In this document: piece after piece, positions 1 through 64,000 of the stretch
Layout: each line of letters opens with the position of its first letter
Numbering within the stretch: the first letter of the stretch is position 1
Source of the DNA: Thiorhodovibrio winogradskyi
Lineage (GTDB): Bacteria; Pseudomonadota; Gammaproteobacteria; Chromatiales; Chromatiaceae
DNA: 64,000 nt
Reading direction: 5' to 3'
Assembly (NCBI RefSeq): GCF_036208045.1
Contig: NZ_CP121472.1
Coordinates: forward strand, 434,001 to 498,000
The notes under the pieces: model-generated
The model's database searches: none
Told to the model about the DNA's origin: nothing
Seen by the model: the letters and a program-made list of their open reading frames with translations, nothing else
Translations under genes and position numbers: made by a program

Positions 1-1895
1 GCGGGGCCCAGGGGTATCCATAGGCTGAATCGAATGCGCTCGGGTTCGGGGTGGTAGTCGATGCGTCCGCCCAGTTGGGCGGCGATGCCCTTGACCAGAT
101 AGAGGCCGAGGCCGCTGCCGCGCAGGCGCGTGGCGCCCTGGCTGCGGTAGTACTTGGTGAAGAGCTGTTTTGGGTCGGGGAAGCCCGCCGCGCCGGGCGG
201 GTTGCTGACGTCGAAGCGCACCCCGGCCCGGCCGGAGGCCGACTCGGCCCGGGTGCCACACAGCTCTATCGGAGCATCGGCCGGGGCGTATTTGAGCGCA
301 TTGTGCAGCAGGTTGGCCAGGGCGACACCGAGGAGGTAAGCGTCGGTGCGTATCCGCTGGGGCAGGTTGTGTGCGAAAACGGGATGAATGCGCTCGGGTG
401 CGGTCTGCTGTTGCGGTAGTTTGGCGATGAACTCGGCGGGGTCGATATCGCTCAGGTGCAGGGGGTGTTCGCCCTGCTCGATGCGGTCGGACAAGACGCA
501 GCGCTCCACCAGATGATCAATGTCGGCCAGGGCCCGGTCGATGCGCTGCACTCTGCGCGCCTCGATCTCGGTTTCGGGGGGAGCGAGGCTGTCCAGGCTC
601 AGGCGGATCGCCGCCAGGGGTGTCTTCAGTTCGTGGGTGAGCATGGCGGTGAGGCGCCCCTGCTCGTCCAACTGCTCCCGGTGCAGCTCGACCCGGTGCT
701 CGGCCAGGCTGAGTTTGAGCTGGGCGCGGGCCGCATCCTCGGCCAGCCTGCGCGCGCGCAGGTGCAGCAGGTTGCCGATCAGCAGGGCCGAGATGAGGCC
801 GTTGAACAGGGCACCATAGAGCGCCCAGGCGGCCGCGCCGGTCAGCCCCAGGATCGCCGGGATATAGGTCAGCAGGGCGAGGGCGAGCAGTCCGTAGTAG
901 ACCTTCAGCCGCAGCCGGCCGGGCTGGGTCTCGCCACGGGCGCCGAGGACGACGAGAAACAGCAGGGGGCCGGTGATGAGGACGATCAGGCTGTTGAGCT
1001 TGAGCGCCAGCGCCGTCTGGCCGGACAGCAGCAGCGCCAGCGCGGCCAGCTCGGAGCCGACCAACAGGTCGAGCACCCTTTTCCCCAGCCGGGCCAGATC
1101 GAACATGCGCAGAAACTGGCGATGGAACACCAGGGTGAAGAACACCGCCAGGGTCACCACCCAGGCGGTCAGGTCTGGGATCGCAGTGGATTCGGGCAGG
1201 AGCACGGCCAGGTAGCCGAGCATCGCCAGCACGTAGATCAGGTAGACCAGGTAGATGCCGGCAAAGCCGAGGATCACCCGGTCGCGGCTGTTCCAGTAAT
1301 CCTGCAGGGCCCAGAGCACCACCCAGAGGATGACGACCATGTAGGCCCCCTGCCAGAGCAGGGTGTCGATTTGCGTCTGTTGAGCATCGCGCAGGGTGAG
1401 GGCACGGGCCTGAAGCATGGTGTTGCTGATAGTGTGCAGGCGCAGGTAGTAGGTGGTGTCGACCCGGGGCTGAATGACGAAGCCCAGCGCCAGGCCGGCG
1501 TAGGGGCGCTCCTGCCAGGGGATGGCATTGCCGGTGGTGCGCTGGCGCCAGCCCCCCGGGCGATCGGGATCGGGCGCGAACAGGCTGATTCGGTTGAGAT
1601 AGGCGGGCAGAATACGCAGCAGCAGCGGGCCGCCGTCGGCGGCGGGACGGATGGTCAGACGCAGCCAGACGGCGTCTGAGGTGTAGCCTCCGGCGTAGAT
1701 GCCCTGCACCGGCTCAAAGGTCTTGTGCTGGACCTGGTCGATCGAGAGCTGGCCCGTCGCATCGCGCAGTACGGCCCGATCGAGCACATGATCCTGCAGC
1801 ACCGCCGCTCCGGCTGCGGCCGTTTGCAGGAGCAGGCCAAGTACCAGGAGGAGGCAGCAGAGGGCTGCGGATGGCACCTTCGCTGTTGCGATCAT
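1..1895 (-). CDS. 7TMR-DISM sensor histidine kinase (partial, runs off window)
   Basis: Membrane sensor kinase read on the minus strand from an ATG at 1895; no stop is reached before base 1, so the last residues are missing. The N-terminus is a signal-like hydrophobic segment, then an extracytoplasmic 7TMR-DISMED2-type beta domain containing WLRLTI. A multi-helix membrane region follows (about residues 170-380), then a short coiled linker. The HisKA H-box is LTHELKTPLAAI near residue 415. The ATPase domain has an N-box with NLLHNALKYAPA and a G-box with GSGLGLYLVKG. All kinase motifs look intact, so autophosphorylation is expected. No response regulator is visible next to it on this side. The 2-kb plus-strand reading frame over it is an antisense shadow produced by GC-rich codon bias. 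Confidence 0.9.
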   Translation of the reverse strand, partial: MIATAKVPSAALCCLLLVLGLLLQTAAAGAAVLQDHVLDRAVLRDATGQLSIDQVQHKTFEPVQGIYAGGYTSDAVWLRLTIRPAADGGPLLLRILPAYLNRISLFAPDPDRPGGWRQRTTGNAIPWQERPYAGLALGFVIQPRVDTTYYLRLHTISNTMLQARALTLRDAQQTQIDTLLWQGAYMVVILWVVLWALQDYWNSRDRVILGFAGIYLVYLIYVLAMLGYLAVLLPESTAIPDLTAWVVTLAVFFTLVFHRQFLRMFDLARLGKRVLDLLVGSELAALALLLSGQTALALKLNSLIVLITGPLLFLVVLGARGETQPGRLRLKVYYGLLALALLTYIPAILGLTGAAAWALYGALFNGLISALLIGNLLHLRARRLAEDAARAQLKLSLAEHRVELHREQLDEQGRLTAMLTHELKTPLAAIRLSLDSLAPPETEIEARRVQRIDRALADIDHLVERCVLSDRIEQGEHPLHLSDIDPAEFIAKLPQQQTAPERIHPVFAHNLPQRIRTDAYLLGVALANLLHNALKYAPADAPIELCGTRAESASGRAGVRFDVSNPPGAAGFPDPKQLFTKYYRSQGATRLRGSGLGLYLVKGIAAQLGGRIDYHPEPERIRFSLWIPLGP

Positions 1896-1953
1896 GGAAA
1901 GGGTCGGGCTGGCCCGAGAAGTGAGTGATGTCACGCTTGGATCGCCCTCACAC

Positions 1954-2934
1954 CTACTTGCACCAAAGGGGGACGGGAGAGACTGAAGGCTCCGCCAGAT
2001 TCAACCTAGAAACCTCTGCGCATGATAGAACAGTTACTTTGTTTGCCATGGCGGCCAAGCGTCGATTGATGGCCAGAAACTGCCGCGCCATCCGGTCGCG
2101 CTGGGCATCGTCGGGCGGGGTGGCGCGCAGCTCCGCGCACTGGGCCAGGGCCGCCTCCTGGCCCCGGGAGTGGAAGCCGCAATCTGCAGCGGCTACCTGT
2201 GCGGCAATGGCCGTCGCCAGGGCTTGCGGTGGAGCGGCCTGTTCTAGCACCTGCTGGGCGCTGCAGAATCGGTCACGCCGGGTCAGGGCAATCATGAAGT
2301 CGTTACCCGCCTCCAGTTGCACCCCGGCACCGGGCACCACGGAGATCCAGGGAAACCAGGGGCCCAGCTGGGGAAAGAGGTGGTTTGGATACAGTTCTCC
2401 ACCCCAGTAGCGGCGCGCCAGTTGGCCGAAGTGGAGACAATCCCGTATGGCCACCAGGCCACTGCGCTCGAATGGCAGGATCTCGACCGGGGGCTTCTTG
2501 GCGAAGACGCTGTCGTTGGCCACATCGATGTAGAGCGTGCCAGCGAGAAAGGCGTTCTGGCAATAGGCGCCGCGCAGGTCGCCCCAGACCTGGCGCATCT
2601 GCCCGCCATGACTGAGGAAGTCAACCAGGGCGGCATGGTCCCGGCCCGCCGGACCGGTCAGGTCTGACTGCCGCAGGCGGGTCAGTTCCTGCTTGACCGC
2701 CAGCGAGATATCCAGGCCCTGACCCAGGGGGTAGGGTTTGTTGGCCTTCCGCGGCTGTGCCCGGGCCAGTGGTGCATCCAGACGACCGCGGATGCCGCGC
2801 AACAGAGCCTCGATCTCCACCAGACGGGGCAACAGAAAACGCTCGGTGAGGGCCCGTTGCTGCGCCACCCCCGGCACGCGCGGCTCGTTGGGCAGCAGGG
2901 GCGATTCGGGATCGTTGTTTGGCGGTTCAGTCAT
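1954..2934 (-). CDS. hypothetical protein, last gene of the LicD/cytidylyltransferase cluster
   Basis: Protein of about 326 residues that I do not recognise. I place the start at the ATG at 2934 because it overlaps the end of the cytidylyltransferase-like gene by 8 bases, which suggests translational coupling; a longer frame exists upstream but lies inside that gene. It has no signal peptide or membrane segment. The N-terminal 120 residues look helical and charged, and the middle is rich in W, F, P and G (for example YWGGELYPNHLFPQLGPW). Its position as third gene after a tandem LicD-like protein and a nucleotidyltransferase suggests a role in the same decoration pathway. That is inferred from neighbourhood only. 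Confidence 0.7.
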   Translation of the reverse strand: MTEPPNNDPESPLLPNEPRVPGVAQQRALTERFLLPRLVEIEALLRGIRGRLDAPLARAQPRKANKPYPLGQGLDISLAVKQELTRLRQSDLTGPAGRDHAALVDFLSHGGQMRQVWGDLRGAYCQNAFLAGTLYIDVANDSVFAKKPPVEILPFERSGLVAIRDCLHFGQLARRYWGGELYPNHLFPQLGPWFPWISVVPGAGVQLEAGNDFMIALTRRDRFCSAQQVLEQAAPPQALATAIAAQVAAADCGFHSRGQEAALAQCAELRATPPDDAQRDRMARQFLAINRRLAAMANKVTVLSCAEVSRLNLAEPSVSPVPLWCK

Positions 2935-3361
2935 CGCGCTCGGCCCGCAGGCGTTGGCGGATGGCGCTGGAGGAGATGCCCGGGGTGTAGGGCAGCCAGA
3001 TGCAGTCGATGCCCTGTTCCGCCAGTCGCGGTTCGAGCCGCTGCCAGCGCGGGCTGTCGGCCCAGTCCCTACCGACAAACAGGCAATCGACCGGCCAGTC
3101 GAGCAGCCAGGACAGCGCGGTTTCGGTGTTGTCCAGGCCGATGTCGAACAGACAGGCCTCATCGACACAACGCAGGGCGGCGACCAGTTCCCTGCGCTGG
3201 TCCTGCTCGATCACCGGCCGGATGCCCTTGGAGCGTTGCATCAGCCGATCGGCGCCCAGGCCGACCTTGAGGTAGTCACACTGCGCGCGGGCGGCTTGGA
3301 GAAAGCGTAGATGCCCGACATGGAGCAGGTCGAATACGCCGATGGCGCCACCTACGCGCAT
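2927..3361 (-). CDS. cytidylyltransferase-like nucleotidyltransferase (TagD/GCT fold)
   Basis: A 144-residue single-domain protein of the HxGH nucleotidyltransferase superfamily. It has GVFDLLHVGHLRFL near residues 8-21 (the HxGH nucleotide-binding signature) and ISSSAIRQRL near the C-terminus, matching the ISST/S-x-R motif of glycerol-3-phosphate and ethanolamine-phosphate cytidylyltransferases. The expected reaction is CTP plus a phosphorylated small alcohol to a CDP-alcohol. The start at 3361 overlaps the stop of the LicD-like gene by 10 bases, and its own end overlaps the next gene by 8, so the three form a tightly coupled operon. A CDP-alcohol donor would be a logical substrate for a LicD-type transferase. 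The exact substrate cannot be read from sequence. Confidence 0.82.
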   Translation of the reverse strand: MRVGGAIGVFDLLHVGHLRFLQAARAQCDYLKVGLGADRLMQRSKGIRPVIEQDQRRELVAALRCVDEACLFDIGLDNTETALSWLLDWPVDCLFVGRDWADSPRWQRLEPRLAEQGIDCIWLPYTPGISSSAIRQRLRAERDD

Positions 3362-5124
3362 GGGTTGTCCTCTGCGAACTGATCGAGCACAGGCTCATCA
3401 GGAGCGCGTCGCTGCACGATGCGCAGCCGACGGCAAAAGCGGCCGCTGTGGCCCTGGATCCAGGCTTCCAGTAACCGCAGCAGGCCCCAGCAGCGGCAGT
3501 AGCCGGTGAAGTGCTCCAGGGCGGGGCTTTCAAGCGTGGTGTCAAAACCGCTGTCCGGCTCGCGCCAGTGGGGGCCGTAGAGTTGTTCCAGCGCCGTTTC
3601 CGGGTGGGCGATGGCCCAATAAGCGCCCTGTGGTCCCTGTTGCTGGTGCAGTTCGAAGGGCGTGAAGCGCAACAGCCGACCGGCCTCGCGTGGCAGGCCC
3701 GTTGGCCACCAGCCGCCGATGATGACCTCGGGCTGAAAATCGTAACCGAACAGGTCCAGGGTGATCTGACTGGCAGGATGGACAAAACAGCGGAAGTTGA
3801 CGGTATTCACCGGGATGCTCGCCGCTTGCCAGCCCGAGGCGAGCAACTGTTGACAGGCTGGGTCGAACTGGGGCCAGGGCACGACGATATCGAGGTCCTT
3901 GTCGTTGGGCAGCAGGCCACCCTCGCGCACCCAGCCGAGCAAGGCACCGCCGAAGGCGAAGGCCTGGATACCCTGGGCGGCCAACTGGACCAGGGTGGTT
4001 TGCAGCAGGGCCCAACCCTGCTCGGTGTCTACCGGCGGGATAGGCGCCGACTCGGTGGCTGGCAACGGCAGGGTCGTGGCTCGTTGCACGGCCTGGCGGG
4101 CAATGGCCAGGGCGCTGTCGATGCGGTTCTCGCGGAATTGATCCACCGCCAATTGCAGACCCGCCTGAACCCGACGCTGGGCCGAGAGGACGGGGTCTCG
4201 GGCCAAGGGCGTCTGTGGCAGGTTGCGCAGGCCGGGGTCGTCCGGGTCCAGTCGGCGCAATGCCTGGGTCAGGCGAGCAAAGCGGGTCTGCCGCCCCGTC
4301 AACCAGGCTTCCAGCAGGCGCAGATAGCCCAGGCAGTGGCTGAAGCCGTTGTGCTCGACCAGTGCGGAGGTCTCGAACAGGTTGACGGCATCGGGGTCGG
4401 GCAGTCGCCAATAGGGGCCGAATAACTCGCTCAGCAGGGTATCCGGTTCCGGAATCACCCAGAAATTCAACCGGCCCTGGGTCTTTCGCTCCAGGCGGTA
4501 CGGGGTAAATTGCAGCACGCGCCCGGCCGTTCGGGGCACCCCTTCCGGCCACCAACCCCCGAGGACTTTGTTGCGTTCGGCATCGTATTCGCCTCCCACT
4601 AAATCCAGCGTGATGCCGGCGGCTGGATCGATAAAGCTGCGGAAGTTGATCAGTTTCAGAGGGACTTCGTTCGGTTGCCATCCCTGTTCGATCAGGCTTT
4701 GTGCCACCTGAGCGAACTGGGCTAGGGGTGTGGCGATATCCAGATCCTTGTCGGTGGGAAGCAGACGACCTTCTCGGACTAGGCCCAGCAGGGTGCCGCC
4801 GGTGGCAAAGGCGACATACCCCTGCCGGGCGAGGTCATTGAGCGTCTTCAGCAGCAGTGGCAGAGCCAGGTCAGACCGGAAAACAGGGGATGTTGTCCTG
4901 GCTGGCTCGGGCCAATCCAGTCGGGATGCCAGCCGCAAGGCTTGGCAGGCCTGAATGCTGGCTTGGTCAAACTGGCTGAGCCTGGCATGAGCCAGCGCCA
5001 GAAGATACCCCTGTTGGACTGATTGCCGGGGAGGCACTCCGGGTTGGGTCAAGCTGGCAGTAAATTGCGCCACCATCCCCTGCGGGTCTGTTATAAGAGA
5101 AGTGTGAATATCTACTGGCATCAT
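3352..5124 (-). CDS. tandem two-domain LicD/fukutin-like nucleotidyltransferase
   Basis: A protein of about 590 residues with two copies of a LicD/FKRP-type nucleotidyltransferase core. Each copy has the signature GG-x-LLG-x-VREG-x-LLP-x-DKDLDI (about residues 115-140 and 395-420), with the DxD-type aspartates that bind metal and nucleotide. Each is followed by NFR-x-F, LDL and GGWWP blocks. Short helical TPR-like half repeats precede each core (one has QLAVDQFRENRID). LicD-family enzymes transfer phosphorylated alcohols such as phosphocholine or ribitol phosphate from CDP donors to glycans, and the next gene could make such a donor. The upstream start is uncertain: ATG at 5124 is chosen, and ATG at 5154 is also in frame. 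A truncated third copy lies just upstream. Confidence 0.8.
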   Translation of the reverse strand: MMPVDIHTSLITDPQGMVAQFTASLTQPGVPPRQSVQQGYLLALAHARLSQFDQASIQACQALRLASRLDWPEPARTTSPVFRSDLALPLLLKTLNDLARQGYVAFATGGTLLGLVREGRLLPTDKDLDIATPLAQFAQVAQSLIEQGWQPNEVPLKLINFRSFIDPAAGITLDLVGGEYDAERNKVLGGWWPEGVPRTAGRVLQFTPYRLERKTQGRLNFWVIPEPDTLLSELFGPYWRLPDPDAVNLFETSALVEHNGFSHCLGYLRLLEAWLTGRQTRFARLTQALRRLDPDDPGLRNLPQTPLARDPVLSAQRRVQAGLQLAVDQFRENRIDSALAIARQAVQRATTLPLPATESAPIPPVDTEQGWALLQTTLVQLAAQGIQAFAFGGALLGWVREGGLLPNDKDLDIVVPWPQFDPACQQLLASGWQAASIPVNTVNFRCFVHPASQITLDLFGYDFQPEVIIGGWWPTGLPREAGRLLRFTPFELHQQQGPQGAYWAIAHPETALEQLYGPHWREPDSGFDTTLESPALEHFTGYCRCWGLLRLLEAWIQGHSGRFCRRLRIVQRRAPDEPVLDQFAEDNPCA

Positions 5125-5263
5125 GGTGAATTTACGGCGCCTTCCCATGGGCAAGATAGGATAAACGGGGCGGGCTCATGTTCCATTTTTGTAGAAAAGA
5201 ACACCGCCAATTTTGGGCTCTCCAGGATCTCAGCAGAGTACAATTTACTTTCTATACAGAAAG

Positions 5264-5650
5264 CTAAAGAGACACGCGCATCAAGATGAGTACCAACATC
5301 GAGCAACTTCGCCAAGCAGTGTAGCCGAGCAGGTCCAGGGTGAGCTGTCTGCGGCGGTGGACGAAGGCGCGAAAGTTGACGGCGTCAACCGGAATCCAGG
5401 CCGGTTGCCAATCCAGGTTCATCAAGTGGGCACAGGCGCGCGCGAATTCGTCCATGGGCACCACGACATCGAGGTCTTTGTCGTGGTCCATCAGGCGACC
5501 GTCGCGGACCAGTCCGAGCAGTGCGTCACCGGTGGCAAAGGCGTGGAAGCCAGCTGGGCACAAGGCCGCCAGCACCTGCTCGAGCTGGCGACCGGCAGCG
5601 ACCGCATCAAAGGGGGTTTGCGGTGCGGGGGCGGCCGTGGGCCAGGGCAT
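5264..5650 (-). pseudogene. truncated third LicD-like domain
   Basis: A 128-residue frame that begins like the neighbouring LicD-like domains and keeps GDALLGLVRDGRLMDHDKDLD, the NFRAF block and the start of the LDLLGY strand. After LDLLGY (about base 5325) similarity stops abruptly and the frame ends in unrelated residues. The GGWWP and C-terminal blocks are missing, so it lacks the second half of the domain and is probably non-functional. It lies 140 bases upstream of the intact tandem gene in the same orientation. It looks like what remains of an unequal duplication or deletion between LicD-type modules. A minimal functional domain cannot be excluded. Confidence 0.7.
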
Positions 5651-5724
5651 AGGTTTTTAGTAGCGGTTCTTGAGACAAGAGCATCGGTCGAGGTGTGCAC
5701 AGAGGCGCGCGTTGGGATCAGGCG

Positions 5725-7326
5725 CTAGGCCCCCCAAACCCCGATACTGAATCCTTCAAGGCTCGCAGGCTTGTGCCAGATCTTCTTGTTCCAAGAGACC
5801 TTGGGGTTGCGGTTGAAGATGACCAGATGGGCCTCGTCGGCGCCGACCCGCCGGCAATAGTCCTGGGTCTGCGCCAAGCCGGTCTGGATCACCGCATCGA
5901 GCTTGCCGCGCAGCAGCTTGAGTTCAATCACCACCCGTTGCAACGGCCCGTACATGCCCTGCTCCGGGTCCAGCGGCCATTCGATCAGTAGATCGGTGCG
6001 CTTGCGCCCGAGGCCGTATTCTCTTGTTAGACGGCCACCGCCATTGATGATGCGCTGCAGGAAGGCCTGCATCAGCAACTGCGGGGCGGCCTCCTTGTAA
6101 TCAAAGCCCTCACTCCAGCTGTCGGAGTGTTCGCGGAAGAATTGCTGGAAGGCGGCCAGCAGTTTGGGCATGTTGAGACTGTGGTCGGGGTCGATGTACC
6201 AGGCCGGCTCCTGATTGGGGATGCGGGTTTGCGCAATCCAACTCAGCTCGCGGGGGATGATCTCTTGGTAGATGCGGTTGCTAATGCGCACACCGGGGCG
6301 GGTGACGATCAGCCCCAAGTCTTCCACATACTGCTGATCGTCCATCCTCAGGTTGTCCAGGCTGTCTTCCTCGCCGGTCAGCAGCCCTTGTAGCACACGA
6401 TTCACCCGCGGTTCCTTGAGCTTATCGCTGAGCTGATCCAGATGGGTGGCGCGCGATTGGATCAGGCGCTCGCGGGCGGCCTGGTAGTCGATCAGGCCGA
6501 TGGGCTGGCTGCGATCGCGTGCGGCCCTGTTCTTCCAGGTCACCTCATAGCCCAGGGCATTGACTAGCCAGGGCTGGCCGCGGCTGTCTTCCCACAGCTC
6601 GGGGAAGATGGCTTCATCGAACATCTGGCCGGTGGCCTCGGTATGTTGCAACCAGAGGGCGCGGGTCTCGGCCTCGGTGAAATTCCCCATGCGCAGTGAT
6701 TCAGCTTTGATGTTGAAGGTACTGCCACCGGTGATGACCTGGGCGCCTTCCTGCTCCAGGCGGTAGTCGCGCACGTCGCGCACGCCGCAGAGGACGATGG
6801 ATTGCGGAAAGGACTCGGGGCGCTGGGCGTAGCCGGCGCGGATCTGGCGCAGCAAGGAGATCAGGGTGTCGCCGACCAGGGCGTCGACCTCGTCGAGCAA
6901 CAGGACGGTGGGCTGGGTTGTGATCCTGGACCAGTGACGCAACAGCTGGGTCAGCTGATCCTGGGCTTGATGCTGGCGTCCCCCCTGCATCCACCACTGA
7001 TTGAGCGCTGGGTTCTGGGTGTAGTCCTCGATGCTGCGGGCGATGGCGCTACAGGCCGCCGGAATCCCCTGCGTCGCATCCCCGCGCGCTGCCTGGGCGC
7101 CTTCGATGTTGGCGTAGGCACAGGCATAGTCGCCACAGCCATTGAGCGCCTGCATCATCGCCAGCAGGGTACTGGTCTTGCCGGTCTGGCGCGGGGCGTG
7201 TAGCACAAAGTAGCGCTGCTCGCGGATCAGTTGCTGAACCTCTTCCCAGTCCAGACGCTGCAACCGCGGCAGGTGGTAGTGCAGCTGCGGCTTGATCGGG
7301 CCGGCGTTGTTGAAAAAGCGCTGCAT
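5725..7326 (-). CDS. P-loop ATPase with C-terminal PD-(D/E)XK domain, copy 1
   Basis: A 533-residue protein started at the ATG of MQRFFNNAGPIKPQ, because the duplicated copy shares it and the upstream in-frame codons read through promoter-like DNA. An AAA/ATPase module carries Walker A APRQTGKTSTL near residue 42 and Walker B TVLLLDEVDAL near 145. A winged-helix-like middle follows, then a C-terminal nuclease-like domain with RTDLLIEW and VVIELKLLRG (D...ELK pattern, about residues 440-475). Such AAA plus PD-(D/E)XK proteins are common in sulfur bacteria and have no settled function. Over most of its length it is almost base-identical to the gene at 16463-18058, but two internal blocks differ strongly. 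Its stop precedes unrelated DNA directly. Confidence 0.85.
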   Translation of the reverse strand: MQRFFNNAGPIKPQLHYHLPRLQRLDWEEVQQLIREQRYFVLHAPRQTGKTSTLLAMMQALNGCGDYACAYANIEGAQAARGDATQGIPAACSAIARSIEDYTQNPALNQWWMQGGRQHQAQDQLTQLLRHWSRITTQPTVLLLDEVDALVGDTLISLLRQIRAGYAQRPESFPQSIVLCGVRDVRDYRLEQEGAQVITGGSTFNIKAESLRMGNFTEAETRALWLQHTEATGQMFDEAIFPELWEDSRGQPWLVNALGYEVTWKNRAARDRSQPIGLIDYQAARERLIQSRATHLDQLSDKLKEPRVNRVLQGLLTGEEDSLDNLRMDDQQYVEDLGLIVTRPGVRISNRIYQEIIPRELSWIAQTRIPNQEPAWYIDPDHSLNMPKLLAAFQQFFREHSDSWSEGFDYKEAAPQLLMQAFLQRIINGGGRLTREYGLGRKRTDLLIEWPLDPEQGMYGPLQRVVIELKLLRGKLDAVIQTGLAQTQDYCRRVGADEAHLVIFNRNPKVSWNKKIWHKPASLEGFSIGVWGA

Positions 7327-7566
7327 GATGGTGCTCGGTTCAGGGGCCAGAGGGCAGCGCCACAGCGCCCTCTGCGCGATGCGGGCGGGAGCTGGAGCGC
7401 CAGCGAGGGCTTTGTCGTTGCCCGCGGAAATCATAGCACTGGGCTCGCGGGCCTTGCTCCGCCGTTGCATGTCGCCGCGGCATGAGCGTCGGCTGAGGGT
7501 CAACAAACCCCGCCGATCCCTGGCGGGGCCTGTGGCTGTTGGCTTATCCGAACAGCTCCGCGCCGA
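5727..7566. repeat. segmental duplication, copy 1
   Basis: This segment matches 16465-18297 nearly base for base in the same orientation, covering the ATPase gene, its 5' flank and the terminator of the upstream gene. Similarity begins immediately after the ATPase stop codon. Two islands inside it (about 6188-6413 and 6920-7050) are strongly diverged from the other copy. A further short match lies at 7937-7983, which is joined directly to this block in the second copy. Confidence 0.9.
7502..7531 (-). terminator. Rho-independent terminator of the DUF4214 gene
   Basis: On the minus strand the stem CCCCGCC, a 7-base loop and GGCGGGG are followed by TTTGTT. It sits just after the stop of the DUF4214-type gene at 7544 and before the ATPase start at 7326. 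The same hairpin with one loop change is preserved in the duplicate at 18240-18260. Confidence 0.7.
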
Positions 7567-10093
7567 GCTCAGCCGCCGCTGGCTGCCCGATCAAGGCCAG
7601 CGTGTTGCCGTCATCATCCACCGCACTGGTTGGGCTGTCAGCGGTCGCTGGCAAGAACCGATCATGGTATTCGCTGCTGTTGATGAAGCCGGCAATGGCT
7701 GCGAGGTCATCATCACTCTGCGCCAGTTGGGTCTCCCACCAGGCCAGCCCGGCGTCATCCGGGGCGCGATCCAAGGCGGAGAGATAGAGGCTGTTGAACA
7801 GCAGCTTTTCCCCCTGGAGGGCGAAGTACTCGGGCTGTTGCGCCAGATCGAGCAGCAACGCGCCCGCCGAGGAATCCGCCTCCAGGGCTTGGGTCCAGTG
7901 GGTCCGCTCTTGCGCGCTGGGGGCGCGTTCCAGCATCGCGCCGAACAGCGTCTCAACCAGCGCGGTGTTGGTCAGCGCACCCTGCTGGGCGATGAACTCC
8001 GGTGACTGCAGGAAGGCATTGGCGATCTGCGTCATCGGCATGCCAGCCTGTGCTTGGGCGACCCAATAATCCAGCCCACAGGGATCCGGCGCGCGCCCCA
8101 GGGCGCCATCGTAGAAGCGCCCAATCAGACCCGCCATCGCTTGATATTCCGGCGCGTCGAGGAAGGCCATGACGACCTGCGCGTGGCTTGTGCCGGCGTG
8201 GAGCTGGTCGGTCCAATAGCTGACCCCGACGTCCTCGCCTTCGCGCCAGAGGGAATCCCGGTAGAGTTGCTGGACAAACAGGGCGCCGTCATTGAAGACA
8301 TCATTGTCTTTCAGCGCCGGATCGAGCCCGAGCGTGGCATCCAAGGCATCCGGGACGCCATCGCCATCGCCGTCGGGCTGGAAGGGCCGATAGGGACAGT
8401 CCGCTAGTGGGGGCTCACCCAGGTCACGATAGCCTGGAGCACCCGGGTCGGTAATCGCGCCGATCGCCGCGTTGGTGTCGAAAGGACCATTGTCTTCGAT
8501 GACAAAATCCAGCCGTGTCATGTTGCCGACACTGACCACTTGGCCGCCGAACTCAGGGCTGGCGAGATTGACCCAATCGCCGTCGGCGGCCTGCTTCCAG
8601 AAGCCATTGACATCCAGGGCGCCATCGACCAGTAGGCTGAAGGGCACCGCGTCGGCGCCGTTGCTGATCTCGGCGTCGAAGCCGATCAGGCCAAGCGGCA
8701 TGCTGAGATCGGCAGGGCGATCGGCGGGGGCGTCGGTTTGGCTGACCGCGCGAATGGCGACACCGCCGGTTGGGACCGGCGCGCTGCCGCTGCCATCATC
8801 GGCGGGCGCACCCGCGACCAGGGTCAAGAACACGGTGGGGGCATCCGGATTCGCCGAGACCTGATCGGTCTCGCGGATCGGCACCGAGGCGACATCGGTT
8901 TGCTCGCGGTCAAGGATGCCGTCGCCGTTGCCGTCACCCGGGCTGCCGCCCTCGACCAGCGCCGGGACGAAGTCCTCGACGACCTCCGGCACACCGTCGC
9001 CATCGTCGTCGTGCAGTGTTTCCCAATCCTCTGGCGGTGGGGGGATGGGGCTGGCTCGGGTTCGGGTTCGGGCTCGGGTTCAGGCTCGGGCTCGGGCTCG
9101 GGCTCGGGTTCGGGTTCAGGCTCTGGTTCGGGTTCAGGCGCTGGCGCTGGATCGGGTTCTGGCGCTGGAGCTGGAGCCGGCGCTGGCTCCGCGACATCGG
9201 TGACCGTCACCGTGAGGGTCTGGGTGTCACTGCCGCCCTGGTTGTCGTTGACCTGAACCGTGACCTCATAGCGGTTATTGCGATCACTGTCGCTCGGGTT
9301 CTCGAAGTCTGGTGCGCTCAGGAAGGTTAGCACGCCGCTGTTGGCATCGATAATGAAGCGTGCCTGATCAGCACCACCAGTGATCGCGAAGCTCAGTGCG
9401 TCGCCATCTTGATCAGTGGCCGTGACCTGTGTAACGTTGAGGCTGTTCTCGGCCAGGTTGAGCGTTGCGGTCTCGCCGCCGCCATTGGAGGTGATCTCGG
9501 GGGCGTCGTTGAGGTTGGCTACGGCGAGGGTGGCGCTGCTGGCGATCGGGCCTTCGGCGGTGCCTTGCTGGTCGGTATAGCTGACCTCGACGGTGATCGC
9601 CTTGCCGACCTCGGCTTGGGTCAGGGTGTAGCTGCTGGCGGTGGCGCCATCGATGGCGTTGCCGTCGGCCTTCCAGACGTAGCTGATCTGGAACAACGCT
9701 TGATCGCCGCCGCCGGTGGGGCTGTAGGTGACGGTGTCGCCGTCGGCGTCGGTGGCGGTGACGGTGGTGACGGCGGCGGTGGTGTTTTCGGCGACATCGA
9801 CGGCCGCCGTGGCGCCACCGTCATTGCTGGTGATGGTCGGTGGGCTGTTGACCCCCGAGACCGTGATGCCGTTCCCAGTCGTGTCGCTGATATCCCCACC
9901 GGTGAACGGGCCGTTCCAATCGTCAGCAATCGCCAGATTGTAGGTGGTGCTGTCGGATGACTGCGAGCCGTTGGTGTCGAGCAGCGCATCAACGGCTGTC
10001 TTGTCCGCGCCTGAGAGGGTGGCGGTGAAGGTGGTGGCGTCGGTGATCTCGACAGCGCTGGTGGTGGTCAGCGTGGAGGCGGCGGTAGTCGTA
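7544..10093 (-). pseudogene. cadherin/anchor-U/DUF4214 secreted-type protein, frameshifted and lacking its N-terminus
   Basis: Two overlapping frames make one broken gene. The upstream frame (10093 to about 9040) encodes cadherin-like beta repeats with DADGD and DQDGD calcium sites and PDFENPSD, ending in a proline-glutamate linker of about 18 PE units. The downstream frame (about 9040 to 7544) continues with [16 protein letters not shown], a second Ca-binding DGNGDG segment, a choice-of-anchor U-like domain (MPLGLIGFDAEI, DPGAPGYRD), DGDGDGVPDALD and four DUF4214-type repeats (for example FYDGALGRAPDPCGLDYW). One extra C in the C6 tract at 9039-9044 would join the frames. The N-terminus, including any secretion start, is missing because the sequence runs into a response regulator gene near 10093. 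DUF4214/RTX-like proteins are usual type I secretion substrates, and such an exporter lies at 52.6-55.7 kb. Confidence 0.8.
9051..9190 (-). repeat. hexanucleotide-type repeat coding a (Pro-Glu)n linker
   Basis: Degenerate tandem repeats of CCCGAG/CCCGAA/GCTCCAGCG units on the minus strand encode a PA/PE linker between the cadherin-like and Ca-binding parts of the adjacent gene. Repeat number is likely variable by slippage. The frameshifting C6 tract lies at its 3' edge. Confidence 0.8.
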
Positions 10094-10645
10094 GCCCCGT
10101 TCATCGTGGCCCAGGGCGTGGGCGAGGGATTCGCGACTGGCGATCTCCGGCGCCTGCTGAGCCAGCACCGCCAGCACCGCTGCTTCACTCGCGGTGAGGG
10201 AGAAGGATCGCCCCTCGGGGTCGATCAGGGTCAAGGTGTGCGGTTGGTAGCACCAGCCCGGTGAGGGTGCCTCGGCGTGGGCTGTCAGGCGGCGTTGCAC
10301 GCTGTCCAGCACGGCGGCCAGTTCGCGAAAATCCACCGGCTTGACCAGATAGGCATCGGCGCCCTGCTCCAGCCCGAGCAGTCGATCATCAAGCGCGCCT
10401 CGGGCCGTCAGGATGACAATCCCCAGCTGGGGCGTTTGCGCGCGCAATCGGCGGGCGATGCTGAGGCCGTCTTCATCCGGCAGGCCAAGATCCAGGATCA
10501 GCAGATCCGCCGGATGTTGCGCGACCTGTTGATCGATGTTGTGGCCATCGCTTTCAAGCACGATCTCAAAGCCGGCCCGCCGCAGGTGAAAAACCAGCTC
10601 CCGTCGATAGTCGAGGTTGTCCTCGATGATCCCCAGGCGTGTCAT
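9989..10645 (-). pseudogene. OmpR-type response regulator, DNA-binding end replaced by foreign reading frame
   Basis: The receiver domain is intact: acidic EDN at residues 8-10, phospho-acceptor aspartate in LLILDLGLPDEDG, the threonine of ILTARG and the lysine of YLVKPVD. The winged-helix domain starts normally ([35 protein letters not shown]) but stops being recognisable after about base 10093. There a DTLVSRLRRK-like recognition helix and wing should follow. The remaining residues are an out-of-frame reading of the cadherin-like gene. The gene starts at 10645 and shares an ATGA overlap with the kinase gene stop at 10642, so it was once the kinase's partner. It may still be phosphorylated but probably cannot bind DNA normally. 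Confidence 0.8.
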
Positions 10646-12600
10646 TTTGGTGCGCTCGCAGTCCGCTGGATGGGGAGCCAGACGATGAAGCAGGCGCCCC
10701 GGTTCAGGCCGGTGTCGGCGCGCACCCAGCCGCCGTGGCGCTCGACAATCTGACGCACCAGATAGAGACCCAGGCCGAGGCCGGGTTGGCCATTGGTTTC
10801 CCCCAGGCGGACATATTTCTCAAAGATCGGCTCGGCCATGCCGTCTGGCACGCCGGTGCCCTGGTTCTCGATGCGCCAGCGAAGGCCCGGTTCGCCCTGG
10901 TGCTCGAAGCGGTCGAGCCGCAGCATCACGGGCGATTCAGCCGGGCTGTACTTGCAGGCGTTGTCGAGCAGGTTGAGCAGGGCGAAACGCATCCGCCGCT
11001 CATCGGCGCGCAGTTCGGTCGGGGGCAGATCCGTGATCTGTTTCACTCTGTTCGCCGCGTCGGTATCCAGCATCGCCAGCGCCTCCTCGCTCAGGCGATG
11101 CGGATCGATCCAGGTGTCCATTGGGCGCCATTCGGTTGGCTGGATCTTATGATGGGCCACCACCAGTTCGAGCAGCATATCGAGGCGATGGACGGCCTTT
11201 TCCATGGTGATGTAGCGCAAGACACGCTCATTGTCCGTTGTGCGTCCCTCATCTTCATCCAGGCTCTGCAAGGTTTGCCTGGCTCCATCGATGACCGAGA
11301 TGGGGGTGCGGATCTCGTGGGTGATCATGTCCAGCAGTTGGTTCTGCTCCTGCCAGCGGCGCTTTTCAGACTCCATGTTTTTTCGATCCAGCGCCGCCTG
11401 TTCCAGCGTTTTCGCGTGCTCCTGTTCAATGCGCCGGTAGTGCAACAACATGCCGAAGTGCAGGAGCATGATATGGGTGAGATTGCTGGCCAATCCGGCG
11501 TCGATGAAGACTTGCCTGAAGGGCAGGATGGCCAGCGTGGTCAGAATGGTCATGCCGATCAGCAATCCATGCGATGTCAGGGCAATGGCGAGCAGACGCT
11601 TAGCGAGTTCGCCGGTCCGCCAGAGTCGCACGGCGGGCCAGGGCGTGGAGGCAATAATCGCGATGGCGGTGATATGCACCCACTGGGCGAACCACTGGTA
11701 GTATCCCAGGGGCGTTGCGATGGCGGTGGCCACGGCGAGTAGGAAGCCAAACTGGTAGAGCCGGTAGATGTACCGATGATAGTGTCGCAACTCAAGCAAC
11801 AGGGCAAAGAACACCATGGCGACGGCAAAATCGAATGCCAGGATGATGCCCAGCGTCAGATTGGCTAACAGCGGTTGTTGCGGGAAAAAGAACTCCGAGG
11901 CGAAACCGTAGATGCACAGCCACTTGAGGAGATTGAGCGCCAGATAGCCTGAATAGGCGATGAAAATGGGGCGCCGTGACACCATCCAATTGGCGCTGTT
12001 GAACATCAATACCGCAAAGATGAGGCTGAAATAGAATCCATAGCCGAAGTAGCTGTTGAGGATATGCCGCTTGAATGCCGGTGGTTGCCAGAGCTTGATC
12101 ATGGCCGCCATGGTGCTGGTGGTTTGCAGGCGAATAAAAAACGCATGCGGACCCGGCGCCAGGTCGAGCTTGAACACCGTGCCCCGGTAATCGATTTCCT
12201 TGGCCGATTGCGGTAGCCGATCCCCCGCCTGGCGTTGGTCCCATTGCCCCGTGGGGGTGCGATGAAACAGCGCAATGCTGTCCAGGTAGGTCGGCATAAG
12301 TTCCAGCCACCAGTGGGAGGGCTGGTCGGCTTGGCGTTCGAGGCGGAAAGACAACCAGACCGCGTCCGGCACATAGCCGATGCCGAGGTTAGCGCTCAGC
12401 CCCTGGAACCGTCCCTGGGCCAGGGCATCACGGGCTTGGTCCAGGGTCATGGCGCGGGAGGGGTCGCGCAGATAGGCCAGTTGGCCTTGGTCAAGACGGA
12501 TGACTGGCACATCCACCAAGTCCTGCGTCTGCGGGCGTGCCTCAGCGACCAGGCAGGTCAGGGTCAGAACAAGCAGCGTGGTCAGTAGGGGACGCATCAA
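10642..12600 (-). CDS. 7TMR-DISM sensor histidine kinase
   Basis: A 652-residue sensor kinase. A cleavable signal-like N-terminus (LLTTLLVLTLTCLVAEA) is followed by a 7TMR-DISMED2 extracellular domain (PDAVWLSFRLE), about seven membrane helices (residues 185-385) and a coiled linker. The H-box is MITHEIRTPIS near 425. The ATPase domain has NLLDNACKYSPAE near 543, a GTGVP box and GLGLGLYLVRQI near 611. Its stop overlaps the start of the response regulator by 4 bases, the usual two-component arrangement, but that regulator has lost its DNA-binding end. This probably leaves the signal path broken unless another regulator is used. It has the same overall architecture as the kinase at the left window edge. 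Confidence 0.92.
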   Translation of the reverse strand: MMRPLLTTLLVLTLTCLVAEARPQTQDLVDVPVIRLDQGQLAYLRDPSRAMTLDQARDALAQGRFQGLSANLGIGYVPDAVWLSFRLERQADQPSHWWLELMPTYLDSIALFHRTPTGQWDQRQAGDRLPQSAKEIDYRGTVFKLDLAPGPHAFFIRLQTTSTMAAMIKLWQPPAFKRHILNSYFGYGFYFSLIFAVLMFNSANWMVSRRPIFIAYSGYLALNLLKWLCIYGFASEFFFPQQPLLANLTLGIILAFDFAVAMVFFALLLELRHYHRYIYRLYQFGFLLAVATAIATPLGYYQWFAQWVHITAIAIIASTPWPAVRLWRTGELAKRLLAIALTSHGLLIGMTILTTLAILPFRQVFIDAGLASNLTHIMLLHFGMLLHYRRIEQEHAKTLEQAALDRKNMESEKRRWQEQNQLLDMITHEIRTPISVIDGARQTLQSLDEDEGRTTDNERVLRYITMEKAVHRLDMLLELVVAHHKIQPTEWRPMDTWIDPHRLSEEALAMLDTDAANRVKQITDLPPTELRADERRMRFALLNLLDNACKYSPAESPVMLRLDRFEHQGEPGLRWRIENQGTGVPDGMAEPIFEKYVRLGETNGQPGLGLGLYLVRQIVERHGGWVRADTGLNRGACFIVWLPIQRTASAPK

Positions 12601-12662
12601 ACGGTCTGTTGGTCATGCAAGGCCATTTCCATCAGATGGCCAGAGGCCAGAAAAATCACTGG

Positions 12663-14492
12663 TTATCTGGCCGGTTTGGGGCTCGACAGCGGCTGGCTGG
12701 TGATCTTCGCCGCCGTGTCGGGCAACCGCCGCCACACCAGCCGCTCCACTCCCAGAGCGACCACGGCAAAGGCGCACAGGTCGGTCAGGCCATGGCGCCG
12801 GGTCAGGGTGCTGCCGTAGTCGCGTGCTTGGGCTTCGGCTTCGTCGAGCTTGGCGGCTACCGCCGGTCGCTTGGCCAGTGCGTCGCGGGATTCCTGCCGC
12901 ACCTGCTCGCCGCTCAGGCCAAGTTTCTTCAGACTGAGATATTTGAATTCCAGCAGCAGATCAAGCGCCTGGAAACGCCGCATGTCCGGGCGGACAATCA
13001 GGGCCAGATCGGCATAGCCGCGCTCGGTCTCCAGCTCGGAGACGGCCATGTAGAGGCGGTCGTCGAACAAGAGCGTCAGAAAGGCGAATTTCACCAGGAG
13101 TTCATTGGTCCAGCGGTAGTCGCGGTTGGATAGCACGGCGAAATAGCTCTGTTCGATCAGTTCGCACAGGGGTGCGAGATCGCCTTGCTGACCGAGGGCG
13201 CGCACCGCATCGGGAAGCTCGCGCGCACGTCCGCTCGGCGGCAGCCAGCGTTCGCGCAAGCGCTCCACATAGAGCCCGCGCGCCACCAGATTGGGAATGC
13301 GCATCTGGCACTCGTTAAAGGAGTTCAAGCCCGCCAGGGTGAGAATGCCGAAGAAATACAGCAGCGACGCCATGAACGGCTGATCCTTCACTGCCGCCAG
13401 CACATCGGCGACGCCAAAGCGCTGCACCAGTTCCGGCACCAGCACTCGGTCATCGCCACTTAGCGCTTCGATCAATAGCTCCTCGCCATGGGGTAGCGAG
13501 GCGATATAAATCAGCTTGTTGCGATCCATAGCCAGGTTTTCATCGAGCATCTGCCGGGGATATCGGCCCTGGGTGGCGAGCGCCTTGAAGAAGTACAGGC
13601 TTAGAGTCGGGTTGTAGAGGCTTTCTTTGGCTTCCTCGCTGAAGCGATAGCCGTTGTAGAAAGTGCGCATGGTTTCAAGCGCCTTGTCCGCTGACCACTC
13701 GCCACCTTCTTGGGCCAGTTGGTTCAACACGGCGGCCACTTCACCTTCGGTAAAGCCGCACAGGTCGTTGAATTGGGGGAGCAGGAACAGATCCTCGCCG
13801 ACGTTGTAGCCGCTGGTCATGTCGCTCAAGACCACCGGCGCGACGCCGGTGATGAACACCCGATCCAGCCCCAGACCGCCAGCAGCGGCCTTGACGGACT
13901 TGAACACCGTTTTCATCAAGCCCTCACCTTGGAGCAGGGTCTGGTAGCGATCTTGCCCGCCCGGATGCGCGGCCATCAGCACTTCATTGGCGAAGTTGTC
14001 GTATTCGTCGATCAGCAGATAGAGTTTATGCGGGGTCTGGGAAATGACACTCAAAAGCGTCTCCCAAGAGGTGAGCGCGTCCTCGGGATGGATCTGAAGC
14101 GCTTCCGGCAGTTGCTCGCGATAGCGCCGGGCGAAGGCACGAATGCGTCCGTTGATATGGCGATGCAATGCTGCTTCGATAGCGCCGATCTCACCATGCG
14201 CGGCGACCAGTGAGAAATCCCATTTGAGCACGAAGTATTGATTGTGCCGTGCTGTCGGGTGCTGCCCGATGGCAAGCGGGCCGAACAGTGCCTCGAACTG
14301 CTCGGCGCGATTAAGATCGTAATAGTGCTCCAGCATCGACAGCAGCAGGCTTTTGCCGAAGCGGCGCGGGCGCAGGAAAATCAGTTGATCGCCGGCGGCT
14401 TCCAGTACGGGAATTCGATCCGTGCGATCAAGATACCAATATCCTTGCTCGCGCAATTTGCCAAAATCGCTCAGACCATAGGGAAAGTGCAT
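12663..14492 (-). CDS. AAA-ATPase-like / PDDEXK_9 family protein
   Basis: A 609-residue protein of the widespread 'AAA-ATPase-like plus DUF1703/PDDEXK_9' family. The N-terminus begins with the characteristic FPYGLSDFGKLREQGYWYLD, then Walker A FLRPRRFGKSLLLS near residue 42 and Walker B-like LYLLIDEYDNFA near 160. The C-terminal nuclease-like fold has YADLALIVRP and LLLEFKYLSL (D...EFK, about residues 490-520). Function is unknown for the family; nuclease or mobile-element-associated roles have been proposed from the fold. A second copy at 15628-16339 has a large internal deletion. The start is well set by family conservation. Confidence 0.85.
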   Translation of the reverse strand: MHFPYGLSDFGKLREQGYWYLDRTDRIPVLEAAGDQLIFLRPRRFGKSLLLSMLEHYYDLNRAEQFEALFGPLAIGQHPTARHNQYFVLKWDFSLVAAHGEIGAIEAALHRHINGRIRAFARRYREQLPEALQIHPEDALTSWETLLSVISQTPHKLYLLIDEYDNFANEVLMAAHPGGQDRYQTLLQGEGLMKTVFKSVKAAAGGLGLDRVFITGVAPVVLSDMTSGYNVGEDLFLLPQFNDLCGFTEGEVAAVLNQLAQEGGEWSADKALETMRTFYNGYRFSEEAKESLYNPTLSLYFFKALATQGRYPRQMLDENLAMDRNKLIYIASLPHGEELLIEALSGDDRVLVPELVQRFGVADVLAAVKDQPFMASLLYFFGILTLAGLNSFNECQMRIPNLVARGLYVERLRERWLPPSGRARELPDAVRALGQQGDLAPLCELIEQSYFAVLSNRDYRWTNELLVKFAFLTLLFDDRLYMAVSELETERGYADLALIVRPDMRRFQALDLLLEFKYLSLKKLGLSGEQVRQESRDALAKRPAVAAKLDEAEAQARDYGSTLTRRHGLTDLCAFAVVALGVERLVWRRLPDTAAKITSQPLSSPKPAR

Positions 14493-14786
14493 GGGCGCTC
14501 AACTCCTGGGGCGAGATCGGAGTTCAAGCATAGCACGGTCGCAGCGTCCTTCTCGGCGCGCCCCTTGCCTGCTTTCGATGGTCAAGACAAGGTCGGGATG
14601 GATGAATACCCGATCCCGCTGGCAACTTATGTCTGAGTGGCAGGCGCGGCGCCTGTGCGACTGCGGGCGAGATCCATGCACTCTCGACCAACCCGTGGCG
14701 AAGACCTGACGACAAACGCGACGTTCACTCAGATGCTGAGCCGTTGAACGCGCCCAGCGCGAGCGCGCGCGCCGGGCGCTCAGCAG
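14493..14786. other. intergenic, no recognisable feature
   Basis: About 290 bases between the AAA-ATPase start and the end of the chimeric PIN gene. Short frames occur on both strands, but none has a family resemblance or a convincing ribosome-binding site. It may contain decayed coding DNA. Confidence 0.5.
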
Positions 14787-15266
14787 TTACCACCAGACTT
14801 CCGTGCCGATGGAGAGCGCATTGCGTCCTTCCTCGATGCCGAAACCCAGGAAGTGGAGTAGCGGATTGAGCCCGGCGGCGTCCACATCGGGGTTGTCGAC
14901 GAGATACAGCTCCGAGGCGAAGGTCCGAAGCAGAAACGCAGCACAAGCCTGCGAACGGGCCAGATGCTGGGCATCGGCAAAATCCAGCCCTTGCCGGTAG
15001 GCATTCAGGGCAGCAAGTAGGCTGTCACGGTCTTCGACGATCACATTCCCCAACCGGCATAAGGTCTCGAGAACGCTCTGGATGGTCTGTCGGGGCAGTT
15101 GGTAGAAACCACGCATCACCCACTCGAACTCCACTACCACCGTCACCGGCACAAACACCGTACCGGAAAGGGCTGCGATAGCCGCCGGGCGCTGCAGCGC
15201 CGCTTCGCTGTCATCGGGGTCGTCGATGAAAAAGCCGGCCAGGACGTTGGCGTCGATGGCGTTCAC
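14787..15266 (-). CDS. PIN-domain (VapC-like) protein with a foreign C-terminus
   Basis: A 159-residue frame with a GTG start at 15266 that overlaps the upstream stop by GTGA. Residues 1-115 are a PIN-domain ribonuclease: N-terminal IDANVL aspartate, VVEFEWVMR glutamate and DFADAQHLARS aspartate. The expected C-terminal FDRDF-type strand and last acidic residue are missing. Instead the frame continues into YLVDNPDVDAAGLNPLLHFL, which is the 'NPDV...LxHFLxFGxxEGR' repeat usually found in secreted calcium-binding proteins. The fusion therefore looks like a recombination scar, and RNase activity is doubtful. The small gene upstream occupies the usual antitoxin position but does not resemble a known antitoxin. 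Confidence 0.65.
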   Translation of the reverse strand: MNAIDANVLAGFFIDDPDDSEAALQRPAAIAALSGTVFVPVTVVVEFEWVMRGFYQLPRQTIQSVLETLCRLGNVIVEDRDSLLAALNAYRQGLDFADAQHLARSQACAAFLLRTFASELYLVDNPDVDAAGLNPLLHFLGFGIEEGRNALSIGTEVWW

Positions 15267-15526
15267 TGCGCGTTGCTGGTCGTCAGCGCCAGGCTGTGCT
15301 GAGCGCTGGCCAAGCAGGCGGCAATGCGGTTGGTGGAGAATTGCGCCAGCGCCAGACAGAGTCCCAGGCGCAGGCGATGCCCATCATGGGCTGGCTTGGG
15401 CTCCAGCAATGCCAGCGCGCGGGCGAAGAGTTCGGCGGCATCGGCACAGCTGACCAATAGCGGGCGCGCCGCTCGCCACACGGCGTCCAGGTCGTGCAGA
15501 TTGACAGACACCGTCACAGGGGGCAC
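15263..15526 (-). CDS. small hypothetical protein upstream of the PIN gene
   Basis: A frame of about 87 residues from a possible GTG at 15526 (GTG at 15517 is an alternative) to a stop that overlaps the PIN start by 4 bases. It sits where a VapB-like antitoxin is expected, but no AbrB, RHH or Phd motif is visible. The C-terminal half (LGLCLALAQFSTNRIA) resembles the helical half-repeat QLAVDQFRENRID of the tandem LicD-like protein at 3352-5124. It may therefore be a leftover of a LicD-type gene rather than an antitoxin. This is a weak, inferred link. Confidence 0.45.
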   Translation of the reverse strand: MPPVTVSVNLHDLDAVWRAARPLLVSCADAAELFARALALLEPKPAHDGHRLRLGLCLALAQFSTNRIAACLASAQHSLALTTSNAQ

Positions 15527-15627
15527 ATCGGATCCGCTGCTTGGCGGTGTTGCGGTTGCAAGACATGCCGATGTAACAATGTCGGCTCCATGATACTTCC
15601 CCCAGGCTCCGCTTTCGGTCATCCACC

Positions 15628-16339
15628 ATGAAATTTCCTTACGGCACTGCTGACTTTCACAAAATCATCACCGACGGCTACTACTACGCTGATCGCACTG
15701 AGCGTATCCGCACGCTGGAGACCGCCGGCGAGCAGTTGCTTTTTCTGCGCCCGCGCCGCTTCGGCAAAACCGCCTGGCTGACGACGCTGGAGAATTATTA
15801 CGATCTGGCCCGCACCGGGGAGTTTGATGCCCTGTTTGGCGCCCTGGCTATCGGCCGCGAGCCCACCACGCGCCGCAACAGTTACTTCGTGTTGCGCTGG
15901 GATTTTTCTATGGTCGATGCCAGTGGCAATTTGGCTGAGATTCGCCAAGCCTTGCATGATCATCTCAATAGCCGTGCGCGAGCTTTTTTTAGTCGCTACC
16001 GCAAGCGCTTCGGTGAAGGATCAGCGACCCTGCACAAAGAAAACGGCGTGGTGGCACTGGAATCGGCGGTGAGCGCCGCCCGCGCCCAGGGCCATGAATC
16101 TGAGCTTGGCGGATCTCGGACACACCTCCGAGACCTTGCGCGGGCAGACGCGCGAGACGCTGGCAGCTCTCCCCTCGGTGGCCGGTGCCCTGGATGCCGC
16201 CGAGGCCCAACTCGCCCGCTACCGCCGGGGGCTGGAACAGGCCTATGGCGAGCGCCTGCGTCTGCATACCCATGCCGTGGTGGCACTGGGCTTCGAGCGG
16301 CTGGTGTGGCGCAGTACGCAGGGGGGCTCCCCGACATAG
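15628..16339 (+). pseudogene. AAA-ATPase-like/PDDEXK_9 gene with internal deletion
   Basis: Plus-strand relative of the gene at 12663-14492. Bases 15628 to about 16040 encode the N-terminus (MKFPYGTADFHKIITDG, Walker A FLRPRRFGKTAWL, YFVLRWDFSMVDASG). From about 16094 a different frame encodes the extreme C-terminus (LSLADLGHTSETLRGQ, AVVALGFERLVWR). The whole middle, roughly 380 residues with Walker B, sensor regions and the nuclease core, is gone. The two remnants are out of frame with each other, so the gene is certainly inactive. Confidence 0.85.
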
Positions 16340-16462
16340 GCGTCCGCGGAGTGCGGTCAGGGTAACGGCTAATATAGTATAGTTACGAACCCATTTGACC
16401 GTGTTTGCACCCCGACATCCACTTTGAGCCTGCCTCTGTACCACCCGATGTCGCTGATCGAG

Positions 16463-18058
16463 TTACGCGCCCCAAACCCCGATACTGAAACCTTCAAGGC
16501 TCGCAGGCTTGTGCCAGATCTTCTTGTTCCAAGAGACCTTGGGGTTGCGGTTGAAGATGACCAAGTGGGCCTCGTCGGCGCCGACCCGCCGGCAATAGTC
16601 CAGGGTCTGCGCCAAGCCGGTCTGGATCACCGCATCGAGCTTGCCGCGCAGCAGCTTGAGTTCAATCACCACCCGTTGCAACGGCCCGTACATGCCCTGC
16701 TCCGGGTCCAGCGGCCATTCGATCAGCAGATCGGTGCGCTTGCGCCCGAGGCCGTATTCTCTTGTTAGACGGCCACCGCCATTGATGATGCGCTGCAGGA
16801 AGGCCTGCATCAGCAACTGCGGGGCGGCCTCCTTGTAATCAAAGCCCTCACTCCAGCTGTCGGAGTGTTCGCGGAAGAATTGCTGGAAGGCGGCCAGCAG
16901 TTTGGGCATGTTGAGACTGTGGTCGGCATTCAGGTACCAGCTCTGCTGCTGAACCAGGGTGTCCTGCAGTACGCTGGTCAGCTCCCGTGGCAAGACCTCT
17001 TGGTAGATGCGGTTGCTGATGCGGAGCTGCGGTTTGCGTTCGATCAGGCCCAGGTCGGTGACATATTGCAGGTCGTCTTCTGGCATCCGCAGGCCGGTTT
17101 CCTCACCCACCAGCAGGGCCTGCACCACCTGGCGTACCCGGGACTCTTTGAGCTTATCGCTGAGCTGATCCAGATGGGTGGCGCGCGATTGGATCAGGCG
17201 CTCGCGGGCGGCCTGGTAGTCGATCAGGCCGATGGGCTGGCTGCGATCGCGTGCGGCCCTGTTCTTCCAGGTCACCTCATAGCCCAGGGCATTGACTAGC
17301 CAGGGCTGGCCGCGGCTGTCTTCCCACAGATCGGGGAAGATGGCTTCATCGAACACCTGGCCGGTGGCCTCGGTATGTTGCAACCAGAGGGCGCGGGTCT
17401 CGGCCTCGGTGAAATTCCCCATGCGCAGTGATTCAGCTTTGATGTTGAAGGCACTGCCACCGGTGATGACCTGGGCGCCTTCCTGCTCCAGGCGGTAGTC
17501 GCGCACGTCGCGCACGCCGCAGAGGACGATGGATTGCGGGAAGGACTCGGGGCGCTGGGCGTAGCCGGCGCGGATCTGGCGCAGCAAGGAGATCAGGGTG
17601 TCGCCGACCAGGGCGTCGACCTCGTCGAGCAACAGGACGGTGGGCTGGGTGGCCGTTGCCGCCCATTGTGTCAGGAGCCGAGTGAGCAGATGTTGCGGCT
17701 GGGTCTCGGGCTTGTTGCTTCTGTACCAGGCCAGTAGATCAGGGTGGTGGGTATCGCGGGCAATGGCATCCACCATGGCCTCACAGGCCGCCGGAATCCC
17801 CTGCGTCTCATCTCCGCGCGCCGCCTGGGCGCCTTCGATGTTGGCGTAGGCACAGGCATGGTCGCCACAGCCATTGAGCGCCTGCATCATCGCCAGCAGG
17901 GTACTGGTCTTGCCGGTCTGGCGCGGGGCGTGTAGCACAAAGTAGCGCTGCTCGCGGATCAGTTGCTGAACCTCTTCCCAGTCCAGACGCTGTAACCGCG
18001 GCAGGTGGTAGTGCATCTCCGGCTTGATCGGGCCGGCGTTGTTGAAAAAACGCTGCAT
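16463..18058 (-). CDS. P-loop ATPase with C-terminal PD-(D/E)XK domain, copy 2
   Basis: A 531-residue paralogue of the gene at 5725-7326, with the same MQRFFNNAGPIKP start, Walker A APRQTGKTSTL, TVLLLDEVDAL and C-terminal RTDLLIEW...VIELKLLRG. Identity reaches synonymous positions across most of the gene. Two blocks are different. The first (about 17651-17782, before Walker B) reads AMVDAIARDTHHPDLLAWYR instead of AIARSIEDYTQNPALNQWW. The second (about 16927-17145, in the winged-helix-like middle) differs in sequence and slightly in length. Both genes are open and may be expressed. The pattern is a mosaic, not a uniform paralogue divergence. Confidence 0.85.
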   Translation of the reverse strand: MQRFFNNAGPIKPEMHYHLPRLQRLDWEEVQQLIREQRYFVLHAPRQTGKTSTLLAMMQALNGCGDHACAYANIEGAQAARGDETQGIPAACEAMVDAIARDTHHPDLLAWYRSNKPETQPQHLLTRLLTQWAATATQPTVLLLDEVDALVGDTLISLLRQIRAGYAQRPESFPQSIVLCGVRDVRDYRLEQEGAQVITGGSAFNIKAESLRMGNFTEAETRALWLQHTEATGQVFDEAIFPDLWEDSRGQPWLVNALGYEVTWKNRAARDRSQPIGLIDYQAARERLIQSRATHLDQLSDKLKESRVRQVVQALLVGEETGLRMPEDDLQYVTDLGLIERKPQLRISNRIYQEVLPRELTSVLQDTLVQQQSWYLNADHSLNMPKLLAAFQQFFREHSDSWSEGFDYKEAAPQLLMQAFLQRIINGGGRLTREYGLGRKRTDLLIEWPLDPEQGMYGPLQRVVIELKLLRGKLDAVIQTGLAQTLDYCRRVGADEAHLVIFNRNPKVSWNKKIWHKPASLEGFSIGVWGA

Positions 18059-18239
18059 GATGGTGCTCGCTACAGGGGTCAGAGGGCAGGGCAACAGCGC
18101 CCTCTGCGCGATGCGGCCGGGAGCTGGAGCGCCAGCGAGGGCTTTGTCGTTGCCCGCGGAAATCATAGCACTGGGCTCGCGGGCCTTGCTCCGCCGTTGC
18201 ATGTCGCCGCGGCATGAGCGTCGGCTGAGGGTCAACGAA

Positions 18240-18260
18240 CCCCGCCTATCCCTGGCGGGG
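18240..18260 (-). terminator. duplicated terminator hairpin
   Basis: Copy of the 7502-7531 hairpin: stem CCCCGCC, 7-base loop with one substitution, GGCGGGG. On the minus strand it is followed by GTTCG, so the T-run is weaker than in copy 1. Confidence 0.5.
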
Positions 18261-18267
18261 CCTGTGG

Positions 18268-18337
18268 CTGTTGGCTTACCCGAACAGCTCCGCGCCGAAC
18301 AGCGTCTCAACCAGCGCGGTGTTGGTCAGCGCACCCT
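18268..18337 (-). pseudogene. 3' remnant of the DUF4214 protein gene
   Basis: This short piece corresponds to the last codons of the gene at 7544 joined to codons about 126 residues further upstream. The missing 378 bp is a multiple of three. It proves that the duplicated unit once included at least the 3' end of the DUF4214 gene as well as the ATPase gene. Confidence 0.8.
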
Positions 18338-18360
18338 AAGACAACCTGATCTCAGGGAAT

Positions 18361-18456
18361 TTACGCTGAGCCCAATTTCAGCACCAAACGCAGATTGGTG
18401 CGGGGAAAAACCGTCTCGGTTTCATTCAGCTCCTCACAGAGTTTCCTGATTAGTGA
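18361..18456 (-). pseudogene. transposase C-terminal remnant
   Basis: On the minus strand 31 codons end at TAA (18361-18363) and include LCEELNETETVFP then TNLRLVLKLG. This is a typical DDE transposase C-terminus (a TETVFPGTxLRLVYKL-like ending). An in-frame TGA lies upstream, so only a scrap is left. The insertion sequence it came from probably caused the truncation of the duplication at 18337. Confidence 0.5.
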
Positions 18457-18589
18457 GCGTCCTCAGCACCCCGAAGCCACAGCTCTGATCGCGCTCCGAT
18501 TGTGGCCGCAGCGACGAGCAGGCGGTTGTGAAGGGAAACTGTTGGAGCTGAGGGAGCTTGCTAATCAGGAGTCATTATGAGTATTGGGG

Positions 18590-18800
18590 AGCAGGGCCAT
18601 GCCCAGGCTCGGTTGCAATTCGGTGATCAGGCGTTGATCCACGCCTTGTCGTTGCCAGGCAGGCAACACGACCAGCGAGCACAAACGCGCCCCCTCGGGC
18701 AGGCGCTCGGCAATGGCCAAGCCGATCAGGTTGCCGTCCAGCGCGGCGGATAGGCCTACGAGTTCGCCGCGGGGCGGTTGCCTGGCCCAATGGGGCAACA
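18590..18800 (-). pseudogene. GNAT acetyltransferase fragment
   Basis: About 65 codons include LIGLAIAERLPEGARLCSLV and VLPAWQRQGVDQRLITELQ. This is the strand 4 plus Q/RxxG-type acetyl-CoA binding segment of GNAT enzymes, although the usual second G is altered to D. The N- and C-terminal parts are missing. Upstream it is fused out of frame to hsdM-like DNA. Confidence 0.6.
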
Positions 18801-19145
18801 GCCCGGGGGCAAGCCAGGGTGCGCAAGAGCATGGCGGTCAGGCAGACGGCGTGGGTTTCGGGCTCCAACTCCTGACCATGGGGAATGTGTGCTGGCGGAA
18901 CTTGGAAACGGCTGCCGTGATCGGCGACATGATTCATGGCGTCGGTGAGAAAGCCGCCCGTCCCACAGGCAGGATCGTAGAGCGTTCGGATCAGACCCGG
19001 TTGGGACTCGAACAGGGCGTCGTCTGGGTCCAGCAAGAGGGTGATGGTGTTGGTGAAGTCGAACTGCTCGAAAATGACGCGCGCGTTGTCCGAGAATCGG
19101 GCAATGTAGTCCTGAAGATATTGAGTGCGCCGCGCCTTGGATGCT
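18800..19145 (-). pseudogene. type I restriction methyltransferase (hsdM) fragment
   Basis: The minus-strand frame reads YIARFSDNARVIFEQFDF, then LIRTLYDPACGTGGFL (SAM-binding motif I of N6-adenine methylases) and HGQELEPETHAVCLTAMLL. This is the central HsdM/N6_Mtase segment. Both ends are lost: upstream runs into the tRNA attachment region, and downstream fuses to a GNAT fragment. It is a relic of an earlier type I restriction locus at this tRNA site. Confidence 0.75.
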
Positions 19146-19165
19146 AGCGGGCCTGAACAGCAAAA

Positions 19166-19194
19166 AAGGGGTTAAGCTGAAAACTTAACCCCTT
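19166..19194 (-). terminator. terminator downstream of the partial tRNA copy
   Basis: On the minus strand AAGGGGTTAAG, a 7-base loop and CTTAACCCCTT form a perfect 11-bp stem followed by TTTT. It lies directly after the 3' tRNA fragment. One arm belongs to the 77-bp repeat and the other is chromosomal. Confidence 0.8.
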
Positions 19195-19262
19195 GATCTT
19201 ACAATGGTACCGGGAGCCGGACTCGAACCGGCACGGTGTTGCCACCGTCAGATTTTGAGTCT
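19186..19262 (-). repeat. att repeat (distal), 77 bp
   Basis: Perfect direct repeat of 37961-38037. It contains the 3' part of tRNA-Leu, from the anticodon loop to the CCA end, plus one arm of the terminator. It marks the left end of the integrative element. Confidence 0.95.
19205..19262 (-). tRNA. tRNA-Leu 3' fragment (attachment-site copy)
   Basis: 58 bases identical to the 3' part of the tRNA-Leu at 37980-38066, including variable arm, T-arm and encoded CCA. Identity stops after the anticodon loop, so it cannot be a functional tRNA. It is the element-distal half of the integration duplication. Confidence 0.9.
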
Positions 19263-19363
19263 TGATGATACAACAAGTTACAACAATCTGCAGCAAAAAA
19301 ACAGCAAGTTAGGGCTCATGTTTTGTTGCCGCTTGTTGCCAAAAGTCGCTGCAATTCGACTCG

Positions 19364-19383
19364 AAGTGCGCCATGAGTGCGCC
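19364..19383 (+). promoter_or_regulatory. candidate integrase arm-type site, left end
   Basis: AAGTGCGCCATGAGTGCGCC contains two GTGCGCC heptamers 11 bp apart. A near-identical 20-mer lies in the same orientation at 37899-37918, just inside the other end of the element. Paired arm-site repeats near both att cores are typical of tyrosine-integrase elements. Confidence 0.5.
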
Positions 19384-19438
19384 ACCGGTTTGTTGGTTTC
19401 CCGGTAGTTGCTAAATCACCACGGCGCCCAAGGAGAAA

Positions 19439-20278
19439 TTAGGCGGAGGCAAAGTTGAGGATATGCTGGCGGTTCGCATATTCCGTCACGTCAACGCCGG
19501 TCTCTTCCAGGCGCCCCACAATATCGGCGAAGGCACGCTGACGGCGTTCGTCATTCTTCCCTGGACCGCTGACTGTGAACAGCACTTTCTCGGGGAGTCT
19601 GTCGCGCTGTTTCAGCTCGCTGACACGAAACAGCCAAGCGGCGCCATGCTCAATGATCTTGCTTGGCTGATTTTGGGCGAGATGCAGGGGCTTGATGGCC
19701 TTGACTGGCCGTTGACCGATTTGCTCGACGAAGGGAAAGGTCGCTTGATAGTCCTCGTCACCGAGGGCGATGCGTTGGAAGCGCTCGCCGAGTTGCGCCT
19801 TGTACAGCCATTTGCGCAGACCATTTTCGAGGATTGTTTCCTGATAGTGTCGTGTCACGAAACTGCGTTCGACATAAAACTCGAAAAGTTCCTTTAATTT
19901 CTCCTTGGGGTCGTCTGCCAGCACGATGCCGGGATCGCTGAAGCGCAGGATGCTTTCACGGGGACGAATCAGTTCGTTGAAAAGGTCTCGTGCCAGGTCG
20001 AGATCGACCGTGCTTCTGCGGCCGTCGAATCCGTTGGCTTTAAGGATTCCGTGAATTCTCCCTAGTTCCTCTCTCAGCGCCCGAATCGCTTCACGATAGA
20101 ATTTGCCATCAATCTCGTCAAAAAAATCGGTTATGCGCTTGCAGCGGCGGTATTGGAGCTTGAAGTCGAAATACCGCGCTTTCGGCGCCATCATTAGAAC
20201 GCCCGCGTTGGCGAATTCGCCTGTCTCCACAAAGGGTACGAATCGTATAATTACATAGTGGCAGGCAATCTTGTTCAT
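19439..20278 (-). CDS. DUF3037 family protein
   Basis: A 279-residue protein starting HYVIIRFVPFVETGEFANAG, the signature of DUF3037. No catalytic motif is known; the rest is mixed alpha/beta without membrane segments. It overlaps the HipA-like kinase stop by ATGA (20275-20278) and is the last gene of the six-gene cargo operon. DUF3037 genes are commonly found directly next to HipA-like kinases of the same type, so it is probably the kinase's partner, perhaps a substrate, antitoxin or regulator. That role is inferred from pairing alone. Confidence 0.85.
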   Translation of the reverse strand: MNKIACHYVIIRFVPFVETGEFANAGVLMMAPKARYFDFKLQYRRCKRITDFFDEIDGKFYREAIRALREELGRIHGILKANGFDGRRSTVDLDLARDLFNELIRPRESILRFSDPGIVLADDPKEKLKELFEFYVERSFVTRHYQETILENGLRKWLYKAQLGERFQRIALGDEDYQATFPFVEQIGQRPVKAIKPLHLAQNQPSKIIEHGAAWLFRVSELKQRDRLPEKVLFTVSGPGKNDERRQRAFADIVGRLEETGVDVTEYANRQHILNFASA

Positions 20279-21009
20279 GGTGCTGTCCAGAAATCGTCGC
20301 GCTCGTGTCTCTTGAGGAGTTGATAGGCCATATCCAGGTCGAAGTCCGCAGCGATGGTCATTTCGGGGTCAGCAAACAACCATGCCTCGGGGATTGCGGC
20401 GACGACCTCGGGCCAATCGGCCAGCACCGAGGCGAAGCGGGCATTGTAGTCATGGCGCTTGAGCATATCACCAAGGATGTTGGACCACTGAGCGGCAAAG
20501 ACATGATGGCCTCTAACGCCACCGGCATCGAGGTCGGGGTCGAACGCTTGATTGTGGTCGATGACGATCAGTTCGCGTGATGCAGGATTCCAGAATAAGT
20601 TTGGATTGCCGCCCCGTTCAGTCAACAACCGGTCGCCGTTGTGAATCCACCAGTCGAAAACCAGCACATCTTGCTGAATCCCGTCGGGAACCTCGCGGAC
20701 TGTCGAGATTGTCAGTTCCATGGCTTCCTGCCGAAGTGATCCAAAGGCCAACCCCGATCCCAATTCTGAAAGTGTCAACCCTCCGCCTGCCTCACTCAAT
20801 TCTTCAGGGACATCCACAAGGTGGAAAGGCGCAATCGGCAAGCCGAAGGCCAACGCCAGTTTGCCGGCGATCCATTCGCAAATCTGGCTTCGCCGACCCG
20901 CGCCAATCCCTTTGACGAAGTAGATTTCACCATCATCGCCTCGGCAGATAAATGGCTGCGTCATTCCCTGCTCGGATCGCCGCAGCACTTCGACGATCTG
21001 TATCGTCAC
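20275..21009 (-). CDS. HipA-like Ser/Thr kinase (HipA_2 type)
   Basis: A 244-residue single-domain kinase related to HipA toxins. The ATP-binding lysine is in DGEIYFVKG. The catalytic loop region is DVLVFDWWIHNGDR near residue 123, with GGNPNLFW, and the metal-binding aspartate is in LIVIDHNQAFD. All look intact, so activity is expected. A GTG start at 21009 is chosen because it overlaps the Res stop as GTGA and gives the usual family N-terminus (IQIVEVLRRSEQGMTQPFIC); an ATG further up lies inside res. It lacks the HipA N-subdomain-1, as expected for the short HipA_2 type. It is coupled to the DUF3037 gene downstream by ATGA. Confidence 0.85.
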   Translation of the reverse strand: MTIQIVEVLRRSEQGMTQPFICRGDDGEIYFVKGIGAGRRSQICEWIAGKLALAFGLPIAPFHLVDVPEELSEAGGGLTLSELGSGLAFGSLRQEAMELTISTVREVPDGIQQDVLVFDWWIHNGDRLLTERGGNPNLFWNPASRELIVIDHNQAFDPDLDAGGVRGHHVFAAQWSNILGDMLKRHDYNARFASVLADWPEVVAAIPEAWLFADPEMTIAADFDLDMAYQLLKRHERDDFWTAP

Positions 21010-24000
21010 GAAATTCCTCGGCCACCCTGCCTTGCAACCTTGCACAGATGCCCAATCTCCCGATTCAGCAGATCAGCATCGCGGCACACATGAAAGTCCC
21101 AGCGTCCGAGCTTGCCCCAGTTGTTCACCGCCGCGACCCAACGCTTGGCCGCGCCATGCTTGGCCTTGGTCTTGTCGTCCTCGAAGCCTTTGACCTCCAA
21201 CAAGAGCGTGAAATTCACGTCTTCCAGGTTGAGCCGCACCAGAAAGTCCGGCCCATAGTTGTGCGCAATCCCCATGTACTCATAGGGGATGACGAGTCCC
21301 AAGTTGTCGTTGCGCGCGTAGCAGCGCACGGTGTCTTGGCTGACGCACTGCTCCAGCCGGAAGGCGACGGTCGCTTCCCATTTTTCGGTATCGAGCACCA
21401 CCTGATCGATGTGGCTGTACTGGGTGGCATGAACCGGCCGCGTGGTCTTGAAGTTGACATCAGCCGTGGTTCCCATCGGCTGGTAGCGATTCAACAGCGG
21501 CAGCAAGGGTGCTTCGCCCGCGCTGTCGTCTGGCACGATGGCGTCGCGGACGCGCTCGACGATGCGTTCCACATACTTTTGCAGCCCCAGCTCGCAGCGG
21601 CTCTGTCCTGACAGTCCTTTGAAATCGACTTTGCGGGCGGTATAGGCTTGAACAAAGCGATAGACCTGCGGGAAAAGCTGATGGCGCGACTTGAGCTGCA
21701 ACACCCGTCGCTCGCGGTCATCCGCCCCACCGACGCCCTGCTCCAGATCGCGCACGATCATGCGCGCTATCTCAAACTGAATGGTTTGCAAGTGGGTCTG
21801 GGCATAATAGTCGTCGCGATTTTGTTCCTGAAAACCGAATTGGGCGCTCGATTTTGACGCCGGGCCGACCTGATAACCGACCGCCGCGCGCACGAAGGTG
21901 GCCGTCGGCTCCTGATTGGGTTCAATCTGTAGCCCCTCCATGGCGTCGATGTCACAGCGAATCTGATTCTTGATCAAAGCGAAGGCATAGCCCTCGACGA
22001 CCGGAAAACGCATCTCCCAAGCCGCACGGGTCGGATCGGCCTTGACATGGTTTTTTGTCTCATCCTCCGGCGGTGGTCCGCCGCCGGTCTCGCGTCCTTT
22101 GTAGGGGATGACTGAGAACGGAATCCCATAGACATCGACATATTCCTCGGTCAGCAGTCCGGTCTCGGGATCTGGGGTATAGTCCATCCGTCGCAGACCA
22201 CGCCCCACGACCTGTTCGCACAGCAGTTGGCTACCGAAGGCGCGCAATCCGAGAATCTGAGTGACATTGTTGGCGTCCCAGCCCTCGGTGAGCATCGACA
22301 CTGAAACCACACAGCGCACATGCTCGCCGGGTTCGCCCACCTTCCCCACGGTCGCGACCACGCGCCGCAAGGCTTCCGCCGCATCGCTGCGGCGCTTGGC
22401 GGGGTCTTCGGACTCGGCTTCCGCCAAGAGCTTGGAGTCGATCCGAATCGTATGCTTGACCTCGGCGGTGTTGGAGAAGAATTCCGGGTAGATTTCTCCT
22501 TTGCCATAAACCGTGATCGACTTCGGCTTGGCTTTCTTGCGCCGTTTGCGCGGGCTTGCCTGAGAACCGTCCGCTTGGCTGTCGCCGGCCGCGACCGCCT
22601 CGACATCGGCCTGGGTGACTTGCTCGACCTGCTCCTCGCCGCTGATCTTGCGATAGAACACCTCGGCGATGTCGGTGTTATCGCAGACCAGAATCAGCAC
22701 GGGTGGCGCCTGCTCCTGTCCTGGCGTCGCCGCCTGCATCTGGCGAAACCGCTCCACCCACTGACCCGCCATCTGCACCAGCGCGCCCTGCGCCTCGCGA
22801 TAAACCACCTCGGGCTTGGGTTTCTTTGCGCGCCCAGGGAGAAATTCGGCCGGCTGCAAGCGCCCGCGTAGCCCCTCCCAGAGCCGGAAGTAATAGGGGT
22901 CTGGTCGCCCTGTGGTGTCCTGCACCGGCAGGCGCGGGATTTTCACCAGACCGCTTTCGATGGCATCGACCAGACCAAAATCACTCACGATCCAGGGAAA
23001 GGGTCGGCCCTCCGGGTGCCCGCTGCCTTGGAGATAAAAGGGCGTGGCTGACAGATCCACGCACCAGGCGATCCCTCGCTCGCCGTGCCCCAAGGCATTA
23101 TTGAGCTTGTCCAGTCCTTCAACCCACACCGTCGCCTCGCGGATCATGTCGCCTAATTGCGAGGGCAACTCATTGGCCAGTGACAGGGTTTGTTGATCCG
23201 GACGCCAGCAATGGTGCCCCTCGTCATTCAGCACCAAAATCGGCATTCGGTCGGTCAGATCCTTCAGAATGCGCTCGGCGAAAACCTCCCGGGTCTCCGG
23301 TCCCTTATCGACCACCGCCCAAGTCTTGTCACCCTCCTTGTGCGCGGATTCGGGCGCGAAGCCATGCCAATTCATGACCATCACCTTGCCAGTTTGCAGC
23401 AAGGGACGGTACTTCATCGGCACCAGATCGAAGACAGTGTAGTAATTGCCCTCAATGTCGGGGCGCAATACTTGCAAGCGCTCCTTGACAGTCAGATTGG
23501 GGCAACAGACCAGCACTGCGTTGGGATACTCGCGGCTGGCACGATGCGTGCCGCGATTGCAGAAGGCCCAGGCGATCAACATGGCCATGACGACGGTTTT
23601 GCCGGAACCAGTCGCCATCTTGCACGCCAGTCGCGTCAATGGCCGCAGATCCGGATTGGCGGGCTGATCGCACAGGGTGGGATGGAAATCTGCCGTGCCC
23701 GCGTCGAAGGTCGGCTTCTCCCCGGCCAGCAGGCGGCGAATGTCCTCATCCGAAACCGAGAAGTTGCGAAATCCGGTGCGCGAGGAACGGCGCGGCAGGC
23801 GCAGTTCGACCAGATAAATCAGGGTTTCGACCGCTTCACGCTGGCAGAAAAACAGTCGCCGGGGTGCATCCGCGCGTGCCCAATGGGCGAGCAGCGCACG
23901 GGTGACGTTCGAGGCGCCCCGGTAGTCGGCCTCGCGCCAGCGGCGCACATCATCGCGCAGCCGGTTGACCAATGGCAGATCGTCATGTTGCTCGTCACCG

Positions 24001-24203
24001 AACATGTCGCCCTGAGTGATCGCCGAGCCGGCGCGGTCGGTCTTGTACCAATAGCCAGCCGGGCGCCGCGCCAGCGTCTTGAGAGCCGCACCGGTGGTTC
24101 GCTCATACTCCCAATGGGCGTCAGGCTCCAGATACGGATTGCAGATCACCGGCCTGTCAACCGGCTGGAGTGGAATCTCGGCTTGGGACATGGATGCGGT
24201 CAT
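21006..24203 (-). CDS. type III-like restriction subunit (SF2 helicase plus nuclease)
   Basis: A 1065-residue protein. The DEAD/ResIII helicase core has Walker A LACKMATGSGKTVVMAM near residue 200, motif II LVLNDEGHHCW, LTEGWDANNVTQ and motif VI QVVGRGLRR. A PD-(D/E)XK nuclease signature closes the protein: NYGPDFLVRL then LLLEVKGFEDDK, near residues 990-1020. This is the organisation of BPTD_3080/type III Res subunits, which translocate on DNA and cut after meeting unmodified sites. The start at 24203 overlaps the antitoxin stop by ATGA. The matching methyltransferase lies two genes upstream, separated by a toxin-antitoxin pair. All motor and nuclease motifs look intact. Confidence 0.9.
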   Translation of the reverse strand: MTASMSQAEIPLQPVDRPVICNPYLEPDAHWEYERTTGAALKTLARRPAGYWYKTDRAGSAITQGDMFGDEQHDDLPLVNRLRDDVRRWREADYRGASNVTRALLAHWARADAPRRLFFCQREAVETLIYLVELRLPRRSSRTGFRNFSVSDEDIRRLLAGEKPTFDAGTADFHPTLCDQPANPDLRPLTRLACKMATGSGKTVVMAMLIAWAFCNRGTHRASREYPNAVLVCCPNLTVKERLQVLRPDIEGNYYTVFDLVPMKYRPLLQTGKVMVMNWHGFAPESAHKEGDKTWAVVDKGPETREVFAERILKDLTDRMPILVLNDEGHHCWRPDQQTLSLANELPSQLGDMIREATVWVEGLDKLNNALGHGERGIAWCVDLSATPFYLQGSGHPEGRPFPWIVSDFGLVDAIESGLVKIPRLPVQDTTGRPDPYYFRLWEGLRGRLQPAEFLPGRAKKPKPEVVYREAQGALVQMAGQWVERFRQMQAATPGQEQAPPVLILVCDNTDIAEVFYRKISGEEQVEQVTQADVEAVAAGDSQADGSQASPRKRRKKAKPKSITVYGKGEIYPEFFSNTAEVKHTIRIDSKLLAEAESEDPAKRRSDAAEALRRVVATVGKVGEPGEHVRCVVSVSMLTEGWDANNVTQILGLRAFGSQLLCEQVVGRGLRRMDYTPDPETGLLTEEYVDVYGIPFSVIPYKGRETGGGPPPEDETKNHVKADPTRAAWEMRFPVVEGYAFALIKNQIRCDIDAMEGLQIEPNQEPTATFVRAAVGYQVGPASKSSAQFGFQEQNRDDYYAQTHLQTIQFEIARMIVRDLEQGVGGADDRERRVLQLKSRHQLFPQVYRFVQAYTARKVDFKGLSGQSRCELGLQKYVERIVERVRDAIVPDDSAGEAPLLPLLNRYQPMGTTADVNFKTTRPVHATQYSHIDQVVLDTEKWEATVAFRLEQCVSQDTVRCYARNDNLGLVIPYEYMGIAHNYGPDFLVRLNLEDVNFTLLLEVKGFEDDKTKAKHGAAKRWVAAVNNWGKLGRWDFHVCRDADLLNREIGHLCKVARQGGRGIS

Positions 24204-24541
24204 GCCGCCTTTGCGACCAATTCCAGACGCACCTCATCGTAGGGCAGATGCAATTGGCCCTCGGCGGTTCTGTCGATGAGACCGCAGTTCACCAACGCCC
24301 GCGCATCGGCCTGGACGGTATCGGCATCGCTGTGCAGACGGCGGGCTAGCTCGCGCGGCTCCAGCGGGCCGGCACCGGTCAACGCCCTGACGATGGCCCA
24401 GCGAGGCGGAGTCAGGGTCGATAGCAATGTCCCCTCGTCCGGGAAGGTATAGGCGCAGCCTTGCGGTTCTCCGCGAAAAGCCGATTGCATGCTGGCCTTG
24501 ACCGCGTCGAACCCGGCAACATCAATTCTCAGCGTCGTCAT
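24200..24541 (-). CDS. tumA: TumA-like HTH antitoxin
   Basis: A protein of about 113 residues with a winged helix-turn-helix of the HVO_A0114/MarR-like type (PPRWAIVRALTGAGPLEPRE, ARRLHSDADTVQADARALV). It follows the TumE toxin gene, as TumA antitoxins do. The start at ATG 24541 has GAGGGAAA nine bases upstream; an alternative in-frame ATG lies at 24556. It overlaps the toxin stop by 20 bases and the res start by 4. The family neutralises TumE and should autoregulate. Here it may also control restriction genes in the same transcript. Confidence 0.75.
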   Translation of the reverse strand: MTTLRIDVAGFDAVKASMQSAFRGEPQGCAYTFPDEGTLLSTLTPPRWAIVRALTGAGPLEPRELARRLHSDADTVQADARALVNCGLIDRTAEGQLHLPYDEVRLELVAKAA

Positions 24542-24827
24542 TTCGGTTTCCCTCAAAGGAGCGAACGTCGGTCCAAAAATCGTCGATCAGTTGGTCAAGA
24601 TCGATAAAAGCATAGGGGAATTCCCGTTCGCCAAGATGTTTGTGATCCCCCTTGTTCGCCTCGTTGTCGAAGCGCAGGACGCAGGTTCCATTGACGACCA
24701 GCGCCAAGCGGTACTTGAAGCGATGCGTGCTTCCGGGAAGCGGCTGGGGAAGTCGCCAGATCGCGACATCGACAAAGCGCTCGGGATCAAGATAGAAGCG
24801 CCTTTTTTGAATCAGCGTTGCTGTCAT
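24522..24827 (-). CDS. tumE: TumE-like toxin (DUF6516)
   Basis: A 101-residue protein that matches the TumE/DUF6516 pattern: an N-terminal strand region, FKYRLALVVNGTCVLRFDNE, then KGDHKHLGEREFPYAF and LIDDFW. The KGDHKH block is the most conserved family feature and is present. The biochemical activity of the family is poorly known to me. Its ATG at 24827 overlaps the methyltransferase stop by ATGA. It is followed by the HTH antitoxin, the toxin-first order seen in this family. The pair is embedded between methyltransferase and restriction subunit. Confidence 0.8.
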   Translation of the reverse strand: MTATLIQKRRFYLDPERFVDVAIWRLPQPLPGSTHRFKYRLALVVNGTCVLRFDNEANKGDHKHLGEREFPYAFIDLDQLIDDFWTDVRSFEGNRNDDAEN

Positions 24828-27800
24828 GGCAGCAATCCATGCACCTGCATCACCTCATTCCCGCGCGGGTCGATCACCTTGACCGCCACGTGCTGATGCT
24901 TTCCGGGTGGGAACGGCAAGGATTTCGTGCCAGATAGGGCCGCGAAGCGCTCGCCATCAACCAGGGTTTTCAGCGCGCGCGCCAGCTTGTCCCAAGCCGT
25001 GCGGTCGGGAAAGAAGGCTTGAGTGATACAAAAGGTGCGCCCGTCATAGTCGCCATCCAGGAACCAGGCCGCGACCTTGTCGCCCCGGCTGGGGGTGATT
25101 TCGTTGGTGACGGGGTTGTAGATGTCCACACCCTCCATGACGACACGGTATTGGCCCTGGTCGTCCGGGCCGTCCAGGCGGGTGCGGGGTTGACCGAAGA
25201 CCGAGAACAGTTGCGCGCCGGGCTGTTCTTTCAGCAACCCATCCATGGCCGGATTCACGTCCGGGCGAATATGAGCCATGTGAATGCGCAGGCGCGGATG
25301 TCCTTCCTCAATGGCCGCCTGGGCTGGGCCGTCGAAGGAGAAAGCAGCGATAACCAGATCGTCATAGACCCGCCCGGCCGGGCGGATGACCTCCTCGACC
25401 ATCTTGGCGGAGACCGATCCGTATTGCGGGCCGAACACCACGCCGACGGTGGCCGCGCCATCCGGATCGGGGTCGGTCTGTCCGGCGGGCGTCCAGCGAC
25501 CCTCGGCATGAAGCGGGTTGCCTTGCCCCGCCAGCGACTCCAGCCGCGAGAAGCGCTGTTCGCGGTTGTCAGGGAAGCGCACGCCATCCAGGCGCAGTAG
25601 GTGCAGCATCCGATCCAGATAGGCCGCCGCGTTGCTGGTCGCGACTTCGCCTTGCGCGGTGGTGGCGGTGGAGTCGCCGAAGGTATCCGGCAACGCATCA
25701 GGCTCGCCAGCGAATAGACCGGCCGGACTGGTGGTGGAATCATCCGCCAACGACACCTCGGGCGGCTGGACTGCTTCGACCGTGAAGGGGCCGGAGACCC
25801 GCACCACGCCGCGCCGGATCTGGGGCTGATCGACCAGTTCCTCGGAGGTCGCATTGGCGGCGATGCAGGCGTTGACCGCATCCATCTTGGCGCGCCAAGC
25901 GGCGCGATAGGCGGTGATCGCCTCGCTCAGTGCGTGTGGATAGTCAGGGTCGGTGTCGAAGGGGACTTCCCAGTGATACCAACCGGGGAACTGGGCATTG
26001 ACGGTGAGCGTGACCTTGGGGTCTCGGTTGGCGGGCGGCAGCAGCCAGCGGCGTCGATCCGCGTCGGTGATGGCGCGCTTGCCCTCTTTCTTTTGCTTGA
26101 ATGCCAGCTTGGCCTGGAGCGCGGCGCGGGTCTCGGCTGAGACGCCGGCTAGGGCCGCGTTGCAGTCGGCGAGCCGGGCGTCCAGGATGGGTTCGTGCTG
26201 GGCAAAGATCGGGTCGAGATGGGTGTTCTGGGCGATGCTTTTGAGCGTGATGTGGGGGACGGTTTTGTAGATGAAGCCGGGGTGCGGGTCGGTGCCCAAG
26301 GGTTCGGGCGAGGCCGTCTCGCGGTCGTCGCTCTCCCTGCCCTTGACTTCATAGAAATCGAACTTCGCGGTCAGCAGACGTTGCCGCGCGATGGCGACAG
26401 CGACGCGGCTGGTGTCGATGGTGATCCAGCGCCGGCCCCATTGTTCGGCGACATGGGCGGTCGTACCGGAGCCGCAGGTGGGATCGAGGATAAGATCGCC
26501 TGGTTTGGTAGTCATCAGAAGGCAGCGCTCGATAACTTTCGCGGCCGTTTGAACCACATAAGCCTTATCTTCGGTAAAGCTGCCGGTTTGAGTGTCATCC
26601 CAAAGTTGAGTTACTGGGATGCAAGGAAAATCAGTCAAGAAACGAACGTACTGTAGAGAATTTCGGGCGACATGTAGACGCCCGGCCATTCCGAGTCGCT
26701 TCAGGCCAACACCTTCCTTGTCAGTTTTCCATGCCTGCGCATAAAGTTTTCCTTGGAAGGAAAATTTCGTGATCGGATTGCCTTGGCTTGTAATGTTGTC
26801 CGGTTTGTAACGCTTTGCATCAGACGGTAGCTTCACTTCGCTTCTCTTTTCGGCAGCACTCATTCCGCGACGAGGGGCTGACGGCGAATCTAACCAGGAA
26901 TATGTGCCAGCGCCTCCGCCAACAGATTCTTTATCGCTAAATAACTGATAATAATCTGCTTTATATCTGTCTTTTGCATACCAAATTAGAAAGTCAACAT
27001 TGCTTGCAAGAAAAGCAGTGGTCACGCCGCTGGTCTTTGAGAAAGGAATTATATTCAAGTAATTGATGCTACCGAACACCTCGTTCATTATCTGACGTAC
27101 AGAGTGAAGATTTTCATCCGAAATTTGCACAAAAATGCTTCCAGATTCAGAAAGCAGATCGTGAGCAATCAATAATCGTTGATAAAGATATGCCAAGTAA
27201 GAATGTACGCCCAAATGCCATGTATCGCGGTAAGCTCGAACCATTTCTGGTTCGCGAATCATGTTATCTTCCTTGTCTTTTACGTCTCGATTGCCTACCT
27301 CCGGCTGAAAATTCGACCCAAACTTGATCCCATACGGCGGATCGATATAGATCATCTGCACCTTGCCAGCCAGATCCTCGCGATGGGCGAGCGATGCCAT
27401 CACCTGGAGCGAATCGCCCAGGATCAGCCGGTTGGTCCAGTCGATGTCGTGCTGATAGAACTGCACCGCCTCGCGGTAATCCTGCTGCGGGTCGGCAAAC
27501 AGATCGCGGGTCACATCCTGCCGCGCGGCGACCTTAATGATCGCCTGAGCCGAAATGCGCTCGTGCATGTGCAGCGCAACCGGATCGACCGTGAAGCCCT
27601 TGGCCTCGCGCTTTCCAGCCCATTCCAGCCAGGGTTCGTGGTGGCGCAATGCGTCCGCCAGGAGACCCGCCTCCGCCTTGGTCAGCGCGCGCTGACGGGC
27701 GATATCCAACAACTCGGGCAGTCGATCCGCGCCGCCCGTCGCGTCGAACCGCAAGCGCGGATCGCGCCTTGGGCTGTAGGCATACTGAATCGGATCGAGC

Positions 27801-27964
27801 TTGGGTACCCGGCCATCCGCCGCGATCTTGGCGGGCGGTGTATTCTTGCGCTTGTCCGAATAACGGTAGTCCTCGACATCAAAACCAGGCAGATCAAACC
27901 TCCCCTCGCCAGCACCCTTGGGGTCATCGCTGATTTCCGGATCATTTTTGCCCCGCCGCGCCAT
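24824..27964 (-). CDS. type III-like DNA adenine methyltransferase (Mod), 1046 aa
   Basis: Beta-class N6-adenine methyltransferase. Motif IV MIYIDPPYGIKFG lies near residue 210, and motif I LILDPTCGSGTTAHVA near 495, with the target-recognition region between them. The long C-terminal part (about 550-1046) is typical of large Mod proteins paired with BPTD_3080-type Res; it ends KHQHVAVKVIDPRGNEVMQV. The start at 27964 is preceded by AGAGGAA seven bases upstream. The segment coding the recognition region, about 26520-27310, is visibly much richer in A+T than both flanks, which suggests domain exchange. It is the first gene of the six-gene operon, with all later genes overlapping. The expected role is protection of the host and site recognition for Res. 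Confidence 0.9.
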   Translation of the reverse strand: MARRGKNDPEISDDPKGAGEGRFDLPGFDVEDYRYSDKRKNTPPAKIAADGRVPKLDPIQYAYSPRRDPRLRFDATGGADRLPELLDIARQRALTKAEAGLLADALRHHEPWLEWAGKREAKGFTVDPVALHMHERISAQAIIKVAARQDVTRDLFADPQQDYREAVQFYQHDIDWTNRLILGDSLQVMASLAHREDLAGKVQMIYIDPPYGIKFGSNFQPEVGNRDVKDKEDNMIREPEMVRAYRDTWHLGVHSYLAYLYQRLLIAHDLLSESGSIFVQISDENLHSVRQIMNEVFGSINYLNIIPFSKTSGVTTAFLASNVDFLIWYAKDRYKADYYQLFSDKESVGGGAGTYSWLDSPSAPRRGMSAAEKRSEVKLPSDAKRYKPDNITSQGNPITKFSFQGKLYAQAWKTDKEGVGLKRLGMAGRLHVARNSLQYVRFLTDFPCIPVTQLWDDTQTGSFTEDKAYVVQTAAKVIERCLLMTTKPGDLILDPTCGSGTTAHVAEQWGRRWITIDTSRVAVAIARQRLLTAKFDFYEVKGRESDDRETASPEPLGTDPHPGFIYKTVPHITLKSIAQNTHLDPIFAQHEPILDARLADCNAALAGVSAETRAALQAKLAFKQKKEGKRAITDADRRRWLLPPANRDPKVTLTVNAQFPGWYHWEVPFDTDPDYPHALSEAITAYRAAWRAKMDAVNACIAANATSEELVDQPQIRRGVVRVSGPFTVEAVQPPEVSLADDSTTSPAGLFAGEPDALPDTFGDSTATTAQGEVATSNAAAYLDRMLHLLRLDGVRFPDNREQRFSRLESLAGQGNPLHAEGRWTPAGQTDPDPDGAATVGVVFGPQYGSVSAKMVEEVIRPAGRVYDDLVIAAFSFDGPAQAAIEEGHPRLRIHMAHIRPDVNPAMDGLLKEQPGAQLFSVFGQPRTRLDGPDDQGQYRVVMEGVDIYNPVTNEITPSRGDKVAAWFLDGDYDGRTFCITQAFFPDRTAWDKLARALKTLVDGERFAALSGTKSLPFPPGKHQHVAVKVIDPRGNEVMQVHGLLP

Positions 27965-28109
27965 GCTGTCTTCCTCTCGAAGTCAATGTCGATGGATACT
28001 CATTGGGAACCGGATTGTACCGGGTCTGGGGGATCGGAGGACAAGCGGCTGACGCCATCGCGGGCAGGCCCCAAGATCCGGGATACCCTCAAATCGCCAG
28101 CATGAGGAC

Positions 28110-29033
28110 ATGGCCATGGCAGATTCGCCGGAAACTGTTGAAGTCCCCGAGCAGGAAATTGCCCAGTCGCTGCTCGGTGAGCTACTGGAGAAGAGCCGCT
28201 CCTACCACAAATCGGATGCTTTCAAGGAACTGTTGGATTTTGCGGTCAAGCTGCGCAATTTCGCGCCATTCAATGCGTTCTTGCTCCATCTGCAACGGCC
28301 CGGACTGCGCTTTGCCGCCTCGGCCTATGACTGGGCTGAACGCCACGGGCGCAGCATCAAGGAAGGCGCCTGCCCGCTGATCATTCTCTGGCCGTTCGGC
28401 CCCGTCGCGCTGGTCTATGACATCGCCGACACCGAAGGCCCGCCCTTGCCGGCAGCCGTGGCCAATGCCTTTTCCGCCAGCGGCAAGATCGACAGCCAGC
28501 ACATGACGCGCTTCGCCAAACGCCTCGGCAACCGGGGCATCGATGTCCGCTTCATCGCTTATGGCGACGGGCTAGCCGGTTTCGTGCAGCCCGCTACCGA
28601 GCAGCCGATGCAGGCGGTCCGCCGATCCAAATCCGATAAGGAAAAACCAGACTATCGGGTGAGGGTCAACGCAAACCATGATCCAAACGTGCAGTTCGCC
28701 ACACTCGCCCATGAACTCGCGCACCTCTATCTTGGACATCTCGGCGCCGACACCTACCTGAAGATTCCGGATCGAAGTCAGGCCAAGCACAACCAGCAAG
28801 AGCTTGAAGCCGAAGCGGTCTCCTACTTGGTATGCCGCCGCAACGGCATCAGCTCGCAGTCCGAGCAGTATCTTGCCGACTATGTGCGCGAGCACACGTC
28901 AGTCGAGAAGATGGATTTGGACGCCATCCTCCGCAGCGCTGGACAGATTGAGGCTCTGCTTGGTATCGGAGAACAGACTCGGTTTGGGCCGAGGAAACCC
29001 GGGAAGAAGCGACCAAAAAGCGCCAAAACCTGA
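28110..29033 (+). CDS. ImmA/IrrE-type (M78-like) metallopeptidase
   Basis: A 307-residue protein with the zinc-binding HEXXH motif in FATLAHELAHLYLGH near residue 205 and a downstream glutamate in NQQELEAEAVSYLVCRR. This arrangement is that of ImmA/IrrE peptidases, which cut repressors of mobile elements or toxin-antitoxin genes. The N-terminal 150 residues are helical with AFKELLDFAVKLRNFAPFNA, a pattern of ArdC-like/antirestriction-related proteins. ATG 28116 is a better start than 28110, given GAGGA at 28104-28108. It is transcribed divergently from the methyltransferase across a 145-bp gap, so the two promoters face each other. A role in de-repressing the element or the operon is plausible but inferred. 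Confidence 0.85.
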   Translation: MAMADSPETVEVPEQEIAQSLLGELLEKSRSYHKSDAFKELLDFAVKLRNFAPFNAFLLHLQRPGLRFAASAYDWAERHGRSIKEGACPLIILWPFGPVALVYDIADTEGPPLPAAVANAFSASGKIDSQHMTRFAKRLGNRGIDVRFIAYGDGLAGFVQPATEQPMQAVRRSKSDKEKPDYRVRVNANHDPNVQFATLAHELAHLYLGHLGADTYLKIPDRSQAKHNQQELEAEAVSYLVCRRNGISSQSEQYLADYVREHTSVEKMDLDAILRSAGQIEALLGIGEQTRFGPRKPGKKRPKSAKT

Positions 29034-29054
29034 GCTTTTGGAACCTGAGGGGTT

Positions 29055-29657
29055 TCAAGCGCGCACCATGGCTCGACAATACTGCCGATGCAAGGAATCG
29101 ACCATCGCCCCCATGGCCGCGTTGGCCAGATGGTCGTGCTGGACCACCATCCGTTCGTATCGCTTCCAGGTCATGCCTTTCGGCTTGCCTGTTTGCGCGT
29201 TGGCGATTCCTGGGGGCCAACCAAGCCGCTGCCGGATCGACTCCGCGCGCCGGAGCAGGCGATCCGAGTCGCTTTCGCGCTGGCATTGGTAGTTCAGACG
29301 CAGACAGTGCCGACAGGCGAACCGACCATGCCGACCGAGATAGATCAGCGCCACGCGCCGCCCGCAGTCTGGGCAGGCAAACCAGGGCCGCGAACCGCCA
29401 TAGGTGCAGGGCGTTCGCTCCAACCAGACCGGATAGGAATAATTGACCGGCTCGCCGCCATGCGGGTGATGGGAATAGTTCAGCGTCAGCCGGTCTTGTT
29501 CGGTGGCGATCCCGACCGATGCCAGGACGCGCCCATCGCGCGACCACTGCCAGCCATAGGACAAGCCAGGATCGAGCATCCCGCGCCGGTGCAGGTCGCG
29601 CACGTCCAGCGACCGATAGGTTGCGGTGATGTCATAGCCTTTGCCGGGTGCAGCCAT
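29055..29657 (-). CDS. hypothetical zinc-ribbon protein of integrative elements
   Basis: A 200-residue protein with a clear zinc ribbon: CPDCGRRVALIYLGRHGRFA followed by CRHC (about residues 110-135). The C-terminus is basic and helical. An N-terminal LDVRDLHRRGMLDPG segment precedes the WQW strand region. I have no firm function for it. It converges on the metallopeptidase gene with a 21-base gap and starts the leftward group of the element's maintenance genes. DNA or RNA binding is the reasonable guess. Confidence 0.75.
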   Translation of the reverse strand: MAAPGKGYDITATYRSLDVRDLHRRGMLDPGLSYGWQWSRDGRVLASVGIATEQDRLTLNYSHHPHGGEPVNYSYPVWLERTPCTYGGSRPWFACPDCGRRVALIYLGRHGRFACRHCLRLNYQCQRESDSDRLLRRAESIRQRLGWPPGIANAQTGKPKGMTWKRYERMVVQHDHLANAAMGAMVDSLHRQYCRAMVRA

Positions 29658-29666
29658 GCGAAATCA

Positions 29667-30059
29667 TCAGCCTGTTTGAGCAATCTTGTGCGCTAATTCC
29701 TCCGCCACCAGCGCCTTGACGCCATCCTCGAAATCGTCATCTTGATGCAATGAGGGGTAGCGCACGCGGTTTAGGTGCGGTTGCGCCAGCTTATCGACCA
29801 GGGCATCGCCGCCGCTCAACTGATTAACGACCACGGTCAAAGGTGTCGGGGCCTTGGTCTCGGGCTTGCCCATGAGATATTGCGCCAACCAGGCGCGGGC
29901 CTGGGGGTCGCCATCCTTGGCCGCTTGCAGGGTGTTGGTCACCACGTCGCGCCAATCGTCCAGGGTGACGCTATCGAGCAGCGCAGACAGATAATCCTGT
30001 TCGGTGCGCCGGTGGGTGGCGGTGCCCTTGATCAGATCGGGTGTCTTGCGCTTGCTCAT
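29667..30059 (-). CDS. hypothetical protein
   Basis: A 130-residue acidic, helical protein starting at the ATG of MSKRKTPDLIKGTATHRRTE. That start overlaps the stop of the next gene upstream by ATGA (30056-30059). It contains LLDSVTLDDWRDVVTNTLQA and DGDPQARAWLAQYLMG. The pattern resembles small phage or element proteins found near DNA-packaging or regulatory genes, but no motif proves this. No membrane segment is present. Confidence 0.6.
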   Translation of the reverse strand: MSKRKTPDLIKGTATHRRTEQDYLSALLDSVTLDDWRDVVTNTLQAAKDGDPQARAWLAQYLMGKPETKAPTPLTVVVNQLSGGDALVDKLAQPHLNRVRYPSLHQDDDFEDGVKALVAEELAHKIAQTG

Positions 30060-30739
30060 GATGCCGCCTCCGCTTTGGCCAGGGCTTTGCGCCATTGTTC
30101 GTCAATCTGGCGCTTGATGTTGTCCATCCTGGGTGCGCGTCCGAGTTGATCGAGGATCGCTTGGCGAATCTCGCGAGTATCGGCGCCAGCGTCGAACATC
30201 TCGACCGCCATGCGTTTGATCTCGACCGGATAACCGAGCTTTTTTTTCGCAACAGTTGCGGCATTATTCGCCGAATCGTTCGGCTTATTTTCCGCAACTG
30301 TTTCGATAACTTGCTCGGCTTGAACTTCGCCATTTTCCGCAACCGTTGCGGTTTTATCCGTTGAATCAGTGGCATTATTATCTGCAACTGTTACGGGAAT
30401 TGGTTCAGCCTGGGCTTCGCTGTTTTCCGCAACCGTTGCGGTATGTTCAGGCTCGATCCCGCAAAAACTCACGGCCACCTTGTGGCGGGTGCGCTCGTTT
30501 GCGCGACGAAACAGCTCGGCAACCGGGTCGGTCATTTGCCAAGGTGACCCATCGCGCATGGCGACGCGACAGCACTCCAGCAGACCGGCAATCGAGACTC
30601 CCGACAGATCGGGCTCAGAGCTCGCGTTCAGGGCCTCCAGCGCGCGCAACCGGCTTGTCGCCATCCGCTGGGCCGCGCTCTTGGCCTTGCCGCTGGGTGG
30701 GCGTCCGCGTTTTTTTGTTGTCTTGTTGGCTTCGCTCAT
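30056..30739 (-). CDS. hypothetical DNA-binding-type protein with repeated TATVAEN segments
   Basis: A 227-residue protein. The basic N-terminus KKRGRPPSGKAKSA resembles an AT-hook. The middle has five degenerate copies of a T-A-T-V-A-E-N peptide separated by Gln/Glu-rich spacers. The C-terminal helical domain (GYPVEIKRMAVEMF, IRQAILDQLGRAPRM) resembles a helix-turn-helix. The repeated peptide is encoded by the palindrome CCGCAACCGTTGCGG, also found as variants upstream of this gene. The stop overlaps the next gene by ATGA. It could be a regulator or replication accessory protein of the element that binds its own coding repeats; this is a hypothesis. Confidence 0.65.
   Translation of the reverse strand: MSEANKTTKKRGRPPSGKAKSAAQRMATSRLRALEALNASSEPDLSGVSIAGLLECCRVAMRDGSPWQMTDPVAELFRRANERTRHKVAVSFCGIEPEHTATVAENSEAQAEPIPVTVADNNATDSTDKTATVAENGEVQAEQVIETVAENKPNDSANNAATVAKKKLGYPVEIKRMAVEMFDAGADTREIRQAILDQLGRAPRMDNIKRQIDEQWRKALAKAEAAS
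30248..30441. repeat. intragenic palindromic repeats, CCGCAACNGTTGCGG
   Basis: Five copies inside the gene at 30056-30739: 30248-30260, 30292-30305, 30337-30351, 30382-30399 and 30427-30441. Those at 30337 and 30427 are perfect 15-bp palindromes. Each encodes part of a TVAEN peptide. Confidence 0.75.
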
Positions 30740-30742
30740 TTT

Positions 30743-30995
30743 CCGAAACTGTTACAGTAAATCGAGACTCGATTGTTGTAACGGTTTCGGGAATTGTCAA
30801 GCGTTATTTGTGACTGTTACAGTAAAGCAAGTGACTGGTAGTCAGTGGCGACCATTCCCGCAAAGTCAGTAACCGCATGGATTCTTATTTCCTGAAAGCG
30901 GGAAAAACTGCTCGGGGGTAACGCTGGGGGTAACGTTTTGCGGGTGTTGGGAAAAATACAACAATCGCGTGACGGTTGCGGGAATGGTAACGGTG
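30743..30995. repeat. upstream variant palindromes of the same family
   Basis: In the 5' flank of the gene at 30739, CCGAAACTGTTACA (from 30743) and TGTAACGGTTTCGG (ending 30790) form an inverted pair. Further half-sites lie at 30811-30823 and 30971-30993 (GACGGTTGCGGGAA, GGTAACGGTGATT). They resemble the intragenic palindromes and could be operator or replication-protein sites. Confidence 0.55.
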
Positions 30996-31032
30996 ATTGC
31001 CGGTCTTGCTGCTGTTGCTGGCGTATCCCTCA

Positions 31033-31202
31033 ATAGGGTTTTTAGGGATTTTAGGGATTTTAGGGTTTCTTGACCCCAGAGAAAAAATGACCGCAACAAG
31101 GGGATTTCACGATTTCGCCAAGTTGGTGATAGAGAGAAATCCGCTCCTTGCCCCAGAATTTTCCCTGAGGGTAAAAAACCCTATTTTCCCTAAAAACCCT
31201 AT
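31033..31202. other. candidate replication origin with 9-bp iterons
   Basis: AGGG occurs at 31035, 31044, 31053 and 31062, exactly every 9 bp within AGGGATTTT-like units. The complementary CCCT occurs at 31179, 31188 and 31197, again every 9 bp. ATAGGGTTTTTAGGGA (31033-31048) and TCCCTAAAAACCCTAT (31187-31202) are perfect inverted repeats 138 bp apart. The block is A+T-rich, non-coding and lies immediately after the primase-helicase gene, as expected for an iteron origin. Confidence 0.5.
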
Positions 31203-31211
31203 CTTCACCAC

Positions 31212-33800
31212 TCAACCATCATCAGTGCCAGTGGCCGCGATAGATGAATCCGCGACCTCCGCGACGCGGTATTGATGGGCGACCTTTGTGTTTCCGGGCC
31301 GCTGTTTTTTCACCAGCCGCAACCCGCCCGCGATCCGCCCCTCAAAATGGCGCAGATACCAGCCGAGCGCCTTGCGGTTGATCCGCCCGCGCCCATCGTT
31401 GGCGATGTCCAGCAGGGCTTCGCGGAGCGCATCGCGCTTGTCGGTGCGAACCGTGCTGAAATCGTTGGCGGGTTCCGCCGCTTGAATCAACTCCGCCGCT
31501 GTGATCCACTGGCCGCCGTTCAGGTCGAACCAGGTCGATAACAACAGCTCCAGCTTATCGGCCTCAGGATCGGCCTCGCGCAAGCGGGCCTGGGAGTCGG
31601 TTGGATCGGGATAGCCGAGCCAGCGAATCGGCGCCGCGACCGCCATGCTCCAAGGCTCGAAGCGCCCCAGCAGCCGCTCCCCGATCCTTGGCCGTCCGGC
31701 TTGCTGGTAGCCTTTCAGGATGGTGAACAGCGCCGTCAGCAGCTCGCCGCACCGCTGGGTGACGGTGCCGACCAGATTCGGCTCCTTGAAGGTGCGCAGC
31801 TCGGGCCGCTCCACGCCAGCGTCGAGTTGAATCAGCAGACTTCGCCGGGTCATGTCGCCGCGCACACTGAGATTGTTGCCGGTGGCCGCCAGGGCGAGCC
31901 GCGCCGGGAGGGATACCGTTTCGCTCCGCCCCAAGATCCGATCCGACCATTCGCCAGTGGTGAGGAGCGCATTCATCGCCTCGCCGCCGATGGGCCTTGT
32001 CCAGTTATCGAGATTGATGCTCGAAACCCCTTGCAGCAACAAGGCGGTGATGCGTTTCCTTGTCTCCTCCTCCGCGCTGGTGCCTTGGATCGCTGGCATC
32101 AGCGCCGCATCGCGCCCGCGCACCAGCAGATTCGCCGCCTCGATCAATAAGCCTTTGCCGGTGCCTGGGGTGGTGGCGGAGACACAGAACAGCGGGGCCG
32201 TTTGGAGTTGGGGCCGCAAGGCCAGGGTGAACAGATAGCCGAGCAGAACCGCATGATCCAAGCGGCTTTCGATGAAGGGAAACTCCAGGAAAGGCGACAA
32301 CAGTACCGCCGCCGCCCGCTGGGCATCGTCGAGGGTGACGCGATCCGGGAGTTGCAGCGCCGGAAAGCGCCCCTCGACATAGAGCCGAGTCGCCGGGTCA
32401 TAACCGGCTTGGGCGTGCAGGGTGCCATCCGTGCGCAGAATCGGCGCCTCACTGATCCCGAGCAGGCTTGGAATCTTGCCCCACTGCCCGACCGCCTCCA
32501 GCATGGCCGCCGTGACCTTGGCGCAAGGATCGACCTCATACCATTCGCCAACATCGTTCTTGCGCTCCCACTTGGCCGCCGTGCCCAACTCGACCATCAA
32601 ACCAGGGCGTTGCAGGGTGACGATAATGGCCGTGCCCCTGGGGATGGTGCAGCCTTGAATCTCGCCGGTCTCTTGCAGATGCGCCACGCGGCAGAGCGTT
32701 TGCCCGCGCTGATAGACCGCTGGCGGAAGGCTTGCCGCCAGGGCCTTCGCCGCCGCCTTGATGTTGCGCGGCAGCGCGCCGCCGGTGATGCGAATCACGG
32801 GCCTGGGATCGAGGATCGCGCGCCAGGCGTTGAGCGCCGCCGCTTGGTCGCCATCGTGCTCGAACAGGCGAAACAGGTCGAACGCATCGTTGCTCGGGGA
32901 CTGACTCAGCGGATCATGCTCGCCGTGATGACTGGCCACCAGCCAGCGCCCATCGCGGGCCTTGTAGAGCGCCACGCCAGGTGCGTTTGATGTCGATCCA
33001 GGCGCCAGCAACCGATAGACCGGCTCCCCATTGAGCGTGCCACGCTGGCCGTGTGACTGATACCCCTTGCGCACCAGCACCGCCAGCATGGCGTTGGGGT
33101 TGCCATGCTTGGCGTTGTACTGGCCGAACAGACCGCCGCCCGCGCCGCGCGGTGGGCTGGCCAGCGCCGCCGCCTCCAGCGCTTGCGGTGTCACTGGGTC
33201 TTGCGCCGCCTTCCAGGCGATGCAGGCGCCCACGTCGAACACCTCCTCGGTGTCATGGACATAGACCAGAGTTTCCGCCTCCGCGTTGGCCTTGCGCGGA
33301 AAATACCAAGCCTGACTCCAGGCGTGATTCTCCTTCACGTCCGCCAACCAGATGCCATCCGCGTGCAGCCGATCTAATGTCCATTCGATGCAGGCGGAAA
33401 GAGTTTTGCCATCCGGGATCGCCGCCGGGATCAGCGCCCGAAACTTGTTGCCCTTGCCGGGTTGACCGTGACTCCAGCTCGAATAGATCAGATGCGGAAT
33501 GTCCAGCGCCTTCAGGGCTTCATGCACCAGCATCGGATGCGGAGCGCCTTCGCTGATCTCGCCGCTGTCAGGATCAACCGTCTTGTCGCCGTCGAGGATC
33601 AACAGCGCCGCCTCGGTGATATGGGCATCGGCTCGCGAGGGATACCCCTCGGCAAAGGGGCCGCGCACGAAATAGCTCCCATCCTTGCGCCCAATGCGCG
33701 GAGTGCGCTGAAAGGTCGCCGCCAGCTCCGCGAAATCGACCGCCCACGGCTCCAAGGCGGTGTTGGACGCGGGGCCTTTGGAGCGTGACAGTTGCATCAT
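31212..33800 (-). CDS. primase-helicase (plasmid/phage replication protein)
   Basis: An 862-residue protein. The N-terminal third looks like an archaeo-eukaryotic primase/RepB-like domain (RADAHITEAALLILDGDKTV, IYSSWSHG). A central region is rich in AL. The C-terminal SF3/AAA-type helicase has Walker A FCVSATTPGTGKGLLIEA near residue 543, GVSSINLDNW, and LALAATGNNLSVRGDMTRRS (sensor and arginine finger). The winged C-terminus ends at 31212. The start overlaps the ParB-like gene stop by ATGA (33797-33800). Together with the downstream iteron-like block it would let the excised element replicate by itself. Confidence 0.85.
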   Translation of the reverse strand: MMQLSRSKGPASNTALEPWAVDFAELAATFQRTPRIGRKDGSYFVRGPFAEGYPSRADAHITEAALLILDGDKTVDPDSGEISEGAPHPMLVHEALKALDIPHLIYSSWSHGQPGKGNKFRALIPAAIPDGKTLSACIEWTLDRLHADGIWLADVKENHAWSQAWYFPRKANAEAETLVYVHDTEEVFDVGACIAWKAAQDPVTPQALEAAALASPPRGAGGGLFGQYNAKHGNPNAMLAVLVRKGYQSHGQRGTLNGEPVYRLLAPGSTSNAPGVALYKARDGRWLVASHHGEHDPLSQSPSNDAFDLFRLFEHDGDQAAALNAWRAILDPRPVIRITGGALPRNIKAAAKALAASLPPAVYQRGQTLCRVAHLQETGEIQGCTIPRGTAIIVTLQRPGLMVELGTAAKWERKNDVGEWYEVDPCAKVTAAMLEAVGQWGKIPSLLGISEAPILRTDGTLHAQAGYDPATRLYVEGRFPALQLPDRVTLDDAQRAAAVLLSPFLEFPFIESRLDHAVLLGYLFTLALRPQLQTAPLFCVSATTPGTGKGLLIEAANLLVRGRDAALMPAIQGTSAEEETRKRITALLLQGVSSINLDNWTRPIGGEAMNALLTTGEWSDRILGRSETVSLPARLALAATGNNLSVRGDMTRRSLLIQLDAGVERPELRTFKEPNLVGTVTQRCGELLTALFTILKGYQQAGRPRIGERLLGRFEPWSMAVAAPIRWLGYPDPTDSQARLREADPEADKLELLLSTWFDLNGGQWITAAELIQAAEPANDFSTVRTDKRDALREALLDIANDGRGRINRKALGWYLRHFEGRIAGGLRLVKKQRPGNTKVAHQYRVAEVADSSIAATGTDDG

Positions 33801-34562
33801 GGCGCCACCTCCGCCAACCAGGATTGCAGCGCCGCAGCGACGGGGGCGCGACCATTGAGCATCGCTTGGCCGTCAAGTCGCCGCAGTAACCCGCGTTGCC
33901 AGTCGCTCAGATGATCGCGCTGGGGATCAGCCGCGCCGGCGTCCGACTTGGCGCTAGTCGGTGCGATGTCTGCAACGATGCGTTCAGTTTTGGCAGTGTT
34001 CCGTTTCTGAACGGTGGCATTGACCAGTCCGACCGAGATACCCAATTGGTTCGCGACCTCCCGTTGCGACAAGCCGGTGCTCACAAGATTGAGAATGGTC
34101 TCGCGCTGGCGCTCCTTGGCTTGGTTCCGGGCGGTGGCGGTTAGGTCGCGCGCGTGCCGCTCAGAACAGCACAACAGCTCGGCAACCACGCGGGCATCAT
34201 CGGGCGCGCAAAACTGCATGGCGACAGCGGTTTGATAGGCTTTCAAAAGATCAGCCGCGCCGCGTCTTGCTCCATGGCGGGCATTTGCGCTTAGTGAGTG
34301 GCGGATGGCGTCGCGCTTGTCGCCTTGGCGCACCTCCACAGTGACACAATCCAGACCGGCCTTGGTAGCCGCTGCATGGCGGTGAAAACCATCGGCTAGC
34401 CAGCAAACGCCATCCTGATCGCGATAGACCGTTAGTGGGGAGGTGCTTTGCCAGTTCGCTATCGTCTCGGCATAGTCGCCAACCAGATTGGCGTCGATCT
34501 CGATCCGCTGTTGAATGGCGGGATCGACCACGATTAGCCGTGAGTTCCAGTGTCTCGTTCAT
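33797..34562 (-). CDS. ParB-like partition/regulator protein (possible N-terminal frameshift)
   Basis: The ParB N-terminal-type domain has CWLADGFHRHAAATKAGLD, then HSLSANARHG, and a HTH SQREVANQLGISVGLVNATV. It lacks a long C-terminal dimer domain. The usable open frame starts at a GTG at 34531 (about 244 residues). However, an ATG at 34562 overlaps the previous stop as ATGA and begins NETLELTAN in another frame. Removing one base near 34535 would join the two into the family's usual N-terminus. It is therefore either a GTG-started protein or a recent frameshift. The likely role is partition or regulation of the element's replication genes. Confidence 0.7.
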
Positions 34563-35911
34563 GCCGCCTCCTTGCGATAGTGCCGCAGTTGATCCATGTA
34601 GCCGCGCAACGATGAAAACATCCAGGCGCTTTCGTCCGGTGGCTCCAAGTCGGACTCAATGCGCTCGGGCAGTTCAGCGGTGAAGGTCTCGCGCCGGCGG
34701 TCGAGTTCGACTTCGATGTCATCCAGCGTCGCGCGGGCGGGGCCAATGGCATCGTTCAGGCGGTTCGCCAGATCGGCCAGTTCATCGGCGAATTGGTCAT
34801 AGACTCCGCCGATGTCCGACTCGATCTCTTCAACCAGGTCGCTCAGGTCGTCAATGTGCGCATTCCATTCTCGGGAGATGGTATTTCGCACCTCGGCGCG
34901 CTGGCGTTCCATGCGGGTTTCTAGCCGATCATCCCAATAGGGCGCGAGCGCTTCATTCACCAGGCGTCCAAGTTCGCCGGGGTAGATCGCCTCCAATGCG
35001 TCCAATTCAACCGCTCCAGCACCATAGCGAGCCTCAAACTTATGGCGCCGGTTGTCCGACTCCTTGATGGGGATTCTCGGCAACTGATAGTCCGTGACTT
35101 GCTCAGCCGTAAGGGCAATCGGGGTCAGGGTGATGTCGGTGTCCAGACCATACTGGCGAATCCAGTATTCGGTCTGGCGGGCAACGGCAATGGGCATCTT
35201 GTCGCCGGCCGGATCGAAGTCGCTGATATAGAACACACGCGCCGGTTTGCCGGTAGCTTGGGCGCGGCCGATCAGATTGACCGCAGCCGTGATGCTTTGG
35301 AAACCAGCCGCCGTGACCAGGTTCGCGCGGTAACGCTGGCAGAGTGGCGCCAGAACATCGTTCATGGTGGTTTTCTCTGTCCAGACTTCCAGCAGATAGG
35401 GTTGATCGCCATCGTCATAGGCATAGCCTTTGACTTCGATGCCGGGAAGGATCAGCCTTGGCTCTTCAAGTTCGGAGTCGATGGTGTAAAACCAGAGGTC
35501 GGGCGCGCTGATGGTGAACGCGAGCGGTTCCGCTTCATAGTCGCCGCGCAAGATCAGCGGGTCAGGGTTGCGTCGATCCACAAAGTCTTGGACGTCCACC
35601 AGCCCCAAGGTTCGCGCCGCAACAACCGATTCACAGAACCATTTCCAGTCCTTGTCGGTGTTGCGGTAGGGCTCGCCATTGGGCTTGATGGGCGGTTCGG
35701 CTTGCGAGACAAGCTGATAGTGAATGCGCCGCAGATGAACGTTCGCGCCGATGCCTAGCGCCGCGCGCAGGTCAGCGAACCATTCCGCGTCGCGCTTTTG
35801 TGCGGGTTGTCCGCAGTAAAATGGATCGCGCCGGTTGCTCATAGCCAGCAGGTCAGTCACGCGACAGCCGGCCTCTGTGGCGGTGGTGCGAATGATCTCG
35901 TAGCCGTTCAT
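34559..35911 (-). CDS. Toprim / topoisomerase VI A-like protein
   Basis: A 450-residue protein. The centre has EVWTEKTTMNDVLAPLCQRY, VTAAGFQSITAAVNLIG and the Toprim acidic motif FYISDFDPAGDKMP near residue 230. This order matches topoisomerase VI A/Spo11-type Toprim proteins, seen without a B subunit in phages and integrative elements. The N-terminal winged-helix-like part (HLRRIHYQLVSQ) fits the 5Y-CAP-like domain. The C-terminus is a long acidic coiled coil. Overlaps with both neighbours are ATGA. Its biochemical task in such elements is unknown; DNA cleavage or recombination in replication or excision is plausible. Confidence 0.8.
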   Translation of the reverse strand: MNGYEIIRTTATEAGCRVTDLLAMSNRRDPFYCGQPAQKRDAEWFADLRAALGIGANVHLRRIHYQLVSQAEPPIKPNGEPYRNTDKDWKWFCESVVAARTLGLVDVQDFVDRRNPDPLILRGDYEAEPLAFTISAPDLWFYTIDSELEEPRLILPGIEVKGYAYDDGDQPYLLEVWTEKTTMNDVLAPLCQRYRANLVTAAGFQSITAAVNLIGRAQATGKPARVFYISDFDPAGDKMPIAVARQTEYWIRQYGLDTDITLTPIALTAEQVTDYQLPRIPIKESDNRRHKFEARYGAGAVELDALEAIYPGELGRLVNEALAPYWDDRLETRMERQRAEVRNTISREWNAHIDDLSDLVEEIESDIGGVYDQFADELADLANRLNDAIGPARATLDDIEVELDRRRETFTAELPERIESDLEPPDESAWMFSSLRGYMDQLRHYRKEAA

Positions 35912-36135
35912 GGGCGCACCCCTGCCGTTTGGCTATTCGTGCGCTCAACACAGCGGAAAAACTCCGCTTCATCCACCAAGACGCGCGCGCCAACTTTTTT
36001 GAAAGCGGTGGCGAATCCGTTGCGCTCGCAATGAAAGCGTAGGTGGCGCATCCCTCCAGTCGGTGGCCAAGGATGGTGCTCGTTCCATGCGGTGATGGGG
36101 ATTAGGCGAGTCGATTTGTCGCTTAATGCTGTCAT
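35908..36135 (-). CDS. excisionase-like small DNA-binding protein
   Basis: A 75-residue protein with a winged/MerR-like helical segment RHLRFHCERNGFATAFKKVG followed by ARVLVDEAEFFRCVE, the strand-helix ending typical of AlpA/excisionase proteins. It is the first gene of the leftward replication group, and its stop overlaps the Toprim gene start by ATGA. Its place near the integrase, with int on the same strand upstream, fits a role in excision or transcription control. Confidence 0.7.
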   Translation of the reverse strand: MTALSDKSTRLIPITAWNEHHPWPPTGGMRHLRFHCERNGFATAFKKVGARVLVDEAEFFRCVERTNSQTAGVRP

Positions 36136-36249
36136 TTTTCACACCACTTAATCCGTGCTCGCCGCCCGTTGCGGCTTGCGGTGGTGTGAATTTAGAAATG
36201 AGCCATGGGTCAAGCCGAAGTACCCAACCCATGACCCACTGACCCAATG

Positions 36250-36402
36250 CTATAGGTGCTTGCGGATCACTTCCGTTGAGTCTGGAAGGGACAGGCTGTC
36301 TTTCACCAGTTTGGCTAATGTTATCTCCAAAGTCCGGAAAAACCAGATGAACTGGATCGAGCGCAGTTGCTCGCGCACGCGGGCTGTTTCGAGCGTTGTC
36401 AC
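36250..36402 (-). CDS. small hypothetical ORF after the integrase
   Basis: A 50-residue frame with a GTG start 4 bases past the integrase stop: MTTLETARVREQLRS, then IQFIWFFRTLEITLAKLVKD. It is amphipathic and has one hydrophobic stretch. The tight spacing suggests translational coupling to the integrase. I know no family for it, and it could be chance. Confidence 0.35.
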   Translation of the reverse strand: MTTLETARVREQLRSIQFIWFFRTLEITLAKLVKDSLSLPDSTEVIRKHL

Positions 36403-36406
36403 TGGA

Positions 36407-37510
36407 TTAGTCCTCCGCAAGATAACGCGCGTTCATTCTCTCTACTACGCTGGCTGTGTGCGCTTCGCTTAGATGCGCGTAGCGTTTCACCATGGCGAGG
36501 GTCTTGTGCCCGAGTACCTCAGCGATTTCGGCGAGACTCGCGCCATTCATCGCAAGGTAGGAAGCGGTCGTATGACGTAGGTCGTGAAAATGAAAATCCT
36601 GAATTTCGGCGCGCTTTAGTGCCGCATCCCATGCCGCGCGAAAGTCCATGGGCTGCACAGGTTTTGGTGGGCGCGCCTGCCCTGGAAAAACTAGGTCGGT
36701 GTCCAGTCGCTTGATCTTGGCATGATCTTTGAGCAGGGCGAGTGCTTGGCCGGTCAGGGGGACCACGCGAATTTCGCCGTTCTTTGTTTCTCGTAGAGTG
36801 ATTCTGGCGTTTTTGAAATCCACATCCGGCCAGCGCAGACCGGTGAGTTCGCTTTTTCGCATTCCAGTCGATAGCGCCAATAAGACGGCCAAGTACAACC
36901 ATGGGTTGCGGGAACCCCGGCAAGCGCCCAACAATGATTCGCGCTCGTCGTCAGATAGGAAACGGACGCGCCCATCGGGTTCTGCGGGGCGCTCCACCTT
37001 TCGCATTGGGGAGTCGTCGATCCATCCCCATTCGCGGACTGCGACACCAAAGGCATGGGAAAGGGGTGCCATGTAACGGACGACGGTCGAGGGTGACATG
37101 GGCGTTCCGTCTCGCTTGACCGTGCGGGACAGCTTATCTCGAGCCTCGACGATCTTGGCGGGAGTCACGTCCGCGAGGATGTAGGCGCCCAACTCGTCAC
37201 GCCACCACTGAAGCTGAGACGTGATGATGGAGATGCTGCGCGAGCTGCGAGGGCGCTTCGATTTGCGAGGAGGGCGCGGCAAGACATCTCGGATGTAGCG
37301 ATCAATCAGATCCGCAAGCGTGTGTCGCCGAGACTTGATCGTTTTGAAATGGCGTCCTTCGCGAATCGCGGCTTCGTTTTGCTGAGCCCACTTTTTGGCG
37401 TCGGTCTTTCTGGTGAAAGTGGCGCTCTGTCTCGGATGCCCTTTGAGTCGGACTTCGACACGATAGGTTCTCGCGCCGGTGCCGTCTGTGCGTTCGGTGA
37501 TAGTGGCCAT
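36407..37510 (-). CDS. tyrosine recombinase / integrase
   Basis: A 367-residue phage-type integrase. It has an N-terminal AP2-like arm-binding part (GHPRQSATFTRKTDAKKWAQ) and a SAM-like core-binding domain. The catalytic residues are Arg in STGMRKSELTGL near residue 214, HDLRHT near 312, GHKTLAMVKRYAHLS with the nucleophile Tyr near 341, and a Lys in TKNGEIR. All are intact. It lies 0.45 kb from the tRNA-Leu attachment site and is oriented away from it. It should catalyse integration between the 77-bp repeats. Confidence 0.95.
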   Translation of the reverse strand: MATITERTDGTGARTYRVEVRLKGHPRQSATFTRKTDAKKWAQQNEAAIREGRHFKTIKSRRHTLADLIDRYIRDVLPRPPRKSKRPRSSRSISIITSQLQWWRDELGAYILADVTPAKIVEARDKLSRTVKRDGTPMSPSTVVRYMAPLSHAFGVAVREWGWIDDSPMRKVERPAEPDGRVRFLSDDERESLLGACRGSRNPWLYLAVLLALSTGMRKSELTGLRWPDVDFKNARITLRETKNGEIRVVPLTGQALALLKDHAKIKRLDTDLVFPGQARPPKPVQPMDFRAAWDAALKRAEIQDFHFHDLRHTTASYLAMNGASLAEIAEVLGHKTLAMVKRYAHLSEAHTASVVERMNARYLAED

Positions 37511-37678
37511 GGGTCAAGACTCCATGGCGGAGCGGTTAAGGGCGATATACTTGTAGTTAGCCATTGCCGGACCTCCTTGCAGGTCGGGTGGGTGGTCAGG
37601 GCCTCGGGTCGGGTACCAGCCGACTCGGGGCCTGTTTGTCTGTAACGAAAGTCTACGACAAATGGCGAAAAATACCAG

Positions 37679-37699
37679 CGTCAGATATGATATCTGACG
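37679..37699. promoter_or_regulatory. perfect palindrome upstream of int
   Basis: CGTCAGATAT, a central G, then ATATCTGACG. It lies about 170 bp before the integrase start, next to an A+T-rich stretch, and is probably an operator for the element's repressor or excisionase. Confidence 0.55.
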
Positions 37700-37898
37700 T
37701 AGAATTTTTTCAAAATATTGAATAATAAGGTTTTATTGTTTATCTCACGGTGTTGTGGCGCACTTGTGGCGCATTTATTCGTGAAAATAGGGTTCCGACG
37801 AGGATGATTGGCATTGCTTGGACAGTTGTCTCGGGGGGGCGATGGGGTCGCGGAATCCGGGTGGATCGGACGCGCTTTTGTCGTGGATCGTTGCGGGC

Positions 37899-37918
37899 AA
37901 GTGCGCCGTGAGTGCGCC
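37899..37918 (+). promoter_or_regulatory. candidate integrase arm-type site, right end
   Basis: AAGTGCGCCGTGAGTGCGCC differs by one base from the site at 19364-19383. A third, inverted variant with two GGCGCA units lies at 37755-37773. The placement just inside each att core suggests integrase or accessory-protein binding. Confidence 0.5.
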
Positions 37919-37940
37919 GCAGAACATCAAGACAAAGAAA

Positions 37941-37969
37941 AAGGGATTAGGCTTTTGGCCTAACCCCTT
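37941..37969 (-). terminator. tRNA-Leu terminator
   Basis: On the minus strand AAGGGGTTAGGCC, loop AAAA and GCCTAATCCCTT (one mismatch) are followed by TTTC. It directly follows the intact tRNA. One arm is inside the 77-bp att repeat, the other is supplied by the element. Confidence 0.75.
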
Positions 37970-38037
37970 GATCTTACAATGGTACCGGGAGCCGGACTCG
38001 AACCGGCACGGTGTTGCCACCGTCAGATTTTGAGTCT
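37961..38037 (-). repeat. att repeat (integrase-proximal), 77 bp
   Basis: Identical to 19186-19262. It overlaps the 3' part of tRNA-Leu from anticodon loop to CCA and one terminator arm. Confidence 0.95.
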
Positions 38038-38066
38038 GATGCGTCTACCAGTTTCGCCACCCCGGC
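37980..38066 (-). tRNA. tRNA-Leu (anticodon CAA)
   Basis: An 87-base minus-strand tRNA starting GCCGGGGTGGCGAAACTGG, with anticodon stem TCAGA/TCTGA around the loop CTCAAAA (anticodon CAA). It has a long class II variable arm, a GGTTCGAGTCC T-arm and an encoded CCA. The acceptor stem pairs fully with two G-U pairs. The gene is intact although an element is integrated at its 3' end. Confidence 0.95.
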
Positions 38067-38185
38067 AGGGACTTTTTGCTGTTGGCAACTGTGCGGCTGG
38101 CGCCCCAAAGGTAAGGATGGGTGCTCAACGCTGAAGGCCAAGCATAGCGCAGGCGGGGGCGCTCGACAATGGGGCCTGCATTTTT

Positions 38186-38320
38186 CAGCAATTCCAAATT
38201 TCGTTTTCCAGCCTTTGGTGATTGGCCTGGTTATTAGTAGACGCGCCATTTTGGCGCGTCATGAAGCGGCTGGATGAGCCGCTTCTACACCGGATGAAAC
38301 ACCCAAATTTGGAATTGCTG
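38186..38320. mobile_element. MITE-like element, 135 bp, with 9-bp target duplication
   Basis: Perfect 16-bp terminal inverted repeats CAGCAATTCCAAATTT (38186-38201) and AAATTTGGAATTGCTG (38305-38320) are flanked by the direct repeat TGCATTTTT (38177-38185 and 38321-38329). Inside are two perfect hairpins: GACGCGCC/GGCGCGTC (38240-38260) and GAAGCGGCT/AGCCGCTTC (38264-38286). There is no coding capacity, so it must be moved by a transposase elsewhere. Confidence 0.85.
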
Positions 38321-38448
38321 TGCATTTTTCGCATCTTTATTCCTGGTCCTTGGTCTGGGTATCATGATTCACTTGGCTGTGGGTGTGAGGGGACTTTGGC
38401 TTGAGTTTCGCGCCAAAAGGCGAAGGTGAGACATCATTAGGAATCACG

Positions 38449-39609
38449 ATGACAAGAACGGGGGGTTTGATTGCCGACACCGGTCACTTGGCCGCCAGTG
38501 ATTCGCAAGAACACGGGCTGCGCGACCTTGTCGTTGACCGGGAGCAAGTTCAAGGCGGCGGCCAGTCGGGCAAACCGGAGAGCGTCCTGACCCGCCGGGA
38601 TTTTCACTACGCATTGCCGCCCGAGCTCATTGCCCAGCGGCCGTTGCCAGAGCGCGGCGCTAGCCGGATGTTGGCGCTTGACGGTCAGACTGGGGCCATC
38701 CGGGACATGCGGTTCCGTGACATCGGCAGTCTGCTGCGACCGGGTGACCTGCTGGTGTTCAATAATACCCGAGTGATACCGGCGCGACTCTTCGGCCATA
38801 AAGACACCGGTGGCCGGGTTGAGTTGCTGATCGAACGCCTGACCGGCAAGCGCGAGGCCCTGGCGCATGTGCGTGCGAGCAAATCGCCGCGCATCGGCAG
38901 CCGTATTCGCTTGCAAGGCACGGAGGTGCTCGAAGTGCGGGGGCGTCAGGGCAATCTCTATGTACTTGCGGCCCTGGATCACGAGCTCACAACCCTGCTC
39001 GCGCGCCATGGTCATGTCCCCCTGCCGCCCTACATTGAGCGCGCCGACGATGCCACCGACGCCGAGCGCTATCAAACGGTCTTCGCTCGCCATGCCGGCG
39101 CCGTGGCCGCGCCAACGGCCGGGCTACATTTTGATACCGCGCTGCTTGACCAGCTCAAGACCAGGGGCATTGCCTGCGCTGAGCTGACCCTGCATGTGGG
39201 CGCTGGCACCTTCCAGCCGGTGCGGGTGGAGCATCTCGATGCGCATCAGATGCACGCCGAATGGCTGGAGGTCAGCACCGAGCTGGTCACGGCGGTTGCC
39301 GCGGCCAAGGCCCGTGGCGGGCGGGTGATTGCAGTGGGCACCACCAGCGTGCGCAGCCTGGAGACCGCGGCCGCGGGTGGCGAGCTCAAGGCGTTCCGCG
39401 GCGACAGCCGGCTGTTCATCCGCCCCGGTTATCGCTTCCGCGTGGTCGATGCCATGCTGACCAACTTTCATCTGCCAGAATCCACCTTGCTGATGCTGGT
39501 GTCCGCCTTTGCTGGCTATGATCACATCATGACTGCATACCGTCACGCGGTGGCGGAGCGCTATCGGTTTTTCAGCTACGGGGATGCAATGTTCCTGACC
39601 CCTCAATAA
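38449..39609 (+). CDS. queA: QueA, tRNA epoxyqueuosine-forming transferase-isomerase
   Basis: S-adenosylmethionine:tRNA ribosyltransferase-isomerase of queuosine synthesis. Family blocks are [67 protein letters not shown] and [17 protein letters not shown]. The ATG at 38449 has AGGA at a suitable distance; this gives an unusual N-terminal extension of about 45 residues before the conserved RRDFHY. A TTG at 38401 would extend it further. The extension may be untranslated, since no ATG occurs closer to the conserved start. uvrD follows 29 bases later. Confidence 0.93.
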
Positions 39610-39638
39610 GCCATCGCCTTCTGCGCTAGAATGCCCAC

Positions 39639-41798
39639 ATGGATGTTTCACGAATTCTCGATCCCCTAAACCCCGCCCAACGCGAGGCGGTGTCCGCCAG
39701 TGGCGGCAATGTGCTGGTCCTGGCCGGCGCCGGCTCGGGCAAGACCCGGGTGCTGGTGCATCGCATCGCCTGGCTGCTGCGGGTGGAGGGTCTGCAGCCC
39801 TGGGCGGTGCTAGCGGTCACCTTCACCAACAAGGCTGCGCGGGAGATGCGCTCGCGTATCGAGGAGATGCTCGAGCAACCGGTCGGCGGCATGTGGGTTG
39901 GCACCTTCCATGGTCTGGCGCATCGGTTCCTGCGCGCGCACTGGCAGGACGCCAAGCTACCGCAGCAGTTCCAGATTCTCGACTCGGACGATCAGTTCCG
40001 GCTCATCAAACGCATCCTCAAAACGCTCGAGCTGGACGAGGCACGCTGGCCGCCCCGCCAGATTCAGGGCTACATCAACAAGCACAAGGACGAGGGGCGC
40101 CGCGCTGGTCATCTCGACGATGGCGGGGATTTTTACGAACAGCAGCTCATCCGCGTCTATCGCGACTATGAAGACGCCTGCGCGCGCGGCGGTCTGCTCG
40201 ATTTTGCCGATTTGCTGCTGCGCACCCATGAGCTGCTGCGCGAGCGACCGGACATCCTGCACCATTATCGCACGCGTTTTGGCGCGCTCCTGGTCGATGA
40301 GTTCCAGGACACCAATGCCATTCAATACGCCTGGCTGCGACTGCTGAGCGGCGACAAGGACAACTTGTTTCTGGTCGGCGACGATGATCAGTCCATCTAT
40401 GGCTGGCGTGGCGCGCGGGTGGAAAATATCCAGAGCTTTCAGCGCGATTATCCCAACACCCAGGTGGTGCGCCTGGAGCAAAACTATCGCTCCAGCGGCA
40501 ATATTCTGGCCGCCGCCAACGCGCTCATCGCCAATAATCCCACTCGTCTGGGCAAGGAACTCTGGACCGAGGACAGCGCCGGCGAGCCGGTGCGTCTGTA
40601 TTCGGCCTTCAATGAAATCGACGAGGCGCGCTTTGTCGCCGAGCGCGTGCGCCGTGGTTGTGCCGAGGAGGGCATGCGCCGCTCGGAATGCGCCATCCTT
40701 TATCGCACCACGGCCCAGTCGCGCTTGTTTGAAGAAGCCCTGATGCAGCTCGGCCTGCCGTTTCGCGTCTATGGCGGGCAGAAATTCTTCGAGCGCGCCG
40801 AGATCAAGGATGCGCTCGCCTATCTGCGCCTGCTGGCCAACCCCGATGACGATGCCGCCTGCGAGCGGGTGCTGAACGTGCCGGCGCGCGGCATTGGGAC
40901 CCGCACGGTCGAGATATTGCGCGATCATGCGCGCGCGGCGCGCTGCTCCCTGTGGCGGGCGGCGGGCGACGCCCTGGGCAGCCAGTTGCTGCCGGCGCGC
41001 GCGACTGGGGCGCTGCGGCAGTTCATCGACTTGATCCGCGCCATGCAGCAGGCGAACCAAGACCAGTCGCTGGCGGATTTAACCTTGCAGACCATCGATG
41101 CCAGCGGCCTGCCAGCCCACTACGAAAAAGCCAAGGACGGGCGCGGGATCGACCGGCTTGAAAACCTGGAGCAGCTGGTCGAGGCGGCGCGTCGTTTCGA
41201 GGGCGAGCTCGAGGACGATAACGCCGATCCGCTCGGCAGCTTTCTGGCGCACGCCGCGCTCGAGGCCGGCGAGGGCCAGGCCGACGGCCATGAGGACGCG
41301 GTGCAGTTGATGACCCTGCACAGCGCCAAGGGGTTGGAGTTTCCCCTGGTCTTCGTCACGGGCGTGGAGGAGGGGCTGTTCCCGCACAGCATGTCGGCGG
41401 ATGATCCCGACCGGCTCGAGGAAGAACGCCGCCTGTGCTATGTCGGCATGACCCGCGCCATGCAGCAGCTGTATCTTACCCATGCCGAAAGCCGCCGCCT
41501 GCATGGGCGCGAGGAGTATCCCATGCCCTCGCGCTTCCTGCGCGAGGTGCCGGTGGCGCTGATCGAAGAGGTGCGCGCCCATGGCGGTCAGCGGCGCCCG
41601 GGGCCGGTGCTCGGTGGCGCGCCAACGGCGGGCGGCTTTCACCTCGGGGAGCAGGTGGTGCATCCCAAGTTCGGCACCGGCGTCGTACTCAATAGCGAGG
41701 GCGCTGGCGCCAGCGCGCGTATTCAGGTTAATTTCGAGGCCGTGGGGCAAAAATGGTTGGTGCTGGCTTACGCTCGTCTTGAGCGTGCCGCAGGATGA
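39639..41798 (+). CDS. uvrD: UvrD-type DNA helicase II
   Basis: A 719-residue SF1A helicase of UvrD length. Walker A is VLVLAGAGSGKTRVL near residue 30, with LAVTFTNKAAREM, LLVDEFQDTNAIQYAW, VGDDDQSIYGWRGA, VVRLEQNYRSSGNI, LMTLHSAKGLEFPLV and LCYVGMTRAMQQLYL. The C-terminal extension ends with the UvrD Tudor-like VVHPKFGTGVVLNSEG. It acts in nucleotide excision and mismatch repair, unwinding 3' to 5'. It is probably in one transcript with queA. Confidence 0.93.
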   Translation: MDVSRILDPLNPAQREAVSASGGNVLVLAGAGSGKTRVLVHRIAWLLRVEGLQPWAVLAVTFTNKAAREMRSRIEEMLEQPVGGMWVGTFHGLAHRFLRAHWQDAKLPQQFQILDSDDQFRLIKRILKTLELDEARWPPRQIQGYINKHKDEGRRAGHLDDGGDFYEQQLIRVYRDYEDACARGGLLDFADLLLRTHELLRERPDILHHYRTRFGALLVDEFQDTNAIQYAWLRLLSGDKDNLFLVGDDDQSIYGWRGARVENIQSFQRDYPNTQVVRLEQNYRSSGNILAAANALIANNPTRLGKELWTEDSAGEPVRLYSAFNEIDEARFVAERVRRGCAEEGMRRSECAILYRTTAQSRLFEEALMQLGLPFRVYGGQKFFERAEIKDALAYLRLLANPDDDAACERVLNVPARGIGTRTVEILRDHARAARCSLWRAAGDALGSQLLPARATGALRQFIDLIRAMQQANQDQSLADLTLQTIDASGLPAHYEKAKDGRGIDRLENLEQLVEAARRFEGELEDDNADPLGSFLAHAALEAGEGQADGHEDAVQLMTLHSAKGLEFPLVFVTGVEEGLFPHSMSADDPDRLEEERRLCYVGMTRAMQQLYLTHAESRRLHGREEYPMPSRFLREVPVALIEEVRAHGGQRRPGPVLGGAPTAGGFHLGEQVVHPKFGTGVVLNSEGAGASARIQVNFEAVGQKWLVLAYARLERAAG

Positions 41799-41939
41799 TC
41801 CGGTTCAAGCCAGCCGAAAACGCCAATCAACCATTCTCGATCAACTCTCTGTCGTTCGTCGCCGATCAATGCGCGCGACCGACCAGAAAACAGCGACGAT
41901 TCGCTTCAGACTCACCCGACCAGCAGGAGGACGCTATCG

Positions 41940-43031
41940 ATGCAACGTAGAGACTTCATTAAAGCTGCCGGAGTTGCCGCAATCACGGCTGGCGCGAGTA
42001 CCCAGGCCGGGCAGGCCCATGCCAAGGAGAAGCCAGAGTATTCCTGGAAGATGGTGACCACCTGGCCAAAGAATTTTCCAGGGCTGGGCACGGGGGCCAA
42101 TCATCTCGCTGAACTCATCGGCCAGATGAGCGGGGGCCGTATTGAGGTCAAGGTCTATGGTGCGACAGAACTGGTCCCGGCGTTCGAGGTGTTCGACGCC
42201 GTCTCCGCCGGTACCGCCGAGATGGGCCATGGCGCCGCCTATTACTGGAAAGGCAAGAGCGAGGCGGCGCAGTTTTTCACCACGGTGCCTTTTGGCCTGA
42301 CCGCGCAGGAAATGAACGGCTGGCTCTACCATGGCGGTGGCATGGAGTTGTGGCGTGAGCTCTACGCCAAGTTCAATCTGGTCCCGGCCCCGGCGGGTAA
42401 CACCGGCGTGCAGATGGCTGGCTGGTTCAATAAGGAAATCAATTCGCTCGAAGACCTCAAAGGCATCAAAATGCGCATTCCGGGCCTCGGTGGCGAGGTG
42501 CTCAAGCGCGCGGGTGGAACCCCGGTCAATCTGCCGGGCGGGGAGATTTTTACCTCCCTGCAGTCCGGTGCCATCGATGCCACCGAATGGATTGGGCCTT
42601 ATAACGATCTGGCCTTTGGTCTCTACAAGGCGGCGAAATACTATTATTACCCCGGCTGGCAAGAGCCCGGCACCACGCTGGAGGCCATGATCCACAAGCC
42701 TAGCTTCGATAAGCTGCCGGATGATCTCAAAGTGATTGTGATGACAGCCTGCAAGGCGATCAATCTCGACATGCTCTCGGAGTACATGGCACGCAATCCG
42801 GCGGCACTCGACACCTTGGTTGAAGAGCACGGTGTTGACGTGCGCCCGCTTCCGGCGGATGTGGTGGCCAGGCTGCGCGGGTTATCGGGAGAGGTGGTGG
42901 CGGAGATTGCCGAGCAGGATGAATTCTCCAAGCGGGTCTATGCCTCCTATCAAAAGTTTTTGAAGCAGTCGCAGGCGTGGAGCAAGATTTCGGAATACGG
43001 CTACCTGACCGCGCGCGACCACGCTGGCTAG
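41940..43031 (+). CDS. TRAP transporter substrate-binding protein (TakP-like)
   Basis: A 363-residue periplasmic DctP-family protein. The Tat-type leader QRRDFIKAAGVAAITAG ends near AHA. Downstream it closely follows the TakP/2-oxoacid-binding type: WKMVTTWPKNFPG, GATELVPAFEVFDAVSAGTA, YYWKG, GNTGVQMAGWF, KMRIPGLGGEVLKRAGG, IDATEWIGPYNDL and KYYYYPGWQEPGTT. An arginine in KMRIPG is the usual carboxylate ligand. No DctQ/DctM membrane subunits adjoin, so they must be elsewhere. AGGAGG at 41926-41931 is a good ribosome-binding site. Confidence 0.9.
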   Translation: MQRRDFIKAAGVAAITAGASTQAGQAHAKEKPEYSWKMVTTWPKNFPGLGTGANHLAELIGQMSGGRIEVKVYGATELVPAFEVFDAVSAGTAEMGHGAAYYWKGKSEAAQFFTTVPFGLTAQEMNGWLYHGGGMELWRELYAKFNLVPAPAGNTGVQMAGWFNKEINSLEDLKGIKMRIPGLGGEVLKRAGGTPVNLPGGEIFTSLQSGAIDATEWIGPYNDLAFGLYKAAKYYYYPGWQEPGTTLEAMIHKPSFDKLPDDLKVIVMTACKAINLDMLSEYMARNPAALDTLVEEHGVDVRPLPADVVARLRGLSGEVVAEIAEQDEFSKRVYASYQKFLKQSQAWSKISEYGYLTARDHAG

Positions 43032-43047
43032 TACTCGGCCTGGGCAG

Positions 43048-44331
43048 GTGTCCTTATCCCGGCAAGCGGCGGACCAGCGGCGTTTTCTTGCTGGCCCGCC
43101 GCCTGTCGCGCTCTATGTGCATTGGCCCTGGTGCCTGCGCAAATGTCCCTATTGCGACTTCAATTCCCATCCCAGGCCCGACCATTGGCGTCAGGCGAGC
43201 TATATCGATGCGCTCCTGGCGGACCTCGATACCGAGCTTGAGCTGCAGCCACTGGAGCAAGCCGTCGAGACCCTGTTCATCGGGGGCGGCACGCCCAGTC
43301 TGATCGAGCCAGCCGAGCTGCACCGGCTGATCGCTGGCATTCGTGGCCGCCTTGATTTGGCCGCGCATGCTGAATTGACACTCGAGGCCAATCCGGGCGC
43401 TGCCGATGCCGCTTGCTTCGCGCAAGCCTTGGATGCGGGCATTAATCGGTTATCGCTTGGTGTGCAGTCCCTGTCCGATGCCAAACTCAAGGCCATCGGT
43501 CGCGTGCATGATTCAGCTCAGGCGCGACAGGCCTTTGCTCAGGCGCGGCAAGTGGGTTGCCGCAACATCAATATTGATCTGATGTTTGGGCTGCCGGGAC
43601 AGAACCTCGGGCAAGCGCGCGCCGATCTTCAAGCCGCGCTGGCACTGGAGCCAGAGCATCTGTCCTACTATCAGCTCACCCTGGAGCCAGGAACGGCCTT
43701 TGAGCGCGTGCCGCCTTCCGTGCCCGAGGATGATCTGCTCGCCGACATGGCCGAGCAGGGGCAGCAGCTGCTCACCGACAGCGGCTATCGGCATTACGAG
43801 GTCTCTGCTTTCGCACGGCCCGGCAGAATGTGCCGCCACAACCTCAATTACTGGACCTTTGGGGACTATCTCGGCCTCGGCGCTGGTGCTCATGGCAAGC
43901 GTACCGACGCCAAACAGGGCAGGGTCGTGCGTCGCGTCAAATGGGCCGACCCGCTGCGCTATCTGGAGTCCGTCCGGCTCAAGCAGGCAGCGCCCGACGC
44001 CTTGGTGGCTGAGACCAACGAACTGAGCGATCAGGACGTGATCCTGGAATTTGCGCTCAACGCATTGCGCCTGCGACAGGGCGTTTCACTTTCGTTGTTT
44101 GAGGCCCGTGCTGGGCTATCACGAAACCGGCTCGCGGGCGCGCGTGCCCGTGCCGAGGAGATGGGGTTGCTTGAGCGCGGTGCCTCCCATCTGCGCGCGA
44201 GTGCTCGAGGCCGGCTTTTTTTAAATTCTCTCCTTGAGTACTTCATGACGGATCCGCCGGATGAATGGTTGGAAGTGGATCGGCTTGGCGGCGGAGACCG
44301 CCGCGACCGGGCTTCACATCGCCGACTTTGA
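43048..44331 (+). CDS. hemW: HemW-type radical SAM protein
   Basis: A 427-residue member of the coproporphyrinogen-oxidase-like radical SAM group. The cluster motif is YVHWPWCLRKCPYCDFNSH near residue 25-43, followed by FIGGGTPSL, EANPG, RLSLGVQSL and DLMFGLPGQ. The first cysteine spacing CxxxCxxC and the absence of HemN's N-terminal extension fit HemW, a heme chaperone, better than oxygen-independent HemN. It starts at a GTG with only 16 bases after the TRAP gene. The C-terminus runs about 25 residues past the family's LNSLLEYFM ending, overlapping the 5' region of the next ORF. Confidence 0.85.
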   Translation: MSLSRQAADQRRFLAGPPPVALYVHWPWCLRKCPYCDFNSHPRPDHWRQASYIDALLADLDTELELQPLEQAVETLFIGGGTPSLIEPAELHRLIAGIRGRLDLAAHAELTLEANPGAADAACFAQALDAGINRLSLGVQSLSDAKLKAIGRVHDSAQARQAFAQARQVGCRNINIDLMFGLPGQNLGQARADLQAALALEPEHLSYYQLTLEPGTAFERVPPSVPEDDLLADMAEQGQQLLTDSGYRHYEVSAFARPGRMCRHNLNYWTFGDYLGLGAGAHGKRTDAKQGRVVRRVKWADPLRYLESVRLKQAAPDALVAETNELSDQDVILEFALNALRLRQGVSLSLFEARAGLSRNRLAGARARAEEMGLLERGASHLRASARGRLFLNSLLEYFMTDPPDEWLEVDRLGGGDRRDRASHRRL

Positions 44332-44450
44332 CGCCGCGGGTCTTTGCACACTGCTTTGAAGCACTTTGCTACACCAGACTTGTGGTCGCTGTATCATCAG
44401 CTCCCAGCAAAAATAATGACTTGACCCGCAGGCATCATCGATCTCTCGAC

Positions 44451-47348
44451 ATGACGCGAAAAACCACCTTGCCACCGATGGCGGCGAATCAAGCGGCGGG
44501 AGAGCCCGGATCAGCGCGCGGCTCGGAACAGGCATCTCACCAGCCCCCGCCGCCTGAATCGACCACGGACGTGGTCAAAACGCCGCTTAAAGGTGCGAAG
44601 CACGCCAGGCACGCCAAGCGCTCCAGGGCGGGGACGACGCGCACCCGCCTGCCGCGACCCAAAGGCTCGCGCCCCGGCACACCAGGCGGCGTTGAGTACC
44701 ATGAGCTGATCCGCGGCGGCTCCGGCACGCCGGTGCGCGCCCTCTGCACCGATTTTAGCCAAGAGCAGATCGAAACCCAAGAAATCAAGGACATCAAGGC
44801 TTTTCTAGACGCGCACCGACCAAGCTGGTGCCAGGTTCGCTGGATACATGTTGAGGGGCTCGACGACCACAGTGTGATTCGTGGTTTGGCCGAGAAATAT
44901 CAACTGCACCCTCTCGCCATTGAGGACCTCCTCGAGCACGAGCATCGCGCAAAGCTTGAGGATTACCCTAACACCGGCGATTTACCGGGGCGACTGTTCG
45001 TGATGGCACAGGCCGTCACGCTCGTGCGCGGCCAACCCCTGACCGAGCCGGTCGCGTTTTTCCTCGGGCGCACCACCTTGCTGAGCTTCAAGAGCGGCTC
45101 CCATGGCGTGATCGACGAGATCCGCCACCGGATCCAGTCACCGCTCTCGCGGGTGCGCCAGCACGATGCCAGCTTTCTGTTTTATGTGTTGATCGATGCC
45201 ATCGTGGATCACAGCTTTCCCGTTCTCGACGCCTGCGCGCAGCGTCTTGAGGACGCGGAGGATCAAATCTTCAGCCACCCCGACACCATCAGTCTGCAAA
45301 CCCTGCACGCGATTAAGCGCGATCTGGTCATTATTCGACGCACCGCCTGGCCCATGCGAGAGCTGGTGATTCAGCTCCTGCGAGACCGCCATCAGTGCCT
45401 GTCCGAGATCACCCAGACCTATCTGCGCGACGTCTACGATCATTGCACCCAAATCATCGATTTGGTCGAGACCTACCGCGAGATCGCCAGCGCGGTCACC
45501 GAGACCTACACCTCGATCGTCTCCAACCGCACCAACGACGTCATGAAAGTCCTGACCATCATCGGGACAATCTTTCTCCCGCTCACCTTCCTCGCCGGGG
45601 TCGAGGGGATGAATCTGGAGATGCCGGAAGCCCACTGGCCGCCCGCCTATCCGTTGTTCTGGCTCCTGTGCATCCTGATCGCGGGCTTGATGCTCTGGCA
45701 CTTCAAACGCAAGGGCTGGCTGTGGCAACGGCAACCCGAAGCCGGTGCCGAGCCGGGTATTAACACGCAGATCACACTCGATTGTTATGCTCGAACGCAA
45801 CTGACAATGCAGCAAGCCGCGGAGCCCAGTGAATCACCGCCAGCCAACCGCGCAACCGGAGTCCCAATGAGCTCTCGGAACAAGACCTCAGCACGTCCCC
45901 GCAGTGTGCAAGCCTACATCGACGAAACGCCGTTCTGGCAGGATGGCACTTCAACTCCTGGAGTACCCTTGACCCGAATGCAGTGGCGCATCTGGATACT
46001 CGCCACGGCGGGCAAGTTCTTCGAGGGGCTGGTTGTCTTCATGACCGGCGTCGCACTGCCGTTGATCGTGATGGAATTTCAGCTCGACGCCGCGCACAAG
46101 GGCGTTGTCGGGGCCGCCGTCCTCGCCGGCATCCTAATCGGAGCCACGGCCCTTGGCGGTCTCGCCGACGTGTTTGGCCGCAAGCGGATGTTCATCGTTG
46201 AGATGATCCTGTTCGCGATCTTTCTGGCCGCGTTAACCTTCAGTCCCAGCTTCCCGTGGCTGGTCGTTTTTCTGTTTGGCATGGGGATGGCGCTCGGCTG
46301 CGACTACCCAACCGCGCATCTGATCATTTCCGAGAGCATTCCAAGCAAGGACCGCGGCAAGCTGGTTCTGAGTGCCTTTGGTTTTCAAGCAGTTGGCGCA
46401 CTGGTCGGCACCATCGTCGGGTATCTGATCCTCAACTTCACCCAAGATCTCAGCGCCTGGCGCTGGATGTATGCCACCGCCATCATCCCTACCATTGTCG
46501 TCATCATCGGGCGCTTTTTTATCACCGATAGTGGGCATTGGCTGCTGGCCCGCGGTCGGGTGCAAGAGGCGGAAACAGCCCTGCACCGGTTGCTGGAACG
46601 CGACCCCGCTTATCCCAAGACGGTGTGTCTCGAGGTCCCCGAAGCCGAGGACAAAGGCGACGGCAAGGCTCACGCCAAGGGCGGCTTTCTGGCACTGTTC
46701 AACCGCAAGAACCGTCGCGCCACCTTATTTGCCTCCATTCCGTGGTTTCTTCAGGATCTTGGCACCTACGGAATCGGCATCTTCACACCCACCATCCTGG
46801 CCGCCGCCCTCGGCCATCACACCAACCACGAGCACAACATTGCCGCCGTCATCCATAACGACATCCTGGCCGCCAAGGGCGCCGCACTGCTCGACCTGCT
46901 GTTGCTATTTGGGATCATCGCCGCCGTGCTTCTGGCGGACAAGGTCGGGCGCGTACGGCTTCAGGTGTTCGGCTTCATCGGTTGTGCGATTGGCTTGGCC
47001 CTGGCCGCCGGATCGATGAATTTCGCGGAACCCTTGCAACTCTGGGTGCTCGCGGCTGGCTTTGTGATCTTTAACTTCATGACCAACCTCGGGCCCAACG
47101 CCCAAACCTATCTGATTGCGGGCGAGGTCTTTCCGACCCATATCCGCGGGCAAGGTGCCGGCTTTGCCGCCTCCTTTGCCAAAATTGGCGCCGTACTGAC
47201 AGCCTTTTGCTTCCCGATTTTTCAAAAAGATCTCGGCACCCAAAATCTGCTGCTGATCCTGGTTGGCTCTTCACTGCTGGGGGCTTTGATCACCTGGCTG
47301 CTGCGCATCGAGACCAAGGGCCGGAACCTTGAGGACATCGGGTGCTGA
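44451..47348 (+). CDS. CorA-MFS fusion transporter ORF
   Basis: A single open frame of about 965 residues joins two transporters. Residues 80-430 are CorA-type: WCQVRWIHVEGLDDHSVI, LHPLAIEDLLEHEHRAKLE, the stalk helices, TIIGTIFLPLTFLAGVEGMN with the selectivity GMN near 385, and a second TM helix. Residues about 510-965 are a 12-TM MFS sugar-porter type: GGLADVFGRKRMF, DRGKLVLSAFGFQ, RGQGAGFAASFAKIGA. The linker of about 70 residues is polar, without a stop. An internal ATG at 45867 has GGAG upstream and could give a separate MFS protein. The N-terminal 60 residues are basic and disordered. Start chosen at ATG 44451; longer starts overlap hemW. Confidence 0.75.
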   Translation: MTRKTTLPPMAANQAAGEPGSARGSEQASHQPPPPESTTDVVKTPLKGAKHARHAKRSRAGTTRTRLPRPKGSRPGTPGGVEYHELIRGGSGTPVRALCTDFSQEQIETQEIKDIKAFLDAHRPSWCQVRWIHVEGLDDHSVIRGLAEKYQLHPLAIEDLLEHEHRAKLEDYPNTGDLPGRLFVMAQAVTLVRGQPLTEPVAFFLGRTTLLSFKSGSHGVIDEIRHRIQSPLSRVRQHDASFLFYVLIDAIVDHSFPVLDACAQRLEDAEDQIFSHPDTISLQTLHAIKRDLVIIRRTAWPMRELVIQLLRDRHQCLSEITQTYLRDVYDHCTQIIDLVETYREIASAVTETYTSIVSNRTNDVMKVLTIIGTIFLPLTFLAGVEGMNLEMPEAHWPPAYPLFWLLCILIAGLMLWHFKRKGWLWQRQPEAGAEPGINTQITLDCYARTQLTMQQAAEPSESPPANRATGVPMSSRNKTSARPRSVQAYIDETPFWQDGTSTPGVPLTRMQWRIWILATAGKFFEGLVVFMTGVALPLIVMEFQLDAAHKGVVGAAVLAGILIGATALGGLADVFGRKRMFIVEMILFAIFLAALTFSPSFPWLVVFLFGMGMALGCDYPTAHLIISESIPSKDRGKLVLSAFGFQAVGALVGTIVGYLILNFTQDLSAWRWMYATAIIPTIVVIIGRFFITDSGHWLLARGRVQEAETALHRLLERDPAYPKTVCLEVPEAEDKGDGKAHAKGGFLALFNRKNRRATLFASIPWFLQDLGTYGIGIFTPTILAAALGHHTNHEHNIAAVIHNDILAAKGAALLDLLLLFGIIAAVLLADKVGRVRLQVFGFIGCAIGLALAAGSMNFAEPLQLWVLAAGFVIFNFMTNLGPNAQTYLIAGEVFPTHIRGQGAGFAASFAKIGAVLTAFCFPIFQKDLGTQNLLLILVGSSLLGALITWLLRIETKGRNLEDIGC

Positions 47349-47390
47349 TTCAACAACCCATGGGTTGTTAGCGCCGACGTGACGATGTTG

Positions 47391-48275
47391 CTAAACAGCC
47401 GGTTTGAAAATCTGCACCCGATCAGGTTGCTGTCCCGTTAGATGTTCACTAATCTGCCAGAGGCGGCGGTTGGCATCCAGGTCGCGTGCCTGCCGCGGCG
47501 CGGTGAGCGGCTGGCGGCCATCAAAATAGCACCCGTTCATGTCCGCGAGCGAGGGATCGCGCATCAGGCGCAACACCCGTTTGGCCGCCTGCTCCGGCGT
47601 GGGCAGCGCCCAGCCGAGCAGCAGCGCGATCAGCTTCCAACCCGGCCCCTGCGCGCCGTCGGTTCCTCCCAGATTAGACTTGAAGACCCCGGGAAAAACA
47701 CAGTTGACTGTCACGCCCGAGCCTTGAAGACGCCGTGCCAACTCAAAGGTCTGGTGCAGCAAGCCGAGCTTGGACTGGCCATAGGCCTGCATCATCCGGT
47801 AGCGGCGGCGCTCCCAGTTGAGATCGTCGAAGTCCAGCGCGGTGTTCATGCGCGTGCCGACATGCAGGATGCGCGCAGGGGCGCTGCCCTTGAGCCGCTC
47901 CAGCAGGAGATGGGTTAACAGGAAGGGAGCGAGGTGGTTCACGGCCAATGCACACTCAATGCCATCGGGACTCAGCCGTCGCCGCGGGAAGGCGGTGGCG
48001 GCATTATTGATCAACACATGGAGCTGCTCGAAGTCCTTCAGAACAGCCTCGGCCAGGGCGCGCACTGATTGTTGATCAGCCAGATCGGCCACATACAAGC
48101 GCACCCGCGGGTTGCCGGTTTGCTGGCACATCAGCTCGCGCGCCCTCTCGCCGCGGGCCGCGTCGCGCGCGACGATGCCGATGTCCATCCCTTCAGCGGC
48201 CAGGGCCGTGGCCATGGCCTGGCCCAATCCCGAATTGGCGCCGGTGATCAAGGCGGACTGGCGAGCATTGTGCAT
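47391..48275 (-). CDS. short-chain dehydrogenase/reductase
   Basis: A 294-residue classical SDR. The NAD(P)-binding TGANSGLGQAMATAL is at residues 11-25, then NNAATAF, VNHLAPFLLTHLLLERL and the catalytic YGQSK. The serine position is replaced in HVGTRMN, where retinol-dehydrogenase-like SDRs usually have SS, so the catalytic serine may be supplied differently. The ending DLDANRRLWQISEHL is typical of RDH/WWOX-like bacterial SDRs. The substrate is unknown. It converges with the CorA-MFS gene and has 42 bases between stops. Confidence 0.85.
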   Translation of the reverse strand: MHNARQSALITGANSGLGQAMATALAAEGMDIGIVARDAARGERARELMCQQTGNPRVRLYVADLADQQSVRALAEAVLKDFEQLHVLINNAATAFPRRRLSPDGIECALAVNHLAPFLLTHLLLERLKGSAPARILHVGTRMNTALDFDDLNWERRRYRMMQAYGQSKLGLLHQTFELARRLQGSGVTVNCVFPGVFKSNLGGTDGAQGPGWKLIALLLGWALPTPEQAAKRVLRLMRDPSLADMNGCYFDGRQPLTAPRQARDLDANRRLWQISEHLTGQQPDRVQIFKPAV

Positions 48276-48475
48276 GATCCTAATCTCCCGGTTTCGTTCT
48301 CGTTTGTCGATGCGGTTAGAGCGTCGTCTGAACGGCGGCGATCCGAGCGCGTACCGGCCACAAAGTCACGCAGCCAGTGATGATTATTCATGATGAATAC
48401 CGATAGCTTAAAAATAACTAATTGCGACTGCAAGCGGCTCGCCGATGCGCGAGACACACTGGAGGCCGAGGGGCG

Positions 48476-48619
48476 ATGATGGCGGTCGATTTGTTCGCCC
48501 ACAACGCGCTGCATTTTTGGCTATTCTGCGTGCTCGTTGTTTCAGCCGCCAGCGTGCCGATTGGAGTGCGGGCGGAGTCCGACCTCGACGCCACGCTGTC
48601 CAATAGGGAGCAGGTCTGA
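48476..48619 (+). CDS. possible small exported peptide
   Basis: A 47-residue frame whose N-terminus looks like a signal peptide: hydrophobic LHFWLFCVLVVSAASVPIG followed by VRAES. A GAGG sequence lies upstream of the ATG. There is no family match, so it may be chance. Confidence 0.3.
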   Translation: MMAVDLFAHNALHFWLFCVLVVSAASVPIGVRAESDLDATLSNREQV

Positions 48620-48830
48620 AACCTGCCGTGGCGCTGGGGATGTGGTTTGCCGGACTGTTGGCTGCCATCGCCGTCAAATTAACGCGAAGACCATCATTGA
48701 GCGATCCCGGATGGCCAATAACTCAGTGAGCTTGCAAACACCAAAACGCAACCTAATCAATGCAGCCATTTCCACCTCCTTGGATAATCCTGAGTGGATT
48801 CTTCGGAAACAGCGAAGCGGAGGTTCCAAC

Positions 48831-48986
48831 ATGCCCCAGCAGCAACAAGACAACATGGGTGCCGGCGGCACCTGCATCTGCCCGAAGTGTGACTATCTGA
48901 GTTTACCCTTCGGTTGGAGGGCGCGGAGACCGGTTCTATCGAGGCTTGAGCCGGCTAGTATGGCTTTTTTGAACTCCGAAACGTGA
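48831..48986 (+). pseudogene. truncated zinc-ribbon small protein
   Basis: With a good GGAGG at 48820-48824, the frame reads MPQQQQDNMGAGGTCICPKC. This resembles small proteins with a GTC-x-CPKCG-type ribbon that normally continue with a second cysteine pair. Here the sequence degenerates after CPKCDY and no second pair appears. Confidence 0.4.
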
Positions 48987-49023
48987 GTTAGAATGATCAG
49001 AGGCTTTTTCCGAGGAATCCAAT

Positions 49024-49653
49024 GTGGCCATTATTGCCGTGGTCAGCAACAAGGGCGGGACAGGTAAAACAACCCTGGCCATGAGCCTGGCCGCCGGGTT
49101 GCTGCGCCATGACAGCCTAATGCTGATCGATGCCGATCCGCAGCAATCGGCTTATCAGTGGCGGCTGGTGGGCGAGAATCGCCCGGGGCTGCCGCCCGTG
49201 GTCGCCGTGGCCCATGGGTTTGAATCCACGGTCAAGGCACTGAGCGAGAGCCACCATCACCTGATTATCGACTGTCCGCCCTCGATTAAGTCAGAGCAGA
49301 GCGGGCAGGCGCTGCGCCTGGCGGACATTGCCCTGGTGCCGGTGCAGCCCTCGCCCATGGATCTCTGGGCAACGGCGCCCATCGCCCGGGTGATCACCGA
49401 GCTGCGCGCCGAGAATCCGCGTCTGCGCGGCTTTATCGTGATGAGCCAGATCGAGCCGCGCACGACCCTGTCGCGCCTGATGCCCGAGGCAGTCGCCGAG
49501 TTGGATCTGCCAGTGGCGAGCGCCATGCTGCGGCGGCGTTCCATTCATCGTCTGTGCGTGCTAGAGGGGCGGACGATTTTTCAAAGCGGCCGCCGTGGCG
49601 CCGATGCCGTGGCCGAGATAGAGCAACTCATTGAGGAGATATTCCGCCCATGA
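49024..49653 (+). CDS. ParA/MinD-family positioning ATPase (McdA-like orphan)
   Basis: A 209-residue protein with a deviant Walker A, VVSNKGGTGKTTLAMSLA, at residues 6-23, the DADPQQSAYQW block, IIDCPPS (Walker B) and QPSPMDLWA. It is a compact ParA without the N-terminal HTH of plasmid ParAs. A GTG start is preceded by GAGGA. The next gene overlaps by 4 bases and encodes a small disordered protein, an arrangement seen for McdA/McdB-type cargo-positioning pairs. The expected action is ATP-dependent nucleoid binding that distributes a cellular cargo. No carboxysome or chemoreceptor genes are in the window. Confidence 0.85.
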   Translation: MAIIAVVSNKGGTGKTTLAMSLAAGLLRHDSLMLIDADPQQSAYQWRLVGENRPGLPPVVAVAHGFESTVKALSESHHHLIIDCPPSIKSEQSGQALRLADIALVPVQPSPMDLWATAPIARVITELRAENPRLRGFIVMSQIEPRTTLSRLMPEAVAELDLPVASAMLRRRSIHRLCVLEGRTIFQSGRRGADAVAEIEQLIEEIFRP

Positions 49654-49925
49654 CAGCCGCCAGCAAGACCGAACGCCAGCTCATCGATTCCATCCGCAAG
49701 GCCAAGACTGGCAGCGGGCCGGCGGCGGCTGAGTCCGACGGCACTACCGCGACGGCGCCCGTGACCGATGCGACCAAGGCGCCGGCGGCCACAACCAAGC
49801 AGGACAGCCCGCCGCCGCGGCCACGCGCCGCGGCGGGCAAGGGCGGCGCGCGCAAGGGCGCGCGGGCAGCGTCCGCGACTGGCGGTGCCGGCTACAGCAG
49901 CGCGCGCCGGGTTTGGCCGGACTGA
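49650..49925 (+). CDS. small disordered ParA partner (McdB-like)
   Basis: A 91-residue basic protein. A short N-terminal helix TERQLIDSIRKAKTG is followed by a low-complexity Ala/Thr/Pro/Lys segment and an Arg-Gly-Ala tract. It ends with SSARRVWPD, a single tryptophan near the C-terminus. It overlaps the ParA gene by ATGA. McdB-type adaptors are small, disordered and have a conserved C-terminal tryptophan, so it probably links the ATPase to its cargo. This is inferred from arrangement and composition, not from a domain match. Confidence 0.6.
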   Translation: MTAASKTERQLIDSIRKAKTGSGPAAAESDGTTATAPVTDATKAPAATTKQDSPPPRPRAAAGKGGARKGARAASATGGAGYSSARRVWPD

Positions 49926-50052
49926 TGCCTGGCCGCTGGGACAGTCTGTCTCCCAGACCGAGTCTCGCTGGCCTAATCTCACCGGCCGAATCACCCTAGC
50001 CGAATCACCCAGACTAACTCTTAAATGGACGACCAAATCCGAACTGGAGCAG

Positions 50053-51045
50053 ATGATGGAAACCATCGCTGATGGCATTACTTGCATCGATACCGACCTT
50101 TATCGCCCGCGACTGGCGGCCAGTTACTTGATTCGCGGTGGCGACAGTCTCGCTTTTATCGATACCGGTGTCGCCCGCGCGCTGCCCCGGCTGCTCGCTG
50201 CCGTGGCCGATCTGGGCCTGACCCCAGCGCATGTCGAGGCCGTGATTCCAACCCATGTGCATCTCGACCATGCCGGCGCCGCTGGTGCTTTGATGCAAGC
50301 CTGCCCCAATGCGCGCTTGATCGTGCATCCCAAGGGCGCGCCACATTTGATTGATCCCGCCAAGCTGATCGCGGGCGCCACGGCTGTTTATGGCGCGGAA
50401 GATTTCGCACGCCATTTCGGCGCCCCCACGCCCATCCCCGAGTCACGCGTCGAGCTGGCGCAAGACGAGCAGCGGATTGATCTCGGCGGCCGCATCCTGC
50501 GCTTTATCGATACCCCGGGGCATGCCAACCATCACGGCTGTTTGTTCGATGAGCGCACCCGTGGTTGGTTCACCGGGGATACCTTTGGCATCGCCTATCC
50601 GGAGTTGCGCACCGAGGCCGGACCCTGGTTGTTCGCGCCCACCACCCCCGTGGCCTTTGATCCGAGCGCTTGGCAGGCCAGTGTGGATCGGCTGCTGGAG
50701 GTCGCGCCGCAAATGCTGTTCCTGACCCATTATGGTCGCCTTGACGGGCCCGCGGCCCTGGCGTGCCAGCTCAAGGCGAGCATTGCCGCGCTGGCCGAGC
50801 TGGCCTTGCAGGAGGAGCACTTGGCCGAGCAGGACTCCAGCCAGCAAGCGCGGGCCGAAGAGGGCCGGCTCGCGCGCCTGAGGGCCGCCGTCGCCGACAG
50901 CCTGGTCGCCGCGGCCCAAGCCCATGGCGTGCGTCTGGAGGCCGCACGCATCCGCGCGCTGCTGGCAGTGGACACTGACTTAAACGCCCAGGGGCTGGAT
51001 GTCTGGCTCAAGCGCCGGCGTAAGCAGCGCGAGGCGGCGACTTGA
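50053..51045 (+). CDS. metallo-beta-lactamase-fold hydrolase
   Basis: A 330-residue protein with the MBL metal site: THVHLDHAGAAG (HxHxDH), a histidine in DTPGHANHHG, an aspartate in WFTGDTFG and a histidine in LFLTHYGR. The start at ATG 50053 is preceded by GGAG; a longer frame upstream covers the ParA partner gene and is ignored. The C-terminal 100 residues are an alanine-rich helical extension. The substrate is unknown; glyoxalase II-like thioester hydrolysis is possible but unproven. Confidence 0.85.
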   Translation: MMETIADGITCIDTDLYRPRLAASYLIRGGDSLAFIDTGVARALPRLLAAVADLGLTPAHVEAVIPTHVHLDHAGAAGALMQACPNARLIVHPKGAPHLIDPAKLIAGATAVYGAEDFARHFGAPTPIPESRVELAQDEQRIDLGGRILRFIDTPGHANHHGCLFDERTRGWFTGDTFGIAYPELRTEAGPWLFAPTTPVAFDPSAWQASVDRLLEVAPQMLFLTHYGRLDGPAALACQLKASIAALAELALQEEHLAEQDSSQQARAEEGRLARLRAAVADSLVAAAQAHGVRLEAARIRALLAVDTDLNAQGLDVWLKRRRKQREAAT

Positions 51046-51285
51046 AGGGCTGGGCCTTGGACTGGGCTTTCATTGAGTAGGCGCCATTTGCCCGCCATTT
51101 GCCCGCCAGTCGCCCGCCAGTCGCTTGAGTTCCGCGGGCTGTCACCCACCTAACGCCCAAGGTTCCGACCGTCCCCGAGACAATACACCTGTGTGACACA
51201 GGGTATCTCCTCGGGCTAAGCCGGCTGCACGGGCACTCACCCCGACAGCCAAATCACCAGATCGCGCCACGGAGTTTTCATTAGC

Positions 51286-51648
51286 ATGCCAACCCCAACG
51301 GAATTTAATCTGCACCGTGCCTCGCGGGTGCTCGAGATCGCCTTTGACGACGGCGCCCACTTCACCTTTCCGGTCGAGTTATTGCGGGTCTACTCTCCCT
51401 CGGCCGAGGTCATGGGCCATGGCCCGGGTCAGCGGGTGCTGCAAATCGGCAAGGAGGAGGTCGGTATCGACAAAATCGAACCGGTCGGCAACTATGCCGT
51501 CTGTCTGCATTTCGACGACGAGCACAACACCGGCATTTACTCCTGGGAGTACTTATACAATCTTGGCAAGAATCAGGAAGGTCTCTGGGCCGATTACCTG
51601 GCGGAACTCGAGAAAGCCGGCCACAAACGCAAGTTGCGTGCATCTTGA
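51286..51648 (+). CDS. DUF971 (GBBH-like) protein
   Basis: A 120-residue protein with the DUF971 pattern: LEIAFDDGAHFTFPVELLRV, YSPSAEVMGHG, VGNYAVCLHFDDEHNTGIYS and WEYLYNLG. The family shares a fold with the N-terminal domain of gamma-butyrobetaine hydroxylase and is often linked to iron-sulfur cluster or respiratory genes. The biochemical role is unsettled. The 240 bases upstream (51046-51285) are non-coding. Confidence 0.9.
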   Translation: MPTPTEFNLHRASRVLEIAFDDGAHFTFPVELLRVYSPSAEVMGHGPGQRVLQIGKEEVGIDKIEPVGNYAVCLHFDDEHNTGIYSWEYLYNLGKNQEGLWADYLAELEKAGHKRKLRAS

Positions 51649-51755
51649 CAGGAGACGACAACAGGCACGCACAGCCTGATGAAGCAGCACTGGCGCGGGG
51701 GCGGTGACCAAGCTTTTCGTCATCAGGCATTCAACAACAGGCACCAGGAGGTTCC

Positions 51756-52550
51756 ATGTCTCGGTTCGTTCCCATCTCAGCTGAACACCATGCCAGCCAG
51801 CGTTGGCATCGCTTCAGCTCTTATGAATTTGCCCGGCAGGCGCATCTCGCGGCCTTGGTCGGCGCCGAGCTGCCCAAGGCTGCCATGACCATGCCCATCG
51901 CCCTGGTGCCGCGCGCCGCCCAGGCGGAGTCCCAGAAGGACCACACCCAGGGTTTCATGTTCATCGCCCTGCTTGGTCTGGAGCCGGGCGTCAACCTCTT
52001 CATCGCTCCCAATGGCCGCTGGATTGGGCGCTATGTCCCGGCCGCATTGCGCGGCTATCCCTTTCGTCTGGCCAAGGCCGGGGATGACAAACTCGTCCTC
52101 TGCGTCGACCAGGACAGCGGTCTGATTGGCGAGCAGGGCGACGAGCCTTTTTTTAATCAAAATGGAGAGGTCGCCGAGCCGGTCGGTAAGGTGATGGAAT
52201 TTCTCACCCAGATCGAGCGCAACCGCGCCGCCACGCTAGGCATCTGTGATCGCCTGCGGACCCATGGGCTCATTCAACCCTGGCCGATCAAACTGAAGGC
52301 TGCCGATGGCGGCGGGCGCCCCCTCGAAGGACTCTTTCGCATCGACGAGGCCGCGCTGAACGCACTACCCGCCGATGCCTTGATCGAACTGCGCGACGCC
52401 GGCGCATTACCCCTGGCCTACTGCCAGTTGCTGTCCATGCAGCAGCTCGGGCTGCTTGGCGAACTGGCCAAGTTGCGCGCTGCCCAGGCACCCAAGCTCA
52501 ATGATGTGTTCAGCATCGCGGACGACGACCTCCTCCATTTTGGCGACTGA
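51756..52550 (+). CDS. SapC family protein
   Basis: A 264-residue protein with SapC-type blocks: RFVPISAEHHASQRW, FMFIALLGLEPGVNLFIAPN, GRYVPAALRGYPFRLA and GEPFF-like DEPFFNQNGE. Its ATG is preceded by AGGAGG. The family is named after a Campylobacter S-layer locus and is common near secretion genes. Here it is convergent with the type I secretion adaptor and separated from it by 18 bases. Function is unknown. Confidence 0.8.
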   Translation: MSRFVPISAEHHASQRWHRFSSYEFARQAHLAALVGAELPKAAMTMPIALVPRAAQAESQKDHTQGFMFIALLGLEPGVNLFIAPNGRWIGRYVPAALRGYPFRLAKAGDDKLVLCVDQDSGLIGEQGDEPFFNQNGEVAEPVGKVMEFLTQIERNRAATLGICDRLRTHGLIQPWPIKLKAADGGGRPLEGLFRIDEAALNALPADALIELRDAGALPLAYCQLLSMQQLGLLGELAKLRAAQAPKLNDVFSIADDDLLHFGD

Positions 52551-52568
52551 TCCAGCGCCGGTCGCGGC

Positions 52569-53927
52569 TCAATCCTCTTTAAATGCAGTGGCGAAGATGT
52601 CCGTGATGGGCTGCAACAGGTATTCGAGAAAAGTCCGTTCGCCGGTAATAATCATGACCTGCACCGGCATGCCCGGTTGCAGGGTTTTCCCCTCGAGCTT
52701 TTCCATCCCTTCGGGCGTCACCCGCACGCGTGCCAGGTAATAAGAGTTTCCGGTGCGCTCATCGGTCAGGCTGTCGGCCGAGACCGTCACTACCTTGCCC
52801 GGAATGCTCGGTGTGGTGCGCGCGTTAAAGGCGCTCATGCGCAGATCCGCGTTCAGGCCGGGATAGACCCGATCGATGTCCACCGGATTGACTTGCGCCT
52901 CCACAATCAGATTCTCGTCCATGGGCACAATGTCGAGCAGCGGCTCGCCAGAGCGCACCACCCCGCCAATGGTGTGCAGATTCACCGCCACAACATTGCC
53001 GGAGACTGGCGCGACTATCTCAGTGCGCTTCAGGGTATTTCGCAGTGCCCGCTGACGCTCGCTCAGATCGGCCAGTTTTGTCTCAACCTCGCGCAGCTCG
53101 GCATTGACTTCCGTGCTTTGCTGGCGGTCAAGCTGCACAATCTGCAACTCGGTCTCGCTGATGCGCACCCGGGTCGCGGCGATGGAGGAAATATGTTCGG
53201 CGCGTTCGCCTTCTAGTTCCGCCACCATGCGTTCCCATTCGCGCAACCGGCTCTTGTCGCCCAGTCCTTTCTTGAACAAGGCTTTCAGCCCGTCGATCTC
53301 CTCCTGATAAAGCTCGATGCGCTTGACTTTCGTGGCCGCTTGGGCCTCAAGTCCGCGAATCTGTTCCTCAAGCTGCACGATACGCTGTTGCAGCACGTCT
53401 TTTTCGCCCTGCAAGGCCTTGCGCCGCGCCGCGAATACCCGTTCCTCCCCGGAAATGGCTTCCTGAATACGCGGGTCTTCTTGTTCCGTGAGCAATTCAG
53501 CGGGAAAGCGAATGCCCGTCTCGCCATCGCGCTCGGCAATCAGGCGCGCCGCGCGTGCCAGCAGGCCAAGAAACTGGCTGCGTGCGATCTCCAACTGTGC
53601 GCTCGCCTCGGTGGCATCGAGCCGCACCAGCACCTGGCCCTTCTCGACATAATCGCCCTCCCGGACCAGAATCTCCTCGACAATGCCGCCCTCGAAGTGT
53701 TGCACCGTCTTGCGCGTCGACTCCACCGCGAGCTGGCCCGGTGCCACCGCCGCGCCGTCAATGGGCGCCACCGACGCCCACACGGCAAAGCCGCCAAAGC
53801 CGAGCAGCAGAACCAGCAGTCCGGCAATCCAGATTGGTTTGTCGTTGGTGGGTACCTGTGGGTCGCCGTCGGTTTCTAGCCGGCGCGGAATAACATCTAT
53901 GTCCATAAGTAATAGCGCATGCAACAT
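52569..53927 (-). CDS. type I secretion membrane-fusion protein (HlyD family)
   Basis: A 452-residue periplasmic adaptor. One N-terminal membrane helix (WIAGLLVLLLGFGGFAVWAS) is followed by PGQLAVESTRKTVQHFEGGI, the typical start of HlyD/PrtE adaptors. Long coiled-coil hairpin segments (residues about 110-290) and the lipoyl-like APVSGNVVAVNLHTIGGVV follow, with YLARVRV and PGMPVQV at the end. It works with the ABC exporter directly upstream (53959-55701) and an outer-membrane TolC-type channel not seen here. An alternative start at ATG 53906 is possible. Confidence 0.92.
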   Translation of the reverse strand: MLHALLLMDIDVIPRRLETDGDPQVPTNDKPIWIAGLLVLLLGFGGFAVWASVAPIDGAAVAPGQLAVESTRKTVQHFEGGIVEEILVREGDYVEKGQVLVRLDATEASAQLEIARSQFLGLLARAARLIAERDGETGIRFPAELLTEQEDPRIQEAISGEERVFAARRKALQGEKDVLQQRIVQLEEQIRGLEAQAATKVKRIELYQEEIDGLKALFKKGLGDKSRLREWERMVAELEGERAEHISSIAATRVRISETELQIVQLDRQQSTEVNAELREVETKLADLSERQRALRNTLKRTEIVAPVSGNVVAVNLHTIGGVVRSGEPLLDIVPMDENLIVEAQVNPVDIDRVYPGLNADLRMSAFNARTTPSIPGKVVTVSADSLTDERTGNSYYLARVRVTPEGMEKLEGKTLQPGMPVQVMIITGERTFLEYLLQPITDIFATAFKED

Positions 53928-53958
53928 CCAAAATGAAAATTAAGCGGTCCTTGTGCAA

Positions 53959-55701
53959 TCACCCCACCGCCTGTGCCTGCAGCGATGGCCGCGCCACCGC
54001 CGCCGGGCGCGCGAACTGCGCCAGCACTTGCTCGCGGCTGCCAAAGGCCTCCACCATGCCCTCGCGCAGCACCACCACCTTGTCCACGTTGTTCAGCACA
54101 CTCAGACGGTGGGTAATCAGCAGCACAGTGGTGCCTTCCTCTTTCAACTGGGTGATGGCCCGCACCAGTGCCGCCTCGCCCTGATCGTCCAGATTGGAGT
54201 TCGGTTCATCAAGCACCACCAGCACCGGGCTGCCATACATGGCCCGCGCCAGGCCGATGCGCTGGCGCTGCCCGCCCGAGAGCACCGCCCCGGCATCGCC
54301 AATGGGCGTGTCATAGCCCTTGGGCAGGCGCAAAATCATCTCATGCACCTGGGCGCGCTTGGCCGCGGCGACCACCTTCTCGGCATCCACCTCGCCAAAG
54401 CGAGCGATATTCTCGCCCACGGTGCCGGCGAACAACTCAATATCCTGCGGCAGATAGCCCACAAATGGGCCAAGCTCATCGCGGTTCCATTGGCTGATGT
54501 CGGCCCCGCTCAGACGCACCTTGCCCGAGGCAAGCGGCCATACACCCAATATCACCCGCGCCAGGGTCGACTTGCCCGCCGCGCTTGGCCCGATAATGCC
54601 AATAATCTCGCCGGATTCCACATCGAAGCGCACTCCGCGCAACACCGGGAACTGCACTCCCGGCGGCGCCGCCACCACGTTCTCCACCGTCAGTTGTCCA
54701 TCCGGGGCCGGCAGGCTCATCGCTCGCGGCCGCGCCGGGATGCTGCTGAGCAGATCGCCCAGTCGCCGGTAAGATTGGCGTGCCGACAAAAACCCCTTCC
54801 AGCTGCCGATCAGCAGATCAATGGGCGCTAGCGCCCGGCCCAGGATAATGGAGCCCGCAATCATCATGCCCGGTGTGATCTCATGCTGCACCGCCAGGTA
54901 CCCGCCCAGACCCAGCGTCATGGATTGCAGCGTGATGCGCAGCGTCTTACTCAGGCTCGACAGGCCCCCGGCGCGGTCGCTCGCCAGCGCCTGCAGGCCG
55001 AGCAGCTCATTGTGCTGGCGCTGCCAGCGCTCGCGGACATTGTCGCGCATGCCCATGGCCTCCAGGGCCTCGGCATTGCGCAGATTGCCATTGATGTAAT
55101 TGCGGCCCGCGATGGCCAGACTGTTGGCCTTGGCCAGTGGCTTTTGCGTGGCCAGGTTATTGGCCGTCGCCACCGCGATGAGAATCAAGGCACCCACAAT
55201 GGCCAGGGTGCCAATCCAGGGGTGGATCAGATAGAGCACCGCGATATAAATTGGCATCCAGGGCGCGTCGAAAAACCCGAACAGCGCATTGCCGGTCATG
55301 AACTGGCGCAGGCTGGTCAGATCCTCGATTGGCTGGGCTCCCGGCCCGCGCCCGCGCAGGTTGGCATCGAACATGGCATCGAACAGCCGCCGGCTCATCA
55401 GCACATCCATGCGCGCGCTCACCCGCACCAGAATGCGCGAGCGCAGCGCCTCGAGCACGCCCATGATGAGAAACAGCCCCAGCACCAGCAGCGTCAGCAT
55501 GAGCAGGGTGGATAGGCTGTTGCTCGCCAGCACCCGGTCGTAGAGCTGCAGCATGTAGATGGCCGGAGTCAGCATCAGCAAGTTGATGAACATGCTGAAA
55601 ATGCCGGCAAACACAAAAGAGTTGCGGCTGAGCTTCAGAATGTCCCGCAGTTCGTTCTCGGGCTTGGGTTGGCCGTGGCCGGGGAGATGTGGAAGACGCA
55701 T
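53959..55701 (-). CDS. type I secretion ABC transporter (PrtD-like)
   Basis: A 580-residue half-transporter with membrane helices (residues about 25-300) and no C39 peptidase. The ABC domain has Walker A GPSAAGKSTLARV near residue 375, Q-loop YLPQDIELF, signature LSGGQRQRIGLARAMYG, Walker B VLVVLDEPNSNLDD and H-loop LLITHR. The length and N-terminus match PrtD/LapB-type exporters of RTX proteases and adhesins. The adaptor gene follows 31 bases later. Possible cargo includes the DUF4214/cadherin-type protein whose broken gene lies at 7.5-10 kb. Confidence 0.93.
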   Translation of the reverse strand: MRLPHLPGHGQPKPENELRDILKLSRNSFVFAGIFSMFINLLMLTPAIYMLQLYDRVLASNSLSTLLMLTLLVLGLFLIMGVLEALRSRILVRVSARMDVLMSRRLFDAMFDANLRGRGPGAQPIEDLTSLRQFMTGNALFGFFDAPWMPIYIAVLYLIHPWIGTLAIVGALILIAVATANNLATQKPLAKANSLAIAGRNYINGNLRNAEALEAMGMRDNVRERWQRQHNELLGLQALASDRAGGLSSLSKTLRITLQSMTLGLGGYLAVQHEITPGMMIAGSIILGRALAPIDLLIGSWKGFLSARQSYRRLGDLLSSIPARPRAMSLPAPDGQLTVENVVAAPPGVQFPVLRGVRFDVESGEIIGIIGPSAAGKSTLARVILGVWPLASGKVRLSGADISQWNRDELGPFVGYLPQDIELFAGTVGENIARFGEVDAEKVVAAAKRAQVHEMILRLPKGYDTPIGDAGAVLSGGQRQRIGLARAMYGSPVLVVLDEPNSNLDDQGEAALVRAITQLKEEGTTVLLITHRLSVLNNVDKVVVLREGMVEAFGSREQVLAQFARPAAVARPSLQAQAVG

Positions 55702-55940
55702 GGCAGGCTAGGGGTCTGGGCTTGTGGAATCGACCAGGCATGAAGACAAGTTAGCCCATAGTCTAACACCGAATCCACCTGCCGGGATCCGCTGCCGCCG
55801 AGCGCCCCTTGGGCAATCGACCGTGCCCCAGGGCGCGCTTCCAGTGGTATCCTTGGCAACCTTGCCGTGCAGCGACAGCTTCACTCTCCGCGGTGATGAT
55901 GTCCCATGACTCTTTAGCGCATGCTCCCACACAGAACCTA

Positions 55941-56888
55941 ATGAAACGTGCACTCATCCTCGGCGTCTCCGGACAGGACGGCGCTTACCTCGCCCAACTT
56001 TTGCTCGAGAAAGGCTACCAGGTCACAGGCACCTCGCGGGATGCCGAACTGTCAAGCTTTGCCAACCTCAGGCGCCTTGGCATTCGCGACCAGGTGCGCT
56101 GCGTGTCGGCTGCTATCAATGACTTTCGCAGCACTCTGACCGCCATCACCCAGGCGGAGCCTGATGAAATCTACAACCTCGCCGGTCAAAGCTCCGTTGG
56201 CCTGTCCTTCCACCAGCCGGCCGAGACCCACGAGAGTATCAATCTCGGCACCCTCAACCTGCTTGAGGCGCTGCGCTTCGTCGGTCGCCCGATTCGCTTT
56301 TATAATGCCTCCTCCAGCGAGTGTTTCGGCGATACCGGCACCACACCGGCCACCGAGGCAACGCCCTTTCGTCCGCGCAGCCCCTACGCCGTCGCCAAGG
56401 CCGCTGCCTACTGGCAGGTCGCCAACTACCGCGAGGCTTACGACCTCTTTGCCTGCTCGGGGATTTTGTTCAACCACGAGTCCCCCTTGCGCCCGGCGCG
56501 CTTTGTTACCCGCAAAATCATCGCCAGCGCCTGTCGTATCGCCGCTGGCTCGGGCGAGACCCTGAGTATTGGCAACACCGACATTGTCCGCGACTGGGGT
56601 TGGGCACCCGAGTACGTCGACGCGATGTGGCGCATGCTTCAGCAGGACGAGCCCGACGACTATGTTATTGCCACTGGCAGCGCTTTCAGTCTCAATGATT
56701 TTATCGCCGAGACCTTCGCGGCGCTGAACCTTGACTGGCGCGACCATGTCCGCGTCGATCACAGTCTGTTTCGCCCCACCGATCTTCCGCGCAGCCAGGC
56801 CGACCCCGCCAAGGCCGCCGAACGCCTCGGCTGGCGCGCCGACAAGCATGTGCCCGACATCGTTCGCGCCATGATCGCCGCCGAGTAA
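55941..56888 (+). CDS. gmd: GDP-mannose 4,6-dehydratase
   Basis: A 315-residue extended SDR. It has LILGVSGQDGAYLAQLLLEK (Rossmann GxxGxxG), YNLAGQSSVGLSF, NASSSECFGDT, SPYAVAKAAAYW with catalytic YxxxK, and RDWGWAPEYVDAMWRML. It converts GDP-mannose to GDP-4-keto-6-deoxymannose, a precursor of GDP-fucose, GDP-rhamnose or GDP-perosamine. The start at ATG 55941 gives the family N-terminus. It is the first gene of the plus-strand polysaccharide operon and is divergent from the ABC exporter, with about 240 bp between. Confidence 0.85.
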   Translation: MKRALILGVSGQDGAYLAQLLLEKGYQVTGTSRDAELSSFANLRRLGIRDQVRCVSAAINDFRSTLTAITQAEPDEIYNLAGQSSVGLSFHQPAETHESINLGTLNLLEALRFVGRPIRFYNASSSECFGDTGTTPATEATPFRPRSPYAVAKAAAYWQVANYREAYDLFACSGILFNHESPLRPARFVTRKIIASACRIAAGSGETLSIGNTDIVRDWGWAPEYVDAMWRMLQQDEPDDYVIATGSAFSLNDFIAETFAALNLDWRDHVRVDHSLFRPTDLPRSQADPAKAAERLGWRADKHVPDIVRAMIAAE

Positions 56889-56892
56889 CCCG

Positions 56893-57723
56893 GTGCCGCG
56901 TCCAAGCCTCCTTATGAAATTCAGCGCCTCCGCCCAAGTGCTCTCGCTCTGGTCCTACCGCGGCTTCGTCCTCGGCAGTGTCAAGCGTGAATTTCAGGCG
57001 AAATACCGTGCCTCCATGCTCGGCGCCGCCTGGACAGTGCTCAACCCGCTGTCGATGATCCTCATCTACACCCTGATTTTCTCCCAGTTGATGCGTGCCA
57101 GAATCCCCGGCATCGACTCCGCCTTTGGCTACAGCATCTATCTTTGCGCCGGCATTCTCACCTGGGGCCTGTTCGCGGAGATTGTCTCGCGCACCGCCGG
57201 CGTCTTCATCGAAAATGCCAATCTGCTCAAAAAGCTCAGCTTTCCGCGCATCTGTCTGCCCGTGGTGGTGGTGCTTGGCGCCCTGGTCAACTTTGCCATC
57301 GCCTTCGGCCTGTTTCTGCTGTTTCTGCTCGTGACCGCTCAGCTTCCAGTCTGGCCGCTGCTCGGGCTCATCCCCCTGCTCATGGTTCAAATCATTTTTT
57401 CGGTCGGGCTTGGCATGGTCGCTGGCGTGCTTAATGTCTTTTTTCGCGATGTCGGTCAGGCGCTCGGCATCCTTCTGCAATTCTGGTTTTGGCTCACGCC
57501 CATCGTCTACCCGGCCGCCATCGTGCCGGACTGGGCGCGGCGTATCATTTTCGATGTCAACCCCATGGCTCCGGTAATCGGCGGCTATCAGGGCATCTTT
57601 GTCACCGGCGCCTGGCCCGACTGGTCCGCGCTGGCCAAGCCCCTGCTCCTCGGCTTCTTGCTCTGTGCTCTGGGGCTGTATCTGTTCCGCCGCCATGCCG
57701 ACGAAATGGTCGATGAACTCTAA
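56893..57723 (+). CDS. wzm: polysaccharide ABC-2 permease (Wzm/KpsM-like)
   Basis: A 276-residue membrane protein with six predicted helices (for example LCAGILTWGLFAEIV, LGALVNFAIAFGLFLLFLLV). Conserved ABC-2 blocks are REFQAKYRASMLGAAWTVLN, NLLKKLSFPR, NVFFRDVGQAL and FWFWLTPIVYP. A GTG start lies 4 bases after gmd; ATG 56914 is an alternative. It forms the membrane channel for export of a finished O-antigen or capsule chain with the Wzt-like ATPase that follows. Confidence 0.9.
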   Translation: MPRPSLLMKFSASAQVLSLWSYRGFVLGSVKREFQAKYRASMLGAAWTVLNPLSMILIYTLIFSQLMRARIPGIDSAFGYSIYLCAGILTWGLFAEIVSRTAGVFIENANLLKKLSFPRICLPVVVVLGALVNFAIAFGLFLLFLLVTAQLPVWPLLGLIPLLMVQIIFSVGLGMVAGVLNVFFRDVGQALGILLQFWFWLTPIVYPAAIVPDWARRIIFDVNPMAPVIGGYQGIFVTGAWPDWSALAKPLLLGFLLCALGLYLFRRHADEMVDEL

Positions 57724-57739
57724 TAAGCACTGAACTCTA

Positions 57740-59020
57740 ATGGGCACTGTGCACATCAACAATCTTGGCAAGGCCTACAAGCAATACCCCAGGCGCTGGT
57801 CGCGGCTGGTCGAATGGCTTGGGCTTGGCCCGCGCCATCAGCTGACCTGGGTTCTGCGCGGAGTCGACTTCCACCTCCAGCCCGGCGAGGCCCTTGGCAT
57901 CATCGGTGTCAACGGTGCTGGCAAGAGCACGCTGCTCAAGCTCATCGTTGGCACCATCAGACCGACTGAGGGCGATGTCAGCCTGCAAGGGCGTGTGTCC
58001 GCCCTGCTTGAACTCGGCATGGGCTTTCACCCTGAGTTCACCGGCCGGCAAAATGTCATCATGGCTGGCCAGCTCGGCGGCCTCACGCTCGAGGAAATTC
58101 AGGCCTTGATGCCCAGCATCGAAGCCTTTGCCGAAATCGGCCACTATATCGACCAGCCCCTGCGCGTCTACTCCAGCGGCATGCAGATGCGCCTGGCCTT
58201 TAGTGTGGCGACCGCCCGGCGGCCAGATATTCTTATCGTCGACGAGGCCCTTTCGGTCGGTGACGACTACTTCCAGCACAAGAGCTTTGAGCGCATTCGC
58301 CAGTTCCGCGCCCAAGGCACGACCTTGCTCATTGTCTCTCACGCCAAATCAGCCATTCAAAGCATTTGCGACCGGGCCATCCTGTTGCACAATGGCGCCC
58401 TGGTCCAGCAAGGCAAACCCAATGTTGTTTTCGACTACTACAACGCCTTGCTCGCCGAATGGCAGGCCGAACGCATTATTCAGCGCGCCGACGACCAGGG
58501 CAATGCCCAGACTGTCTCTGGCAGCGGGGAGGCCCGCGTCGCCTCGGTGGAACTCCTGTCCGACCAGGGTGCGCCGGTGGAAGTCATCGACGTGGATGCC
58601 AGGGTTGAGCTTGCCATCAAGATTCGCATCAATGCGCCGGTGCCGCGCCTGGTCATGGGCTTTTTGATCAAGGATCAACTCGGCCAGCCCATCTTCGGGA
58701 CCAACACTCACTACCTCGATTGCCCGATCACCAATGCCCAGGCCGGCGAGATCATCGATTATCGCTGCGCTTTCTCCGCGCGTTTGGGACCGGGCAGCTA
58801 CTCGGTGACCGTTGCCCTGCACGAGTCCAGCAACCACCTGAGCAAAAATTACCACTGGCGCGACCATGCGCTGATTTTCAAGGTGGTGAACTTCAGTCAC
58901 CCAACCTTTGCCGGCAGCAATTGGCTCGCCCCGGAGGTTCGCGTTGTCGCGCAAGAGGTCGCGCAAGAGGTCGCGCAAGAGGTCGCGCAAGAGGTCGGAC
59001 AAGAGCGTCGGCATCCATGA
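57740..59020 (+). CDS. wzt: polysaccharide ABC transporter ATPase with Wzt C-domain
   Basis: A 426-residue ATPase. Walker A IIGVNGAGKSTLLKLI is near residue 60, then VSALLELGMGFHPEFTGRQN, signature YSSGMQMRLAFSVA, Walker B ILIVDEALSVGDDYF and H-loop IVSHA. The C-terminal about 170 residues form a Wzt carbohydrate-binding-like beta domain (ARVASVELLSDQGAPVEV, PRLVMGFLIKDQLGQPIFGT), which recognises a chain-end modification. It ends in VAQE tetrapeptide repeats encoded by a 12-bp tandem repeat. It overlaps the next gene by ATGA. Confidence 0.92.
   Translation: MGTVHINNLGKAYKQYPRRWSRLVEWLGLGPRHQLTWVLRGVDFHLQPGEALGIIGVNGAGKSTLLKLIVGTIRPTEGDVSLQGRVSALLELGMGFHPEFTGRQNVIMAGQLGGLTLEEIQALMPSIEAFAEIGHYIDQPLRVYSSGMQMRLAFSVATARRPDILIVDEALSVGDDYFQHKSFERIRQFRAQGTTLLIVSHAKSAIQSICDRAILLHNGALVQQGKPNVVFDYYNALLAEWQAERIIQRADDQGNAQTVSGSGEARVASVELLSDQGAPVEVIDVDARVELAIKIRINAPVPRLVMGFLIKDQLGQPIFGTNTHYLDCPITNAQAGEIIDYRCAFSARLGPGSYSVTVALHESSNHLSKNYHWRDHALIFKVVNFSHPTFAGSNWLAPEVRVVAQEVAQEVAQEVAQEVGQERRHP
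58946..59005 (+). repeat. 12-bp tandem repeat at the wzt 3' end
   Basis: Four exact GTCGCGCAAGAG units (58946-58993) and a fifth imperfect unit encode (VAQE)4-VGQE at the Wzt C-terminus. In-frame copy-number change is possible by slippage. Confidence 0.9.
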
Positions 59021-60249
59021 AGCTCCTCCTCGATATCGATGCGCTCAGGCCCCCCCTCACCGGCATCGGGCGTTACACGCTTGAGCTTGCGCGCCGCCTT
59101 CCGCGCGCTCCGGGCGTCGCGGAAGTCCGCTATCTGCGGCGGCTGCTATGCCTCCCGGCTGGTGTGCCGAGCAATCCACGCCAAGGGTCGCCGGCGCCTG
59201 TTGTTCGGGCGCTCAGAGACAGGGTCGCGGCTGTCCAGGGGCCTTGCGCGGGTGCGGGCGCGCTCCGGGTGCTGTACCGGCGTTTGCTCGAGATCCGCCA
59301 GCGGCGGCTGTTGCGCGCCTTAAAAGACCATGTTTTCCTGGCGCCGAATTACTTCCTGCCTCCGGTCGCGGGGCTCGGGGTCGCCGTCTTCCATGACCTC
59401 TCCCTGATCAAGCACCCGGAATGGCACCCCTGCGCGCGCGTGGCGCTGAGCCGCTACATGCTCGCGCGCACGCTCGAGCGGGCCCATCACATCATTGTCG
59501 ACGCCGAGGCGATCCGCGGCGAGTTGATCGAGCAGACTGGTTATCCGGCGGAACGGGTGTCCGCGATTCCACTCGGTGTCGATCCGGCCTTTCATCCCCG
59601 CGCCCCCGAACAACTTACCCACCGGCTTGCCAGCTATCGGCTATCTCCTGGCGCTTATGTGCTTTGCGTCGCCACCATCGAACCGCGCAAGAACCTGCCG
59701 ACCCTCATCGACGCCCACGCTTGCCTGCCAGAGGCGCTGCGCCTGCGCTATCCTCTGGTTCTTGTTGGCGCTCCCGGTTGGAACAGCGCCGCTAGCCACC
59801 AGCGCATCCAGCGTGCCGAGCAAGCAGGGCAGCTGCGTTACCTTCGCTATGTTGCCGAGTCAGACTTGCCAAGCCTGGTTGCCGGTGCCCGCCTCGCCGC
59901 TCAGCCCTCCCACTATGAGGGGTTTGGGCTGCCGGCGCTCGAGGCCATGGCCAGCGGCGTCCCGCTGGTGACCAGCACCTGCCCAACCCTGCTCGAGTTG
60001 ACCGGCAACCTGGCACTGGCGGTCGATCCGCTCGATACCCAGGCCCTGACCGCCGCCCTGCGCCAAGGCCTCGAGGACGACGGTTGGCGCGCCGAGATCG
60101 GTGCGCGCGCCCTGGAGCGAGCCCGTTGTTACACTTGGGATGCCTGCATCGCCCGCACGGTCGAGACCCTCGCCGCCGTGCGCCGCCATTCCCCATTGGA
60201 CGGCGATCGACGCGGAATCTGGCCGGATCACCTTAAAGTGAACCCCTGA
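59017..60249 (+). CDS. glycosyltransferase family 4-type (GT-B)
   Basis: A 410-residue GT-B enzyme. It has LLDIDALRPPLTGIGRYTLE at the N-terminus, LAPNYFLPP, VFHDLSLIKHPEWHP, LCVATIEPRKNLPTLI and the donor-binding PSHYEGFGLPALEAMASGVP with E-x7-E. It resembles mannosyltransferases of the WbdB/WbcX kind. It probably adds a sugar to the O-antigen or capsule chain exported by the adjacent Wzm/Wzt pair. The start at ATG 59017 overlaps the wzt stop. Confidence 0.9.
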   Translation: MKLLLDIDALRPPLTGIGRYTLELARRLPRAPGVAEVRYLRRLLCLPAGVPSNPRQGSPAPVVRALRDRVAAVQGPCAGAGALRVLYRRLLEIRQRRLLRALKDHVFLAPNYFLPPVAGLGVAVFHDLSLIKHPEWHPCARVALSRYMLARTLERAHHIIVDAEAIRGELIEQTGYPAERVSAIPLGVDPAFHPRAPEQLTHRLASYRLSPGAYVLCVATIEPRKNLPTLIDAHACLPEALRLRYPLVLVGAPGWNSAASHQRIQRAEQAGQLRYLRYVAESDLPSLVAGARLAAQPSHYEGFGLPALEAMASGVPLVTSTCPTLLELTGNLALAVDPLDTQALTAALRQGLEDDGWRAEIGARALERARCYTWDACIARTVETLAAVRRHSPLDGDRRGIWPDHLKVNP

Positions 60250-60286
60250 TGATTCACGCTAATCGCATGAACCCCGGACCGACATC

Positions 60287-61870
60287 ATGACCGACTTGCC
60301 CGACATCGACCAAATCATCGCGCGCGTTCGCGCCGAGGCACAAGAGGCCGAGTACGGCCCCTCCCAGTCCGATCCACTGGTCCCCATGGTTCCCCTGGCG
60401 CCGTCCCAAGGCACCAGGGGTGCCGGGGGCGAGGCACCGGTCACGATCACGCACGTCAATGATCTCCTGGCCGTCGGCGACGATGCCAATTTTCTGGAGC
60501 AGGCCTACCTCGCCCTGCTGCGACGTCCGGCGGACCCGGTCGGGCTCGAGTACAACATGGGGCTGCTCAAGGCCTATGGTCGGCCAATGGTGCTCTGCGC
60601 CCTGCGCTGGTCGCCCGAGGGGCGTGATCTGAAGGTCAGGCTGCCGGGTTTTGGCCTCGCGTGGCCTCTCTATCGGGTCTGGGGGCTATTCCAGCGACGC
60701 GGGCATGGTCATCTCCTGCGTTTGCCGCATCTGCTCTACCACCGCTGGCGGCGCCTGCTGCTCTTCTTTGACCGCCGCCAGCTGTTTCGTTTGGACAGCA
60801 TGCAGCGGCAGCTGAGCAAACATCTCGACACCATCTCCGCGGAACTGGCGGCCGTGCAGGGCAATACCGAGCAACAGGCCAACAACCTCAGCGCCAATAT
60901 CTCGCAACTGGCGAGCCAGTCTGAACAAAAAGCCCAGGATCTGAACGCCAGCATCGCGCGACTGGCGAGCCAGTCTGAACAACTGGCGAGCCAGTCTGAC
61001 CAACTGGCAAGCCAATCCAAAGAGCATGGCAATGAGCTCACCGTGCTGCACGCCAGGGTCAAAATGCTGCAGCTGCAGGTTCAGCCGATCGACACGCCAT
61101 CGGGCAATGCGGATCAGCCCGCACCCAAGCCCCGCTCGCCAGCGGATCTGGAGGCGCGCATCGATGCCTTTTACCTCGCGTTCGAGGAACACATGCGTGG
61201 ATCCCAAGCCGAGGTCAGCGAGCTGCTGAGCGGTTACCTGCCAGACCTGGAAGGTCTTCCGGAGTCCCTCCAGGGCATGCCCCTGCTCGATATTGGCTCG
61301 GGGCGCGGCGAATGGCTCCAACTTCTCGCGCAACAGGGATTCACCGCCGAAGGGATCGAAATCAACCCGCTGATCGCGGGCCAGGCACATGCCGCCGGAT
61401 TGCAAGTCCATTGCGCCGACGCGCTCGACCACCTGCGCGGCCTCCCTGACAATTCCCGTGCCGCGATCAGCGCTTTTCACGTAGCCGAGCACCTGCCGTT
61501 CTCCTTGCTGTTCGCGCTGCTGGAGCAAAGCTGGCGCGTTCTCGCGCCCGGCGGGCTGCTGATCCTTGAAACCCCAAACCCCGAGAATCTGCTCGTCGGC
61601 TCCCATACCTTCTGGCATGATTTCAGCCACCAACGCCCGCTCACGCCCGCCGCCTTCGAGTTCCTGGTGCGCTTTCATGGCTTTGCCGCCGTGCGTCTGC
61701 GTCGCCTGCATCCCTATCCGGACGCAGCCAAGGTTGCCGGCGGCGACGCCCCGCAACTCGCCGCGCGCATCAACGGGCATTTTTATGGTCCGCAGGACTA
61801 TGCCGTGCTGGCCAACAAACCCCCGGCCGAGGCGCCGGCAAGCGACCCAAGCGAGGACGAGACGGCGTGA
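60287..61870 (+). CDS. DUF4214 / coiled-coil / SAM methyltransferase protein
   Basis: A 527-residue three-part protein. An N-terminal DUF4214-like segment (FLEQAYLALLRRPADPVGLE) lies near residues 68-105. A long coiled coil spans residues about 165-270, with repeats of LASQSEQ and LASQSDQ. The class I methyltransferase has LLDIGSGRGEWLQLLAQQG near residue 333, IEINPLIAGQA, FHVAEHLPF and PGGLLILETPNPEN. Chain-terminating methyltransferases such as WbdD combine a methyltransferase and a coiled coil that measures chain length; the same logic could apply here, with Wzt reading the methylated end. It lies in the export operon and overlaps the next gene by GTGA. Confidence 0.85.
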   Translation: MTDLPDIDQIIARVRAEAQEAEYGPSQSDPLVPMVPLAPSQGTRGAGGEAPVTITHVNDLLAVGDDANFLEQAYLALLRRPADPVGLEYNMGLLKAYGRPMVLCALRWSPEGRDLKVRLPGFGLAWPLYRVWGLFQRRGHGHLLRLPHLLYHRWRRLLLFFDRRQLFRLDSMQRQLSKHLDTISAELAAVQGNTEQQANNLSANISQLASQSEQKAQDLNASIARLASQSEQLASQSDQLASQSKEHGNELTVLHARVKMLQLQVQPIDTPSGNADQPAPKPRSPADLEARIDAFYLAFEEHMRGSQAEVSELLSGYLPDLEGLPESLQGMPLLDIGSGRGEWLQLLAQQGFTAEGIEINPLIAGQAHAAGLQVHCADALDHLRGLPDNSRAAISAFHVAEHLPFSLLFALLEQSWRVLAPGGLLILETPNPENLLVGSHTFWHDFSHQRPLTPAAFEFLVRFHGFAAVRLRRLHPYPDAAKVAGGDAPQLAARINGHFYGPQDYAVLANKPPAEAPASDPSEDETA

Positions 61871-62895
61871 ATATTCTCGTCACCGCCAGCCACACGCCCT
61901 TCATCCATGGCGGCGCCAGCTACCTGGCCCAGGGTCTGGTGGCCGCCCTGCGCGCGGCCGGTCACCAGGTTGAACTCATGGGCTTTCCCTTCAGCTTCCA
62001 ACCCGAACGGGACATCCATCGCCTGATGGACTTCTGTGCTGGACTCGATCTCAGCGCGCCCAACGGGCAACCGGTCGAGCGCGTCATCAGTCTGCAATTC
62101 CCCGGCTATGCGGTAGCGCACCCACATCACACCCTGTGGCTGATTCATCAGCATCGTTCAGTCTATGAACTCTACGATCCCAACACCGCGACACCCGAGC
62201 AGAGCAAGTTGCGCGAGGCAGTCATCGCCTTCGATCAGCGCTATCTTGCTCGTATCCCGGCGCGCTTCACCATCTCCCAGCGCGTCGCCGACCGCCTGCA
62301 AGACTACAGCGGCATCAGTGCCCGCGGCCTGCTGCATCCGCCAGCCTATGCCGAAGGTTACTACAATGCCGAGCCGCAACCCTATCTCTTCTGTCCCAGC
62401 CGGCTCGAGCAACTCAAGCGCCAGGATTTGCTGATCGAGGCCGCCCGGCATCTGCGCTCGCCCCTGGTCATCCTCATTGCCGGCACCGGTGGGCAGTTGT
62501 CCCGCTACCAGCAGTTGATCGACCAATATGGTCTGCATCGGCGTGTGCGCCTGCTCGGCAGCGTCAGCGAGGCGGAAAAAATCGCACTCTACGCCAACGC
62601 CCTGGCGGTCTTCTTCGCCCCCTTCGACGAGGACTACGGCTATATCACCCTCGAGGCCATGCTCGCCGCCAAGCCGGTCATCACCTGCACCGACTCCGGT
62701 GGCCCGCTGGAATTCGTCCTCCCCGACGAGACCGGCCGCGTGGTGCCTCCCGATCCCCAGGCCATCGCCGCCGCCATCGACCATCTCCACGCCGATCGCC
62801 AGGCTGCCATTGCCCTCGGCCGCGCCGGGCGCGCCCGCTACGAGGCCCTGCAATTGAGCTGGCCGCGCACCGTCGAGACACTGCTTGGCGTCTGA
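61867..62895 (+). CDS. glycosyltransferase family 4
   Basis: A 342-residue GT-B enzyme with a GTG start overlapping the upstream stop by GTGA. It has the N-terminal glycine-rich loop HTPFIHGGASYLAQGLVAA, LFCPSRLEQLKRQDLLIEA, LIAGTGGQL, VRLLGSVSEAEKIALYANA and the donor site APFDEDYGYITLEAMLAAKP with E-x7-E. It is part of the surface-polysaccharide operon. Donor and acceptor cannot be deduced. Confidence 0.9.
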   Translation: MNILVTASHTPFIHGGASYLAQGLVAALRAAGHQVELMGFPFSFQPERDIHRLMDFCAGLDLSAPNGQPVERVISLQFPGYAVAHPHHTLWLIHQHRSVYELYDPNTATPEQSKLREAVIAFDQRYLARIPARFTISQRVADRLQDYSGISARGLLHPPAYAEGYYNAEPQPYLFCPSRLEQLKRQDLLIEAARHLRSPLVILIAGTGGQLSRYQQLIDQYGLHRRVRLLGSVSEAEKIALYANALAVFFAPFDEDYGYITLEAMLAAKPVITCTDSGGPLEFVLPDETGRVVPPDPQAIAAAIDHLHADRQAAIALGRAGRARYEALQLSWPRTVETLLGV

Positions 62896-62900
62896 ACCTC

Positions 62901-64000
62901 ATGCGCGAACAGCTAGGCGAACAGGACAATTGCGCTGGTTCGTGCCCAACCGGGTCGGCCCCTGCTGCGCTGATCCAGGCCACGCCGGGGCTGATCGCCG
63001 CCCTGGTGCTTGGTCTGGTCGCTTTTCTGTTGGTCGTTGGCCCGCGAGCGCTGAACGCGCAAAACCTCGCCTGGCTCGAAGCCGGCGGCAGCGATCCCAT
63101 CACCAGCTTCATCGGGTGGCACTTCTACCGGCATGCACCCTGGAGCTTCCCGCTCGGGCTGAACCCGAACTACGGTCTCGAGCTTGGCAACGCCATCGTC
63201 TATTCCGACTCCATTCCCCTGCTGGCGCTGCCGCTCAAGGCGTTCTCGTCCTGGATGCCCGAAACCTTTCAATACCTGGGCTGGTGGCTGCTCGGCTGCT
63301 TCCTGCTGCAAGCCGTCATGGGCTGGAAGCTTGCTGGCCTGCTCAGTGCCCGGATGGGTGTGCGCTTGCCGGCGGCCGGGCTGTTCGTCTTCGCGCCACC
63401 CATGCTATTGCGCATGCCCATGCACCCGAGCCTCGCCGCGCATGGATTGGTGCTCGCCGCGCTCTATTTTTGCCTGCGCTCCCGGCCCGAACGTCCCGCC
63501 TGGCTCTGGTTGGCGCTGCTGGTCCTTGCCGCCCTGGTCCATGCCTATTTGTTTGCCATCTGCGCCGCGCTCTGGTTGGCCGATCTCTCGGGCGCTCTGC
63601 TTGACGGCCAAATCCGCGCGCGCGCTGCTCTGCGCGAGATGCTTGCCGCGGCACTCTGTGTGCTGCTCGTCGCCTGGCAGGCTGGCTACTTCAGCATCGG
63701 CTCGCAATCCGCGATCGCCGGCGGCTATGGCTTGTACCGGATGAATGGCCTCAGCTTCATTGATCCTTCCGGCTACTCCTGGCTGGTGCCAGATATCCCC
63801 GAGCGTCCAGGCGACTACGAAGGCTTCAACTACCTGGGTCTCGGCGCGCTGGCGCTCTTCCTGGGGAGCCTGTTGGCGCCCTGGCTGCAGGCGCGTGCCG
63901 GCCGCGCGACGGATTCGCGGCCGCCCATGCCACTTGCGTTGCGCTGGCGCCGCCACGCACCTCTCGGTGTCATGCTTGTCGCGCTGTGGTTGTTCGCTCT
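62901..64000 (+). CDS. DUF6311-type polytopic membrane protein (partial)
   Basis: Begins at ATG 62901, five bases after the previous stop, and runs off the window. It has hydrophobic helices such as GLIAALVLGLVAFLLVV, then DPITSFIGWHFYRHAPWSFP and NYGLELGNAIVYSDSIPLLA, the hallmark blocks of DUF6311. Later LLRMPMHPSLAAHGLVLAAL follows. These proteins look like GT-C-type integral membrane glycosyltransferases. It probably serves the same polysaccharide. Confidence 0.85.
   Translation, partial: MREQLGEQDNCAGSCPTGSAPAALIQATPGLIAALVLGLVAFLLVVGPRALNAQNLAWLEAGGSDPITSFIGWHFYRHAPWSFPLGLNPNYGLELGNAIVYSDSIPLLALPLKAFSSWMPETFQYLGWWLLGCFLLQAVMGWKLAGLLSARMGVRLPAAGLFVFAPPMLLRMPMHPSLAAHGLVLAALYFCLRSRPERPAWLWLALLVLAALVHAYLFAICAALWLADLSGALLDGQIRARAALREMLAAALCVLLVAWQAGYFSIGSQSAIAGGYGLYRMNGLSFIDPSGYSWLVPDIPERPGDYEGFNYLGLGALALFLGSLLAPWLQARAGRATDSRPPMPLALRWRRHAPLGVMLVALWLFA

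Follow-up and report, generated by a model that had tools for sequence, protein, structure and literature searches.

The best solved relatives of the protein described here are of two kinds, T. maritima CorA (2iub, 8tmb) for its first part and carriers of the phosphate-transporter (7sp5) and GlcP (4lds) kind for its second, MFS part. CorA channels (PF01544, TIGR00383) have a GMN motif, two C-terminal helices and a ...KxWL end directly followed by the stop codon, and the loop at the entrance of the T. maritima CorA pore is supported by the aromatic residues of the YGMNF signature (PMC3629940). In the window, i.e. the whole 64,000-nucleotide stretch of the Thiorhodovibrio winogradskyi genome that was analysed, a whole CorA domain with all three features and, by profile, a whole 12-helix domain of the Sugar_tr/SP-like MFS carriers (PF00083) lie in one protein. 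It differs from known CorA proteins by the missing stop after WL, by EGMN in place of YGMN and by 541 extra residues, and from known MFS carriers in that CorA precedes in frame and that its MFS part scores below every NCBIfam MFS subfamily cut-off. CorA-like frames of ~510 codons are found in sister species (L153:2310-3833 in G002 and L154:1516-3048 in G001). The G002 copy likewise has a membrane domain joined to the C terminus of a CorA, with a similar frame in G001, but this CorA is distant and reads LGMN, and the additional domain, Ion_trans_2, is unrelated to MFS; the genome of the window has no counterpart of these frames over the Pfam cut-off. A literature search over titles and abstract openings returned no report of a CorA-MFS fusion.

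The interval 44451-47348 on the forward strand is a single open frame of 965 codons from the ATG at 44451, and the first possible start, at 44265, would give an ORF of 1027 aa (44265-47348). Its layout is as follows:

44451..45722, + strand: corA part, residues 1-424, CorA domain up to the canonical ...KGWL end.
45723..45725, + strand: TGG at the conserved CorA stop position, from homologue C-termini.
45723..45866, + strand: polar linker of 48 codons, the presumed former spacer, from GC by codon position.
45857..45869, + strand: GGAG and ATG, retained ancestral MFS start (MSS...) by homology, with possible internal initiation.
45867..47348, + strand: MFS carrier part, 493 aa, a separate gene in relatives.

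A Pfam profile search placed CorA (PF01544) at residues 128-420 (E 3e-62, 210.8 bits for a cut-off of 27) and Sugar_tr (PF00083) at residues 518-963 (E 1e-50, 173.1 bits for a cut-off of 22.3, profile positions 5-448 of 452), with MFS_1 (PF07690) also matching in the second half. The NCBIfam model TIGR00383 (corA) scored 247.7 bits, above its cut-off of 200.75, and was followed to its last position (320 of 320) at residue 424, which is also where the last residue of T. maritima CorA aligns. The initial ~64 residues of the corA part are variable and of low complexity. For the MFS part, all listed NCBIfam MFS models remained far below their cut-offs, so that none of them assigns it to a known substrate subfamily. 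The open frame with its CorA GMN motif, polar linker and full MFS domain, as well as the internal ATG at 45867, in frame and with GGAG ahead of it, are thus present as the sequence-only reading had described them. The AlphaFold2 models of the CorA part with the linker (mean pLDDT 58.9, 11 alignment rows) and of the MFS part (mean pLDDT 51.3, 6 alignment rows) are too poor to judge the linker or to warrant a fold search, but the former displays the long stalk helix expected of CorA. The fused gene is single copy in the genome, and a first contig scan with the whole fused protein as query gave no match.

We then compared the junction, which reads ...GGC-TGG-CTG-TGG-CAA..., with the C-termini of other CorA proteins. 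The TGG at 45723-45725 stands where the CorA stop is expected: in the fetched loci, which cover several subfamilies, the stop codon comes directly after W-[L/F/I] in all 31 of the 31 other distinct C-termini, and two C-termini listed with 6 residues past the search pattern have WL as their end too, the extension being an artefact of the pattern. The closest CorA (72% identical, in G206; hereafter the sister gene) has TAG at the very position of the TGG. Some CorA matches have long open frames beside them (for example in G070 and G150), and the CorA of these loci ends at the usual stop. Since each of the 31 C-termini has its stop at the position of this TGG, the junction is best explained by loss of the corA stop, for which a single A-to-G change in TAG or TGA would have been enough. 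A conserved stop had been expected near 45750; it does exist in homologues, but its position is 45723-45725. Note that the junction is seen in one genome only, so that the direction of change rests on homologues and not on a second strain.

The linker itself looks like a spacer. Over the 144 bases from the TGG to the MFS start, GC by codon position is 0.69/0.58/0.54, compared to 0.63/0.44/0.78 in the CorA part and 0.61/0.44/0.74 in the MFS part, i.e. it does not carry the coding signature of the flanking genes. The chance for such a stretch to be free of stops is 0.18-0.27, so nothing special would be needed after the stop was lost. A promoter scan of the linker found no sigma-70-like site. 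At the end of the linker, the ATG at 45867 corresponds to the MSS... start of three Chromatiaceae relatives, in which an in-frame stop lies upstream, and we take it to be the retained ancestral MFS start. Its GGAG gives a duplex energy of -6.1 kcal/mol (random sites have a median of -3.0 and the best 10% reach -6.7); this Shine-Dalgarno-like site being only moderate, the assignment of the start rests on homology. We also considered the site as evidence of internal initiation at 45867 and set it aside, since other internal ATGs score equal or better. A sense codon at the conserved stop, a spacer-like linker and a kept downstream start, the hallmarks of a stop-loss fusion, are therefore all present.

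The same fusion was sought in relatives and, the window's own aside, was found in none of 210 Chromatiaceae genomes, 369 gammaproteobacterial genomes and 80 named MFS loci. This MFS is present in 6 of the 210 Chromatiaceae genomes, including that of the window, the only one in which it is fused; the MFS part is 67-76% identical to the stand-alone proteins of the other five, and 58-75% identical to the 80 loci, which come from many groups. None of these loci is fused or has a frame above 619 codons, and in the class-wide sample of 369 genomes no other MFS frame exceeds 553 codons. An established fused transporter family would be expected to turn up in at least two species, which is not what we observed. 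When the fusion was aligned jointly with both homologue sets, the result looked misaligned and was set aside. Relatives with two separate genes and a stop at this place argue against a long-standing fusion and support the proposal, already made from the sequence, that a stop codon was lost between two proteins.

Overall, these data indicate that the junction is a real, single-species gene fusion and probably a recent one. We conclude with good confidence that corA and the MFS gene were joined by loss of the corA stop codon, most likely in a recent and near-neutral event and not as an adapted dual transporter. Another reading, which we consider unlikely but not negligible, is that the CorA part is decaying, with the lost stop as a further harmless lesion and the MFS carrier as the sole working product. 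The GMN motif is kept (residues 386-388, in the loop between two membrane helices), but the filter (45603-45614) reads EGMN, with Glu385 where ten aligned homologues have Tyr; the residue before GMN, whose aromatic nature in the YGMNF signature is lost here, is almost always Tyr or Phe in the CorA frames examined and charged in none of the others. Including this Y385E change, the window's CorA differs at 15 columns that are invariant in ten other homologues, against 2 for the sister gene, and in relative-rate tests it has accumulated ~2x the changes of the sister gene (p 0.0005-0.15 depending on which of nine outgroups is used), with little or no rate excess in the MFS part. This CorA subfamily is also absent in both sister species. 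These observations fit a CorA part under relaxed or altered constraint, although one other CorA homologue has a branch as long. Against decay, the frame is fully open with GMN intact, the score exceeds the family cut-off, its codon positions are composed as in an active gene and the genome has no second CorA above the Pfam cut-off; a weak CorA-like match at 5228841 was discarded, as it lies in an unrelated frame without similarity to the CorA region of the sister species.

The absence of a second CorA over the cut-off also suggests that the CorA part may be needed, as would be expected from a selected fused transporter in which each subunit of a CorA pentamer carries an MFS on a cytoplasmic tether and Mg2+ uptake is coupled to MFS transport. 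We regard this as improbable. The frame is open through both complete domains, and the sister-species CorA with Ion_trans_2 indicates that C-terminal membrane additions to CorA are tolerated. Moreover, four Acidithiobacillus species, a Thiomonas MAG and a Rhodobacteraceae MAG (loci L116, L133, L101, L103, L106 and L109) carry a CorA gene of another subfamily next to this MFS and on its strand, i.e. in 6 of the 80 MFS loci and in three lineages, all unfused with stops between. By a rough estimate, less than one neighbour locus would be expected within 3.5 kb at one to three CorA genes per genome. The Rhodobacteraceae MAG pair (L116) has the order and strand of the fusion, with a CorA ending in ...RRWL, a spacer of ~0.1 kb and then the MFS; it differs by a TGA after WL and by its CorA subfamily. 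CorA and this MFS may thus be functionally linked, and the recurring neighbourhood, of which we found no published description, is the one finding that still leaves room for an adaptive fusion. The fusion is nevertheless absent from any second species, its linker is spacer-like, the ancestral MFS start is retained and the CorA filter bears signs of altered constraint. The further proposal that five MFS carriers tethered to a stable CorA pentamer improve an existing partnership, the EGMN filter being tuned to a different ion, appears to us highly improbable. A functional fused pentamer, pointed out beforehand as remarkable, would be possible but is unsupported, as the comparison with relatives gave it no backing. 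Finally, one base decides the junction and one genome shows it, so that a base-call or assembly error, with a true stop at 45723 and two ordinary genes, could be imagined; the genome would be that of T. winogradskyi DSM 6702, assembled into one contig from PacBio data at 1589x (PMC10609205). At such depth a substitution error is unlikely, and we regard this explanation as extremely improbable.

With stop loss as the preferred explanation, adjacent corA and MFS genes located after hemW would have been joined once the corA stop became TGG. Ribosomes from the corA start would then read through 48 former-spacer codons to give a 965-residue CorA-linker-MFS chain, and initiation at 45867 could still supply free MFS besides. 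Given the open frame, this one strain probably produces the fused polypeptide, perhaps alongside the free carrier. The C terminus of CorA and the N terminus of MFS carriers are both cytoplasmic, and the fused chain is hence topologically possible; its CorA part may either form a pentamer to which the carriers are tethered or be in the course of losing its function. The mechanism is ordinary, one lost stop codon joining two adjacent genes, and the locus is a clean case from nature of two membrane proteins with compatible topology becoming fused. Were the fused chain stable and active, the resulting pentamer of about 70 membrane helices (5 x 14) would surprise specialists; the fusion also draws attention to how CorA and one MFS subfamily recur as neighbours.

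Collinearity of the window with both Thiorhodovibrio sister species extends over the uvrD-like, TRAP-binding-protein-like and hemW genes and stops at about 44253, and the comparison places the synteny breakpoint just after hemW:

44249..44265, no strand assigned: synteny breakpoint, just after hemW, from both sister species.

Downstream of the fusion, the window sequence matches scattered places in the sister genomes, one of which carries this MFS at another place. Since collinearity ends after hemW and both sisters are without this CorA, the juxtaposition of corA and MFS after hemW is particular to T. winogradskyi among the genomes examined. The C-terminal tail of hemW (44249-44331) is 23 residues longer than in either sister and starts where collinearity ends; the gene seems to have acquired a new end at the breakpoint. 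Intergenic stretches of ~270 and ~90 bases within 48624-48991 match several scattered sites of both sister genomes at 78-95% identity; they form a dispersed repeat near the fusion, which may have been involved in the rearrangement. Upstream of the collinear block, an ORF at 36407-37510 (- strand) reads, by eye, like a phage-type tyrosine integrase.
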